From Ferrigenium kumadai (GTDB taxonomy: Bacteria; Pseudomonadota; Gammaproteobacteria; Burkholderiales; Gallionellaceae): a DNA stretch of 64,000 bases. The stretch covers positions 992,001 to 1,056,000 of the forward strand of contig NZ_AP019536.1 in the NCBI RefSeq assembly GCF_018324385.1, in the 5' to 3' direction. Position 1 is the stretch's first letter. Each line of letters begins with the position of its first letter. The notes beneath the pieces are model-generated. The model was not told where the DNA came from, searched no databases, and was given only the letters and a program-made list of their open reading frames with translations. Below, in pieces: positions 1-64,000 of this stretch. The position numbers and the translations under genes were made by a program.

Positions 1-248
1 CACAGGATTTCGAACCGGCAGACGAGGATGGAACAGTGCTGTTTATCACCGATACCACCGACCTTGATGTCGTGTGCAAGGCGCTGCCTGCGCAGGGTTT
101 TACGGTAGCGTCGGCCAAGCTGGGCTACCGCCCGAAGAATCCCGTCACGCTAAGCAACGACACCGAACGCGAAGAAGTAGAAGCCTTCCTGGAAGCGATG
201 GATGCGGATGACGACGTGCAGAATGTGTATGTGGGGTTGGCGGGGTAG
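1..248 (+). CDS. yebC: YebC/PmpR family transcriptional regulator (3' end only)
   Basis: The first reading frame, with codons starting at position 3, is open from the window edge and ends at TAG 246-248. The visible last 80 or so residues match the C-terminal domain of YebC/PmpR proteins: an acidic loop, a beta strand with [11 protein letters not shown], and a tail with [13 protein letters not shown]. The family comprises DNA-binding regulators and translation factors of about 240 residues. The N-terminal two thirds lie outside the window, so the start cannot be seen. Confidence 0.75.
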
Positions 249-306
249 TATCCGGGCATTGCGCCGAAAAATTGACGCGCACAATCCGGCACCGTATATT
301 CCACCC

Positions 307-402
307 ATGCAAACGCATCAAATCATCTCCGCCAACTCAATCATCGCCAAGCGACTGTGGCTAGCCATGCTAGCCCACTGCCGCAGCGCGCTCCTGTTTT
401 AA
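307..402 (+). CDS. possible 31-residue leader peptide
   Basis: A short frame starts at ATG 307 and stops at TAA 400-402, just ahead of two alternative hairpins and the permease gene at 492. It is basic and hydrophobic, with a single Trp and the C-terminal end CRSALLF. It has no run of one amino acid that would name a regulating tRNA. Its position between a presumed promoter and a pair of competing hairpins is what suggests a leader peptide. No clear ribosome binding site is visible. It may be a chance frame. Confidence 0.22.
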   Translation: MQTHQIISANSIIAKRLWLAMLAHCRSALLF

Positions 403-421
403 CGTCAGCATTTTTAACCGG

Positions 422-463
422 GCAACTGCGGGTCTTCCGTAGTTGCTTTAGTCAGAGACCCGC
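422..463 (+). promoter_or_regulatory. mutually exclusive hairpins, attenuator-like
   Basis: Arm 422-431 pairs with 437-446 (ten pairs, one G-U). Arm 428-435 (GCGGGTCT) pairs perfectly with 456-463 (AGACCCGC). The two stems share bases 428-431 and so cannot form together. This is the usual layout of an attenuator or a translation switch ahead of a gene, here a DMT permease 28 bases downstream. Neither hairpin is followed by a strong T run, so control of translation seems as likely as transcription termination. The function is inferred. Confidence 0.35.
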
Positions 464-491
464 ATAGCCGATACTTTGGGGTCTTAACATC

Positions 492-1418
492 ATGGCAAGT
501 CTTACACGCAGTCTCTTCGCTGATCGGGATGTGTTTCTCGGTGTGATCTTCGCGCTGCTCGCGGCTGTCGGTTTTTCGGCCAAGGCCATCCTGGTCAAGC
601 TGGCCTATCTCGACAGCGTGGATGCGGTGACGCTGCTGGCCCTGCGCATGGTGTTCTCGGTGCCTTTCTTCATCGGCGTTGCGATCTGGGCCAGGCGGCA
701 GCATGCCGAGCCGCTGAACACGCATGACCGGTTGCTGGTATTGGGGCTGGGCCTGATCGGCTACTACTGCTCCAGCTTTCTTGATTTCCTCGGGCTGCAA
801 TATATCTCCGCCGGATTAGAGCGCCTGATCCTGTTTCTCTATCCGACCATGACGGTGATTCTCTCTGCGCTGCTCTACAAGCGCGCCATCGGACGGAAGG
901 TCATCGCCGCAATGGCGTTGAGTTATGCGGGGATCGCGCTGGTGTTCCTGCATGACCTGGGGGCGAAGGAGGGTAGTATCGTCTTGGGCGCATCGCTGGT
1001 GTTCGCCAGCACCTTGTCCTATTCGATCTATCTGGTGGGGGCAGGACACGCCATCGCGCGCATCGGCACGATGCGCTTCACGGCCTATGCGATGGTGGTG
1101 GCGAGCGCGGCCTGCGTGCTGCAGTTCGTGGCGATGCGTCCCATGTCTGCGCTCGACTTGCCCCTGCGCGTGTATGAACTCTCCGTCGCGATGGCGATCT
1201 TCTCCACGGTACTGCCAGTGTTCCTTTTGTCCTTCGCGATCCGGCGCATCGGTTCGGGCAGCGCGTCGCTGATCGGTACCGTCGGGCCGGTCAGCACGAT
1301 CTACATGGCGTATGTGATTCTGGGGGAAAGTCTCTCGCTGCTGCAGATCGCCGGATCGGCACTGGTGCTGGTCGGGGTGCTCATCATCAGCCTGAACAGT
1401 CAGCGTGCAAAAGCATGA
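492..1418 (+). CDS. EamA-type (DMT superfamily) permease
   Basis: A 308-residue membrane protein with about ten hydrophobic helices arranged as two EamA halves (roughly residues 16-148 and 160-300), the size and shape of drug/metabolite transporters. The N-terminal half carries the LLAAVGFSAKAILVKLAY helix typical of this group, and the second half ends in GESLSLLQIAGSALVLVGVL. Family members export or import amino acids, nucleotides or other metabolites across the inner membrane. The substrate cannot be read from the sequence. The gene stands alone, behind a possible attenuator at 422-463. Confidence 0.85.
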   Translation: MASLTRSLFADRDVFLGVIFALLAAVGFSAKAILVKLAYLDSVDAVTLLALRMVFSVPFFIGVAIWARRQHAEPLNTHDRLLVLGLGLIGYYCSSFLDFLGLQYISAGLERLILFLYPTMTVILSALLYKRAIGRKVIAAMALSYAGIALVFLHDLGAKEGSIVLGASLVFASTLSYSIYLVGAGHAIARIGTMRFTAYAMVVASAACVLQFVAMRPMSALDLPLRVYELSVAMAIFSTVLPVFLLSFAIRRIGSGSASLIGTVGPVSTIYMAYVILGESLSLLQIAGSALVLVGVLIISLNSQRAKA

Positions 1419-1490
1419 TGTTTGCCGCGCGGGCCGGGGCGTTTTTCAGCATAATGCCGGCCTGAGAACGCACACATCATTACCTGGACC

Positions 1491-1763
1491 ATGCATCGAC
1501 TGACATTCCTGTTCGCCCTGGTGTTCGCGACATCGGCAGCGGCGGCCGAACGTTGCGGCACGGACGATTTCGGCAATACTGTTTGCATGGATAAGGACGG
1601 GGTGGTTACCACCGTGCCGGCTGATCGTGCAGACAAGGATGGCAACGGGAATGTGACGCCGGCAGGTTCTACGGTCGAGTCGGGAAGCAAGGATGCCCGC
1701 GATGACAAGAATAGCCGCCCGCGCTGCGGGATAGACCCCTTCGGCAACAAAGTGTGCCGCTGA
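1491..1763 (+). CDS. small secreted protein with duplicated Cys motif
   Basis: A 90-residue protein with a clear Sec signal peptide (hydrophobic LTFLFALVFATSAAAA, likely cut after AAAA). The mature part carries two copies of a CGxDxFGNxVC motif: CGTDDFGNTVC near residue 23 and CGIDPFGNKVC at the C terminus. They are joined by a polar, Asp/Lys-rich linker. Each motif has a Cys pair nine residues apart, suited to a disulfide loop or metal binding in the periplasm. I do not recognise the family. It sits between the permease and gloA, 24 bases upstream of gloA. Confidence 0.7.
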   Translation: MHRLTFLFALVFATSAAAAERCGTDDFGNTVCMDKDGVVTTVPADRADKDGNGNVTPAGSTVESGSKDARDDKNSRPRCGIDPFGNKVCR

Positions 1764-1787
1764 TACATACAATTCAGGAGAAAGAAC

Positions 1788-2174
1788 ATGCGCATATTGC
1801 ATACGATGATCAGGACCGGAAACCTGGATCGCTCCATCGATTTCTATACCAAGGTGCTGGGCATGAAGCTGCTGCGCCGTCACGATTATCCCGAGGGGAA
1901 GTTCACGCTGGCCTTTGTCGGCTATGGCGACGAGCGCGATCAGGCGGTGATCGAACTGACCTACAACTGGGGCGTCGAGAGCTATGACTTGGGCGCCGGC
2001 TTCGGCCACATCGCCATCGAGGTCGACGACGTCTATGCCTCCTGCGACGAGATCAAGCGTCTAGGCGGGACGGTGACGCGCGAGGCGGGACCGATGAAGG
2101 GCGGGACGACGGTCATCGCGTTCGCAGCCGACCCCGACGGCTACAAGATCGAACTCATTGGAAAGAAGGGTTGA
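1788..2174 (+). CDS. gloA: lactoylglutathione lyase (glyoxalase I)
   Basis: Converts the hemithioacetal of methylglyoxal and glutathione to S-lactoylglutathione, detoxifying methylglyoxal in the cytoplasm. The 128-residue protein has the short E. coli-type length. The four metal ligands of that enzyme fall at the same positions: His5, Glu56, His74 and Glu122. It has two VOC beta-alpha-beta-beta-beta modules. AGGAG lies seven bases before ATG 1788. It overlaps the 5' edge of the cupin gene, suggesting co-transcription. The Ni/Co-type metal preference is expected from the short form but not shown here. Confidence 0.95.
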
Positions 2175-2176
2175 AC

Positions 2177-2635
2177 ATGAAACAACTGACCGATTCGGCG
2201 CTGGACGCACTCAGCCTGCAAGCGCAGCAGTCGCCGCGCTTGCGCGCCAACAGTAACCTGCACGCCGAGTTGACCGACCCGGTCCAGCGTCTCGCCATTG
2301 CGATGGAACCGGATACCCTGGTCGTGCCGCATCGCCATCCACAGACCTGGGAGCTGCTGAGCGCATTGCGCGGGCGCTTCGTGGTGCTGACTTTCGACGA
2401 TGCGGGCAAGGTCACCGAGCGCGTCGTGCTGGGAGAGGGCCGCAACGTGCTGGAATTCCCGGCCAATACCTGGCATGCCGTTCTGTCGCTGGATAGCGGC
2501 GGGGTGATCTTCGAGGTGAAGCAGGGGCCGTATACACCGATCGGCGAATCCGATATCGCGGTCTGGAGCAAGGGCCGCGACGCAGCGACGCTGAACGCCT
2601 GGTATGCCGTTGCACGCGTGGGCGATAGTCTGTAA
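2177..2635 (+). CDS. WbuC-like cupin-fold metalloprotein
   Basis: A 152-residue protein with one cupin barrel. Likely metal ligands are His52 and His54 (PHRHPQTWELL), Glu59 and His100 (ANTWHAVLSL). The arrangement resembles WbuC-type cupins, which often sit near polysaccharide genes, but no such cluster is seen here. ATG 2177 is preferred over the in-frame TTG at 2171 because it lies two bases after the gloA stop, with AAGG of the gloA 3' end as binding site. The reaction is unknown. It converges with the thioesterase gene two bases downstream. Confidence 0.7.
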   Translation: MKQLTDSALDALSLQAQQSPRLRANSNLHAELTDPVQRLAIAMEPDTLVVPHRHPQTWELLSALRGRFVVLTFDDAGKVTERVVLGEGRNVLEFPANTWHAVLSLDSGGVIFEVKQGPYTPIGESDIAVWSKGRDAATLNAWYAVARVGDSL

Positions 2636-2637
2636 AG

Positions 2638-3093
2638 CTACTGGAGGATGACGGCGACGAAGTCGCCCTCGAACCGGCCGGCCTGTTGCCCTTCGCAATT
2701 CAATACCGACTGGATGCTGATGCGGGCGCGCTTATGCTTCAACAGCGTGGCGAGGAAGCGTTGCCATTTCTCCGGAGAAGGTGCCGCGGCTTCGGCAGAG
2801 AATTCACCTGGCATCGGCAGGTCGTAGCTCATGCTGTTCTTCTGGATGACGAGACGTGCCTTGATATTCGCGTCCAGCAGGCTGACATGGAGCAGCGCCC
2901 ATGCCGAGAGGATGGCGACAGCAGAGGCGCTGCCGCCGAACACGGTATCGCGATGATTGATGTTGGGAGCCAGCGGGGCCGCAAGGCAGACGCCTTGCGG
3001 GCTGGCAGTCTTGACCTCCACGGCCATCGCCTTGGACAGCGGGATGTGGGCGTGGAGGTAATCCTGTAACGCTTGCGGCGTCGGCGCGGGCAC
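2638..3093 (-). CDS. YiiD C-terminal-type thioesterase (hotdog fold)
   Basis: A 151-residue protein resembling the stand-alone thioesterase domain found at the C terminus of YiiD. The hotdog helix region NINHRDTVFGGSASAVA (about residues 44-60) holds the conserved Asn, His, Asp and FGG. Members are thought to hydrolyse acyl thioesters, but the substrate is not known. It lies directly after folD (stop and start region share base 3093), so it is probably the last gene of a leftward ppa-folD-thioesterase unit. Confidence 0.7.
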   Translation of the reverse strand: MPAPTPQALQDYLHAHIPLSKAMAVEVKTASPQGVCLAAPLAPNINHRDTVFGGSASAVAILSAWALLHVSLLDANIKARLVIQKNSMSYDLPMPGEFSAEAAAPSPEKWQRFLATLLKHKRARISIQSVLNCEGQQAGRFEGDFVAVILQ

Positions 3094-3947
3094 TACTTAC
3101 CTGCTGCGCGTTCCGCCGATTGCACGGTGTTGGCCACCAGCATGGTGATGGTCATGGGGCCGACGCCGCCGGGCACAGGGGTGATCCAGCCCGCGACTTC
3201 CTTGGCGGAATCGAAATCCACGTCGCCGCACAGCTTGCCGTCAGGAAGGCGGTTGATGCCGACGTCGATCACGGCCGCACCGGGCTTGATCATGTTGCCG
3301 GTGATCATCTTCGGCCTGCCTGTCGCCACCACCAGGATGTCGGCATCGCGAGTGAACTTGGCGAGGTCGACGGTCTTGGAGGTGCAGATGGTGACGGTGG
3401 CGTTGTGCTGCAACAGCAACAGCGCCATCGGCTTGCCGACGATGTTGCTGCGGCCTACCACCACGGCATGCTTGCCTTCGATGGAGATGCCGCTCTTCTG
3501 CAGCAGGACCAGCGAGCCGTAAGGCGTGCAGGGCGCGAAGCGCATGTTGCCCGTGGCCAGTGCGCCGACGTTGACCGGATGGAAGCCATCCACGTCCTTG
3601 TCCGGGCTGATGGCGTTCAATATCTTGTCGCTGTCGATGTGCTTGGGCACCGGCAGTTGCACCAGCAGGCCGTGGATCTTCGGGTCGGCATTCAGCTCGG
3701 CGATCTTTGCCAGCAGCGTCGCTTCGGAAGTGTCGGCGGGCAGGGCGATGTGCTCGGAGTGCAGGCCCAGCTCGGCGCAGGCCTTCACCTTGTTGGCGAC
3801 ATAGACCTTGGAAGCCGGGTCTTCGCCGACGATGATGACGGCCAGTCCCGGCGTGATGCCGCGCGCCTTGAGGGCGTCGGCGCGCACCTTCCATTCGGCG
3901 CGCACTTCCTGCGCGATCGCCTTGCCGTCAATGATGCGTGCGGTCAT
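3093..3947 (-). CDS. folD: methylenetetrahydrofolate dehydrogenase / cyclohydrolase
   Basis: Bifunctional one-carbon enzyme: NADP-dependent oxidation of 5,10-methylene-THF and hydrolysis to 10-formyl-THF. The 284-residue length is normal. Visible motifs are the catalytic Tyr49-x3-Lys53 pair, the folate-site segment around Asp120 (DKDVDGFHP), and the NADP-binding GRSNIVGKP at 165-173 with the signature PGGVGPMT near the C terminus. AAGGAG stands upstream of the ATG. It follows ppa at 17 bases and overlaps the thioesterase gene, so all three are likely one transcript. Confidence 0.96.
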
Positions 3948-3964
3948 CTTGATCTCCTTGCGAA

Positions 3965-4513
3965 TCAGAACTCGGGTTTGACTGCGGCGTTCTTGTAGTT
4001 GGCCACGCCGGACATGATCTCGGCGCGTGCCGATTCACCGTCTTCCCAGCCGCCGATCTTGACCCACTTGTTGGGTTCCAGGTCCTTGTAGTGGGCGAAG
4101 AAGTGTTCGATCTGCTTCAGCGAGATCTCGGGCAGGTCGGTATAGGTCTTCACGTTGCGATACATGGCGGTCAGCTTGTCCACCGGTACGGCCAGCAGCT
4201 TGGCATCCACGCCCGATTCGTCTTCCATCTTCAGCACGCCCAGCGGACGGCAGCGCACGACGCAGCCGACTTGCAGGGGGATGGGGGTGACGACCAGCAC
4301 GTCCACCGGGTCGCCGTCGTCGGACAGGGTATGCGGGATGTAGCCGTAGTTGCAGGGGTAGTGCATCGCGGTGCTCATGAAGCGGTCCACGAAGATCGCG
4401 CCGGAGTCCTTGTCCACTTCATATTTGACCGGCTCGCCGTGCATCGGGATCTCGATGATGACGTTGAAGTCGTTGGGAAGGTCTTTGCCGGAGGGAACCT
4501 TGTTCAAGCTCAT
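3965..4513 (-). CDS. ppa: soluble family I inorganic pyrophosphatase
   Basis: Hydrolyses cytosolic PPi to phosphate and so pulls biosynthetic reactions forward. At 182 residues it matches the bacterial hexameric type. Key residues are visible: Glu21, Lys30, Tyr56 in PCNYGYIP, the metal-binding DGDPVD at 66-71, and Asp103. Divergently oriented to the PPi-dependent phosphofructokinase with a 116-base gap. A soluble PPase next to two enzymes that conserve PPi energy is metabolically competing and so probably regulated. The regulator is not visible. Confidence 0.96.
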
Positions 4514-4629
4514 TTTGTTTCCTTGGATAGAAGGGGTTGAGAAAGGCGCAATTATAAGCGATGCGGGACAATGCTGCTAAACCGCATTAGGTTTAGAATG
4601 TGCCGACTACTTCCCAAGGAGATGATGCT

Positions 4630-5817
4630 ATGGCTACCAAATTGAGCGGAAAAATGGTCATTGGGCAATCGGGCGGGCCCACTGTCGTCATCAACCAGTC
4701 GCTGGTCGGGGCTGTGCTGGCGGCGCGCAAGCAGTCCAACATCACCGGTATCCTCGGCGCTCGCCATGGCATCGCGGGGATACTGAAGGAAGACTTCATC
4801 GATCTCACCACGCAAAGTGTGGAACAACTCGAACTGGTCGCCACGACTCCTGCGGCGGCATTGGGTTCGGTGCGGCTCAAGCCAGGCCAGGCCGAATGCG
4901 AGAAGGTGTTCGAAGTGTTCCGCAAGCACGACGTGCGCTACTTCTTCTACATCGGCGGCAACGACTCGGCCGAGACCGCTCACATCATCGCGGAGATGGC
5001 GAAACAGGCGAACTACGATTTCTGCACCGTCCACATCCCCAAGACCATCGACAACGACCTCAAGGTCACCGACCACTGTCCGGGCTACGCCTCGGCGGCG
5101 CGCTTTGTGGCGCTCGCCTTCATGGGCGACGACCGCGACAACCGCGCACTGGAAGGCATCAAGGTCAACGTGGTGATGGGGCGCAACGCCGGCTTCCTGA
5201 CGGCAGCCTCCGCGCTGGCGCGCCAAGAGGAGCGCGACGGCCCGCACCTGATCTACCTGCCGGAGCGTGTGTTCGACGTGGACAAGTTCAAGCAGGATGT
5301 CCGCGCTGTGGTGGCCAAATATGGGCGCTGCGTGGTGGCCGCCTCCGAAGGCATTTCCGACAAGGACGGCAATCCGATCTCGACCACCGGCGAGCGCGAT
5401 TCTCACGGCAACATCCAGCTTTCCGGCACGGGCGCGCTGGGCGACACCCTCGCGGCACTGGTGAAAGAAGCTTTCCCCGGGCAGAAGGTGCGCGTGCGCG
5501 CCGATACTTTTGGCTATCTGCAGCGTTCCTTTCCCACCATCGTCTCGGCGGTGGATGCGAAAGAGGCGCGCATGGTCGGCGACTATGCGGTGAACCATGC
5601 CGTTGCGACGGGAGAGCCGGGATCGGTTGCGATCCGCCGCCTGAGCAGCAAGCCGTACTCCAGCGAATGCTTCATCACGCCGCTGTCTTCCGTGGCGCGC
5701 GAGGCGACCGCGATGAAGGATGAATACATCAATGCGGCGGGCAACGATGTGACGCAAGCCTGGCTGGATTACGTCGCGCCGCTGGTCGGCGAATTGCCGA
5801 AAATGGGCAGGCTGTGA
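4630..5817 (+). CDS. pfp: pyrophosphate-dependent 6-phosphofructokinase
   Basis: Reversibly phosphorylates fructose 6-phosphate, here with PPi rather than ATP. Evidence for PPi use is the Asp in GGNDS (109-113), where ATP enzymes have Gly, and the Lys in PKTIDND (137-143), where ATP enzymes have Gly. MGRNAGFLTA at 183-192 belongs to the sugar-phosphate site. Length is 395 residues, in line with the single-domain PPi group. ATG 4630 is chosen over an upstream in-frame start at 4600 because AAGGAG lies at the right distance and the protein then begins at the family N terminus. Confidence 0.93.
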   Translation: MATKLSGKMVIGQSGGPTVVINQSLVGAVLAARKQSNITGILGARHGIAGILKEDFIDLTTQSVEQLELVATTPAAALGSVRLKPGQAECEKVFEVFRKHDVRYFFYIGGNDSAETAHIIAEMAKQANYDFCTVHIPKTIDNDLKVTDHCPGYASAARFVALAFMGDDRDNRALEGIKVNVVMGRNAGFLTAASALARQEERDGPHLIYLPERVFDVDKFKQDVRAVVAKYGRCVVAASEGISDKDGNPISTTGERDSHGNIQLSGTGALGDTLAALVKEAFPGQKVRVRADTFGYLQRSFPTIVSAVDAKEARMVGDYAVNHAVATGEPGSVAIRRLSSKPYSSECFITPLSSVAREATAMKDEYINAAGNDVTQAWLDYVAPLVGELPKMGRL

Positions 5818-5853
5818 CCTGCCGGCAGTGAACATCAAGGATAGAGGCTAATC

Positions 5854-6099
5854 ATGGCAACCAATCCCGTTACTTCTGGCGGCAATGCGAACCAGGCCGC
5901 GCAGCAGACACAGCAGTCCGATGCCACCAGACAGGCGGCGGAAGCCAAGAGGGCCGCGGATCAGGCGATGCGAGCCGAGGAGCTCGACAGGCAGCGAAAA
6001 GCCGAGCAGGCACATAGAGAGCAGCAGAACCAGCAGGCCAAGCCTGTGGTGAACACGCAGGGACAGGTGACGGGGCAGGTGGTCAACACCGTCGCTTGA
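5854..6099 (+). CDS. small Gln/Ala-rich hypothetical protein
   Basis: An 81-residue protein, 36 bases downstream of pfp and read with it. The middle (about residues 16-60) is made of Ala, Gln, Glu, Arg and Lys, with a pattern suited to one long amphipathic helix or coiled coil. No signal peptide or membrane segment is visible. GGATAGAGG precedes the ATG. I do not recognise a family. Its place between two PPi enzymes and before a shared terminator suggests it belongs to the pfp transcript. Confidence 0.6.
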   Translation: MATNPVTSGGNANQAAQQTQQSDATRQAAEAKRAADQAMRAEELDRQRKAEQAHREQQNQQAKPVVNTQGQVTGQVVNTVA

Positions 6100-6120
6100 C
6101 GCTTTTTGATCTATCAATGA

Positions 6121-6153
6121 AAAACAGGGCGGAGGTTCGCCCTGTTTCGTTTT
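6121..6153. terminator. bidirectional rho-independent terminator
   Basis: A perfect ten-base-pair stem (6122-6131 with 6138-6147, GC-rich core CAGGGCG) has a six-base loop, with A residues on the left and TTTcgTTTT on the right. It lies between the convergent pfp unit and hppA and can serve both strands. Confidence 0.85.
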
Positions 6154-6168
6154 GCAGGAACCTTCTCC

Positions 6169-8199
6169 TTACAGCAGCGGCACGATCATCAGTGCGACGA
6201 TGTTGATGATCTTGATCAGCGGGTTCACGGCCGGCCCTGCGGTGTCCTTGTACGGGTCGCCGACGGTGTCGCCGGTCACGGCCGCCTTGTAAGCATCCGA
6301 GCCCTTGCCGCCGTAGTTGCCGGCCTCGATGTATTTCTTCGCGTTATCCCACGCGCCGCCGCCAGTGGTCATCGAGATGGCGACGAAGATGCCGGTGATG
6401 ATGGTGCCGACCAGCACGCCGCCCAGGGCCTTGGGCCCAAGCGTCAAACCGACAATGATCGGCACGGCCACGGGCAGCAGCGAGGGCATGATCATTTCCC
6501 TGATCGCCGCCTTGGTGAGCATGTCTACCGCCCTGGAATAATCGGGCTTGGCGGTCCTTTCCATGATGCCGGGGATCTCCTTGAACTGGCGGCGCACTTC
6601 CACCACCACGCTGCCTGCCGCGCGTCCTACCGCTTCCATGCCCATCGCGGCGAACAGGTAGGGCACCAGGCCGCCGATGAACAGGCCGATGATGACCATG
6701 TGGTCGGACAGGTCGAACAGCGTGGCAGTATGGAAATGCGCTTCCAGCGCATGGGTGTAATCGGCGAACAGCACCAGCGCGGCCAGTCCCGCGGAGCCGA
6801 TGGCGTAGCCCTTGGTCACTGCCTTGGTGGTGTTGCCCACCGCATCGAGCGGATCAGTGATGTTGCGGATTTCTTCCGGGAGTTCTGCCATCTCGGCGAT
6901 GCCGCCCGCGTTGTCGGTGATCGGGCCGTAGGCGTCGATGGCCACGATGATGCCGGTCATCGACAGCATGGCAGTGGCGGCGATGGCGATGCCGTACAGG
7001 CCGGCCATCTCATAGGCGGCGAAGATGCTGGCGCACACGGCCAGCACCGGCGCTGCGGTGGCGCGCATCGAGACGCCCAGACCGGCGATGATGTTGGTAC
7101 CGCTGCCTGTGGTGGATGCCATGGCGATGTGGTGTACCGGATCGTGTTCGGTCGCGGTGTAGTACTCGGTGATGATCACCATCGCGGCAGTGAGCAGCAG
7201 GCCGACCAGCGCCGAGCCGTATAGGGCGAGGACGGAGTAGCTGCCGTTGTCGCCCATCAGCCACGAGGTGATGGGGTAGAAGGCGATGGCTGCCAGTCCG
7301 CCGGCAACGGCGAGGCCGCGGTACAGCGCGTTCATGATCTTGCCGCCTTCATGCGCGTGGACGAAGAAGGTGGCGACGATGGAAGCGATGATGGAGAAGC
7401 CACCCAGCACCAGCGGGTAGATCACGGCATTGGCTCCGGCGTTGGACATCACCATGGCGCCCAGCAGCATGGTGGCGATGATGGTCACGGCATAGGTCTC
7501 GAACAGGTCGGCCGCCATACCCGCGCAGTCGCCGACGTTGTCGCCCACATTGTCCGCGATCACGGCCGGGTTGCGCGGATCGTCCTCGGGAATGCCGGCT
7601 TCGACCTTGCCGACCAGGTCGGCGCCGACGTCCGCGCCCTTGGTGAAGATGCCGCCGCCGAGACGCGCGAAGATGGAGATCAGCGAGCCGCCGAAGCCGA
7701 GGCCGACCAGTGGTTGGAGGATCGCGCTGGTGCTGGCGCCTGCGGGCGCGGTGGCGGCGAGGAAAGCGTAGTAGCCCGCCACGCCGAGCAGGCCTAGACC
7801 GACCACCAGCATGCCGGTGATGGCGCCGCCCTTGAACGCCACGTTCAATGCCGCGTTGAGGCCGTCATGCGCGGCCTGCGCGGTGCGGACGTTGGCGCGC
7901 ACCGAGATGTTCATGCCGATGAAGCCTGCCGCGCTGGACAGCAGCGCGCCTATCGCAAACCCGAGGGCCGTCTGCCAGCCAAGTGCAATGAAGATGGTGA
8001 CGCACAATACGACGCCGACCACGGCGATGGTCGTGTATTGCCGCCTCAGGTAGGCCGATGCGCCTTCCTGTATGGCTGCGGCGATCTCCCGCATCCGGTC
8101 GCTGCCGGCCGGTTTGCCCAGAATCCATTTGATCGAAGCGGCGCCATACAACAGCGCGGCGGCTGCACATAACAACGCAAACCACAGACCTTCCGACAT
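6169..8199 (-). CDS. hppA: K+-independent H+-translocating membrane pyrophosphatase
   Basis: Integral membrane pump that couples PPi hydrolysis to proton export (or makes PPi from the proton gradient). At 676 residues with about 16 membrane helices it has the usual size. The catalytic [11 protein letters not shown] motif is at 190-200 and is followed by acidic metal-binding loops ([18 protein letters not shown]). GNTTKA at 455-460 has Lys where K+-dependent pumps have Ala, so this should be the K+-independent proton type. AGGAGGGATC lies before the ATG. It converges on the pfp unit and shares its terminator. Confidence 0.95.
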
Positions 8200-8377
8200 G
8201 ATCCCTCCTGTGCAAGATAATCAAACGAACGTCTGGCTAGGATACTGCGGATTGCCGGCGCTGGCATGCTGTTTTTCGCTTATGTAATGGTGCAGGAGAT
8301 TTTGTGCGATTATTGCGAACCGCGCAGCAAGAATTGAAGCTGTACGGACTATAAAAAAGATAGGATGTGGAAGAGAG

Positions 8378-9151
8378 ATGGCGATAGAGTTGTTCAATAA
8401 CGGCAAGCACATGTGCCTGATGTTCGACGATCTGGTGGACGATGCCTCCAACGTGGCGGTGCAGGCCAACCAGTTCCTGATCGTGGACAACGGCCACGGT
8501 GCGCTGCTCGACCCGGGCGGCAACATGACTTACAACGGCCTGCTGATGTCGATGCACGGCTACTTCCCGCCCAAGCGGCTCGAATACCTCCTGGCGTCGC
8601 ACGCCGATCCGGACATCATCGCTTCGGTGAACAAGTGGCTGATCCACTCCGACTGCAAGGTACTTATCTCCCAGTTGTGGACGCGCTTTGTTCCGCACTT
8701 CTGCAGCGTGGGCAGTGTCGAAGGGCGTATCGAGGGTATTCCGGACGAGGGCATGAGCCTGCAGCTGGGCGATTGCATCATCAAGGCGATTCCTGCGCAC
8801 TTCATGCATTCGGAAGGCAACTTCCAGTTCTACGATCCGATCAGCAAGATACTGTTCAGCGGCGACATGGGCGCTTCCCTGATGCCTCACGGCAAGGCGG
8901 ATACGCCGGTGGAGGATTTCGATACGCACGTCCCGTATATGGAAGACTTTCACCGCCGTTACATGATCTCCAACAAGATCTGCCGCTACTGGGTGAACAT
9001 GGTGCGCGAGATGGACGTGGAGTGGATCGTGCCGCAACACGGGCGTTCATTCAGGGGAAAACAGATGGTCAACCGCTTCCTCGACTGGGTCGAGCAACAA
9101 CCCTGCGGGATAGACCTGATGACGCAGGACAATTACCGCGTTCCGGCGTAG
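8378..9151 (+). CDS. stand-alone metallo-beta-lactamase/diiron protein (flavodiiron-like, ODP type)
   Basis: A 257-residue MBL-fold protein resembling the diiron half of flavodiiron proteins, without the flavodoxin part. Likely ligands are His75, Asp77 and Asp79 (SHADPDI), His141 or His144, Asp163 (FSGDMGA) and His221 (PQHGRSF). Flavodiiron enzymes have HxExDH at the first site. Here Glu is Asp and the last His is Ile, so the centre is altered. Stand-alone members have been linked to oxygen sensing in chemotaxis, but no chemotaxis gene is near. GGAAGAGAG precedes the ATG. Confidence 0.75.
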   Translation: MAIELFNNGKHMCLMFDDLVDDASNVAVQANQFLIVDNGHGALLDPGGNMTYNGLLMSMHGYFPPKRLEYLLASHADPDIIASVNKWLIHSDCKVLISQLWTRFVPHFCSVGSVEGRIEGIPDEGMSLQLGDCIIKAIPAHFMHSEGNFQFYDPISKILFSGDMGASLMPHGKADTPVEDFDTHVPYMEDFHRRYMISNKICRYWVNMVREMDVEWIVPQHGRSFRGKQMVNRFLDWVEQQPCGIDLMTQDNYRVPA

Positions 9152-9175
9152 CCGAAAAACTACTGGTGAAACAAC

Positions 9176-9223
9176 TAGCCATTCGACTAGGCCGTCAAAA
9201 AACAACGGCCAAGTCGCTGGTTA
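9176..9223 (+). repeat. 48-nt hairpin repeat, copy A
   Basis: Outer arms TAGCCA/TGGTTA, middle arms CGACT/AGTCG and tip GGCCGT/ACGGCC with an A-rich loop. It is one of five copies of a hairpin family in this window, placed 24 bases after the stop of the diiron protein gene. The rest of 9152-9293 is non-coding. Confidence 0.75.
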
Positions 9224-9293
9224 TGCAGTGGTCATCTGCGGCGTTGCGCGGTGCAGCTGACCATCCTCGCTACGTTTTTCAATAGCTGTTAGA

Positions 9294-9701
9294 TCAGTCT
9301 TGCGCCAAGGCGGCTGCGCCAGCACCGGCGATCTGGCCGTCCTGGAACGAACGCACGCCGCTGATGCCGAGGCCGCCGATGATGACGCCGTCGCGTTCCA
9401 GCGGTACGCCGCCTTCTGCGGGAATCACGCCGGGCAGGGCGAGGTGGATCAGGCGTCCGCTCAGCACGGCTTCCTCCGATGCCTTGGTCGGGCGCTGGAA
9501 AGCGATCGCCGCATGCGCCTTGGTGATTGCCGTCTCGACGCTGCCGAACTGGGTGTCGTGGCTGCGCTGCAGGTAGAGCAGGTGACCGCCGTCGTCGACG
9601 ACGGCGATGACCACAAGCCAGCCGTTGCGTTGCGCTTCCGCCTCCGCGGCCGCAGCGACGCGCTTGGCGTCCTCAAGCGTGAGGATGGGCTTGGTCGCCA
9701 T
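9294..9701 (-). CDS. GlcG/HbpS family heme-binding-like protein
   Basis: A 135-residue cytoplasmic protein of the GlcG/HbpS (DUF336) family, seen from LEDAKRVAAAAEAEAQ at the N terminus, the VVIAVVDDGGHLLYLQR strand and the Gly-rich GGVPLERDGVIIGGLGISG segment. Some members bind heme or corrinoid; others sit in glycolate operons. No glc genes are here. The start at 9701 (MATKPILT) is preferred over an upstream ATG at 9809 that would run inside adk. It is the last gene of the lpxK-kdsB-adk string, two bases after the adk stop. Confidence 0.8.
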   Translation of the reverse strand: MATKPILTLEDAKRVAAAAEAEAQRNGWLVVIAVVDDGGHLLYLQRSHDTQFGSVETAITKAHAAIAFQRPTKASEEAVLSGRLIHLALPGVIPAEGGVPLERDGVIIGGLGISGVRSFQDGQIAGAGAAALAQD

Positions 9702-9703
9702 GC

Positions 9704-11138
<1,435 letters not shown>

Positions 11139-11139
<1 letters not shown>

Positions 11140-11324
11140 CAGAGTTTTTCGGCTTCTTCCGGCGTGAGCTTGCGCGCTTCGTCGGCCAGCATCACCGGGA
11201 TGCCGTCATCGATCCTGAAGGCCAGACGGTCCGCCTTGCAGATGAGTTCTTTCTCGGCCTTGTGGTAGATCAGCGGGGATTTGCACAGCGGGCAAACGAG
11301 GATGTCGAGCAGTTTAGCGTCCAT
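11139..11324 (-). CDS. Trm112/YcaR family small zinc-ribbon-like protein
   Basis: A 61-residue protein of the Trm112/YcaR type: [14 protein letters not shown] at the N terminus (Cys11, Cys14) and ELICKAD, then [18 protein letters not shown]. In other organisms Trm112 proteins activate methyltransferases. The role of the bacterial form between lpxK and kdsB is not known. It overlaps the lpxK 3' end by 11 bases and touches kdsB, so it is clearly part of this operon. Confidence 0.88.
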
Positions 11325-12297
11325 GAGGGGCGATCTTTCGCAGTATGTGAGCGGTCAGGGCTGGATCGATCCGGGCGTCCACACGCAACACCCAGTATCG
11401 CTCGTCAGCGAACGCGGCGCATTTTACCGCATCTTTTTCGGTGAGGAGTATCGCATCGCAATCGGCAAAGGCGAGTTCTTCCGCACGATAGGGGTGGTGG
11501 TCGGGGAAGGGGTGTGGCGTGAACGCGATGCCGAGCGACTCCAGGTGCAGGAAATAGCGCCGGGGATTGCCGATGCCGGCGACCGCGTGATTGCGCAGCG
11601 CATGAAAGTGCGCGGCAGTGACGATACGGGCGGGATCGAGCAGGTTATAGAAAACGGCTCCGTCCAGGTTCATGGCGTATTGGCCGGATGTTGTCTCTCC
11701 GCCGTTCACAACGACCGCATCGACCGTCCTCAGGCGCCCGGCAGGTTCGCGCAACGGGCCGGCGGGCAGCAACATTCCGTTGCCCAGGCCGCGCGCGCCG
11801 TCGACGACCGCGATCTCCGCATCGCGTTGGAGGCGGTAGTGTTGCAATCCGTCGTCGCACAACACTACATCGCATTGCGGGTTGGCTTGCAGTCCGGTTT
11901 GCGCGGCCGCGGCTCTATCCTTGCCCACCCATACCGGGCAGAGTTGGCGTCGCGCCATCAGCAGGGGTTCGTCGCCGACGCTGCGCGCATCGCTGTCCAA
12001 TGTGACGGCGCGGGGCTGCCCAGTGTCGCCGCCATGGCCGCGACTGACGATGAGCGGATGCATGCCGCGCTCGATGAGTTGTTGCGCCAAGGCTAGCGTG
12101 AGCGGCGTCTTGCCGGTCCCGCCGACGCTGATGTTGCCGACCACGACGACGGGTACCGGCAGCCTGACGCTATGCAGCAGGCCGGCGCGGTACAGCGCGC
12201 GGCGCAGGGCCGCGAGCAGGCGGAAGATCAGGCTGACGGGATAGAGAATCAGGTGCAGCGGGGTGATGCGGTACCAGTGTCGCTCCAGGCCGGACAT
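11314..12297 (-). CDS. lpxK: tetraacyldisaccharide 4'-kinase
   Basis: Phosphorylates the 4' position of the lipid A disaccharide at the inner membrane. It is 327 residues long with an N-terminal membrane-anchoring helix ([18 protein letters not shown]) and the P-loop [12 protein letters not shown] at 54-65. SRGHGG and [10 protein letters not shown] follow, as expected. It lies two bases after the exbD stop and overlaps the Trm112-like gene. Lipid A kinase coupled to an ExbBD pair is a common betaproteobacterial arrangement. Confidence 0.95.
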
Positions 12298-12299
12298 CC

Positions 12300-12719
12300 C
12301 TATTTGGATTGGTTCTGGGTGGTGAAGGTGATGCGTCCGTAACCAGCCAGGCGAGCCGCTTCCATCACGTTGACCACGGCCTGGTGCGGGGTCTTGGCGT
12401 CGGCGTTGATGACGATGGTGGGATCGGTCTGGTCGCCGGCCGCTTTCTTCAGCGAGGCGGCAAGCGCCTCGACGCCGTTGAAGGAGATCGTCTGGTTGTC
12501 GACGGCGTAGTGTTCCGATGCGTCCACTGCGACGTTGATCGGCTTGGCTTCCGCCACCGTGGCATCGCCGCCGGCCTGCGGAAGGTTGATCTGCAGCTCG
12601 GAGAACTTGGCATAGCTGGTGGTGACCATCAGGAAGATGAGGATCACGAGCAGCACGTCGATCATCGGGATCAGGTTGATCTCCGGTTCTTCGCGAGTGC
12701 GTCCGCGCTGGAAGTTCAT
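12300..12719 (-). CDS. exbD: ExbD/TolR family energy-transduction protein
   Basis: A 139-residue inner-membrane protein with one N-terminal membrane helix (IPMIDVLLVILIFLMVTT, residues 17-34) that includes the essential Asp of the proton path, followed by a periplasmic domain. It forms a proton-driven motor with ExbB. No tonB gene is adjacent, so the partner could be TonB elsewhere or an envelope process linked to lpxK. The ATG overlaps the exbB stop by one base. Confidence 0.9.
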   Translation of the reverse strand: MNFQRGRTREEPEINLIPMIDVLLVILIFLMVTTSYAKFSELQINLPQAGGDATVAEAKPINVAVDASEHYAVDNQTISFNGVEALAASLKKAAGDQTDPTIVINADAKTPHQAVVNVMEAARLAGYGRITFTTQNQSK

Positions 12720-13327
12720 TACTTCACCCTTGCGCCGTGGACGATCTCGACCAGCTTGATCGCCTGTTGCTCCATCTCGACGGTCAGGCTGTCCACTTGG
12801 GCGCGGAAGTGGCGGTAAGCGATCATGCTGGGCATGGCCACGATCAGGCCGAACGCCGTGTTGTACAGCGCTACGGAAATACCGTGGGCGAGGACCGCCG
12901 GGCTGTTGCCGGCGGCGCTTTGCGAGCCGAAGATCTCGATCATGCCGACCACCGTGCCGAACAGGCCGAGCAGCGGGCTGATCGAGGCGATGGTGCCAAG
13001 CGTCGTAAGGAAGCGCTCCAGGTCATGAGTGGTTGCGCGTCCCGCTTCCTCGATGGACTCTTTCATCACTTCGGGCGAGCTCTTGATGTTCTTGAGCCCG
13101 GCGGCGAAGATGCGTCCCAGCGGCGAGCTTTCGGCGAGACGGGTCAACATGCCGTCGCTGACGCCGCGCTGCTTTAGTTCCTTGATGACTTCGTCCAGGA
13201 GGGCGGGAGGGGCGACGCGGGCGGAGCGCAGGGAAACCGAACGTTCTGCGATCAGTGCTACCGCGATGATGGATGCGACGATTAAAAACCAGATCGGCCA
13301 GCCGGCCGCTTCTACGATTGCAAACAC
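12719..13327 (-). CDS. exbB: MotA/TolQ/ExbB proton channel family protein
   Basis: A 202-residue membrane protein with three helices (near residues 7-25, 115-135 and 150-170) and the family segment SPLLGLFGTVVGMIEIF. It pairs with ExbD to use the proton gradient. GTG 13327 is chosen because CTGGAGAA lies eight bases before it. The longer frame from 13384 adds 19 residues that are not typical of the family. First gene of the leftward operon through lpxK, kdsB and adk. Its promoter should lie in the AT-rich spacer at 13328-13675. Confidence 0.9.
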   Translation of the reverse strand: MFAIVEAAGWPIWFLIVASIIAVALIAERSVSLRSARVAPPALLDEVIKELKQRGVSDGMLTRLAESSPLGRIFAAGLKNIKSSPEVMKESIEEAGRATTHDLERFLTTLGTIASISPLLGLFGTVVGMIEIFGSQSAAGNSPAVLAHGISVALYNTAFGLIVAMPSMIAYRHFRAQVDSLTVEMEQQAIKLVEIVHGARVK

Positions 13328-13459
13328 GCAGTTTCTCCAGAAGATGTGCTTAAATTGACAGGGCGCAACTGTAGCGTGTCGCACCTAGTTGAGCAACATT
13401 TCTCAGGATTAGCTTTAGCAAGATTTCGCTAACCTGCCATTTGAAAAGAGTATTTCCGT

Positions 13460-13660
13460 TTACCCACAAAAGCTGTGGATAACTTTGTGGATGAATTTTG
13501 CGGTAGGGGTTTAACTCGGCGCCGGATAAGGGTTTTCCTTGAGTTGCCTATTTTTTGGCATGCCATTAACATTATTAAAAACAACGAGTTATCGTAAGTT
13601 AAGTATTTTTGCATAGCGGGTTTTTACGCAAAGCCGCGAATTTCCTCGGGTTGTGGATTA
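13460..13660. other. cluster of four DnaA-box-like 9-mers in an AT-rich spacer
   Basis: The 348-base spacer between the divergent exbB and xseA genes is AT-rich. It carries a perfect DnaA box on the minus strand (TGTGGATAA, 13474-13482) and three one-mismatch boxes: TTACCCACA 13460-13468, TGTGGATGA 13486-13494 and TGTGGATTA 13652-13660. The boxes at 13474 and 13486 are 12 bases apart on the same strand. The spacer must also hold promoters for both genes. A DnaA-titrating or DnaA-regulated site is possible. An origin is not claimed. Confidence 0.45.
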
Positions 13661-13675
13661 ATTTGGATTGTCAAT

Positions 13676-15022
13676 ATGCCTACCGGTCTATTTTTTGAAG
13701 AAAAGAGTCGCGTCTTGCGCGTCGCGGAACTCACCAGTGCAATCAAGAAGTTGCTCGAATCCGAGGTGCCGCTGCTGTGGGTGAGGGGGGAGATCTCCAA
13801 TCTGGTGAAGGCGGCGTCCGGTCACTGGTATTTCGCGCTCAAGGACGACCAGGCGCAGGTGCGCTGCGTGATGTTCCGGCATAAGAATCAATTCCTGAGT
13901 GCGCCGGTTGCCAATGGTTCGCAGGTCGAGGTCCTGGCCGTCGCCACCCTGTACGAGCAGCGCGGCGATTTTCAGCTCACCGTCGAGCAGATGCGTCCGG
14001 CCGGACTGGGCGTGCTCTATGAGCGCTTTGCTCAACTCAAGCTGAAGCTGGAAGCCGAAGGCCTGTTCGATCCGGCGCGCAAACGTCCGTTGCCTCAATA
14101 TCCCAAACGTATCGGCATCGTCACTTCGCCGCAGGCCGCCGCGCTGCGCGATGTGCTGACCACTTTGCGCAGCCGCCTGCCCGGCGTGCCGGTAGTGCTG
14201 TACCCGACCGCGGTGCAGGGCACCGGCAGCGCGGAGCAGATCGCGGCTGCCGTCCGCACCGCGAACCAGCGCGCGGAATGCGACGTGCTCATTGTCTGCC
14301 GCGGCGGCGGCAGCATCGAAGACCTGTGGGCTTTTAACGAAGAGGTCGTGGCGCGCGCCATCGCCGCCAGCGACATTCCGGTCGTCAGTGGCGTCGGCCA
14401 CGAGACCGATTTCACCATCGCCGATTTCGTCGCCGACGAACGCGCGCCGACGCCGACCGCGGCGGCGCAGCGCGTCGTGCCGGACCGCCATGCCCTGATG
14501 CGCGGCTTGCGCGACATCGCGCAACACCTGAGGCGCGCGCAGCGCAACCGTCTGCAGAACGCGATGCAGACGGCGGACTATCTGCAGCGCCGCCTGGTGC
14601 ACCCCGCGCAACAGTTGCAACGCCAGACCCAGCAGCTGGATCAGCTGCACCAGCGCCTGCAGCGTGCCTACGCCTACCGCAGGCAACACCAGCACTGGCA
14701 GTGGCAATCCCTGGCGCAACGCCTGCAGGCAGCGAGCGGAGACTTCGTTCGCCTGCAGGACCGGCAGGCTAACCTCGCGCAGCGCCTGACCCGTGCGATG
14801 CACAACACACAGCAGCGACACGCTTCGCGACTGGAGAACATCGCGCAACACCTCGTCTACCTCGATCCGAAACAGGTTTTCGCTCGCGGCTACAGCATGG
14901 TTCAGGATGCAAATGGCCGCGTCGTGTCGGATGCGGCGACGCTGGCGGCTGGCGACGAGTTGAGGGTCACGTTCGCGAAGGGATGGGCGAAGGCCGAGGT
15001 GAAGGAGACGGGCGGAAAGTAG
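13676..15022 (+). CDS. xseA: exodeoxyribonuclease VII large subunit
   Basis: Large subunit of exonuclease VII, which degrades single-stranded DNA to oligonucleotides. The 448 residues comprise an N-terminal OB fold (about 15-110), the catalytic region (IVTSPQAAALRDVL, CRGGGSIEDLWAFN, GVGHETDFTIADF) and a long coiled-coil C-terminal arm rich in Gln and Arg (about 270-390). The first codon ATG 13676 gives MPTGLFFEEKSRVLRV. xseB is not adjacent. The gene is followed by a non-coding repeat tract. Confidence 0.95.
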   Translation: MPTGLFFEEKSRVLRVAELTSAIKKLLESEVPLLWVRGEISNLVKAASGHWYFALKDDQAQVRCVMFRHKNQFLSAPVANGSQVEVLAVATLYEQRGDFQLTVEQMRPAGLGVLYERFAQLKLKLEAEGLFDPARKRPLPQYPKRIGIVTSPQAAALRDVLTTLRSRLPGVPVVLYPTAVQGTGSAEQIAAAVRTANQRAECDVLIVCRGGGSIEDLWAFNEEVVARAIAASDIPVVSGVGHETDFTIADFVADERAPTPTAAAQRVVPDRHALMRGLRDIAQHLRRAQRNRLQNAMQTADYLQRRLVHPAQQLQRQTQQLDQLHQRLQRAYAYRRQHQHWQWQSLAQRLQAASGDFVRLQDRQANLAQRLTRAMHNTQQRHASRLENIAQHLVYLDPKQVFARGYSMVQDANGRVVSDAATLAAGDELRVTFAKGWAKAEVKETGGK

Positions 15023-15041
15023 GATGGGTTGCGTGAAGCGA

Positions 15042-15087
15042 TAACCAGCGACTTGGTCGCGGTATTTTGCGGCTAGTCGATTGGCTA
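15042..15087 (-). repeat. hairpin repeat, copy E
   Basis: Minus-strand copy of the hairpin family: outer arms TAGCCA/TGGTTA, middle TCGACT/AGTCG, with a shorter and weaker tip (GCCGC/GCGAC-like with G-U pairing). It lies 20 bases after the xseA stop. Confidence 0.6.
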
Positions 15088-15097
15088 TGCAAAGCTA

Positions 15098-15385
15098 CCC
15101 ATCAATCAAAACCGCCGGGGGGGAGCCCGACAGCTAGTCACTTTCTTTTGCGTCGCCAAAAGAAAGTAACCAAAGAAAAGGCGACCCCGGTTTGCCGCCC
15201 CTACGGGGGGCCCTCGATCAGACGCAAACGAGCGGGGCTGCGGAACTCGCGCTTCGCGCTCAGACATAACCAGCGACTTGGCTGGCGTCGCTTGCCAGCT
15301 TAGTCGAATGGCTAGTTGTTTCATCAGTCCTCGCCGACATCCCCTGACCAGCCTGTGCTACTCGGCGGCGCACAGGGGAAGAAAA
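15098..15385 (+). repeat. composite repeat, copy 1
   Basis: A non-coding block in three parts. First is a GC-rich hairpin near 15102-15130 followed by a perfect 11-bp stem (15140-15150 with 15157-15167). Then comes a linker with GGTTTGCCGCC and CTGCGGAACTCGC. Last are hairpin copy D and a CCCCTG...CAGGGG block (about 15326-15381). The same order recurs inverted at 18396-18725 and, without the central hairpin, at 57970-58206. Apparent reading frames through it (for example 15067-15303) look spurious. Confidence 0.75.
15267..15314 (-). repeat. 48-nt hairpin repeat, copy D
   Basis: Minus-strand copy inside composite copy 1. Read on the minus strand it has TAGCCA/TGGTTA, CGACT/AGTCG and a GCTGGC/GCCAGC tip. 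It matches copy C at 18460-18507 almost base for base, as expected of two arms of a larger inverted repeat. Confidence 0.75.
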
Positions 15386-15416
15386 ACGGAAATTCAAAGT
15401 CAAATACATCAACCAA

Positions 15417-15448
15417 AAACTGATGCCGCGCAAGCGCGGCATCAGTTC
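15417..15448 (-). terminator. rho-independent terminator
   Basis: Perfect 13-bp stem (15418-15430 with 15435-15447) around a CAAG loop. On the minus strand it is followed by TTTTTGGTTG, so it suits leftward transcripts, probably from the oxidoreductase gene at 15710-16714. The sequence from 15449 to 15709 shows no gene or clear signal. Confidence 0.75.
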
Positions 15449-15709
15449 TAAATCCACTCAAATCAGCCCCTCACCAAGATCAACAAACGACCCACGACTC
15501 AAATTGCTCTGCTAACGTCTGCTCATCGGCCTAAGCGGACCGAGCCAAAAATTATAGAGGCGGCTGCAATGCAACCAACAGCGGGCATTTGCTGCCACCT
15601 GGATATGATCACGCCCGACCTTGCCGCTCCACAACATTTTCTCAATGATTCTTGTAAAGAATTCCCGCCTTACCTGGACTTTCAGGATGCTCTCCAGACA
15701 AGGCCGTAC

Positions 15710-16714
15710 TCATCGAATCTTCACTACAACCTTGCCTTTGGCGCGCCCAGTTTCGACATAATCCAGAGCTTCCTGTGTCGCCTCGAACGGAAATACCCGA
15801 TCCACGACAGGACATATCGCACCGGAATCAATGAGCGCAGCGATCTGGCGCAACTGGCCGCCGCTTGCTTTCATAAAAAGAAATGAATAATCGATACCAC
15901 GGCGCTTGGCTTTTCTTCTGATGCCCGTGCTCAAAAGCCGCATGACTTGCTTCACAAACCAGGGGGCCTTGATTGCATCTGCGAACTCGGGAACGGGAGG
16001 GCCGGAAATGGAGATGAGTTTCCCGCCGGGCTTAAGCACACTCAGGGACTTCTCAAGTGTCTTGTTGTCCTGACTATTCAGAACCACATCGTAGCCAAGC
16101 AGGCTTTTTTCGAAATCATCCTTCTTGTAGTCGATTACGATATCGGCACCGAGGCGCTTTACCCAGTCCACATTGGCCGTGCTCGTCGTCGTCGCCACGA
16201 ACGCACCGAGATGTTTCGCCAACTGAATTGCAATTATCCCGACGCCGCCGGAGCCAGCCTGAATGAAAATCTTTTGCCCCTTCTTCAACTTTGCCGTTTC
16301 GATCAACGCCTGCCACGCGGTCAACCCGACCAGAGGGATGGAGGCCGCTTCTTCCATGGAGAGTGATTTAGGCTTGATCGCGAGCGAGTCTTCCTTGATC
16401 GCAATCAGTTCGGCGAATGCACCGATCCGGAAGTCGTCCGGCCGGGAATAGACCTCGTCGCCGGGCTTGAATTTCTTCACCCGCCCCCCGACGCGAACCA
16501 CAACTCCGGCCACGTCATGACCAAGGACGAGTGGAAAGCGATAGGGCAGGAGGAGTTTGAACTCGCCGCTTTTGATCTTGCCGTCCAACGGATTCACGCC
16601 AGCGGCATGCACCTGGACCAATACTTCGTTCTCGCCCAGTTCGGGTTCGGGCATGTCGCCAAGGCGCATGCGGCCTTTTTTTCCATAACGTTCCAGAATT
16701 ATTGCTTTCATCAT
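15710..16714 (-). CDS. zinc-type alcohol dehydrogenase-like / quinone oxidoreductase (MDR family)
   Basis: A 334-residue medium-chain dehydrogenase/reductase. It has the GroES-like half with AAGVNPLDGKIKSGE and LGHDVAGVV, and a Rossmann half with the NADP-binding QAGSGGVGIIAIQLAK. The zinc-binding Cys/His set of classical alcohol dehydrogenases is missing, which points to a zeta-crystallin/quinone reductase type. The substrate is unknown. Two ATG codons stand at 16714 and 16711. Same strand as the SDR gene, 58 bases downstream of it and probably co-controlled by the HxlR regulator. Confidence 0.85.
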   Translation of the reverse strand: MMKAIILERYGKKGRMRLGDMPEPELGENEVLVQVHAAGVNPLDGKIKSGEFKLLLPYRFPLVLGHDVAGVVVRVGGRVKKFKPGDEVYSRPDDFRIGAFAELIAIKEDSLAIKPKSLSMEEAASIPLVGLTAWQALIETAKLKKGQKIFIQAGSGGVGIIAIQLAKHLGAFVATTTSTANVDWVKRLGADIVIDYKKDDFEKSLLGYDVVLNSQDNKTLEKSLSVLKPGGKLISISGPPVPEFADAIKAPWFVKQVMRLLSTGIRRKAKRRGIDYSFLFMKASGGQLRQIAALIDSGAICPVVDRVFPFEATQEALDYVETGRAKGKVVVKIR

Positions 16715-16772
16715 GTTTGTTCTCTGCGAAATAGGGATGGGTGTGTCAGGTAGGACGGTTCATGCGTTGACA

Positions 16773-17615
16773 TCAACGACTGTGCGGCGCAGGGTTATCA
16801 TCGAGCCGCAGATCCTTGCGAAGTGCAGCGTCGACAATTCCGGCAGGTGCAAATCGGCGCAGGAATCGAAGCCTGCTGGCGAGCCCCTCGGGTGTGTAAC
16901 GGTGTTTCGGGTGGGCGGCGGTCGCGGCTTTCAGCACGGTGTCGGCAACGACACTGGGAGGCTGGGCATTTGCCATCACCTCCTGTATGCGTTTGTTCAC
17001 TGTGGCGCGGTTCGCGTGGTATTCATCGAGCTTGGCATCAGCTTCGAGCATGTTTGCATCGAACGGTGTCTTGGTGTAGGCCGGCTCGATAACCGAAACG
17101 CGGATGCCGCGCGTGCGCAGCTCGTGATCAAGCGATTCGGAATAGCCTGCGATTGCATGTTTGCTTGCCGCATAAAGCGCCCCGTATGGCATGGGCAAAA
17201 AACCAAGCACCGAGCCGATATTGAGAATACGACCACTCCCTTGTTGCCGCATGTAAGGCACAACGGCTCGGGTCAGGCGGAGGACACCGAAGAAGTTTGT
17301 CTCGAAGATCGACTTGGCCTGTTCGATCGAAACCTCTTCCGCTCCGGCTGGCGCAACGCCGAAACCGGCGTTGTTCACCAGCAAGTCGATACGGCCGGCA
17401 CGCCGCATGACTTCTTGAACGAGGGCTTCGACGGAGTCGTCGCTGTTTACATCCAGAGGAAGCATCTCGAACAGTCGCTGACCGGCCCCCGGGGCTGCCC
17501 TTCTGCTGGTGCCGAATACCCTGTAGCCAGCCTTGGCCAGACGCTCCGCTGTGGCTTCTCCGATGCCTGAAGATGCTCCTGTTATGAGGGCGACACGCTT
17601 ATTGTTATTGCTCAT
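16773..17615 (-). CDS. short-chain dehydrogenase/reductase
   Basis: A 280-residue classical SDR: TGASSGIG cofactor motif at 12-19, NNAG at 81-84, catalytic Ser135, Tyr148 and Lys152 (YAASK). Length and C-terminal region match oxidoreductases that act on small carbonyl compounds. The substrate is not evident. AAGGAGATT lies before the ATG. Divergent from the HxlR gene across a spacer carrying three direct repeats, so expression is likely controlled by that regulator. Confidence 0.9.
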   Translation of the reverse strand: MSNNNKRVALITGASSGIGEATAERLAKAGYRVFGTSRRAAPGAGQRLFEMLPLDVNSDDSVEALVQEVMRRAGRIDLLVNNAGFGVAPAGAEEVSIEQAKSIFETNFFGVLRLTRAVVPYMRQQGSGRILNIGSVLGFLPMPYGALYAASKHAIAGYSESLDHELRTRGIRVSVIEPAYTKTPFDANMLEADAKLDEYHANRATVNKRIQEVMANAQPPSVVADTVLKAATAAHPKHRYTPEGLASRLRFLRRFAPAGIVDAALRKDLRLDDNPAPHSR

Positions 17616-17658
17616 GACTTAAATCTCCTTGTGTGGTGGGTTGCTTCCTGTCAAACTG

Positions 17659-17715
17659 TTACTATCAATTCGAGAGTGATATTACTATCAATTTGAAACC
17701 GTGTCGCTATCAAAA
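17659..17715. promoter_or_regulatory. three spaced direct repeats, likely HxlR operator
   Basis: TTACTATCAATT occurs at 17659-17670 and again, identical, at 17682-17693. A third, degenerate copy (TCGCTATCAAAA) is at 17704-17715. Spacings are 23 and 22 bases, about two DNA turns. They lie between the divergent SDR and HxlR genes, the third abutting the HxlR start. Repeats on one helix face upstream of an HxlR gene are expected of its operator. Function is inferred from position. Confidence 0.6.
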
Positions 17716-17719
17716 TAGT

Positions 17720-18163
17720 ATGGACGATAAAAATACTTGCAATGACCCGTGCCCCATATCTCGCAGCTTGGCTTTTGCCGGCGACGCTTGGAGTCTGTTG
17801 ATACTGCGGGACGCACATGGCGGCCTAACGCGCTTTGATCAATTCCGGAAAAGCATTGGCATCGCCCCGACGATCCTGACCCGGCGGCTGGCTATGCTTA
17901 CTGAGGAGGGGTTGCTAGAGAAACGGCGCTACTCTGAGCACCCCCCGCGGGAGGAATATGTGTTGACCGCTGCCGGGCGCGACTTTCTGCCGGTGCTTTT
18001 CATGATTGGAGCGTGGGGACGCCAATATCGTGGCGGAGGTAAATTGGTGCGCTTTCTGGATGCTGAAACAGGGACAGAAATTAAAGCGGTGGCCGTGGAT
18101 GAAGTCACCGGGGCCAAGATCGGGACTCGTCCGATACGCATCGTCACCCCCGATGAAGACTGA
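17720..18163 (+). CDS. HxlR family winged-helix transcriptional regulator
   Basis: A 147-residue regulator with the HxlR fold: CPISRSLAFAGDAWSLLILRDAHGG, then FDQFRKSIGIAPTILTRRLAMLTEEGLLEKR with the recognition helix and wing. Cys7 and Cys11 near the N terminus are placed like the redox or aldehyde-sensing Cys of HxlR proteins such as HypR/YodB. ATG 17720 is preferred over the frame from 17633, which would run through the operator repeats. No strong ribosome site is seen. Divergent from the SDR and oxidoreductase genes, its likely targets. Confidence 0.9.
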   Translation: MDDKNTCNDPCPISRSLAFAGDAWSLLILRDAHGGLTRFDQFRKSIGIAPTILTRRLAMLTEEGLLEKRRYSEHPPREEYVLTAAGRDFLPVLFMIGAWGRQYRGGGKLVRFLDAETGTEIKAVAVDEVTGAKIGTRPIRIVTPDED

Positions 18164-18394
18164 AAGGTGATTTGACAGACAATTGCAGTGACCTGTCGTT
18201 GATTCCCTAGATGCGATGAACCCAAGGAAACGCTGCCCTATAAGCAGACTAAAAATCTGAGGGGGGCAGTTGTTATGGCAAGCTTGATGCGGCAGCTTTA
18301 TGTAAGCAAAGGGCCACTACTTCTTTGGATACTCAACGGCCGCTTTGGCCGATAACCGGCCACTCGGCGAACGGTTTTGTTTTTGACCTTTTCA
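18164..18394. other. non-coding stretch inside the bracketed cassette
   Basis: No reading frame or RNA gene is recognisable between the HxlR stop and composite repeat copy 2. It contains small inverted segments, for example around 18339-18364 (CGGCCGCTTTGGCCG). It may be degraded sequence left from insertion. Confidence 0.4.
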
Positions 18395-18459
18395 TCCCCT
18401 GTGCGCCGCCGAGTAGCGCAGGCTGGTCAGGGGATGTCGGCGAGGACTGATGAAACAAC

Positions 18460-18507
18460 TAGTCATTCGACTAAGCTGGCAAGCGACGCCAGCCAAGTCG
18501 CTGGTTA
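18460..18507 (+). repeat. 48-nt hairpin repeat, copy C
   Basis: Outer arms TAGTCA/TGGTTA (with G-U pairs), middle CGACT/AGTCG and tip GCTGGC/GCCAGC. It lies inside composite copy 2. Confidence 0.75.
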
Positions 18508-18574
18508 TGTTTGAGCGCGAAGCGCGAGTTCCGCAGCCGCCTGACCAGTCGACAACACGCCGCGTAGCGGCTTG

Positions 18575-18611
18575 TTGCGGCGGAGACTAACCTTCAGGTT
18601 ATGTCGTAGCC
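18575..18611 (+). repeat. 37-nt repeat shared with 51271-51307
   Basis: This segment, centred on the near-palindrome AACCTTCAGGTT, matches the reverse complement of 51271-51307 with two differences in 37 bases. Both copies are in non-coding DNA. Confidence 0.7.
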
Positions 18612-18794
18612 AACAACGCAGGGAACCGCGAAGCGGCGGCAAACCGGGGGCGCCTTCTTTCGGTTACCTTTCTTGGCAAGACAAGAAAGGTAACTTGCTG
18701 CCGGGCAACCCCTGGCGGTTTTGGTGTTGGGTATCGCGTGCGGTATCATGCCGCCCTTCGATTTAACTGCAGTCCGTAGCAAGGCTTTCTCTCC

Positions 18795-20741
18795 ATGACA
18801 TCCGACAACTTCCTCGATCTCCCTCCATTGTTGAGCGCGCGCGGCACGGTCACGCTGCCCGGCTCGAAGAGCATCTCCAACCGCGTGCTGCTGCTGGCGG
18901 CATTGTCCGCGGGGACGACCGAGGTGCGCGATGTGCTGCTGTCGGACGATACCGAGCGCATGCTGGACGGCTTGCGCAAGCTGGGCGTGGGCGTCGAGCA
19001 GGTGGAGTCGCATGTGTTCCGCGTGACGGGTTGCGGCGGCAATTTTCCGAATAAAGAAGCCGAGCTGTTCCTCGGCAACGCCGGTACGGCGTTCCGCCCG
19101 CTGACGGCAGCGCTGGCGCTGTCCGGCGGGCATTACACGCTGTCCGGCGTGGCACGCATGCACGAGCGGCCCATCGGCGACCTGGTGGATGCGCTGCGTG
19201 CGCTGGGCGCGAACATCGACTATCTGGACAATGAAGGCTTCCCGCCGCTGGAGATATTCCCAGCGACCTTGAGCGATGCGGCGCGCGTCAGCGTGCGCGG
19301 CGACGTGTCCAGCCAGTTCCTCACCGCGCTGCTGATGGCGCTGCCATTGCTGGATCGCGAGGTGACGGTGGAGGTGGCGGGCGAGCTGATCTCTAAACCT
19401 TATATAGAGATCACGCTGGCAATGATGAAGCGCTTCGGCGTCGAAGTTGCGCGCGATGGCTGGCGCAGCTTCACCGTTGCGGCGGGCAGTCGCTATGTTT
19501 CGCCCGGCACTGTCTATGTCGAGGGCGATGCCTCGTCGGCTTCGTATTTCCTCGCCGCGGGGGCGATCGGCGGCGGGCCGCTGCGCATCGAGGGTGTGGG
19601 CAGCGAGAGCATCCAGGGCGACGTCCGTTTCGCCGATGCGCTGGCGCTGATGGGCGCACAGATCACCATGGGGCCGAACTGGATGGAGGCGCGCGGGCCT
19701 GAGAGCGGAAAGCTCAAGGCCATCGACCTTGACTGCAACCACATTCCCGATGCGGCGATGACGCTGGCGGTGGCCGCGCTGTTCGCCGAGGGCACGACCA
19801 CGCTGCGTAACATCGCCAGCTGGCGCGTGAAGGAGACGGACCGCATCGCGGCGATGGCGACTGAACTGCGCAAGGTGGGCGCGACGATGGAGGAGGGCGC
19901 GGACTATATTCGTGTCACGCCGCCCGCGCACATCAGGCATGCGGCCATCGACACCTATGACGACCACCGCATGGCGATGTGCTTCTCGCTCGCGGCGTTC
20001 GGCACGGAAGGGATGTGCATCAACGATCCGGGTTGCGTCGCCAAGACCTTCCCCGAATACTTCTCCGCTTTCGCCGGCATGACGCAGGCTGTGCCGGTCA
20101 TCGCCATCGATGGCCCCTCCGCCTCGGGCAAGGGCACGGTGGCGCAACGCGTGGCGACTGCGCTGGGCATGCATTATCTCGACAGCGGCGCGCTGTATCG
20201 ACTCCTGGGCCTGGCGGCGCAGCGGCGCGGCGTCGCGCTGGATGCGGAAGCGCAACTGGCCAAGCTGGCCGGGCAGATCGATATCCGCTTCGAGGGGGAG
20301 GACATCTGGCTGGACGGCGTGAAGGTGGGCGACGAGTTGCGCACCGAAGAGGCGGGCTCTGCGGCCTCGAAGGTCGCCGCCCTGCACCAGGTGCGCGCGG
20401 CCCTGCTGGCCAAGCAGCGGGCCTTCCGCCGCGCGCCGGGGCTGGTGGCGGACGGGCGCGATATGGCGTCCGTGGTGTTCCCGGACTCGGTGCTGAAGAT
20501 ATTCCTGACCGCCAGCGCCGAGGCGCGCGCCGAGCGCCGCTATAAGCAGTTGAAGGAAAAAGGAATGAGTGCTAATATCGCCGCCCTTTTGCAGGATATC
20601 CGGGCGCGCGACGAGCGAGACACTCAACGTAGCGCAGCTCCGCTGCAACAGGCGCCGGGTGCGAGCCTGCTGGACACCACTGCTCTGAACATCGAGCAGG
20701 CGGTTGCCGAAGTGCTGGCGCGCTACCGGGCGAAGAAATAG
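18795..20741 (+). CDS. aroA-cmk: fused EPSP synthase / cytidylate kinase
   Basis: One 648-residue protein. Residues 1-428 are 5-enolpyruvylshikimate-3-phosphate synthase ([10 protein letters not shown] near 20, [23 protein letters not shown]), the sixth step of the shikimate route. From Met429 (20079) it is cytidylate kinase with [22 protein letters not shown] and [11 protein letters not shown]. There is no stop between the parts. The fusion is known in several betaproteobacteria, which often place cmk just before rpsA, as here. Met429 may act as an internal start, but no good binding site precedes it. Confidence 0.95.
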
Positions 20742-20819
20742 GCCCCGTCGGACTCTCCGTCTTTCGGGATCGTCAACCAACCCTCTGCGTGAGCAGAAAT
20801 TTTATCTTAGGTGTATCCG

Positions 20820-22538
20820 ATGAACGCAACCGCAACTGCAGCCGCTGTACAAAATCCCGATAGTTTTGCCGCTATGTTCGAAGAAAGCTTGACGCGCAAG
20901 GAAATGCGCGCGGGCGAACTGATCACCGCACAAGTCGTGCGCGTCGATCACAACGTGGTGGTCGTTAATGCCGGACTGAAGTCCGAAAGTTTGATTCCGG
21001 TCGAGGAATTCCTCGACGACAAGGGCGCGCTGGAAGTTGCGGCTGGTGATTTCGTCACCGTCGCGATCGAGTCGCTGGAAAACGGTTATGGCGAGACCAA
21101 GCTGTCGCGCGAAAAGGCCAAGCGTCTGGCCGCATGGCACGATCTGGAAGTGGCCATGGAAGAAGGCAAGATCGTCGAAGGCTTCGTCAGCGGCAAGGTC
21201 AAGGGTGGCCTGACCGCGATGGTCAACGGCATCCGCGCGTTCCTGCCGGGTTCCCTGGTGGACATCCGTCCGGTCAAGGACACCACTCCGTACGAAAACA
21301 AGACCATGGAGCTGAAGGTCATCAAGCTGGACCGCAAGCGCAACAACGTGGTTGTTTCCCGCCGCGCAGTGCTGGAAGAGACTATGGGTGCCGACCGTGA
21401 AGCGATCATGGAAAACCTCAAGGAAGGCGCGATCGTCAAGGGCGTGGTCAAGAACATCACTGACTACGGTGCATTCGTTGATCTGGGCGGTATCGACGGC
21501 CTGCTGCACATCACCGACCTGGCATGGCGCCGCGTCAAGCACCCGTCCGAGGTGCTGTCCGTTGGCGACGAAGTCGAAGCCAAGATCCTCAAGTTCGACC
21601 AGGAGAAGAACCGCGTTTCCCTGGGCATCAAGCAGATGGGCGACGATCCGTGGAACGGCCTCGCACGCCGCTACCCGCAAGGCACCCGCCTGTTCGGCAA
21701 GGTGACCAACCTGACCGACTACGGTGCATTCGTTGAGATCGAGCAAGGCATCGAAGGTCTGGTGCACGTGTCCGAAATGGATTGGACCAACAAGAACGTT
21801 CATCCGTCCAAGGTCGTTTCTCTGGGCGACGAAGTGGAAGTGATGATCCTCGAGATCGACGAGCAACGCCGCCGTATCTCCCTGGGCATGAAGCAGTGCC
21901 AGTCCAATCCTTGGGACGACTTCGCTGCCAACCACAAGAAGGGCGACAAGGTTAAGGGCCAGATCAAGTCCATCACCGACTTCGGCGTGTTCATCGGCCT
22001 GGAAGGCGGCATCGACGGTCTGGTTCACCTGTCCGACCTGTCCTGGAGCCAGCCTGGCGAAGAAATGGTGCGCAACTACAAGAAGGGCGACGAAGTCGAA
22101 GCCGTGGTTCTGGCGATCGACGTGGAGCGCGAGCGCATCTCCCTGGGTATCAAGCAACTGGAAGGTGATCCGTTCGGCGGTTTCGTTTCCGGCAATGAGA
22201 AGGGCGCAGTGGTCACCGGTACCGTGAAGTCTCTGGATGCCAAGGGTGCTGTGATCGCGCTGGAAGGCGACGTCGAAGCCTATCTGAAGGCTTCCGAAGT
22301 TTCCGCCGACCGCGTCGAAGACATCCGCAACCACCTGAAGGAAGGCGACAGCGTCACCGCCGTCATCATCAACGTGGATCGCAAGAACCGCGGCATCAAC
22401 CTGTCGATCAAGGCCCTCAACAAGGCTGAAGAATCGGCTGCGATGCAGAAGTTCTCCGCTGAAAGCAACGCCAGTGCGGGTACCACCAACCTGGGCGCCT
22501 TGCTGAAGGCCAAGATGAGCGGCGGCAAGAGCGAATAA
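20820..22538 (+). CDS. rpsA: 30S ribosomal protein S1
   Basis: Binds mRNA on the small ribosomal subunit. It is 572 residues with six S1 RNA-binding repeats; repeats 3-6 are the most alike ([20 protein letters not shown] and related). ATG 20820 is chosen over GTG 20811. As in other proteobacteria the ribosome site is weak (only TAGGTG), which fits S1 control of its own translation. Fewer rare codons than its neighbours are seen by eye. Followed by ihfB after 15 bases, the standard order. Confidence 0.97.
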
Positions 22539-22553
22539 GGTCGGAGTTAAGTC

Positions 22554-22841
22554 ATGACTCGTTCCGATCTCATTGCCCGCTTGGCGGAGCTGCATCCGCA
22601 GCTGCTGGCCAAGGATGCAGAGTATGCCGTCAAGGTGATTCTGGACACGTTGTCCGCCACGCTCGCGCGCGGCGGGCGCGTCGAGATTCGCGGTTTCGGC
22701 AGCTTCGGCCTGAACTACCGTCCGCCGCGTCAGGGGCGCAACCCCAAGACCGGCGACAAGGTGAAGGTTCCGGCCAAGTATGTGCCGCATTTCAAGGCGG
22801 GCAAGGAGTTGCGGGAGCGGGTCAGCGACCACGAATCCTGA
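22554..22841 (+). CDS. ihfB: integration host factor beta subunit
   Basis: A 95-residue DNA-bending protein of the HU/IHF fold, with the DNA-contacting arm [28 protein letters not shown]. It forms a heterodimer with IhfA and acts in recombination, replication and promoter architecture. GGAG before the ATG. It sits directly after rpsA and before a terminator, so it is probably transcribed with rpsA. Confidence 0.95.
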
Positions 22842-22863
22842 TTTTGAGCTGAAGCAGTTCGAG

Positions 22864-22899
22864 TGGCGGCATATCGCAAGGTATCGCCGCCATTTTCTT
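22864..22899 (+). terminator. rho-independent terminator after ihfB
   Basis: TGGCGGC (22864-22870) pairs with GCCGCCA (22886-22892), with further ATA/TAT pairing inside and a TTTTC tail. It closes the rpsA-ihfB unit. Confidence 0.75.
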
Positions 22900-22945
22900 G
22901 TCTGTTCGTGTTATCTTTAGCCCGATTTTTCGCGGATGAATAACG

Positions 22946-23242
22946 ATGCGTTATCTTAATTGGCTGTTGCGTGCGGTGCTGTTCGTGATCCTGCTGGGAT
23001 TCGCGATCAAGAACGATCAACCGGTCGCATTGCGCTATTTTTTCGGCTATGAGTGGCACTCATCGCTGGTGGTTGTATTGCTGGTCTTTTTTGCCGCCGG
23101 TGCGGCGGTCGGCGTGCTGGCCATGTTCGCCAATGTCTTGCAACAGCGCCGCGAGATCGCGCGCCTGAAGCGCGATATCCGCGTCAAGAACACACTCGCC
23201 GGTGTCGGCGAGACGCAGCAAACACCTATTCAACCTTCCTGA
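22946..23242 (+). CDS. lapA: LapA-domain inner-membrane protein
   Basis: A 98-residue protein with two membrane helices (about 8-22 and 40-62) and a basic coiled C-terminal tail (QQRREIARLKRDIRVKN), matching LapA (DUF1049). In E. coli LapA works with LapB in controlling LPS amount. It is placed 14 bases before lapB, which supports the call. Confidence 0.88.
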   Translation: MRYLNWLLRAVLFVILLGFAIKNDQPVALRYFFGYEWHSSLVVVLLVFFAAGAAVGVLAMFANVLQQRREIARLKRDIRVKNTLAGVGETQQTPIQPS

Positions 23243-23256
23243 CAGATTTTTCAAGT

Positions 23257-24432
23257 ATGGAGTTCGAACCCTGGATGCTGCTGGTCTTCCCGTTGTTTTT
23301 CGGGATGGGCTGGCTGGCGGCCCGCATCGACATCAAGGACCTGCTCTCGGAATCGCATGCGCTGCCGCAATCGTATTTCCAGGGGCTGAACTTCCTGCTC
23401 AACGAGCAGCAGGACAAGGCCATCGAGGCCTTCATCGAAGTGGTCAAGGTCGATCCGCAGACCGTCGAGCTGCACTTCGCGCTGGGCAGCCTGTTCCGCC
23501 GGCGCGGCGAAGTGGATCGCGCGCTGCGCATGCACCACAATCTGGTGGACCGCGCCGACTTGGACAACGACAAGCGCCAGCAGGCGATCTTCGAGTTGGC
23601 GCAGGACTACCTGAAGGCCGGCATTCTCGATCGCGCCGAGACCCTGTTCCGCGAACTGGAGAAAACGCCGTATGGCAAACCGTCGCTGGAATTCCTGCTG
23701 GAGCTGTTCCAGAAGGAACACGACTGGCTCAAGGCGATCGAGGTCGCTCAACGCCTGTCCGTAGTGTCCGGCGAATCGCATGGCAAGCAGGCGTCCTTTT
23801 TCTATTGCGAGCTCGCGAGCGACGAGATCGCCGCGGGAGATGCGGCTGCGGCCCGCGCCCATCTGCAGCAGGCTTTGGAGGTTTGTCCCGAGGCGGTGCG
23901 TGCCAGCATGATGCTGGGCGACCTGGCTGCAGGCGAGGGCAAGCTGGAAGAGGCCATCGCCATCTGGAAGAACGTCGAGGCGCAGGATGCGCAATATCTG
24001 CCGCTGGTGGCGGAGCGTTTGCTGAACGCTTATCGTGATCTTGAGCGGGAGGCCGAAGGCATCGCACTGTTGCGCGGCTATCTGACCAAATACCACTCGG
24101 TGGACCTGATGAACGTGGTGTTCGACGGCGTGCTGAAGAACGAAGGTTCGTCCGCGGCGTACCAGCTGGTGCGTGAAGAACTGCAGCGCAATCCGACCTT
24201 GATCGGGCTGGACAAGCTGCTCGAAGCCAGATTGCTGGAAGTGCCGATGGAGCGTCGCGCCGATGTCGAACTGGTGAAGGACCTGGTGCACAAACGCACG
24301 CGCAACCTGGCGTCGTACCATTGCGGCCACTGCGGTTTCAAGGCGCGCCAGTTCTACTGGCATTGCCCGGCCTGCCAGGCCTGGGACAGTTACCCGCCGC
24401 GACGCACCGAAGAAACAGGAATACAAATATGA
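23257..24432 (+). CDS. lapB: LPS assembly/regulation protein LapB
   Basis: A 391-residue inner-membrane-anchored TPR protein. It has an N-terminal helix ([18 protein letters not shown]), TPR repeats over about 40-340 and a C-terminal rubredoxin-like metal site, Cys356, Cys359, Cys370, Cys373. In E. coli it hands LpxC to the protease FtsH and so limits LPS synthesis. ATG 23257 is chosen; the frame extends upstream into lapA without family match. Overlaps pyrF as ATGA. Confidence 0.95.
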
Positions 24433-25142
24433 ACGACCCGAAAATCATCATCGCCCTCGACTATGCCGAGGCCGCACCGGCATTGGCTCTGGCCGACCGG
24501 CTGCAACCCTCGCAGTGCCGCCTGAAGGTCGGCAAGGAACTGTTCACCGCCACCGGACCTGCTCTGCTGGAGCAGCTGATGAAGCGCGGTTTCGAGATAT
24601 TCCTCGACCTGAAATTCCACGATATCCCGAACACCACCGCGCAGGCATGCAAGGCCGCCGCGAGCCTCGGCGTGTGGATGGTCAACGTGCATGCGTTGGG
24701 CGGGCGCAAGATGCTGGAGGCGGCGCGTGAGGCGGTCGCGAACAGCGCACACCAGCCCAAGCTGATCGCCGTGACCATGCTCACCAGCATGGCGCAGGAG
24801 GACCTTGCAGACATCGGCATCGCGGCGACACCGGCAGAGATGGTGCTGCGCCTGGCGACCCTGGCGCGCGACAGCGGACTGGACGGCGTGGTGTGCTCGG
24901 CGCAGGAAGCCGCGATGTTGCGCCAGCGTTGCGGCAGCGAATTCTGCCTGGTGACGCCGGGCATCCGTCCCGCACAGGCCAGCCTCGACGATCAGTCGCG
25001 CGTGATGACGCCACAGGCCGCGCTTCAGGCAGGCTCCAGCTATCTGGTGATCGGGCGTCCCATCACCAAGGCGGCAGATCCCTTGCAGGCCTTGCTGGCG
25101 ATCAATCAGGAAATCGTAGGGGCGCGATTCATCGCGCCCTGA
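24429..25142 (+). CDS. pyrF: orotidine 5'-phosphate decarboxylase
   Basis: Makes UMP from OMP in pyrimidine synthesis. The 237-residue protein has the catalytic D60-x-K62-x2-D65 set in [11 protein letters not shown] and the phosphate-site segments VTPGIRP and [12 protein letters not shown]. The ATG overlaps the lapB stop (ATGA). The last codons, for GARFIAP, lie inside a 24-base palindrome that also occurs after hldE1, so the C-terminal tail seems to come from a repeat inserted into the 3' end. Confidence 0.95.
25116..25139 (+). repeat. 24-nt palindromic repeat, copy 1 (within pyrF)
   Basis: Identical to 26126-26149. The core GGGCGCGAT pairs with ATCGCGCCC around a TC-type centre. This copy is in frame and encodes the last residues of PyrF; the TGA stop follows it directly. 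Confidence 0.8.
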
Positions 25143-25187
25143 AACCATCGCAATGGAATCGAATAATAAGAAAACCGGAGGGCAGGC

Positions 25188-26129
25188 ATGACCGCGTTGC
25201 CAACATTCGAAAAGGCAAAAATATTGGTAGTCGGCGACGTGATGCTGGACCGTTACTGGTTCGGCGATGTGAGCCGCATCTCGCCGGAAGCGCCGGTGCC
25301 GGTGTTGAAGGTGAGCAAAGTGGAAGAGCGTCCCGGCGGCGCAGCCAACGTGGCGCGCAACATCGCCGCGCTGGGGGCGCATTGCACATTGCTCTCGGTG
25401 GTCGGTGCGGACGAGGCGGGTGACTGCCTGCAACGGCTGCTGACCGAGCAGGGTAAGGTGACCGCGATGCTGCACCGCGACGACACCATCTCGACCACGA
25501 TCAAGCTGCGTGCTGTTGCGCGGCAACAGCAACTGCTGCGCATCGATTTCGAGACGTCACCCAGCCATGAAGTGCTGAACGCGAAGCTCGCGGATTTCCG
25601 CGCCAAGTTGGCGGGCGCCGATGTGGTGGTGTTGTCCGATTACGGCAAGGGCGGCTTGGCGCACATCGCCGAGATGATCCGGTTGGCGCGAGCAGCGGGC
25701 AAGCCGGTGCTGGTCGACCCCAAGGGCGACGACTACGCGCGTTATCGCGGCGCGACGTTGCTCACCCCCAATCGCAGCGAATTCCGCGAGGTGGCAGGCA
25801 GCTGGAAGAGCGAGGACGATCTCACTGCCAGGGCCGAAAATCTGCGCAAGGAACTGGAGCTCGACGCGCTGCTGGTGACGCGCAGCGAAGAAGGCATGAG
25901 CCTGTACCGCGCCGGCGGTGCGCTGCACGAGCCGACGCAGACACGCGAAGTGTTCGACGTCAGCGGCGCGGGTGACACCGTGATCGCCACGCTGGCGGTG
26001 ATGCTTGCGACCGGTGAGGGCTTGCCGGAGGCGATGCGCATCGCCAACCGCGCGGCGGGCATCGTGGTGGGCAAGCTGGGGACGGCGGTCGTCAGCCGTG
26101 ATGAGATCATTCAAGACATGGGGTTGTAG
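25188..26129 (+). CDS. hldE1: D-glycero-beta-D-manno-heptose-7-phosphate kinase
   Basis: First half of the classical HldE, here a separate 313-residue protein. Phosphorylates heptose 7-phosphate at C1 for LPS inner-core heptose. PfkB fold: VVGDVMLDRYWFGDVSRISPEAPVPV at the N terminus includes the sugar-binding Asp, ERPGGAANVARNI follows, and the ATP site with catalytic Asp is FDVSGAGDTVIAT near 260-272. GGAGG before the ATG. The stop codon TAG is formed by the first bases of a palindromic repeat. The adenylyltransferase half is not in this window. Confidence 0.93.
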   Translation: MTALPTFEKAKILVVGDVMLDRYWFGDVSRISPEAPVPVLKVSKVEERPGGAANVARNIAALGAHCTLLSVVGADEAGDCLQRLLTEQGKVTAMLHRDDTISTTIKLRAVARQQQLLRIDFETSPSHEVLNAKLADFRAKLAGADVVVLSDYGKGGLAHIAEMIRLARAAGKPVLVDPKGDDYARYRGATLLTPNRSEFREVAGSWKSEDDLTARAENLRKELELDALLVTRSEEGMSLYRAGGALHEPTQTREVFDVSGAGDTVIATLAVMLATGEGLPEAMRIANRAAGIVVGKLGTAVVSRDEIIQDMGL

Positions 26130-26156
26130 GGGCGCGATTCATCGCGCCCATTTTTT
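26126..26156 (+). terminator. palindromic repeat copy 2 acting as terminator
   Basis: Bases 26126-26149 are identical to the repeat in pyrF. Here the hairpin (GGGCGCGAT / ATCGCGCCC) is followed by ATTTTTT, a good rho-independent terminator. Its GTAG supplies the hldE1 stop. Confidence 0.7.
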
Positions 26157-26182
26157 GGTGCATCGGGCGCGATGGCTCTGCA

Positions 26183-26230
26183 TAGCCATTCCACTAATCC
26201 ATCAAAAAACGATGGATAAGTGGCTGGTTA
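26183..26230 (+). repeat. 48-nt hairpin repeat, copy B
   Basis: Outer arms TAGCCA/TGGTTA, middle arms CCACT/AGTGG and tip ATCCATC/GATGGAT. Relative to the other copies both members of one middle pair are changed, keeping the stem. It lies between hldE1 and hldD. Confidence 0.75.
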
Positions 26231-26266
26231 ATCGCGCTTCTACGGTTGAATTTTAGAGGGGATGTC

Positions 26267-27265
26267 ATGTATTACATCGTCACCGGCGCTGCCGGCTTTA
26301 TTGGTTCCAACCTCGTCAAAGCGCTCAACGAGCGCGGCGAGAACAACATTATCGCGGTGGACAATCTCAAGCGCGCCGACAAGTTCAAGAATTTGGTGGA
26401 TTGCGAGATCGCCGACTATCTCGATAAGCAAGATTTCCTGAAGAAACTGCAGGATGGTTTCTTCGACGGTCTGGTGAGCGCGGTGCTGCACCAGGGCGCG
26501 TGTTCCGACACCATGGAGACGGACGGCCGATACATGATGGAGAACAATTACCAGTACACACTGGAGTTGCTGAACTACTGCCAGAACGAGGAGGTGCCGT
26601 TCCTCTATGCTTCGTCCGCCTCGGTATACGGGGGCGGCGGCGTGTTCAAGGAGAGCCGCGAATACGAGTCGCCGTTGAACGTGTATGCCTATTCCAAGTT
26701 CCTGTTCGACCAGGTCGTGCGCCGCCGCTGGCACAAGCGCAGCGCGCAGATCGTCGGTCTGCGTTACTTCAATGTGTACGGTCCGCGCGAACAGCACAAG
26801 GGGCGTATGGCTTCGGTCGCCTACCACTTCTTCAACCAGTATCGCGCCGAGGGGCGCGTGCGTCTGTTCGAGGGCTGCGACGGCTACGCCAACGGCGGAC
26901 AGCTGCGCGACTTCGTCTCGATCGAGGACGTGGTCAAGGTGAACATGTATTTCCTCGACAACCCGCACAGATCCGGCATCTTCAATCTCGGCACCGGTCT
27001 GGCACAGAGCTTCAACGACGTAGCCGTGGCGACCGTCAACACTCTGCGCCAGGCCGAAGGTAAGCCGGCGCTGAGCCTCGCCGAGCTGCAGCAGCAGGAA
27101 CTGATCAGCTACATTCCGTTCCCCGATGCCTTGCGCGGCAAGTACCAGAGCTATACGCAGGCCGACATCGGAGCGCTGCGCAATGCGGGGTATGCCGAGC
27201 CGTTCCTGAGCGTAGAGCAGGGCGTGGCGCGCTACGTGGAACAGATGCTCAAGGCTGCTTCCTGA
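26267..27265 (+). CDS. hldD: ADP-glyceromanno-heptose 6-epimerase
   Basis: Converts ADP-D,D-heptose to ADP-L,D-heptose for the LPS core. It is a 332-residue extended [12 protein letters not shown] at 7-15, [12 protein letters not shown], the catalytic Tyr-x3-Lys in [10 protein letters not shown] and the sugar-nucleotide segment [11 protein letters not shown] 26267 has AGAGGGGATG upstream and gives the family N terminus, better than the in-frame TTG at 26246. It is one base ahead of cysM. Together with hldE1 and lapAB it makes this an LPS-centred region. Confidence 0.96.
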
Positions 27266-27266
27266 G

Positions 27267-28154
27267 ATGTACCCGTCCATAGAAGACTTTGTCGGCAACA
27301 CGCCGCTGGTCAGGCTCAAGCGCATTCCCGGCGAAACTTCCAATGTCATTCTGGCGAAGCTGGAAGGCAACAATCCCGCCGGCTCGGTGAAGGACCGGCC
27401 CGCGCTGTCGATGATCACACATGCCGAAGCGCGCGGTGACATCAAGCCGGGAGACACCCTGATCGAGGCGACTTCCGGCAACACCGGTATCGCGCTGGCG
27501 ATGGCCGCGGCGATGCGCGGTTACAAGATGATCCTGGTGATGCCTGAGAATCAGAGTGTGGAACGCCGCCAGACCATGCGCGCGTTCGGCGCAGAACTGG
27601 TGCTGACGCCGAAGGAAGGCAGCATGGAACTGGCGCGTGACACGGCGGAGCATCTGCGCGACGCCGGGCGAGGCATCATCCTCGACCAGTTCGCCAACCT
27701 TGACAATCCGCTGGCGCACTACGAGGGCACCGCGCCGGAGATCTGGCGCGACACGCAGGGCCGGCTCACGCACTTCGTCAGCAGCATGGGCACCACCGGT
27801 ACCATCATGGGCTGCGCGCGTTTCTTCAAGGAACAGAATCCGAACATCCAGATCGTCGGCGTGCAGCCGGAAGAGGGGGCGCAGATCCCCGGCATCCGCA
27901 AGTGGCCCGAGGCTTATCTGCCGAAAATCTACAGTCCGAAGAATGTGGACAAGCTCGAATACGTCAGCCAAACGGATGCGGAAGAGATGACGCGCCGCCT
28001 GGCGCGCGAGGAGGGCATCTTCTGCGGCATCTCGTCCGGCGGCGCGTTGAGTGCCGCGCTGCGCATCTCGCAGCAGGTCGAGAATGCGGTGATCGCCTTC
28101 ATCGTGTGCGACCGCGGCGATCGTTATCTCTCCACCGGCGTGTTCCCCGCATGA
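27267..28154 (+). CDS. cysM: cysteine synthase B
   Basis: PLP enzyme that makes cysteine from O-acetylserine and sulfide or thiosulfate. It is 295 residues with the PLP Lys42 in NPAGSVKDRPA and the substrate loop EATSGNTGIALA. The RLAREEGIFCGISSGG segment supports CysM over CysK. It begins one base after the hldD stop and overlaps the next small gene as ATGA, so it belongs to the same transcript. Confidence 0.94.
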   Translation: MYPSIEDFVGNTPLVRLKRIPGETSNVILAKLEGNNPAGSVKDRPALSMITHAEARGDIKPGDTLIEATSGNTGIALAMAAAMRGYKMILVMPENQSVERRQTMRAFGAELVLTPKEGSMELARDTAEHLRDAGRGIILDQFANLDNPLAHYEGTAPEIWRDTQGRLTHFVSSMGTTGTIMGCARFFKEQNPNIQIVGVQPEEGAQIPGIRKWPEAYLPKIYSPKNVDKLEYVSQTDAEEMTRRLAREEGIFCGISSGGALSAALRISQQVENAVIAFIVCDRGDRYLSTGVFPA

Positions 28155-28420
28155 CATTGCGGCTGGCAAACGGCCTGGTACTTCGCTATCTCAAGACCAT
28201 CGAGATGGTCGGGGTGTTGATGCGCATATTCAGTTTCACGCTGGTGAGCTGGCTGGGGCCGGAGAGCCCGTTCCTGTTCGTCTGGGTGTTCAACACCATC
28301 GATGCGGTGATGCTGTCGTGGTGCTCCGCGCTGAAGAAGGATGCCGCCTATACCCTGCTCAATGTGTTCTGGATCATGGTCGGCGTGATCGGCATCTCCC
28401 GCGCCAGCGGCTGGCTGTAA
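28151..28420 (+). CDS. small membrane protein of unknown function
   Basis: An 89-residue protein starting at ATG 28151, which overlaps the cysM stop (ATGA). It has two or three hydrophobic helices (around 20-36, 42-58 and 70-86, the last LLNVFWIMVGVIGISRA). The N terminus is short and basic. I do not recognise a family with certainty. Coupled translation with cysM suggests a real gene. It ends 18 bases before the convergent amiC gene, without an obvious terminator. Confidence 0.65.
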   Translation: MTLRLANGLVLRYLKTIEMVGVLMRIFSFTLVSWLGPESPFLFVWVFNTIDAVMLSWCSALKKDAAYTLLNVFWIMVGVIGISRASGWL

Positions 28421-28438
28421 ACCGTACGATTTTGCCGA

Positions 28439-29749
28439 TCAGTACTCGGCCTGCGCGATCCTGGATCTGGATAAGGCCGGGTTCTGCGCGAAGTAGCGTT
28501 TGACTCCGCCGATGATGGCCCCCGCAAGTTTCTGCTGATACTCCTCGTCGTTCAGGCGGCGCTCCTCGTCAGGGTTGCTGATGAAGGCGGTCTCGACCAG
28601 GATGGACGGGATGTCCGGCGATTTCAGCACGGCGAAGCCAGCCTGCTCGACATGACCGCGATGCAGGTCGTTGATGTTGCCCAGTTCATTCAGCACATGC
28701 TTGGCCAGCTTCATGCTGTCGTTGATGGTGGCGGTCTGTGACAGGTCGAGCAGCGTGCGCGCAAGATACGGATCCTTCACGGCGATGTTCACCCCGCCGA
28801 TCAGATCGGCCTCGTTTTCCTTCTTTGCGAGCCAGCGCGCCGCGGTGCTGGTCGCGCCGTGTTCGGACAGCGCGAATACGGACGAGCCGCGCGCGTCCGG
28901 TTTGATGAATGCATCGGCATGGATCGAGAGGAACAGGTCGGCATTCACCTTGCGTGCCTTGGCGACGCGTCTGCCGAGCGGGATGAAATAGTCTCCGTCG
29001 CGGATCAGCACGCCGCGCATATTCGGCTGGTCGTCCACCATCGCCTTGACCTTGCGGGCGATCGTGAGCGTGACATTCTTTTCGTGCGAACCGTTCCGGC
29101 CGATTGCGCCGGGGTCTTCGCCGCCATGTCCCGCATCGATCGCGACGATCAGCGTGCGTGCTCGCAGTTCCGGCATCGCCGGTGAAGTTGCAGCCGGCGC
29201 GCTGGCTGCGATGCTCAGGCTTTGTTCCAGCTTGGGTTTTCCCTCGATTTCCACTTGGGCGCTTGGCTTGGCTGCCGTGGACGGGGGCTGCAGTGCGGCA
29301 TCCTTGGGCTGCTCCAGCAGCGCCATCAGTGGGTCGGACGGCTGGGCAGGGTAGACGTCCAACACTAGGCGGTGTCCATATTCGCCCACGGGCTTGAGGT
29401 CGAACAGTTGTGGTTTGGCCTCGCCCTTGAGGTCGAGCACCAGGCGCACTACACCAGGCTTGAAGCGGCCTACACGCACGCTTCGGATGTAAGGATCGGT
29501 GCTGCCGACGAGCTTGGTCAGGCCGTTGAGCGCGTCGCCGATCTCGACGCCTTCCAGATCGATCACCAGGCGTTCGGGATTCTTCACCGAGAACATGTTG
29601 TGCTGGATGGGCTGCTTCGATTCCAGCGTCAGGCGCGTATAGTCCTGCGCCGGCCAGACACGCGCCGACGTGATTGCGGTGGAGGCATGAGTCTGCGGCA
29701 GCCACAGCAGTGCCGTAAAGGTGAAGAGTGTTACAACCGCTCTAAGCAT
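28439..29749 (-). CDS. amiC: N-acetylmuramoyl-L-alanine amidase
   Basis: Periplasmic zinc amidase that splits septal peptidoglycan. The 436-residue protein has a signal peptide (LRAVVTLFTFTALLWLPQTHAS), an AMIN targeting domain (about 25-130), a Pro/Ala linker and an Amidase_3 domain (about 200-425) with AIDAGHGGEDPGAIG, LSIHADAF and the catalytic Glu of VETAFISN. ATG 29749 is chosen because a longer frame lies inside tsaE. It overlaps the tsaE 3' end by 19 bases, the common tsaE-amiC order. Confidence 0.94.
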   Translation of the reverse strand: MLRAVVTLFTFTALLWLPQTHASTAITSARVWPAQDYTRLTLESKQPIQHNMFSVKNPERLVIDLEGVEIGDALNGLTKLVGSTDPYIRSVRVGRFKPGVVRLVLDLKGEAKPQLFDLKPVGEYGHRLVLDVYPAQPSDPLMALLEQPKDAALQPPSTAAKPSAQVEIEGKPKLEQSLSIAASAPAATSPAMPELRARTLIVAIDAGHGGEDPGAIGRNGSHEKNVTLTIARKVKAMVDDQPNMRGVLIRDGDYFIPLGRRVAKARKVNADLFLSIHADAFIKPDARGSSVFALSEHGATSTAARWLAKKENEADLIGGVNIAVKDPYLARTLLDLSQTATINDSMKLAKHVLNELGNINDLHRGHVEQAGFAVLKSPDIPSILVETAFISNPDEERRLNDEEYQQKLAGAIIGGVKRYFAQNPALSRSRIAQAEY

Positions 29750-30210
29750 CGTTTGCCCATCTCTGTGTTGGCTCGAATCTGTGCTTCGCGTCCCTCGTTC
29801 AGGATCGCAAGGTCGATCTCCACATCGGCCCGCGGAATCAGTCCCTGCGCCTTCTCCGGCCATTCGATGAGGAATACGTTATGACCATCGAACTCGTCGC
29901 GGAATCCGGCGGATTCCCATTCTTCCTCGTCGCGCAGGCGGTACAGGTCGAAGTGGCGCAAGTCTAACCCAGCCGCCTGATACGGCTCAACCAGCGTGTA
30001 GGTCGGGCTTTTGACCCGTCCCTGGTGGCCCAGCGCGTTCAGCACGCCACGCACCAGTGTGGTTTTGCCTGCACCGAGGTCGCCGTGCAGGTAGATCACC
30101 ATGCCGGGTTCGAGACATGAAGCGAGGCGTTGTGCCAAGGCGAGGGTCGCGCCTTCGTCGGCGAGAGCGAGGCTGATTCGGCTATCATCTGAACTATGCA
30201 AATCGAACAT
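29731..30210 (-). CDS. tsaE: tRNA threonylcarbamoyladenosine ATPase TsaE
   Basis: ATPase needed with TsaB and TsaD to make t6A37 in tRNA. It is 159 residues with the P-loop GDLGAGKTT at 43-51, the SPTYTLVEPY switch and the LIEWPEK motif. ATG 30210 gives a normal N terminus and overlaps the start region of the divergent queG gene by 15 bases, an unusually tight divergent pair. Co-transcribed with amiC. Confidence 0.93.
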   Translation of the reverse strand: MFDLHSSDDSRISLALADEGATLALAQRLASCLEPGMVIYLHGDLGAGKTTLVRGVLNALGHQGRVKSPTYTLVEPYQAAGLDLRHFDLYRLRDEEEWESAGFRDEFDGHNVFLIEWPEKAQGLIPRADVEIDLAILNEGREAQIRANTEMGKRCLERL

Positions 30211-31275
30211 CCTCAACAGGTAGACTACGCGGCGCTCACAGCGCAGATACGCGCGTGGGCGCATGAACTCGGTTTCCAGGCCGTGGGCATCAGCGACACT
30301 GACCTGTCCGCGGCGGAGAACGGCCTGCTGGAATGGCTCACCCTCGGAATGCACGGCGAGATGGATTATATGGCAAATCACGGCACTAAACGCAGCCGCC
30401 CGGCGGAGCTGGTGCCGGGCACGCTGCGGGTTATCTCGTTGCGCATGGACTATGCGCCGCCCGCTGCGCGCGACAGCCGGCAGGTTCTGGCGGAAGGCGA
30501 TCGCGCCTTCATTTCGCGCTATGCGCTGGGACGCGATTATCACAAGGTACTGCGCAACCGGCTGGCGAAACTGGCGGACAAGATACGTGGAGCAGTCGCG
30601 GAATTCGATGGGCGCGTGTTCACCGATAGTGCGCCGGTGATGGAAGTCGAGCTGGCGAGCAAGGCCGGTCTGGGCTGGCGCGGCAAACACACCTTGTTGC
30701 TGTCGCGCGAACGCGGTTCCTGGTTCTTTCTCGGCGAGATCTACGTGAACCTGCCGCTGCCGCCGGATGTGCCGCAACAGGAGCATTGCGGTACTTGCAC
30801 GCGTTGCATCGACGTGTGTCCCACCAGGGCCATCGTTGCGCCGTACCGGGTGGACGCGCGCCGCTGCATCTCCTATCTCACCATTGAGCTTAAGGGCAGC
30901 ATTCCTGTGGAACTGCGCCCGCTGATCGGCAACCGCATCTACGGTTGCGACGATTGCCAGTTGGTGTGCCCGTGGAATGGTTTTGCACAAACGACGCTGG
31001 AGCCCGATTTCGCCGTGCGCCACGGCTTGGACGACGTGTCGCTGGTGGAGCTGTTTGCGTGGGATGAAGCCGAGTTCAAGTTCCGCCTTGCAGGCAGTGC
31101 CATCTACCGTATCGGTTTTGAGCAATGGCTCCGGAACATTGCAATTGCATTAGGCAATGCGCCGAAGAGTGCGGAGATCGTGGCTGCCTTGCAGGCGCGT
31201 GTGGAGCATCCGTCAGAGCTGGTGCGCGAACATGTGGTGTGGGCGCTTGCCCAACAGTTTAGGACCAACGACTAG
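30196..31275 (+). CDS. queG: epoxyqueuosine reductase
   Basis: Cobalamin-dependent reductase for the last step of queuosine synthesis in tRNA. The 359-residue protein has the catalytic-region Asp144 (TDSAPVME) and two [4Fe-4S] sites drawn from Cys198, Cys201, Cys204, Cys208 and Cys224, Cys251, Cys254, Cys258. A HEAT-like C terminus holds HPSELVREHVVWAL. The start shares 15 bases with divergent tsaE, so both promoters must lie inside the opposite coding sequence. Confidence 0.95.
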   Translation: MQIEHPQQVDYAALTAQIRAWAHELGFQAVGISDTDLSAAENGLLEWLTLGMHGEMDYMANHGTKRSRPAELVPGTLRVISLRMDYAPPAARDSRQVLAEGDRAFISRYALGRDYHKVLRNRLAKLADKIRGAVAEFDGRVFTDSAPVMEVELASKAGLGWRGKHTLLLSRERGSWFFLGEIYVNLPLPPDVPQQEHCGTCTRCIDVCPTRAIVAPYRVDARRCISYLTIELKGSIPVELRPLIGNRIYGCDDCQLVCPWNGFAQTTLEPDFAVRHGLDDVSLVELFAWDEAEFKFRLAGSAIYRIGFEQWLRNIAIALGNAPKSAEIVAALQARVEHPSELVREHVVWALAQQFRTND

Positions 31276-31318
31276 GCGAGGTCGCTTGCTTGACCAGTCA
31301 GACGCCCAACAGTTTTTA

Positions 31319-32140
31319 TCAGTAAATAAATCGATCCCGAAGCTCTTCCAGGTTCAGTTCGCGCAATATCTGCTCCAGCCGCTCCCGCGCATTCTTGCGC
31401 GGTGCGCCCTGGCGGCGGGCGATGATGAGCTCGTTCTTCATCGAGTGTTCCCAGCCGACCAGTTCCGTCACTGTCACCTGATAGCCATGCGATTCCAGCA
31501 GCAGGCAGCGCAGCACGTTTGTAAGCTGGCTGCCGAATTCTCGGGTGTGGATGGGGTGGCGCCAGATCTCGGAGAGTGGGGTCAATCCGAATGACTGGTT
31601 CTTGCGTTTATTTAGCACCGAAGCGACTTCGGCTTGGCAGCATGGAACCAGCACGACGAACCGGGCCTGTTTATGGAGTGCGAACCGGATCGCGTCGTCG
31701 GTAGCAGTGTTGCAGGCATGCAGTGCAGTGACGACGTCGATGCGTTCCGGCAGTAGCGGCGAGTGGATGGATTCCTCCACCGACAGATTGAGGAAGGACA
31801 TGCGCGCAAAGTTCAGCTTGTGCGCCAACTCGCGCGATTTCTCCACCAGGGCCTCGCGCGTTTCGATGCCATATATATGTCCGGTACTTCGCGCCTTGAA
31901 AAACAGGTCGTAGAGGATGAAGCCCAGATAGGATTTGCCGGCGCCGTGATCCGCCAGCGTCAGGTTCGGCTGAGAGCCAATGACTTCATTGAGTAGCGGC
32001 TCGATGAAGTGGAACAGGTGATAGACCTGTTTGAGTTTGCGGCGGCTGTCCTGGTTAAGCTTGCCGTCGCGCGTGAGGATGTGCAGTTCCTTGAGCAGTT
32101 CGACGGATTGTTCGGGTTTGATATCGGGAATGGTATTCAT
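31319..32140 (-). CDS. class I SAM-dependent methyltransferase, substrate unknown
   Basis: A 273-residue protein with a Rossmann methyltransferase core: SAM motif ADHGAGKSYLG at 63-73, acidic loop GIETREAL and TALHACNTATDDAI, followed by VPCCQAEV. The LHAC-TATD segment resembles the PF13679-type methyltransferases related to METTL25. No substrate is known for the bacterial form. ATG 32140 is preferred over the upstream frame from 32230, which has no family match. Convergent with queG. Confidence 0.75.
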   Translation of the reverse strand: MNTIPDIKPEQSVELLKELHILTRDGKLNQDSRRKLKQVYHLFHFIEPLLNEVIGSQPNLTLADHGAGKSYLGFILYDLFFKARSTGHIYGIETREALVEKSRELAHKLNFARMSFLNLSVEESIHSPLLPERIDVVTALHACNTATDDAIRFALHKQARFVVLVPCCQAEVASVLNKRKNQSFGLTPLSEIWRHPIHTREFGSQLTNVLRCLLLESHGYQVTVTELVGWEHSMKNELIIARRQGAPRKNARERLEQILRELNLEELRDRFIY

Positions 32141-32311
32141 AATGTCGCCGCACTTTAGCCGAATTTTAGCGCCATCACCAGTGCGGTACATGTTGATCAA
32201 ACTGGCGGTGCGATGGCCTCCCTCAACCATCCAGGCCGCGTGCTAACAAAATAAAATGCAGATAGCATTTGACGGGCTTGGGCGGCTTTGCTATAGTTCG
32301 CCTCCTTCTGA

Positions 32312-32385
<74 letters not shown>

Positions 32386-32448
32386 CCCGGATTCAAAGTC
32401 TCTTGCTGACAAGTCGGCGAGGGGCAAAAAAGAAGTTCGAAATTAAAG

Positions 32449-32476
32449 TTGACAGCAAGTTTTTAGTCACTATAAT
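32449..32476 (+). promoter_or_regulatory. rRNA operon promoter
   Basis: Exact consensus TTGACA (32449-32454) and TATAAT (32471-32476), 16 bases apart, with an A-rich UP-like stretch upstream (32427-32447). It lies 215 bases before the 16S gene, as expected for rrn P1. Confidence 0.9.
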
Positions 32477-32502
32477 GCGCACCTCTTCGCTGCCACGGCA
32501 GC

Positions 32503-32512
32503 TGCTCTTTAA
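32503..32512 (+). promoter_or_regulatory. boxA antitermination site
   Basis: TGCTCTTTAA matches the rrn boxA consensus bound by NusB/S10. A GCTGCC/GGCAGC inverted repeat just upstream (about 32489-32502) could be boxB. Confidence 0.8.
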
Positions 32513-32514
32513 AA

Positions 32515-32543
32515 GTTAAACAAACAACCGACGAGTGTAGGTG
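32515..32543 (+). other. 5' arm of 16S processing stem
   Basis: This stretch (GTTAAACAA...GAGTGTAGG) is largely complementary to 34250-34276, just past the 16S 3' end. The pair would close a long stem looping out 16S, the usual RNase III site. Confidence 0.75.
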
Positions 32544-32690
32544 CTTGGTTTTTGGGAAGTTTCGAAGGTCCTTGAGGCTGACGAAACGACTTTAAAAATA
32601 TAGTAGTACTTACGCAAAGTCGAAAAGAATCATGTCAATGATTCACTTTGAGTAAGACCAGATTCTTAAATGAATCAAGTAACAGGAATT

Positions 32691-34233
<1,543 letters not shown>

Positions 34234-34328
34234 GAGATATCCAGGACTGAGTGCCTACACTCATCGGTTGTTTAACAAGGTAACGAGCTGGTAAGGGCTT
34301 AGGCTCGAAGCAGGCTCGAAGTAAGTTT

Positions 34329-34405
34329 GGGTCTGTAGCTCAGCTGGTTAGAGCACCGTGTTGATAACGCGGGGGTCGTTGGTTCGAGTCCAACCAGACC
34401 CACCA
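34329..34405 (+). tRNA. tRNA-Ile (GAT)
   Basis: 77 bases including encoded CCA. Anticodon loop TTGATAA. It lies in the 16S-23S spacer, the usual place. Confidence 0.97.
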
Positions 34406-34417
34406 GAGTAGTAAAAC

Positions 34418-34493
34418 GGGGGTTTAGCTCAGCTGGGAGAGCACCTGCTTTGCAAGCAGGGGGTCGTCGGTTCGATCCCGTCAACCTCCACCA
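34418..34493 (+). tRNA. tRNA-Ala (TGC)
   Basis: 76 bases including CCA. Anticodon TGC, with the G3-U70 wobble pair that marks alanine tRNA. It is 12 bases after tRNA-Ile. Confidence 0.97.
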
Positions 34494-34503
34494 ATACCTT
34501 GTT

Positions 34504-34602
34504 TTAGTCATTAGTCGCTAGTTTTTAGAGATGCAGCCGCAACTGCATTGGAATTCTGAGAGCTACCGACTAACGTCTAACGACGAAAGTTTGATCTTTA
34601 AA
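34504..34602 (+). other. 16S-23S spacer structure and second boxA
   Basis: TTAGTCATTAGTCGCTAG (34504-34521) pairs with 34563-34580, enclosing a smaller ATGCAG/CTGCAT stem. It is followed by a boxA-like TGATCTTTAA at 34593. These are expected antitermination and processing signals ahead of 23S. No gene lies between 34494 and 34787. Confidence 0.6.
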
Positions 34603-34787
34603 AATTTGGAAGAAGTAAAGAAAGTGATTCTCACTGAAACGAGGATGGGCAACCGTCTGAGTGGAAGTGGAAAAACTAAATGGGTTTTTGATTGTATCAA
34701 GTCGATTCATGCTAGTCGTATGAATCGGACACAAATGCGAAACACCTATGGCGCTTCGATCGAAAGGTCGAGGGCTTAACGTTATAG

Positions 34788-37670
<2,883 letters not shown>

Positions 37671-37823
37671 ATAACGTTAAGTAACAAAGGCGTTTCGCAA
37701 CGCACAATCAAAGACACAGAAACTTTACTTCTTCCAGATACGGTTCAGCGCAAGAGCCTCAAAACTCAACCGATGAACCACAGACATGGCAGGCGACAGA
37801 ACACCGTCGATTGCCGAACAGTT

Positions 37824-37939
37824 TGTCTGACGACCATAGCGAGTTGGTCCCACTCCTTCCCATCCCGAACAGGACAGTGAAACGACTCCGCGCCGATGAT
37901 AGTGTGGATTCCCATGTGAAAGTAGGTCATCGTCAGACT
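37824..37939 (+). rRNA. rrf: 5S ribosomal RNA
   Basis: About 116 bases. Terminal stem GTCTGACGA/TCGTCAGAC and the conserved CCGAAC and GATGATAGTGTGG segments. It is 153 bases after 23S, and nothing else is seen in that spacer. Confidence 0.96.
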
Positions 37940-37952
37940 CCTTACAAGGCAG

Positions 37953-37980
37953 CGCCCTCATTGAAGAGGGCGTTGTTATT
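37953..37980 (+). terminator. rrn operon terminator
   Basis: CGCCCTC (37953-37959) and GAGGGCG (37966-37972) form a seven-pair stem followed by TTGTTATTT. Confidence 0.75.
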
Positions 37981-38059
37981 TAATGCGATCTGGGATTGCC
38001 ATGCATTTGAAATGCGGTGGCAATTCAGACAACGCAAGCCGTTTTGAAGCTGTAAAAAC

Positions 38060-38135
38060 GGGTCGTTAGCTCAGCTGGTAGAGCAGCGGACTCTTAATCC
38101 GTTGGTCGAAAGTTCGAATCTTTCACGGCCCACCA
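38060..38135 (+). tRNA. tRNA-Lys (CTT)
   Basis: 76 bases with encoded CCA. The anticodon loop CTCTTAA gives CTT, reading AAG only. It lies after the rrn terminator and has its own terminator. Confidence 0.93.
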
Positions 38136-38140
38136 AATAT

Positions 38141-38175
38141 AAGGACTTAGGTACCCCCTAAGTCCTTTTTATTTT
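38141..38175 (+). terminator. terminator after tRNA-Lys
   Basis: Perfect 11-bp stem, AAGGACTTAGG (38141-38151) with CCTAAGTCCTT (38157-38167), followed by TTTATTTT. Confidence 0.88.
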
Positions 38176-38266
38176 GGCTTCGATTCGGCGTTAATATCGC
38201 TTTCGGCATGGATTTTACTCGGCGCTTCATTTATCATGTCGCGTCGATTAAATTCGTAAAAGAATT

Positions 38267-38362
38267 GGCGGGTCTCCCCGCATTGCAGGTCGGTGAACCT
38301 GGTCAGGTCCGGAAGGAAGCAGCCATAACCGATCACTGCAAGTGCCGGGGGTAAGGCTCGCC
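38267..38362 (+). ncRNA. ffs: 4.5S signal recognition particle RNA
   Basis: About 96 bases. Contains the SRP domain IV core GGTCAGGTCCGGAAGGAAGCAGCC. The ends GGCGGGTC/GGCTCGCC pair to close a single hairpin. A T6 run follows at about 38368-38374. The SRP RNA lies upstream of dnaX, as in many beta- and gammaproteobacteria, but pagL has come between. Confidence 0.93.
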
Positions 38363-38388
38363 TCCTATTTTTTGTCCAGGGGGGGGCG

Positions 38389-38919
38389 ATGAGAAAAGTT
38401 GGTTTGTTGTTAGGTGCAATGCTGTTCAGCGGTAGCGTGCTTGCGGTGGACGGCGTTTCTGTCGAGTATGGCAAAGGCAATGCGACCGAGATGGCGCGCG
38501 TCGGAGCCCTCTGGAATTGGGATAAGCAGTGGTTCACCGAGGGTAACTGGCTGGTGACGGGCTTCTGGGAGGCCTCTGTCGGGTCCTGGCGCGGGAAGAG
38601 CGCAATAGGCAATAATCAGACGATTACCGACGTGGGCGTGACCCCGGTATTCCGTTTGCAGCAAAAGAATCCGGTCGGATTCGCTCCCTATGCGGAGGGG
38701 GCTATCGGTTTTCATTTGATTACCCCGACTTTTATTTACGCCAACCGCCACTTCGGCAGTTCGTTCCAGTTCGGCGATCACCTCGGGGTCGGGGTGCGTT
38801 TCGGCGACCATCAGCAATTTGACCTGGGGTATCGCTATCAACATCTTTCTAACGGCGGGATCAAGAAGCCGAATCAGGGTATCAATTTCAACCAGGTTCG
38901 TTTTACCTATCACTTCTAA
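38389..38919 (+). CDS. pagL: lipid A 3-O-deacylase (PagL family)
   Basis: Outer-membrane beta-barrel enzyme that removes the 3-O acyl chain of lipid A, softening innate immune recognition in animal pathogens and altering membrane order. The 176-residue protein has a signal peptide (GLLLGAMLFSGSVLA), catalytic His152 and Ser154 in YRYQHLSNGG, and a C-terminal aromatic Phe for barrel insertion. The third residue of the active site, an acidic group in the model enzyme, is not obvious. Placed between ffs and dnaX. Confidence 0.88.
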   Translation: MRKVGLLLGAMLFSGSVLAVDGVSVEYGKGNATEMARVGALWNWDKQWFTEGNWLVTGFWEASVGSWRGKSAIGNNQTITDVGVTPVFRLQQKNPVGFAPYAEGAIGFHLITPTFIYANRHFGSSFQFGDHLGVGVRFGDHQQFDLGYRYQHLSNGGIKKPNQGINFNQVRFTYHF

Positions 38920-38930
38920 CGTGGTGCAAC

Positions 38931-40529
38931 TTGTCAGCCACAACTGTTCTCGCGCGTAAATGGCGTCCTAAAACCTTCGCGCAATTGGCGGGGCAGGAGC
39001 ATGTGGTCAAGGCGCTCAGCAACGCGCTGGCGCAAAATCGGCTGCATCATGCCTATTTGTTCACCGGCACACGGGGGGTCGGCAAGACCACCATCGCGCG
39101 CATCTTCGCCAAATCGCTGAACTGCGCGACAGGAGTCACTGCGACACCCTGCGGCGAGTGCAGTGCCTGCCGGGAAATCGACAGCGGCCGTTTTGTCGAT
39201 CTGATCGAGCTCGATGCCGCCTCCAATACCCAAGTGGACAGCATGCGCGAACTGCTGGAAAGCGCCCTGTATGCGCCGACCAGCGGGCGCTTCAAGGTGT
39301 ACATCATCGACGAAGTGCACATGCTGTCCAAGTCGGCATTCAACGCGATGCTGAAGACGCTGGAAGAGCCGCCGGGGCACGTGAAATTCATCCTGGCTAC
39401 TACCGATCCGCAGAAGATTCCCGTTACCGTGTTGTCGCGGTGCCTGCAATTCAATTTGAAGCAGCTGCCGCCGACATTGATAGCGGCGCATTTGCAGCAT
39501 GTGCTGGAGCAGGAGCAGATCGCTTTCGAGGCGGGAGCTGTCGCGCTGATCGCGCGGGCGGCGCAGGGCAGTATGCGCGATGCACTGAGCCTGATGGATC
39601 AGGCTATCGCCTTTTCCGATGCCAAAGTGGAAGAGATGGTGGTGCGCACCATGCTCGGGGCGATAGACCAGAGCTATCTCTTCGATTTGCTGGATGCTTT
39701 GCGTGGACAGAATGGCGTTGCGTTGCTTGAGATCGCCGACAGCATGGCTGCGCGCAGCGTGTCGTTTGACGCGGCATTGCCGGAGTTGGCGACATTGCTG
39801 CATCGCATCGCGCTGGCGCAAACCGTGCCGCAGGCGATTGCCGAGGATGAGCCGGAACGCGCGCGCTTGCTGGAACTATCGCAAGCTTTCACGGCCGAGG
39901 ATGTGCAGCTTTGTTATCAGATCGCCATACATGGGCGCGACGAGATCGACCTGGCGCCGGACGAATACGCGGGTTTTACCATGACGCTATTGCGCATGCT
40001 GGCTTTTGCGCCGGCGAAGGGAGCTCAGCGCGCGGTCATGGCCGTCCCGCCCGCTCCGGTGCGCGCGGCACCGCCTGCAAACCAGCCTGAGAGGCTTCCC
40101 GAAGCGCCGTTAGCAGCGCGGGCAACGACCGAGGTTGTATCACCCGGCCGGCCGGATTGGGGTGTGTTGCTGGCGCAATTGAACGTGCAGGGTATGGCAC
40201 AACAGTTGGCGAAGCATTGTGTGCTGGAAAGTTTCTCCGATGGGCAGGTCACCTTGCGCCTGTCGCAGGATCAACGGCATTTCCAGACCAACAAGATGGC
40301 GACTGACAAGCTGCAGGCCGCATTGAGCGATTACTTCGCCAAGCCGGTCAGGTTGAATATCGTGCTGGGCAAGGACGAAGCAGCGACGCCCGCCGTTATC
40401 GAGCAACAGGTCAAGCAGTTACGGCAGCAACAGGCTGGCGATTCGATCGCACAGGATGGTTTTGTGCGTGCGGCACAAGCGGAGTTGGATGCCAGCCTGA
40501 TGGCGGATTCGATTGAACCAATACAGTAA
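38931..40529 (+). CDS. dnaX: DNA polymerase III subunit gamma/tau
   Basis: Clamp-loader ATPase. The P-loop GTRGVGKTT is at 46-54, zinc Cys at 65, 74, 77 and 80, DEVH at 127-130 and a sensor-like LSRCLQF. At 532 residues it is shorter than E. coli tau but keeps C-terminal polymerase-contact sequence. No A-rich slippery site is seen near the expected position, so a separate gamma product by frameshift is doubtful. The first codon is TTG at 38931 with no strong ribosome site. It leads the usual dnaX-ybaB-recR string. Confidence 0.95.
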   Translation: MSATTVLARKWRPKTFAQLAGQEHVVKALSNALAQNRLHHAYLFTGTRGVGKTTIARIFAKSLNCATGVTATPCGECSACREIDSGRFVDLIELDAASNTQVDSMRELLESALYAPTSGRFKVYIIDEVHMLSKSAFNAMLKTLEEPPGHVKFILATTDPQKIPVTVLSRCLQFNLKQLPPTLIAAHLQHVLEQEQIAFEAGAVALIARAAQGSMRDALSLMDQAIAFSDAKVEEMVVRTMLGAIDQSYLFDLLDALRGQNGVALLEIADSMAARSVSFDAALPELATLLHRIALAQTVPQAIAEDEPERARLLELSQAFTAEDVQLCYQIAIHGRDEIDLAPDEYAGFTMTLLRMLAFAPAKGAQRAVMAVPPAPVRAAPPANQPERLPEAPLAARATTEVVSPGRPDWGVLLAQLNVQGMAQQLAKHCVLESFSDGQVTLRLSQDQRHFQTNKMATDKLQAALSDYFAKPVRLNIVLGKDEAATPAVIEQQVKQLRQQQAGDSIAQDGFVRAAQAELDASLMADSIEPIQ

Positions 40530-40549
40530 GTTTTAAGGAGTAGATGAAT

Positions 40550-40876
40550 ATGTTGAAAGGCGGATTGGGCGGGCTGATGAAGCAGGCGCAGCAGATGCAG
40601 CAGAACATGCAGAAGGCGCAGGCTGAACTGGCCAACATCGAGGTGGAAGGGCAGGCCGGTTCCGGCGTGGTCAAGGTCACCATGACCTGTGGACATGAAG
40701 TGCGCCGCGTATCGCTGGATGACAGCGTTCTGTCCGACGATAAGGAGATGCTGGAAGATCTGATCGTGTTGGCGCTGAACGACGCGATGAAGAAGGTCGA
40801 GGCGACCTCGCAGCAGCGCATGAGCGGCTTTACCGCCGGCATGGGCTTGCCGCCTGGCATGAAGCTGCCGTTCTGA
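40550..40876 (+). CDS. ybaB: YbaB/EbfC nucleoid-associated protein
   Basis: A 108-residue DNA-binding protein of the YbaB/EbfC family: [21 protein letters not shown] helix at the N terminus, then the sheet with [14 protein letters not shown] 40550 is preferred over 40544 because AAGGAG ends nine bases before it, versus only three bases for the other. It stands between dnaX and recR, as in most proteobacteria, and shares one base with recR. Confidence 0.93.
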
Positions 40877-41481
40877 TGATCGGGATGATGCCTTCCCATC
40901 TGGATGAACTGATCACTGCACTGCGTTGTTTGCCAGGTGTTGGGCCTAAGTCCGCCCAGCGCATGGCCTATCATCTGCTGCAGCGCGACCGAGCTGGCGC
41001 GCAGCACCTGGCGCAATCGCTGGAGCGCGCCATGGCGAGCATCAAGCACTGTTCCAAGTGCAATAATTTCTCTGAGCAAGAGGTCTGCGCGTTGTGCGCG
41101 TCGCCCAAGCGCGATGCGGGCTTGCTGTGCGTGGTCGAGATGCCGGCGGATCTGCTGATGATGGAGCAGACCCAATGCTATCGCGGTATGTATTTCGTGC
41201 TGATGGGGCGGCTCTCGCCGCTGGATGGCATCGGCGCCAGGGAATTGCATTTCGACCGGTTGGTCAAACGTGTACAGGAACATTCCTGCGAAGTGATTCT
41301 GGCGACTAATTTCACCGTAGAAGGCGATGCCACGGCGCATTATCTGGCAACCTTGCTGCAATCTCAAGGTGTTAAGGTGTCGCGTATCGCCCGCGGTTTG
41401 CCGGTGGGCGGGGAGTTGGAGCAGGTGGATAGCGGAACGCTGGCGCAGGCCATGCTGGAGCGGCGCGAGGTATTGGCATGA
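40876..41481 (+). CDS. recR: recombination protein RecR
   Basis: Works with RecF and RecO to load RecA at gaps. It is 201 residues with a helix-hairpin-helix ([16 protein letters not shown]), a zinc finger with Cys59, Cys62, Cys71 and Cys74, and a Toprim domain ([12 protein letters not shown]). The ATG uses the last base of the ybaB stop. The recO gene lies at 56021 in this same window. Confidence 0.95.
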
Positions 41482-42380
41482 TCGAGCAGGGCGAAAAATT
41501 ACAGAAAGTATTGGCGCAAGCGGGATTCGGTTCGCGCCGCACCATGGAAGAGTGGATCTCCGCCGGGCGCGTCAGCGTGAACGGTGAGCCCGCCACGCTG
41601 GGTATGCGCGTGGTGGAAGGGGATTTAGTGCGGGTGGATCGCCGGACAATCCGTGTCGGAGAGAAAGAGCATGCGATACGCGTCTTGCTGTATCACAAGC
41701 CGGAGGGAGAGATCGTCAGTCGCGACGATCCGGATAAGCGGGCGAGCGTATTCGACAAGTTGCCCAAGCTGCGCGGCCAGAAGTGGATCGCCATTGGGCG
41801 GCTTGATTTCAACACGAGCGGCTTGCTGATCTTTACCACCTCCGGCGAGTTGGCGAATCGACTGATGCATCCGCGCTTCGAAGTCGAACGCGAATATGCC
41901 GTTCGCGTGCAGGGAACCATGACGGACGAGCAGATGAAGCAAGTGCTCAAACAGGGCGTGGAACTGGAGGACGGCCTGGTCAAGTTCGAGAAGCTTGATG
42001 ACGAGGGAGGCGAAGGGTTCAATCATTGGTATCGCGTGATGCTAAAAGAGGGACGCAATCGCGTGGTGCGCCGCACTTTTGATGCGCTGGGGCTGCCGGT
42101 CAGCCGTCTGATGCGGGTGCGCTTCGGTATAATCAATCTGCCATCGCGCCTTAAGCGCGGCATGACCGCCGAACTGGGTGAAGGGGAAGTGGGGCAGGTG
42201 CTGGATTGGGTCGGAATGACGGCTGACGAAGACGAGACACCCAAAGTCGCAGTACCTCCGGCCATGCATGGCCGGAAGGCTGCTGGAGGCAGGGAAAGGA
42301 CGCATACCGCCGGACGGAAGGGCGGGGCATCCATTCCCCGCACAAGCAGCGGAAAAAGTAAAACTGGTGTAAAACGCTGA
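41478..42380 (+). CDS. rluB: 23S rRNA pseudouridine synthase, RluB type
   Basis: A 300-residue RsuA/RluB-family enzyme. N-terminal S4 RNA-binding domain ([20 protein letters not shown]), catalytic Asp110 in [11 protein letters not shown], then a basic disordered C-terminal tail. RluB modifies U2605 of 23S rRNA. RluE or RsuA cannot be fully excluded, but the length and tail favour RluB. Its ATG overlaps the recR stop (ATGA), which is not the common recR neighbour. Confidence 0.85.
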
Positions 42381-42468
42381 CTATCACTAAAATTCAAATC
42401 ATTGTGATCTGCGGGCAGTATTGAATGCTATGAAACTATGGCAACTACTTGGGATTCTGGAAAACTGA

Positions 42469-43767
42469 ATGCAAGAGCGCGGCAATAAGACCATCATGTG
42501 CAGTGTGCTGTTCTTGGATATCGTCGAATATTCCAAGAAGTCGGTGGCTGGGCAAATTTCGTTGAAGGACAGGTTTAACGACTACCTCTCCGCCGCCATT
42601 CGCGACGTGCCGGTGGCTGACCGGATCATCCTCGACACCGGCGATGGCGCGGCTATCAATTTTCTTGGCGACGTCGAGGATGCATTGAGGGCGGCGCTGA
42701 GCCTGCGCGAAAGCCTGCTCAACGAAGAGCCTGGCCTGGAGCACCCCCTGCTGGTGCGCATGGGCATCAATCTTGGCCCGGTGCGCCTGGTCAGGGATAT
42801 CAACGGGCAGCCAAATATCGTGGGCGATGGCATCAACGTCGCTCAACGCGTGATGGGCTTTGCCGATGCCAGCCAGATACTGGTTTCGCGTTCTTACTTC
42901 GATGCGGTCTCGCGTCTTTCCCCGACGTACGCGGGGATGTTCCATTACCAGGGATCGCGCACGGACAAGCATGTGCGTGAACACGAGATTTATGCCATCG
43001 GTTATCCGGGCGAACAGACAGTGAAGCATACGGAGGGCGGTGCCGTCACCGGGCAGGTCGCGAACCGTTATGCCGCCCTGGTGGAGAAAGCCAAACTTGG
43101 CTGGAATACTGCAGCGGCCAAGCTGGATGTGCTCGCAGGGGCGCTGCGTGAGCGTTACCGGCAGGCTGACTCGAAGCAGCGCGCCATCTATGTGGCTGCG
43201 GTCGCGGTTCCGGTGCTGCTGATCGGCGGAGTGGCGCTGAAGTTTGCGCTGTATAAAGAAGCCCCCTTGCCGAGCGCCGCTCAGATCCAGGCTGCGAATG
43301 GATCGCAAGCGGCGTCTGCAGTTGCATCGCTCGTTCCCGCAAAGACTGCTACTGTAAAGGAAACTCAGCCGACCACAGTGGCCACGCCGGAGGAAAAGAA
43401 GCTCGCCGAGAGCAAACCTAACGGCAAAAAAACCAATGGTCAGGCCAAGCAGCCTCAAGCCCAATCTAAGCAGGCGCAAGCCCAAGCCAAGCCCAAAGCC
43501 GCCGAGCCAAGCAAGCCGTGGTATGAGAGTGGCGGTGCAGCTCAGGGTGCCGAAGCTTATGTCGTCGTCACCTGCAAGGAAGGAACCCAAGTGTTTGTGG
43601 ATGGTTCTCAGAAAGGCAAGATCACTTCGGGCGCGTTGAAGGTGGCAATCTCCCCGGACAGCAGGCACACGGTGATCGTGAGTCATCCCGCCGGCGGTAT
43701 TTATACGCAAAGTGTCGAACTTGACACGGGCAAGACGTTACGCCTCAGGCCGAGCTTTTGTGATTAG
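42469..43767 (+). CDS. class III nucleotide cyclase-domain membrane protein
   Basis: A 432-residue protein with an adenylate/guanylate cyclase catalytic fold (about 8-180), one membrane helix (about 240-258), a long Ala/Gln/Lys linker and a small C-terminal beta domain (PEGA-like, about 358-430). Metal Asp17 (FLDIVEYS) and Asp59 (DTGDG) and the transition-state Asn123/Arg127 pair (GINVAQR) are present, so it may be active. The substrate residues are not typical, so cAMP is not assured. Followed 64 bases on by a Ser/Thr kinase. Confidence 0.82.
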   Translation: MQERGNKTIMCSVLFLDIVEYSKKSVAGQISLKDRFNDYLSAAIRDVPVADRIILDTGDGAAINFLGDVEDALRAALSLRESLLNEEPGLEHPLLVRMGINLGPVRLVRDINGQPNIVGDGINVAQRVMGFADASQILVSRSYFDAVSRLSPTYAGMFHYQGSRTDKHVREHEIYAIGYPGEQTVKHTEGGAVTGQVANRYAALVEKAKLGWNTAAAKLDVLAGALRERYRQADSKQRAIYVAAVAVPVLLIGGVALKFALYKEAPLPSAAQIQAANGSQAASAVASLVPAKTATVKETQPTTVATPEEKKLAESKPNGKKTNGQAKQPQAQSKQAQAQAKPKAAEPSKPWYESGGAAQGAEAYVVVTCKEGTQVFVDGSQKGKITSGALKVAISPDSRHTVIVSHPAGGIYTQSVELDTGKTLRLRPSFCD

Positions 43768-43831
43768 CAGGCCCTGACTACCAGATTCATACAGAAGAAT
43801 ATGACGAAGAAGCTTTTCTCGGGTGAGCGCG

Positions 43832-45064
43832 ATGATTAGCCAATTGGGGCGTTATGAGGTGCTGGGCGAGCTAGGACAGGGCGCGATGGGTATCGTCTAT
43901 AAGGCGAAGGACCCGTTGATCGACCGCGTCGTGGCGATCAAGACGATCAACCTGGGGCTCGCGCTGGACGAGAAAGAAGAATACGAGGGGCGCTTCTACC
44001 AGGAGGCCAAGGCGGCCGGCCGGCTCAGCCATCCGAACATCGTGACCATATACGACGTGGGCAAGAGCGGCGATGTCGCCTACATCGCCATGGAATTCCT
44101 GGAAGGGCGCGAATTGCGCGACATCATGAATGATGGCGGGCTGCTGCCGGTCGACCAGGTGCTGGACATCGTTGCTCAAGTGGCGCTGGGCTTGTCTTAC
44201 GCGCATGAACACGACATCGTACATCGGGATGTCAAACCTTCGAACATCATGGTAGTGCGCGATGGGCATGTGAAGATCACCGACTTCGGCATTGCGCGCA
44301 TGGCTTCCTCGGCAGTGCGCACCCAGACCGGCATGGTGCTTGGCTCGCCCAAATACATGTCGCCCGAGCAGGTGATGGGCAAGGCGATCGACCAGCGTTC
44401 GGATATCTTTTCGCTGGGCGTGATGCTCTATGAGATGCTGACCGGGCAGGCTCCCTTCAATGGCGAGAACGTCAACGCCATCATGTACCAGACCCTGAAC
44501 GCCGTACCAGTTCCCCCCAATACGCTGAATCCTGCCGTGCCTGAGATGCTCAATTTCATCGTGGCCAAGGCGCTGGCGAAAGGACTGGAAGACCGTTACC
44601 AGAATGCTAGGGATTTTGCCGACGACCTGCGCGCCTGTCGCGACACCTTGCCGCGTTCCAAGCTTCAGGATGTATCGATAGCTCCCGCAGGCGGCGAGAA
44701 GAAATTGCCCGACGCGATCAGCATTACCGGCAATCTGGATGCGGCAGGGGAGGATGCGAAAGCAGCATCGACGGCAAGACTATCGCAAGCTTTTGATTCC
44801 GCCGCCGCAACCATGCGCCTGGCTGCCCTGACTGCGACCAACGAAGATGTGGACGAATTGTCCAAGACCTTCAAGATGGTGCGGCCGAGTGCGGAAGCCA
44901 TCAAGCAAGCCGCTCCTGCGGCTCGGCCCGCGCCCGCAGCCCCGCGCCCTCAGGTACACCATGCTCCCTCGCGTCCTCCGGTCAAGCATGGCAGCGGGAA
45001 TTTCCTGCTGATGATTATCGTGGCGCTGGTGTTGATGGGCATCGTGGCTATCGTAATCTTCTAG
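43832..45064 (+). CDS. membrane-anchored Ser/Thr protein kinase
   Basis: A 410-residue Hanks-type kinase. Gly loop GELGQGAMGIV, Lys37 (VVAIK), HRD at 131-133 with VKPSN, DFG at 151-153 and SPEQVMG as the APE equivalent are all intact, so it should be active. After residue 280 comes a Pro/Ala linker, and the last 20 residues are a membrane helix (FLLMIIVALVLMGIVAIVIF). No outside domain follows it. The GTG at 43823 would add three residues. Paired with the cyclase-domain gene, it forms a signalling unit. Confidence 0.92.
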   Translation: MISQLGRYEVLGELGQGAMGIVYKAKDPLIDRVVAIKTINLGLALDEKEEYEGRFYQEAKAAGRLSHPNIVTIYDVGKSGDVAYIAMEFLEGRELRDIMNDGGLLPVDQVLDIVAQVALGLSYAHEHDIVHRDVKPSNIMVVRDGHVKITDFGIARMASSAVRTQTGMVLGSPKYMSPEQVMGKAIDQRSDIFSLGVMLYEMLTGQAPFNGENVNAIMYQTLNAVPVPPNTLNPAVPEMLNFIVAKALAKGLEDRYQNARDFADDLRACRDTLPRSKLQDVSIAPAGGEKKLPDAISITGNLDAAGEDAKAASTARLSQAFDSAAATMRLAALTATNEDVDELSKTFKMVRPSAEAIKQAAPAARPAPAAPRPQVHHAPSRPPVKHGSGNFLLMIIVALVLMGIVAIVIF

Positions 45065-45077
45065 CTCTACCCCCCGC

Positions 45078-45473
45078 ATGGCGCTCAAGCCTTCACCGAG
45101 CTTGGCCATATTGCTGCTGCTGTTCCACCTGCTGGTTGCTGGCGTGGTGTTTCTGACCGCGTTGCCGGTGCCACCCAAGCTGGCGACATTCCTGCTGATC
45201 GTGTTGAGCCTAGTTTATTACCTGGCGCGCGATGCTTTGCAACTGTTGCCGGATTCATGGCGCGAGATATCGCTTGCCTCCGGCGAGGTGTCGGCTACGC
45301 TTCATACACGCCTCACCGGACAAATCTCCGGCGACACTGTCGTCAGTCCCTATTTCGTCGTGTTGGGCATCTGCCTGGAGGGCAGGCGCTTGCCGGTTTT
45401 TCGCGTTGTCTTTCCCGATGCGGTGGGGCGAGACAGGTTTCGTGAGTTGTGCGTGCGCCTGAGGTTTGCCTAG
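45078..45473 (+). CDS. YgfX-like membrane protein
   Basis: A 131-residue protein with two N-terminal membrane helices (about 9-28 and 34-50) and a soluble beta-rich tail with LPDSWREISLASGE and VFRVVFPDAVGRDRFRELCVRLR, resembling the YgfX/CptA family. In E. coli that protein is linked to SdhE and cell division. Its usual partner sdhE is not here. It overlaps the convergent nadB by four bases. The family match is by pattern only. Confidence 0.6.
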   Translation: MALKPSPSLAILLLLFHLLVAGVVFLTALPVPPKLATFLLIVLSLVYYLARDALQLLPDSWREISLASGEVSATLHTRLTGQISGDTVVSPYFVVLGICLEGRRLPVFRVVFPDAVGRDRFRELCVRLRFA

Positions 45474-47074
45474 CGGGTGCGAGGGGTCAGGATGGTGGGC
45501 TGCGGGTTCGGCTGTGCCGTCGGATAGTCCTTGCTGAAGTGCAGGCCGCGGCTCTCATGGCGCGCCAAGGCGCTTTGCACGATCAGTTCCGCATTCAGCA
45601 CCAGGTTGCGCAGCTCGAGCAGGTCCGGGTTGACGTGGAAGTTGGCGTAGAACTCGTCAATCTCATCCTGCAGCAACTGGATGCGGTGCTGGGCGCGCTG
45701 CAGGCGCTTGTTGGTGCGCACGATGCCCACGTAGTTCCACATGAAGTGGCGCAGCTCGGCCCAGTTGTGCGAGATGACGATCTGCTCGTCGGCATCGGTC
45801 ACCCGGCTTTCGTCCCAAGCGGGCAATTCGCGCAACGCTTGCTGGGGCTTGTCCAGGATGTCGCGCACCGCGGCGTTGGCGAACACCAGACATTCAAGCA
45901 GCGAGTTGCTGGCCAGCCGGTTCGCGCCATGCAGACCACTGTAGGCGGTTTCGCCCACCGCATACAGATTGTCCACGTCGGTGCGCGCATTGAGGTCCGC
46001 CATGACGCCGCCGCAGGTGAAATGCACGGCGGGGACGACGGGGATGGGTTCCTTGCTGATATTGATGCCCAGGCTGAGGCAGCGCGAGTAGATGGTCGGG
46101 AAGTGCTCTTCGAGGAACTCGATCGACTGGTGCGAGATGTCCAGATAGACGCAATCCAGTCCATGCTTCTTCATTTCGAAGTCGATCGCGCGCGCCACCA
46201 CGTCGCGAGGCGCGAGTTCCGCGCGCTCATCATGATGCGGCATGAACCGCGTGCCATCCGGCAATTTGAGGATGCCGCCTTCGCCGCGTACCGCCTCGCT
46301 GATGAGGAACGATTTGGCATGAGGGTGATACAGGCACGTAGGGTGGAACTGGATGAACTCCATGTTTGCCACGCGGCAACCGGCGCGCCAGGCCATGGCG
46401 ATGCCATCGCCGGTTGCGGTGTCCGGATTGGTGGTGTAAAGGTAAACTTTACCGCTGCCGCCTGTCGCAAGGATGGTATCCCGGGCGGCGATGGTGACGA
46501 CTTCGCCGCTCAGGCTGTTCAAGGCGTAGGCGCCGTAACAGCGGTTATCTGCCAGGCCGAGCTTCCTGCCGGTGATGAGGTCGACCGACAGGTGGTGCTC
46601 CAGCACGGTGATGTTCGGGTGGCTCAGTACTTTCGCGGCCAGCGTTTCTTGCACGGCATGGCCGGTCGCATCCGCAGCGTGGATGATGCGGCGGCGACTG
46701 TGACCGCCTTCACGGGTGAGGTGATAGCCCATGAGGCTGGAGTTGTCCCTGGTGAACGGTACGCCTTGGTCGATCAGCCAGTCGATGGCGGCCTTGCCGT
46801 GCTCGACGACGTAACGCGTGACGGCCTCGTCGCACAGGCCTGCGCCCGCGGTCAGGGTGTCCTGGATGTGCGCGTCCAGAGTATCCTCGCTGGACAATAC
46901 CGCGGCGATTCCGCCCTGGGCCCGGCTGCTTGCACCGTCCAGCAGGGACTTCTTGGTGATCAGCCCCACTTTCTGGTGCTCGGCCAGCTTGAGGGCCAGC
47001 GTCAGGCCGGCCAGGCCGCTACCGATGATCAATGTGTCGAAACGCAGCAATTGGAGTCCAGATGTATTTGCCAA
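45470..47074 (-). CDS. nadB: L-aspartate oxidase
   Basis: Oxidises aspartate to iminoaspartate, the first step of NAD synthesis, with FAD. The 534-residue protein has the dinucleotide motif IIGSGLAGLTLALKL near the N terminus, the SRAQGGIAAV segment, the active-site HSRRRI, and an ATGGSGKVYLYTTNPDTATGDG loop. Length is normal. nadB beside rpoE-rseABC is common in proteobacteria. Its promoter must lie in the 184-base spacer shared with rpoE. Confidence 0.96.
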   Translation of the reverse strand: MANTSGLQLLRFDTLIIGSGLAGLTLALKLAEHQKVGLITKKSLLDGASSRAQGGIAAVLSSEDTLDAHIQDTLTAGAGLCDEAVTRYVVEHGKAAIDWLIDQGVPFTRDNSSLMGYHLTREGGHSRRRIIHAADATGHAVQETLAAKVLSHPNITVLEHHLSVDLITGRKLGLADNRCYGAYALNSLSGEVVTIAARDTILATGGSGKVYLYTTNPDTATGDGIAMAWRAGCRVANMEFIQFHPTCLYHPHAKSFLISEAVRGEGGILKLPDGTRFMPHHDERAELAPRDVVARAIDFEMKKHGLDCVYLDISHQSIEFLEEHFPTIYSRCLSLGINISKEPIPVVPAVHFTCGGVMADLNARTDVDNLYAVGETAYSGLHGANRLASNSLLECLVFANAAVRDILDKPQQALRELPAWDESRVTDADEQIVISHNWAELRHFMWNYVGIVRTNKRLQRAQHRIQLLQDEIDEFYANFHVNPDLLELRNLVLNAELIVQSALARHESRGLHFSKDYPTAQPNPQPTILTPRTR

Positions 47075-47127
47075 AGGCGAAACTATAGCAAAAGACTGGC
47101 CTGAGGCTGAGCCTGATTGCCAAGTTG

Positions 47128-47155
47128 GGAACTTATTTCCTTTTTGCCAGTCGCA
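47128..47155 (+). promoter_or_regulatory. sigma-E-type promoter ahead of rpoE
   Basis: GGAACTT at 47128-47134 matches the sigma-E -35 box exactly. Sixteen bases later TCGCA (47151) resembles the TCTGA-type -10. It lies about 100 bases before rpoE, as expected for self-activation. Confidence 0.6.
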
Positions 47156-47258
47156 TTGCCCGCATATCGAAGCTGGCTGACGTGCATCTGGCGGAGCGGT
47201 TATACTCCAGCTTCCGCGAATGGCGCGGCGATTATAGGAATAACCGGAATAGTCAGCG

Positions 47259-47858
47259 ATGGCAGAGAAGGAAGTCGATCAGCTATTGGTGGAGCGCGTT
47301 CAGCGCGGCGATAAGCACGCCTTCGACTTGCTGGTATCCAAGTACCAGCGCAAGCTGGGGCGGCTGATCTCCCGTTTTGTCCGCGATCCTGCGGAGGCAG
47401 AAGATGTCACGCAAGACGCCTTTATCAAGGCGTATCGGGCGTTGCCCGGCTTCCGTGGCGACAGTGCGTTCTACACTTGGCTTTATCGCATCGGAATCAA
47501 TACGGCGAAGAACCACCTTCTGGCGAATAAGCGGCGTGCGCCGACCAGCACACCGTTCGATGTTGATGAAGCCGAGTCGTTCGAGGATGCCGGCCTGTTG
47601 CATGAGGTCAGCACACCTGAGAATGAACTCATGAGCAAGCAGGTTGTCGATGTGGTGCAAACTTCGTTACAGCAACTGCCGGAAGATCTGCGCAGTGCCC
47701 TGACGTTGCGAGAGATCGAGGGGTTGAGTTACGAGGAAATCGCCAGTGTGATGAACTGCCCGATCGGCACGGTGCGGTCGAGGATATTCAGGGCGCGTGA
47801 AGCGGTAGCGGAGAATCTGCGGCCGCTGTTGGAAACCAGTAAGGGTAAGAGGTGGTAG
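47259..47858 (+). CDS. rpoE: RNA polymerase sigma factor RpoE (AlgU)
   Basis: ECF sigma factor for envelope stress. The 199 residues comprise region 2 (FDLLVSKYQRKLGRLISRFV, EDVTQDAFIKAYRALPGFRG) and region 4 (LPEDLRSALTLREIEGLSYEEIASVMNCPIGTVRSRIFRAR). These match RpoE/AlgU closely. It is followed in order by rseA, rseB, rseC and mucD. A sigma-E-like promoter upstream suggests autoregulation. Confidence 0.96.
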   Translation: MAEKEVDQLLVERVQRGDKHAFDLLVSKYQRKLGRLISRFVRDPAEAEDVTQDAFIKAYRALPGFRGDSAFYTWLYRIGINTAKNHLLANKRRAPTSTPFDVDEAESFEDAGLLHEVSTPENELMSKQVVDVVQTSLQQLPEDLRSALTLREIEGLSYEEIASVMNCPIGTVRSRIFRAREAVAENLRPLLETSKGKRW

Positions 47859-47860
47859 CG

Positions 47861-48355
47861 ATGAAACAAGAAATTTCTGCGTTGATGGACGGCGAGTTGT
47901 TCGAGGATGAAGCAGAGGGTTTGTTCGACCGGATCAAACGGGATTCCGATACTCACCATGACTGGGCGCTCTATCACCTGATCGGAGATGTGCTGCGCCA
48001 GCCCGAACATATCCATTGTGATTTGAGCGAGAACGTACGCGAACGCATGCAGGATGAGCCTGTCGTGCTGGCGCCGCGCAGTCGCGCGGTGAAACAGAAA
48101 ATGCGCACCTTCGCGCTATCGGCTGCAGCCTCGCTGGTGGCGGTTGGCGTGGTGGCGTGGATGTCGTTGCAGATCACTCCAGAGACGGCTCCACAGCTTG
48201 CGATGCAACAAACCGCCTTGCGTCCGGTCAACATGCAGATACTGTCCAAGTCCAATGATTACCTGATGGCACATCAGGAGTTCTCTCCCAGCACCGACAT
48301 GAACGGCGGTGCCTCCTACATCCGCACGGTTTCCTATAGTCCGGATGAGAAATAG
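47861..48355 (+). CDS. rseA: anti-sigma-E factor RseA
   Basis: A 164-residue single-pass membrane protein. The cytoplasmic N domain (MKQEISALMDGELFEDEA) binds RpoE, followed by a membrane helix (about 88-106, FALSAAASLVAVGVVAW) and a periplasmic tail that RseB and DegS act on. ATG 47861 is chosen, two bases after the rpoE stop, with AAGAGGTGG upstream, rather than the in-frame GTG at 47852. The periplasmic tail is short and Met/Gln-rich. Confidence 0.9.
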   Translation: MKQEISALMDGELFEDEAEGLFDRIKRDSDTHHDWALYHLIGDVLRQPEHIHCDLSENVRERMQDEPVVLAPRSRAVKQKMRTFALSAAASLVAVGVVAWMSLQITPETAPQLAMQQTALRPVNMQILSKSNDYLMAHQEFSPSTDMNGGASYIRTVSYSPDEK

Positions 48356-48371
48356 GGCGGGGGAGATGGCG

Positions 48372-49319
48372 ATGAGGTTGTGCACCATATTCTGTGGACT
48401 GTTGCTGGCTGTCGCCAATGTCCACGCCGAAGAGCGGCAGGTCAGTCTCGATTGGCTCAAGACGGTGGCCTTTGCGGCACACCAGACCGATTACAGCGGC
48501 GTGTTCGTTTACCAGTATGACAATCGCGTCGAAACATCCCGCATCACGCATGTGGTCGAGTCGGACAGCGAATACGAGAAGCTGGAAAGCCTGGACGGTC
48601 CCAAGCGCGAAATCATCAGGCATCACGGCCAGGTCTGGTGCTATATCAATCACAAGATGGTGCAGGTGGGCAGTCAACAAGGGCGCAGCAGGTTCCCCTC
48701 GCTGTTGCCGGATCAGCTTTCCGCACTGAGCGCGAATTATCAGGTCAAGGAGGGGGGGGCAGAACGCGTGGCGGGATATAACACGCACGCCATCCTGTTC
48801 CAGCCCAAAGACAACTCGCGTTATGTGCACAAGATATGGGTGCACACCGATTCCGGCCTGTTGCTGAAGGCCGCCGTGCTGGGCGAGAAGAACCAGTTGG
48901 TCGAACAATATGCTTTTACCCAATTGCAGATCGGTGGAAATATCGACAGCTCCTGGGTGAAGTCGAGCGCTTCGGCCTTGCCTGCTCCCGAAGCAGTCAA
49001 GAGCGGCGTAGCAGTCAATAGCGGTTGGATCGTGGATGCGCTGCCGGCTGGTTTCAAGAAAACCATGGAGATCCAGCGTCCGATGCGCGGCAAGCATGCG
49101 CCCGTGACGCAACTGGTGTTTTCGGACGGATTGAGCGCGATCTCCATTTTCATCGAGCCGATCGATAGCGACGAAGACGATGTGGAAGGGTTGTCCAGCC
49201 GCGGTGCGGTGAATCTGTACCACAAGCTGGTGGACAGGAACCTGATCACAGTGGTCGGCGAAGTGCCTCCGCGTACGGTGATGCAGGTTCTCGATTCGCT
49301 GCGCTATAACGGCAAGTAA
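48372..49319 (+). CDS. rseB: sigma-E regulatory protein RseB (MucB)
   Basis: Periplasmic protein of 315 residues with a signal peptide (RLCTIFCGLLLAVANVHA). The lipoprotein-fold domain begins SLDWLKTVAFAAHQTDYSG and is followed by the C-terminal MucB/RseB domain. It shields RseA from proteolysis and senses LPS or misfolded lipoprotein. ATG 48372 is favoured over 48366 because GGGGGAG directly abuts the latter and is seven bases from the former. Fourteen bases separate it from the rseA stop. Confidence 0.92.
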   Translation: MRLCTIFCGLLLAVANVHAEERQVSLDWLKTVAFAAHQTDYSGVFVYQYDNRVETSRITHVVESDSEYEKLESLDGPKREIIRHHGQVWCYINHKMVQVGSQQGRSRFPSLLPDQLSALSANYQVKEGGAERVAGYNTHAILFQPKDNSRYVHKIWVHTDSGLLLKAAVLGEKNQLVEQYAFTQLQIGGNIDSSWVKSSASALPAPEAVKSGVAVNSGWIVDALPAGFKKTMEIQRPMRGKHAPVTQLVFSDGLSAISIFIEPIDSDEDDVEGLSSRGAVNLYHKLVDRNLITVVGEVPPRTVMQVLDSLRYNGK

Positions 49320-49321
49320 CC

Positions 49322-49759
49322 ATGCTGGAAACGCGAGCCGTTGTCGTGCAGGTCGAGGGGCAGCATGCCTTTGTGCAGGCCAGCCAGGGCGGAGGTTGCG
49401 GTCAATGCAGCGGCAAAGGCTGCGGGACGGCCAAACTGTCCCAGCTGTTCTGCAGCCAGCCGCGCCAATTCCAGGTAGATAATCCGATCAATGCACGCGT
49501 CGGCGACCAGGTGGTCGTCTCGGTTGCGGATGGCACGGTGCTGCGCGGCATCGGCCTGGTCTATCTGCTGCCATTGCTGTTGTTGGCGGTGGGCGCCGCT
49601 CTCGGGAATATTGCCGCTCCTCAGGTCGAACAACAGGATGGTTACGCGGCGGCAGGTGCGTTGATCGGCTTGGTTTGTGGTTTCTTCCTGTCCAAATGGC
49701 TCGCTGTGCGGCTGAGGCGCCAGCGGCCTTACATCGCCAGGCAATGGCGCGGGGAGTGA
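49322..49759 (+). CDS. rseC: RseC/MucC-like membrane protein
   Basis: A 145-residue inner-membrane protein. The N-terminal Cys-rich part (GGGCGQCSGKGCGT) could hold a metal or Fe-S cluster. Two membrane helices follow (around 75-95 and 107-126) and then a basic tail. RseC-family proteins act in SoxR reduction and modulate sigma-E. It begins two bases after the rseB stop, in the usual operon place. Confidence 0.9.
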   Translation: MLETRAVVVQVEGQHAFVQASQGGGCGQCSGKGCGTAKLSQLFCSQPRQFQVDNPINARVGDQVVVSVADGTVLRGIGLVYLLPLLLLAVGAALGNIAAPQVEQQDGYAAAGALIGLVCGFFLSKWLAVRLRRQRPYIARQWRGE

Positions 49760-49794
49760 TTCGGTTCTTTTGTTGGTGAATGGAGGCTGAAAAT

Positions 49795-51189
49795 ATGCTG
49801 AAAAAACTGTTGAGCCTGTTCGTGTTGATGGTCGGAATGATAGTCAGCTCGCCCGCGCTCACGAAGGAACTGCCGGATTTCACTGAGCTGGTGGAAAAAC
49901 AGGGCCTGGCCGTCGTCAATATCAGCACCTCGCAGATCATCCGCAACGCACAGGGATTTCCCGGGATTTCCGAAGACGATCCGTTCTACGAGTTCTTCCG
50001 CCGCTTCGCTCCGCAGATGCCGCGCGAGCAGGAATCTCAATCGCTGGGATCCGGTTTCATCATCAGCGCAGACGGCTACATCATGACCAATGCGCATGTG
50101 GTGGACCGCGCCGACAAGATCACCGTGCGCCTGACCGACAAGCGCGAATTCCGCGCCAAAGTCATCGGTGCCGACAAGCGCACCGATATCGCGTTGCTGA
50201 AGATCGAGGCGACCGGCCTGCCAAGAGTCAGCATCGGCGATCCGAACAAGCTCAAGGTCGGCGAATGGGTGGTTGCCATCGGTTCTCCGTTCGGTTTCGA
50301 CAGCAGCGTGACGGCGGGCATCGTCAGCGCCAAGGGACGCTCCCTGCCGCAGGACAATTTCGTGCCGTTCATCCAGACTGACGTGGCGATCAATCCCGGC
50401 AACTCCGGCGGTCCGTTGTTCAACATGAACGGCGAAGTGGTCGGCATCAACTCCCAGATATATACGCGATCCGGCGGTTCGATGGGACTGTCTTTCGCCA
50501 TCCCGATCGACGTGGCGACGCAGGTGGTCGACCAACTGCGCAGCACCGGCAAGGTGACGCGCGGCCGCATCGGCGTGATGATCCAGGAACTGACACGCGA
50601 ACTGGCCGATTCGTTCGGTTTGAGCAAGCCGTCCGGGGCGCTGATCAGCAACGTGGAAAAGAATGGCCCGGCCGACAAGGCGGGCATCGAGGCCAGCGAT
50701 GTGATCCTCAAGTACGACGGCAAGCCGGTCGACAGCTCTGCCGATCTGCCGCGCATGGTGGCGGCGACCAAACCGGGCAGCAAGGTGACCATCGAATTAT
50801 GGCGCAAGGGCGCGGTGAAGCAGGTGGCCGTGGTGGTCGCCGAGATGCCGGAAGAGAACAAGCTGGCGCGGGCCGCAAAGGAACTGGCCGATGACGTGGC
50901 CGAAATGATTGCGCGTCTCGGCATCGCGGTCAGCGAATTGAGCCGTGATCAGATGCAGGGGTTGCAAGTGAATGGCGGGCTGCTGGTGGAAGAGGTCAAG
51001 GGCTCCGCAGCGCGCGCGGCAGGATTGCATCAGGGCGATGTGCTGCTGGCGATCGGCAATATGCCGATCCGTTCGCTGGCGCAGTTCAATGACATCCTCA
51101 AGCAGGTGCCGAAAGGGCGCAATGTCGCACTGCTGGTCAGGCGCGGAGACAGCGCTTCCTATGTGGCGATCCGGCTGGACGAGAAGTAA
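49795..51189 (+). CDS. mucD: periplasmic serine protease DegP/MucD
   Basis: Envelope quality-control protease of 464 residues: signal peptide, trypsin-like domain with His101, Asp131 and Ser204 (NPGNSGGPLF), and two PDZ domains (about 265-355 and 375-460). It is the protease end of the sigma-E operon. The start at 49795 has GGAGG eight bases upstream. An in-frame ATG at 49780 overlaps that site and is less likely. GGAG reads into the coding frame without a break. Confidence 0.95.
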   Translation: MLKKLLSLFVLMVGMIVSSPALTKELPDFTELVEKQGLAVVNISTSQIIRNAQGFPGISEDDPFYEFFRRFAPQMPREQESQSLGSGFIISADGYIMTNAHVVDRADKITVRLTDKREFRAKVIGADKRTDIALLKIEATGLPRVSIGDPNKLKVGEWVVAIGSPFGFDSSVTAGIVSAKGRSLPQDNFVPFIQTDVAINPGNSGGPLFNMNGEVVGINSQIYTRSGGSMGLSFAIPIDVATQVVDQLRSTGKVTRGRIGVMIQELTRELADSFGLSKPSGALISNVEKNGPADKAGIEASDVILKYDGKPVDSSADLPRMVAATKPGSKVTIELWRKGAVKQVAVVVAEMPEENKLARAAKELADDVAEMIARLGIAVSELSRDQMQGLQVNGGLLVEEVKGSAARAAGLHQGDVLLAIGNMPIRSLAQFNDILKQVPKGRNVALLVRRGDSASYVAIRLDEK

Positions 51190-51468
51190 TAGGCACCTCG
51201 AATAACCTACTGCGCGGCTTGATTGCAGCGTTGCGCGGTGCTCGCTTCCTCGCCTACCCACAGGGTATGTGGCTTCGACGTAACCTGAAGGTTAGTCTCC
51301 GCCGCAACTCGCGAAGGCGAGTTGTCTCGGTCGCTGTGCTCCGTGCGCCTTGCACTCAAGCCGCTCGCTACGGTTCTTCGAGGTTCCTTTCTCTCTTCAG
51401 CGAGCCGAGTCTAAATCGGCTAGAATTCGCGCTTTGCGCAAAAGCCGGTTTCGGCAGGATTTTTAACC
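51190..51468. other. non-coding spacer with repeats and hairpins
   Basis: No gene is seen between mucD and lepA. The spacer has several short inverted repeats, for example AACTCGCgaaGGCGAGTT near 51305-51322, and a segment shared with 18575-18611. GCGTTGCGCGGTGC near 51228 also occurs at 9231-9256. TAGAAT near 51420 could be a -10 box for lepA. Confidence 0.55.
51271..51307 (-). repeat. 37-nt repeat shared with 18575-18611
   Basis: Its reverse complement matches 18575-18611 with two differences. The centre is a near-palindrome, AACCTGAAGGTT. Confidence 0.7.
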
Positions 51469-53262
51469 TTGAAGCACATCCGTAACTTTTCCATCATCGC
51501 TCACATCGACCACGGCAAATCCACGCTGGCGGATCGAATCATTCATCTGTGCGGCGGCTTGTCCGATCGCGAAATGGAAGCGCAAGTACTCGATTCGATG
51601 GACATCGAGCGCGAACGCGGCATCACCATCAAGGCGCAGACCGCCGCGCTGAATTACAAGGCCCGCGACGGCCAGGTCTACAACCTGAACCTGATCGACA
51701 CGCCGGGGCATGTGGACTTCTCCTACGAAGTGTCGCGCTCGCTGTCCGCCTGCGAAGGCGCGCTGCTGGTGGTGGATGCGTCGCAGGGCGTGGAGGCGCA
51801 GACCGTGGCGAACTGCTACACCGCGCTCGACCTCGGCGTGGAAGTCGTGCCGGTGCTGAACAAGATCGATCTGCCATCCGCCAATCCGGACAATGCCATC
51901 ACCGAGATCGAGGACGTGATCGGCATCGATGCGCACGATGCGGTGCACTGCTCCGCCAAGACCGGACTGGGCGTGGAAGATGTACTGGAATCCCTGATCG
52001 CCAAGGTGCCCGCGCCGCAAGGCGACCCGGACGCGCCGTTGCAGGCGCTGATCATCGACTCGTGGTTCGATAATTACGTCGGTGTGGTGATGCTGGTGCG
52101 CATCGTCAACGGTACGTTGAAGCCGAAGGAAAAGATTCTGTTCATGGCGACGGGTGCGCAGCACCTGACCGAGCACATCGGCGTGTTCACGCCGAAGTCG
52201 CAGAACCGCGAGTCGCTGAGTGCGGGGCAGGTGGGCTTCGTCATCGCCGGCATCAAGGAACTCAAGGCCGCCAAGGTGGGCGACACCATCACTCATCAGG
52301 CCAGACCCGCAGCCGCCGCTCTGCCCGGTTTCAAGGAAGTGCAGCCCCAGGTGTTCGCCGGACTGTTCCCGGTCGAGTCCAATCAGTACGAGGCGCTGCG
52401 CGACTCGCTGGAGAAGCTCAAGCTCAACGACGCTGCGCTGCAATTCGAGCCCGAAGTATCTCAGGCGCTGGGTTTCGGCTTCCGCTGCGGCTTCCTCGGC
52501 CTGTTGCACATGGAGATCGTGCAGGAGCGCCTGGAGCGCGAGTTCGACATGGACCTCATCACCACCGCGCCGACGGTGATCTACGAGGTGGTGCTGCGCG
52601 ACGGCACGGTGCTGATGGTGGACAATCCGTCCAAGATGCCCGACCCGTCGAAGATCGAAGAGATCCGCGAACCCATCGTCACGGTGAACCTGTACATGCC
52701 TCAGGAGTATGTCGGCTCGGTGATCACGCTGTGCACACAGAAACGCGGTGTGCAGATCGACATGACCTATCACGGCAAGCAGGTGCTGCTCAAATACGAG
52801 ATGCCGATGGGCGAGATCGTGCTGGACTTCTTCGACAGGCTGAAATCGGTGTCTCGCGGCTACGCCTCGATGGACTACGAGTTCAAGGAGTATCGAGCAG
52901 CCGACGTGGTCAAGGTGGACATGCTGATCAACGGCGACAAGGTGGACGCGCTGGCAGTGATCGTGCACCGCGCGAACAGCCAGCACCGCGGCCGCGAGGT
53001 CGCCGCCAAGATGCGCGAGCTGATCCCGCGCCAGATGTATGACGTGGCGATCCAGGCGACCATCGGTTCGAACATCATCGCGCGCGAGAACGTCAAGGCG
53101 ATGCGCAAGAACGTGCTGGCCAAGTGTTACGGCGGCGACATCACGCGCAAGAAGAAGCTGCTGGAGAAGCAGAAGGCCGGCAAGAAACGCATGAAGCAGG
53201 TGGGCACGGTGGAGATTCCGCAGGAAGCCTTCCTCGCTATCCTGCAAGTTGAGGACAAGTAA
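51469..53262 (+). CDS. lepA: elongation factor 4 (LepA)
   Basis: Ribosome-bound GTPase that acts in initiation or back-translocation. The 597-residue protein has the G1 motif [10 protein letters not shown]2 [12 protein letters not shown]3 DTPGHVDF, G4 NKIDLP, and the LepA-specific C-terminal domain with [10 protein letters not shown]. The start codon is TTG at 51469, fitting the family N terminus [16 protein letters not shown], with AGGA upstream. Two bases separate it from lepB, the standard pair. Confidence 0.96.
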
Positions 53263-53264
53263 CG

Positions 53265-54068
53265 ATGGATTTTGCACTGATTCTGTTTGTATTGCTGGTG
53301 ACCACCGGCGCCATCTGGCTGCTGGACCGTTTCGTCCTGGCGGGCAAGCGCCCCGCGGGCGTGGCCCAGCAATGGTGGGTGGAATACGCCAAGAGCTTCT
53401 TTCCTGTGATCCTGGTGGTGTTCTGCATCCGTTCCTTCCTGGTCGAGCCGTTCAAGATTCCTTCCGGCTCGATGATTCCCACCCTGCAGGTCGGCGATTT
53501 CATCCTGGTGAACAAGTTCACCTATGGCATCCGCCTGCCCATCGTCAACCGGAAACTGGTGCAGATCAACGACCCGCAGCGCGGCGACGTGATGGTGTTC
53601 CACTACCCAGAAGATCCCTCCAAGGACTACATCAAGCGCGTGGTCGGGTTGCCGGGCGATACCGTCGAATACCGCAACAAGCGTCTGCGGATCAACGGCG
53701 TCGAGCAAGCGCAACAGGCGGATGGCGATTACAATTACGTCGAGACCGGGTTGAATTTCGTGCATACCGAGAAGCGCGTCGAGACCCTGGGCGAACGCAA
53801 GCATGCCGTGCTGGTCAATCCCGAATTGCCGACCTTGCACCTGGGCTCGGTAGCAGAGTTCGCGGGGCGCGAGAACTGCAGCTACGACGACGATATGGTG
53901 CGCTGCAAGGTGCCGGAGGGGCAGTACTTCATGCTCGGCGACAATCGCGACAACAGCCGCGACAGCCGCTACTGGGGATTCGTGCCGGACAACCAGATCG
54001 TCGGCAAGGCGTTTTTCATCTGGATGAATTTTTCCGACCTGAAGCGCGTCGGACTGTCCATTAACTGA
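53265..54068 (+). CDS. lepB: signal peptidase I
   Basis: Inner-membrane protease that cuts Sec signal peptides. The 267 residues comprise two N-terminal membrane helices (about 3-20 and 45-60), then catalytic Ser69 (IPSGSMIPT) and Lys124 (DYIKRVVG), and the C-terminal GDNRDNSRDSRYWG box. It is two bases after lepA and 15 before the DUF4845 gene. Confidence 0.96.
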   Translation: MDFALILFVLLVTTGAIWLLDRFVLAGKRPAGVAQQWWVEYAKSFFPVILVVFCIRSFLVEPFKIPSGSMIPTLQVGDFILVNKFTYGIRLPIVNRKLVQINDPQRGDVMVFHYPEDPSKDYIKRVVGLPGDTVEYRNKRLRINGVEQAQQADGDYNYVETGLNFVHTEKRVETLGERKHAVLVNPELPTLHLGSVAEFAGRENCSYDDDMVRCKVPEGQYFMLGDNRDNSRDSRYWGFVPDNQIVGKAFFIWMNFSDLKRVGLSIN

Positions 54069-54083
54069 GTCGGGAGGGGCAAT

Positions 54084-54455
54084 ATGAATGCAGCAATGCC
54101 AGCAACACAACGCGGTTTGAGTCTGTTCGGTTTCCTGTTCGGGGCGGTGATTCTGGTTCTGGTCAGCATCACCGGACTGAAGATGATCCCGGCCTATATG
54201 CAGTATGAGCAGATCAAGAACCTGTTCATCACCATCGCCAACGATCCCGAGATGCAGAACGCCAACGTACGCGATATCAAGGCGTCCTTTGACAAGCGCG
54301 CCTCTATCGACGACATCACAGCAATCCGCGCCGACGACATCGAGATCGTCAAGGAGGATGGTCGCCTGGTGTTGAGCGCGAGCTACTCCGTCAAGGTCCC
54401 GCTGGTTGCCAACGTCAGCCTGTTCATGGACTTCAAGCCCAGCAGTGCCAAATAA
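54084..54455 (+). CDS. DUF4845 membrane protein
   Basis: A 123-residue protein with one N-terminal membrane helix (LSLFGFLFGAVILVLVSITGLK) and a small periplasmic domain. Members of DUF4845 sit between lepB and rnc in many betaproteobacteria, as here. The function is unknown. GGGAGGGGC precedes the ATG. The rnc start codon lies inside its last codons. Confidence 0.8.
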   Translation: MNAAMPATQRGLSLFGFLFGAVILVLVSITGLKMIPAYMQYEQIKNLFITIANDPEMQNANVRDIKASFDKRASIDDITAIRADDIEIVKEDGRLVLSASYSVKVPLVANVSLFMDFKPSSAK

Positions 54456-55128
54456 GGATCGCGACGCACTCTGCAGGCAGTTGGGGCATGTCTTCGTGCA
54501 GCCTCGCTTGCTGGAGCGCGCGCTCACCCATCGCAGTTACGCGCCGGAGCACAACGAGCGGCTGGAATTTTTAGGCGACAGCGTGCTGGGCTGCGTCATC
54601 GCCAAGCACCTGTATGACGCCTTCCCGCAGTTGAGCGAAGGCGAGCTCTCGAGGCTGCGCTCCAACCTGGTCAAGGAAGAGACGCTGGTGACCTTTGCCC
54701 AGCAACTCAAGCTCGGCAGCCTTTTGCGGCTCGGCGAGGGCGAGCGCAAGAGCGGGGGATTCCGCCGGCCGTCCATCCTGGCCGATGCGATGGAGGCGCT
54801 GTTCGGCGCGATCCTGCTGGATGGCGGTTACGCCGAGGCCGAGAAGGCCGTGCTTGGGCTGTTCGTGCCTTACCTTCAGAAGGTCGACATCCACACGCTG
54901 GGCAAGGATGCCAAGACCCTGTTGCAGGAGTATCTGCAAGGCAAGCGTATACCCCTGCCGACCTATACCATCATTGCTACCGGCGGGTTGGCGCACGAGC
55001 AATCTTTCCAGGTGGAGTGCGCCATCCCCAAATTGAAGATCAGCACGCGCGGCGAGGGCAGCAGCCGCCGCAGCGCCGAACAACAGGCGGCTCAGGCCGC
55101 CTACCAACAACTGGCCAGGACATCATGA
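54445..55128 (+). CDS. rnc: ribonuclease III
   Basis: Double-strand RNA endonuclease for rRNA and mRNA processing. It is 227 residues. The signature [12 protein letters not shown] has Glu38, Glu41 and Asp45 at the E. coli positions, and the second catalytic pair is in [10 protein letters not shown] dsRNA-binding domain fills the C terminus. GTG 54445 gives this exact register. It overlaps the DUF4845 stop by 11 bases, and the era ATG overlaps its stop. Confidence 0.95.
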
Positions 55129-56024
55129 CCGAACAACAGACAACAGAATTCCGCAGCGGCTTCATCGCCATCGTCGGGCGTCCCAACGTGGGCAAGTCCA
55201 CGCTGCTCAACCACCTGATCGGGCAGAAGGTCAGCATCACTTCGCGCAAGGCGCAGACCACGCGCCATCGCATCCACGGCATCTTCACCGACGAGCGTGC
55301 GCAATATGTGTTCGTCGACACGCCCGGCTTCCAGACCAAGCACCTCAACGCGCTGAACCGCGGCATGAACCGCGTCGTCACCAGCAGCCTGCGCGACGTG
55401 CAGGTGGTGGTCTACGTGCTGGAAGCGCTGCGCTATGACGAGCGCGACCAGGAGGTGCTCAAGCTGCTGCCGGACAACCGCCCGGTGCTGCTGGTGATCA
55501 ACAAGATCGACGAGGTCGAGGACAAGGGAAAATTGTTCGAATTTGCGGAGCGCATCGCCAAGGACTTCAAGTTCGCCGAAATCGTCCCGGTCAGCGCCAA
55601 GCAAAATACCAAGCTCGACGAACTGCGCGATGCCCTGTATCGCCACTTGCCCGAGGGCGAGCTGATCTACGGCGAGGACGACATCACCGACCGCAGCGAA
55701 CGTTTCCTCGCGGCCGAGATGCTGCGCGAGAAAGTGTTCCGCTTTACCGGTGAGGAACTGCCGTATTCAACCAGCGTGGTGATCGAGCAATTCAAGATGG
55801 AAGGCAAGCTGCGCCGCATCCATGCCGCGATCCTGGTGGACAAGGAAGCGCACAAGGCTATGCTGATCGGCAAGAAGGGCGAGAAGCTGAAAGAGATCGC
55901 CACCCAAGCGCGCCTCGACATGGAAAAATTGTTCGACGGCAAGGTGTTCCTCGAAGTGTTCGTCAAGGTGCGCAGCGGCTGGGCGGACGACGCACGCGTG
56001 CTGAAGAGCCTGGGCTACGAATGA
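55125..56024 (+). CDS. era: GTPase Era
   Basis: Essential GTPase for 30S assembly that binds the 16S 3' end. The 299 residues hold G1 GRPNVGKS (18-25), G3 DTPG (65-68) and G4 NKID (126-129), and a C-terminal KH domain ([19 protein letters not shown]). The ATG overlaps the rnc stop. An upstream in-frame start at 55017 lies inside rnc and is rejected. It is coupled to recO by ATGA. Confidence 0.97.
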
Positions 56025-56749
56025 CCGTTGCGAACCGGCACAAGCAGCAGGACGAACCTGCCTTCGTGCTGCATAGCTACCCGTTCCGTGAAACCAGCCT
56101 GATCCTCGACGTGTTCAGCCGGCAGCACGGGCGGCTGGCGATCATGGCGCGCGGCGCGCGGCGTCCCAGGTCGGCACTGCGCGGCGTGCTGATGAATTTC
56201 CAGCCGCTGCTGCTTTCCTGGTTCGGCAAGGGCGAGGTGCGCACCCTGCATAGCGCGGAGTGGCAGGGCGGCCAGCCCTACCTGCAGGGCACGGCGCTGA
56301 TGTGCGGTTTCTACCTGAATGAGCTGTTGCTCAACCTGATGGCGCGCGACGACCCGCATGATCGGTTGTTCGACTACTACCGTGCCACCCTGTACCGGCT
56401 GGCGCACGAGACGGACCACGCCGCGACCCTGCGCTGTTTCGAGAAGCATATGCTGCAGGAGCTGGGCTATGCGCTGACGCTGGAGCGCGAGGCGGGCGGC
56501 GAAAAAGCGATCCACCCCGAAGTCTGTTATCGTTATGCCGTGGAGCGTGGCGCCGTGCCGGACGACGGCGATACGCAAATCGGGTTGCCGGTGCAGGGCA
56601 AGACCCTGCTTGACATGGCGGCGGACGATTACGCCGATCCCGTCACCGCACAGCAGAGCAAACAGCTGATGCGTGTGCTGCTGAACCATCATCTCGGCGG
56701 CAAGACACTGCACACGCGCGAACTCATCAAGGATCTGCAGAAGCTATAG
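56021..56749 (+). CDS. recO: DNA repair protein RecO
   Basis: Gap-repair mediator that works with RecR and RecF. The 242 residues start with an OB fold ([37 protein letters not shown]), followed by the helical domain. Zinc Cys are not evident, as in other Gram-negative forms. The ATG overlaps the era stop. After it comes a perfect 8-bp hairpin (56767-56774 with 56778-56785) without a T run. Confidence 0.94.
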
Positions 56750-56823
56750 AACCGGAAGACCGTCGTCCGCAGATCGAATCTGCGGGATCCGCGTAATCTA
56801 TGGAATAAATGGAGGCATCGAAA

Positions 56824-57543
56824 ATGGTAAAACTCGGACTGAATATCGATCACGTCGCCACTCTGCGCCAGGCGCGCGGGTCGCGCTATCCCAACGTCGT
56901 GCGCGCCGCGCTGATCTGCGAAGAGGCAGGGGCGGACGCCATCACCCTGCACCTGCGCGAAGACCGCCGCCACATCCAGGATGCGGATGTCGATATCCTG
57001 CGCGGCATGCTGCAGACGCGCATGAACCTCGAATGCGCCGTCACCGACGAGATGATCGCCAACGCGGTGCGCATCAAGCCGCACGACATCTGCCTGGTGC
57101 CGGAGCGGCGCGAGGAGCTGACTACCGAAGGCGGGCTGGACGTGGTGCGTTATTTCGACGCGGTGAAGGCCGCCACCGAGCGTTGCACCGAGGCGGGCAT
57201 CCGTGTCTCGCTGTTCATCGACCCGGACCTGAAGCAGATCGACGCCGCACGCCGCGCCGGCGCTCCGGTGATCGAGCTGCACACGGGAAAATATGCCGAC
57301 GCCGACAGCGTGCCGGAGCGTGCCCACGAACTCGAGCGCATCCGCGCCGCGGCGGAACACGCCCATGCGCAGGGGATTCAGGTGAACGCCGGCCACGGCC
57401 TGCACTACCATAACGTGCAGCCCATCGTCGCCATTCCCAACATCGTCGAGCTCAACATCGGCCACGCCATCATCGCCGAGTCCGTGTTCATCGGCCTGGA
57501 TGCAGCGGTAAGGAAGATGAAGGCGCTGCTAGTTCAGGGATGA
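56824..57543 (+). CDS. pdxJ: pyridoxine 5'-phosphate synthase
   Basis: Joins 1-deoxyxylulose 5-phosphate and 3-amino-2-oxopropyl phosphate in vitamin B6 synthesis. The 239-residue TIM barrel has [16 protein letters not shown] at the N terminus, the catalytic His of [22 protein letters not shown] and [14 protein letters not shown] 56824 is eight bases after GGAGG; an in-frame ATG at 56809 overlaps that site. Coupled to acpS by ATGA, as in E. coli. Confidence 0.96.
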
Positions 57544-57920
57544 TTTACGGTATTGGCACAGACATCGTCGAGGTCGCGCGAATTGAAGCGCTGTGGGTGC
57601 GCTACGGCGAGCGTTTCGCGAAGCGCATCCTGAGCGAGAGCGAGCTGCCTGCGCTGGCCATCCATCCGGCTCCGGCAAGGATGCTCGCGAAGCGCTTCGC
57701 GGCGAAGGAGGCGTTCGCCAAGGCGGTCGGCATGGGCATGCGGTATCCCGTCAGTTTTCATCGCGTCGGTGTCGGGCACGACAAGCTGGGCAAGCCGGTG
57801 ATGGAGTTCGATGAGGTGCTGGGGGCGTGGCTAGCTGAACGGGGCATCAACGGACAGCACATTTCCATCAGCGATGAGCGGGAGATGGTGGTGGCGTTTG
57901 TGGTGCTGGAACGCAATTAG
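57540..57920 (+). CDS. acpS: holo-acyl-carrier-protein synthase
   Basis: Transfers phosphopantetheine from CoA to acyl carrier protein. It is 126 residues with the metal Asp8 in [13 protein letters not shown] and the second acidic site in [11 protein letters not shown]. Standard partner of pdxJ, overlapping its stop. It is the last gene of the lepA-acpS string, followed by the composite repeat. Confidence 0.95.
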
Positions 57921-57969
57921 GTAGCTTTTCCCCGTTCGTGGTGAGGTATCGAACCATGAACGGCAACAT

Positions 57970-58206
57970 CAAAAAAACAAACCGTCGGGGGTAGCCCGAC
58001 AGCTAGTCACTTTCTTTTGCGTCGCCAAAAGAAAGTAACCAAAGAAAAGGCGCCCCCGGTTTGCCGCCGCTACGCGGTTCCCTGCGTTGCTCGACTGGTC
58101 AGGCGGCTGCGGAACTCGCACGATCCGCTACGCGGCCACGTGCTCAAACAGTCCTCGCCGACATCCCCTGGCCAGCCTGTGCTACTCAGCGGCGCACAGG
58201 GGAAGA
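57970..58206 (+). repeat. composite repeat, copy 3
   Basis: Third copy, in the same orientation as copy 1. It has a CGTCGGG/CCCGAC hairpin, the perfect 11-bp stem (58009-58019 with 58026-58036), the GGTTTGCCGCC linker, CTGCGGAACTCGC, and the CCCCTG...CAGGGG block to about 58204. The central 48-nt hairpin is absent. Frames read through it (for example 58017-58271) appear to be spurious. Confidence 0.75.
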
Positions 58207-58221
58207 AATTCAAAAACAAAA

Positions 58222-58254
58222 AGAAAAACCCATCAAAAAATGATGGGTTTTTCT
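58222..58254. terminator. bidirectional terminator
   Basis: A 13-14-bp stem (58222-58234 with 58241-58254) around an A6 loop, T-rich on the right and A-rich on the left. It serves the convergent zinc-ribbon gene and anything reading past acpS. Confidence 0.85.
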
Positions 58255-58278
58255 TTAATCAATTCTCCTAATACAGGC

Positions 58279-58698
58279 TTAGACGGCGTGGTGATATGTA
58301 GTCCCGCACTTGTGGCATAGCCATGAGTCTAGCCACTGTTGATAAAGAGAAGGCCACTCCTTCGAATTAAACTGAAAATTTTTGTATCCGAGATAGGCAC
58401 CTGCAGCAATTAATAAGAATCCCAAAAAGGCTGTTGCTCCTTGCCCACCGAGCATTAGTATGCCAATAACGAACAGAATCACTGCGGCCTTGAAACTCTT
58501 TTTTGATGGAGGGGCTGATTTCTGAGCTAGGATGGATTGGGATTGTCCCTTGGTTTTTGTTACCGCGCCACCTATACCAAAAGCACCACCGTGCGCACCA
58601 CCGACTGTAGTTCCAGTAGTGTTTATCTCTTGGGTGCCACCGTGAAAAACAACTTCCAACCTTTGTGTGTTTTCAGAGTTACATTTTGGGCACTGCAT
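58279..58698 (-). CDS. zinc-ribbon membrane protein, unknown function
   Basis: A 139-residue protein. Cys3/Cys6 (CPKC) and Cys128/Cys131 (CHKC) could form one zinc ribbon joining both ends. The middle has a Gly-rich stretch (31-45) and two membrane helices (about 70-84 and 88-104). AAAGGGAGAAACG precedes the ATG. The DNA is visibly more AT-rich than nearby genes and lies between a composite repeat and nagZ, so it may be acquired. The spacer 58699-58894 shows no gene; TATAAT at 58854-58859 may be the nagZ -10 box. Confidence 0.65.
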   Translation of the reverse strand: MQCPKCNSENTQRLEVVFHGGTQEINTTGTTVGGAHGGAFGIGGAVTKTKGQSQSILAQKSAPPSKKSFKAAVILFVIGILMLGGQGATAFLGFLLIAAGAYLGYKNFQFNSKEWPSLYQQWLDSWLCHKCGTTYHHAV

Positions 58699-58894
58699 AT
58701 TTCGTTTCTCCCTTTGTTATAGGTTAAGGCGCAGGAATAGGCCTTAAAGCCTTCCCATTTACATAGTTGCAGCATTCGCAACAGTGGTCAATATGCCAAA
58801 CGGCCTAGATATTTTCTCTGCCAAAGCTGGCGCGGTTTTGGTGCCAAACCCCTTATAATCCGCCGCATTCAAATTAATCCAATCGGGGAGTGCT

Positions 58895-59944
58895 ATGGGT
58901 TTGGGGCCGGTGATGCTGGACGTGGTGGGGAAGCAGCTGACGCCTGAGGATGAGGCGCGGTTGCGGCATCCGCTGGTGGGCGGGGTGATCCTGTTCGCGC
59001 GAAACTACGAGTCGCCGTCGCAACTGTGCGAACTAACGGCGGCGATACGCGCGGCGCGCACACCGCCATTGCTGATCGCGGTGGACCACGAGGGAGGGCG
59101 GGTGCAGCGGTTCCGCGAGGGGTTCACGAAGATCCCGCCGATGCGCGAGCTGGGCAAGGTCTGGGATGCTCATCCGCAGCGCGCGCGCCATCTGGCGCAG
59201 CAGGTGGGTTACGTGCTGGCTTCCGAGTTGCGCGCCTGCGGCGTGGACTTCAGTTTCACGCCGGTGCTGGACGTGGACTACGGGCAGAGTTCAGTGATCG
59301 GTGACCGCGCTTTCCACAGCGATCCGCAGGCCATCGCCGAACTGGCGCATAGCCTGCTGCTGGGATTGAAGCAGGGCGGCATGCACACGGTGGGCAAGCA
59401 TTTCCCCGGGCACGGTTTTGTTACGGCGGATTCGCACCTCGACATTCCGGTGGACGAGCGCGAGTTCGTCGACATCGAGATGTGCGACCTGATCCCGTTC
59501 CGGCGGATGGTGGACTACGGCCTGACCGCGGTGATGCCGGCGCATGTCATCTATCCCAAGGTGGACAGCCGCCCCGCGGGGTTCTCGCCGATCTGGCTGA
59601 AGCATGTGTTGCGCGGGCAGCTCGGTTTCGAGGGTGTGATCTTCAGCGACGACCTTTCGATGGAAGGCGCGACCGTTGCGGGCGGCATCGTTCAGAGGGC
59701 CGAAGCGGCGCTGAATGCGGGTTGCGACATGGTGCTGGTATGCAATAAGCCGGAATCGGCGGACGAGTTGCTGCAGGGGCTGCACTGGGAGATGCCCGCC
59801 GCGAGCAAGGCTCGCCTCGCCCAGATGCGCGGCACGGCGCATCCGGAATCGCTGGTGGCATTGCACGAGCAGTCGCATTTTCTTAAGGCGCTGGGCGAGG
59901 TTTCGGCTATCGGCAAGAGCAACGCGGAGTTGCCGCTGGTGTAG
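58895..59944 (+). CDS. nagZ: beta-N-acetylhexosaminidase
   Basis: Cytoplasmic glycosidase of family 3 that frees GlcNAc from anhydro-muropeptides in cell-wall recycling. The 349 residues include the [12 protein letters not shown] segment, KHFPGHG at 168-174, the Asp179/His181 pair and the nucleophile Asp in FSDDLSMEG (about 252). GGGGAG before the ATG. The family length of about 340-350 fits. It is usually near acpS in betaproteobacteria, as here, with the repeat and one extra gene between. Confidence 0.94.
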
Positions 59945-60039
59945 CCGAAGACGGGGAAATCGCTGAATCAGCGGTTCCCTATTGCGGTGCGGCTTGAGAT
60001 AATCGCCGCCATCCTGAATATCTTGTTATGGTTCCTGCT

Positions 60040-63250
<3,211 letters not shown>

Positions 63251-63251
<1 letters not shown>

Positions 63252-64000
63252 TGACCTGGGTAGTTCCTGCCGATAGTTCGGAGAGACAGCAAGGCCGCTT
63301 TGAACGGCGTGGCGAGAAGATCACCACGGCGGTTTTTCCTGTGGCGGGGATGGGCAGCCGCTTCCTGCCTGCGACCAAGGCCAGCCCGAAGGAGATGATG
63401 CCCGTCGTGGACAAGCCGCTGATCCAGTACGCGGTGGAAGAGGCCGTGGACGCGGGCATCACCGACATGGTGTTCATCACCGGGCGCAACAAGCGCGCGA
63501 TCGAAGACCATTTCGACAAGGCATACGAGCTGGAAGCCGAACTGGCGATGCGCGGCAAGGACGAGTTGTTGCGCCTGGTTCAGGAGATCATTCCCAATCA
63601 CATCAATTGCATCTTCATCCGCCAGCCCGAGCCGCTGGGTCTGGGGCATGCCGTGTTGTGCGCAATGCCGGTGGTGAAGGACGAACCGTTCGCCGTGATA
63701 CTCGCCGACGATCTGATCGACGGGGAGCTTCATCCCCCCATCGTCAGGCAGATGGTGGACGTATTCCATCAGCATCAATGTTCCATCCTCGGGGTTCAGA
63801 ACGTGCCGCGCGATCAGACCGGGAGCTATGGCATCGTCGATGCCATGCCGCTGGGACCGGATATCGAACAGGTGCGAGCCATCGTCGAGAAGCCCAAGCC
63901 GGAAGATGCGCCATCCACGCTGGCGGTGGTCGGGCGCTACATCCTGACGCCGCGCATCTTCCATCATTTGCAAAGAGTGCAGGCCGGGGCGGGCGGCGAG
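63251..64000 (+). CDS. galU: UTP-glucose-1-phosphate uridylyltransferase (5' part)
   Basis: Makes UDP-glucose for LPS and exopolysaccharide. The open frame runs from ATG 63251, which overlaps the ligA stop, to the window edge. The core begins at about residue 23 with [27 protein letters not shown], and [22 protein letters not shown] and LADDLID follow. An N-terminal extension of about 22 residues precedes the usual start. No in-frame ATG, GTG or TTG lies closer, so the extension seems real. The 3' end is outside. Confidence 0.93.

Follow-up and report, generated by a model that had tools for sequence, protein, structure and literature searches.

Convergent hairpin-rich repeats bracket changing, often defence-like cargo at fixed sites in Gallionellaceae

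Our analysis of a gene cassette between xseA and aroA-cmk in Ferrigenium kumadai identifies a family of hairpin-rich repeats, or arms, that lie as convergent pairs at fixed sites in the iron-oxidising Gallionellaceae and enclose, from genome to genome, different cargo or none. We are confident in describing such an arm pair as a fixed docking site with cargo turnover. The explanation that best accounts for the data overall, which we favour by a modest degree, is that recombination at the arms lets this docking site capture cargo, exchange or invert it, and lose it again. Whether arm-to-arm recombination is the engine of cargo exchange is, in our judgement, evenly balanced.

The window cassette and its arms

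The window analysed here is a 64,000-nt stretch of F. kumadai (contig NZ_AP019536.1, positions 992,001 to 1,056,000 of the forward strand), and all coordinates refer to it. A repeat search found an inverted match of 163 nt with 94% complementarity (15236-15398 / 18376-18538) and a second, outer match of 55 nt with 76% (15160-15214 / 18620-18674), and BLAST against the repeat units set the full arms at 15098-15400 and 18370-18729. Since 34 places in the F. kumadai genome match pieces of the arm unit, the window repeats are not a product of chance. The cassette and its neighbours are laid out as follows.

13676-15022, + strand: xseA, left core neighbour
15098-15400, + strand: left composite arm, outer end at left; from the outer end, A-rich tip, terminal hairpin, second hairpin, GC-rich stretch, 64-nt module and inner CAGGGGAA-type end
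15111-15132, + strand: left-arm terminal hairpin (GCCGGG...CCCG[G/A]C type), which remains as a scar in genomes G111, G080 and G113
15137-15170, + strand: second hairpin of the left arm, GTCACTTTCTTTTGC/GCCAAAAGAAAGTAAC, with a stem that shows compensatory changes among 42 copies
15265-15328, + strand: 64-nt palindromic module, left arm
15699-18178, no strand: cargo block; an arm-free copy in G058 matches it over 2480 bp at 90.6% DNA identity
15710-16714, - strand: MDR-type (zinc-binding-dehydrogenase family) oxidoreductase (ADH), 334 aa, PF08240/PF13602
16773-17615, - strand: short-chain dehydrogenase (SDR), 280 aa, PF00106
17720-18163, + strand: HxlR-type regulator, PF01638, divergent from SDR-ADH; ATG start, with a GTG start at 17633 possible
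18370-18729, - strand: right composite arm, whose outer end faces aroA; outer flank GTTGGGTATCGC also present in loci L009, L132 and L136
18446-18509, - strand: 64-nt palindromic module, right arm
18795-20741, + strand: aroA-cmk fusion, right core neighbour

As the first-pass annotation of this DNA had proposed, the two repeats lie in opposite orientation around exactly three genes, an ADH, an SDR and an HxlR regulator by Pfam family, and the flanking genes are xseA and aroA-cmk. Its statement that both copies share one module order also stands, with the qualification that the right arm carries an extra stretch of ~70 nt (about 18540-18620) where the left arm has a different short stretch. The two arms are convergent, composite and rich in hairpins, and they are 97% alike over the inner ~150 nt and 77% alike over the outer ~110 nt. 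No Rfam family reached the gathering score at the window arms, and an Rfam E-value search of L103 and L106 returned only spurious miRNA-type matches, none within arms. The nearest named relative by aroA-cmk is Candidatus Ferrigenium altingense, with 86% protein identity.

Across the family, an arm is a 250-350-nt mosaic of hairpins abutted by REP-like motifs. The 42 aligned outer modules share two hairpins in which 9 of 19 base pairs have changed on both sides, and hairpin covariation is 0.205 compared with 0.105±0.007 for shuffled controls. Read outwards, the outer tip consists of a hairpin followed by a T-rich stretch and resembles an intrinsic terminator. Judged by sequence, these hairpins with their T-rich tails look like outward terminators, which would insulate the cargo.

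We also considered whether the arms of a pair are in general twin copies of one sequence. This was rejected, as the partner arm is the best match for just 14 of 88 arms; about one would be expected, so that some homogenisation within pairs is indicated. Many paired arms differ in their outer halves, and thus the members of a pair are not simple duplicates. At L105, an unusual insertion is present in both arms. Between genomes, the best match of an arm sits at the orthologous site in 12 of 50 cases compared with 3.2 expected, a count above chance that weakly links arms to loci.

A family of convergent pairs and its cargo

We searched for the outer module without bias in 24 relatives and F. kumadai, and it was present in 15 of these 25 genomes. 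Neighbouring copies less than 5 kb apart were convergent in 21 of 22 cases (P = 4e-12); this unbiased orientation count is confined to those 22, the stretches read later having been chosen in part for holding a pair. A total of 44 convergent pairs and 19 solo arms have been read in Gallionellaceae, and the repeat pairs that the first-pass annotation proposed to seek around other accessory genes were thereby found at many loci. Of the pairs, 37 are filled with 0.4-3.6 kb of cargo, usually one gene, and 7 are empty, with 50-180 nt between the arms. The sample comprises one genome per species and many drafts whose contigs end in arms, and cassettes were located through the outer module.

The module is carried by 90 of 120 sampled genomes of the family. 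At the level of the order it was found in 71 of 250 genomes and 38 of 120 genera, in a survey that scored the top three copies per genome, and the matches of that survey outside the family include several convergent pairs ~0.5 kb apart. Empty near-palindromes of ~0.55 kb, formed by two facing arms, occur in Gallionellaceae and probably also in other families of the order. No arm copies were found in plasmid and phage collections. The literature searched, which lay mostly outside subscription journals, contained no prior description of the arm repeat or of inverted-repeat defence cassettes.

The inner regions mostly hold a single gene and are often AT-richer than the host. The following families were matched by cargo.

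AbiJ_NTD4: L096
Abi_alpha: L099
Mrr: L101
OLD/AAA-type ATPase: L100
RT-Toprim: L110
Metallophosphatase + STAND: L118
SIR2: L190
TIR-type effectors: L098, L195
T5orf172: L104

In a sample of the cargo, PADLOC profile matches at 1e-4 or better were obtained for 12 of 23 cassettes versus 3 of 20 flanking genes (Fisher P = 0.012), the three flanking matches being MutT-, WYL- and PolA-like. About half of the cassettes tested encode a protein similar to defence proteins, catalogued or candidate, and much of the remainder is without a family match. The ADH/SDR/HxlR trio of the window does not resemble defence genes. When cargo was compared all against all, only an orthologous Mrr pair and one pair at 28% were related, and no transposase was noted among the cargo examined.

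Fixed sites, inversion and scars

Forty-eight locus pairs have an orthologous flank gene, and nine groups hold 36 of 47 sites with cargo-cargo homology that is nearly nil; gene names were read from the flank sequences, and the largest group appears to merge the mutT and aroC sites. The recurrent orthologous sites are xseA/tyrA-aroA, mutT, aroC, sucB-acuI, cobT and hemH, and depending on the genome they hold different cargo, none, or a terminal-hairpin scar. Four aroC-side sites (L089, L108, L111, L204) are all empty pairs, and the hemH site holds a cassette in G012 and only a scar hairpin in G113.

Across relatives, the xseA/tyrA-aroA site forms a series of empty, scar, one-arm and two-arm states. 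The gap between xseA and aroA is 82 bp in L013 (L137 looks like the same contig) and 118 bp in L138/G062, and in L133/G080 and L155/G111 all it contains is one hairpin with arm tips. In L146 and L147 the gap holds other cargo and a right arm, and both arms enclose an AAA-type NTPase of 523 aa in L009 and two other genes in L136. Unrelated DNA, with arms undetected, fills the gap in L130, L131, L134 and L135. The upstream gene is tyrA-like (named from sequence) instead of xseA in L049, L145 and L168; where arms precede aroA without xseA upstream, both are present in L132 and L049 and only the right one in L145 and L168. The outer flank of the right arm is common to the window, L009, L132 and L136, and thus the arm stayed while the cargo changed. 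The cassette varies at this locus, and no relative retrieved carries the window trio here. These data support the trio as an accessory insert.

The Mrr cassette at a cobT-type site is our sole case of inversion. Between G008 and G038, which belong to two genera, the flank and the right arm run forward and the cargo is reversed, with breakpoints at the arms and with a DNA identity of 85.7% for the cargo versus 72.6% for the flank. Scars were seen three times, G111 and G080 each having one at the aroA site and G113 one at the hemH site. A pattern search that required exact scar ends matched a single site, from which the two scars at aroA deviate by a base or by the loss of one tip.

Two cargoes also occur arm-free. 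The trio copy of G058, another genus of the family, lies on a 9-kb contig that is free of arms. In G010 the RT-Toprim cargo is split into two frames, and it has an intact, arm-free homologue of 586 aa in G089; the DNA similarity between the two starts just inside one arm and ends ~130 bp before the other. Of four cargo proteins searched, one recurred together with an arm at the orthologous site, two were present elsewhere without arms, and one had only a 48% relative with arms undetected; for none of the four did a complete unit of arms plus cargo turn up at unrelated sites. If loci exchanged cargo with one another, the same cargo should lie between arms at two different loci, and no such case was found.

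The outer edges show no target-site duplication, the longest flank word shared in 34 cassettes being no longer than in permuted flanks. The first-pass annotation had described the cassette as moved or trapped by its repeats. Because the trio exists arm-free elsewhere, target-site duplication is absent, and orthologous arm pairs keep their place while the cargo changes, trapping fits better than movement as a transposing unit.

Models for cargo turnover

In the docking-site model, foreign genes would end up between the arms of a fixed site. One may speculate that cargo first enters an empty ~0.55-kb palindrome at its centre, where such a structure is unstable. Cargo exchange would proceed by homologous recombination between arms: since the arms are dispersed and similar, incoming arm-bracketed DNA could align with a site already present. 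The cargo would be inverted when the two arms of a pair recombine with each other, and deletion between terminal hairpins would eject it and leave a one-hairpin scar. The terminal hairpin reads the same way in both arms because its sequence is nearly its own complement, and a deletion between these copies would remove everything else and leave one. The anatomy is compatible with exchange, inversion and loss by recombination at the arms and calls for no dedicated enzyme, and we infer that arm-to-arm recombination without such an enzyme carries out the exchange. The scars could also stem from ordinary slippage, and they are silent on how cargo arrives. Anti-phage selection may drive the turnover.

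More tentatively, the arms may form a dedicated docking system of Burkholderiales type, possibly order-wide, in which hairpin arms at fixed addresses take up, swap, flip and release single genes, most of them anti-phage, by recombination on the arms and terminal hairpins of a transposase-free element. Such docking sites would account for the gathering and exchange of single-gene defence and accessory genes at many scattered fixed sites when the element itself has neither integrase nor transposase, and their repeats would serve as a simple signature for harvesting candidate anti-phage genes.

It is unlikely that the cassettes are non-autonomous composite transposons of the mobile insertion cassette or TIME-COMP type, with two MITE-like arms and cargo moved by a transposase in trans. 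Such units exist, with transposase-free cargo between inverted elements (PMC4133298, PMC3913671), and the cassettes share with them defined outer ends, inverted arms and, among the cargo examined, a lack of any noted transposase. However, the 34 cassettes lack target-site duplications, orthologous sites are kept with different cargo, two cargoes occur arm-free, and plasmid and phage collections are free of arm copies. In addition, the arms are 250-350 nt of hairpins rather than short transposase ends.

Slightly less probable again is passive decoration, in which terminators or insulators gather at the borders of acquired genes and the site is a plain minimal-mobile-element hotspot exchanged via its core flanks. 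The terminator-like outer ends would be expected from this, as would the four xseA-aroA gaps filled with unrelated DNA; empty convergent pairs without cargo, strict arm orientation, Mrr inversion breakpoints at the arms and scars that keep arm tips would not. Minimal mobile elements of Neisseria are described in PMC2784325, citing Snyder et al. 2007, and likewise have different accessory genes in one core-gene slot, with exchange ascribed to homologous recombination. A slot of this kind occurs here at xseA/tyrA-aroA and in further site groups. To our knowledge, minimal mobile elements are defined by core-gene flanks only, whereas in our cassettes a dispersed inverted-repeat pair bounds the slot, occurs empty, and permits inversion and scars.

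Spread of the arms as REP-like hairpins by a Y1 (RAYT) transposase is improbable: the arms are hairpin-rich mosaics with compensatory changes and adjoining REP-like motifs, RAYTs are common in Gallionellaceae and classic rayt genes sit between inverted REPs (PMC2817692), but Y1_Tnp (PF01797) is absent from the complete F. kumadai genome, arms and RAYT are not associated across 120 genomes (both in 70, arms only in 20, RAYT only in 21, neither in 9; P = 0.46), and several genomes of genus g18 have many RAYT genes and no outer module. The likeness to REP/BIME with RAYT (PMC2817692) lies in intergenic hairpin mosaics, conserved stems and inverted pairs around a gene; the differences are the lack of an obligate RAYT, the far longer arm unit and the unrelated cargo between arms. 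Together, the absence of target-site duplication, of Y1_Tnp in F. kumadai and of an association between RAYT and arms argues against the obvious movers.

Integron cassettes are single-gene cargo, rich in ORFans and defence genes, at recombination sites with conserved hairpin structure. The docking sites resemble them in collecting such single-gene cargo at hairpin recombination sites, and differ in that no array and no attC/attI layout was seen and that each gene has two inverted arms at scattered fixed sites.

Elsewhere in the window, a solo arm of the same repeat family (57965-58221, + strand) lies between acpS and nagZ and is adjoined by a small accessory gene (58279-58698, - strand). Further copies of the 64-nt module lie at 9162-9225 and, in weaker form, at 26169-26232.

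Arm pairs and a solo arm

In L105, a sequence stretch from a relative, the two hairpin-rich composite arms (3926-4075 and 4591-4740) have one unusual insertion in common within the second hairpin, the inner neighbour of the terminal one, and this is a sign of homogenisation within one arm pair. An empty arm pair occupies the aroC-side site in four genomes (stretches L089, L108, L111 and L204). Between acpS and nagZ, one arm followed by the gene for a 139-aa zinc-ribbon-like membrane protein (together at window 57965-58698) is probably a former cassette whose second arm has gone.

Cargo and transposase genes in relatives

The RT-Toprim defence-type gene carried as cargo in L110 of genome G010 (4206-5965) is broken into two frames, and an intact homologue is present in genome G089. 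Within the xseA-aroA interval of genome G113 (L134), where no arms were detected, a REP-type Y1 transposase gene lies 1.06-0.31 kb upstream of aroA.

Palindromes in and beside the arms

Additional copies of the arm's 64-nt palindromic module lie at 9162-9225 and 26169-26232 of the window. With the former as reference, identity is 83% for the copy inside the right arm (18446-18509) and 64% for 26169-26232. Other short palindromes, including GTTCGCCCTGAGCTTGTCGAAGG and GGGTTGAGCGCAGCGATACCC, often adjoin the arms on their outer side.
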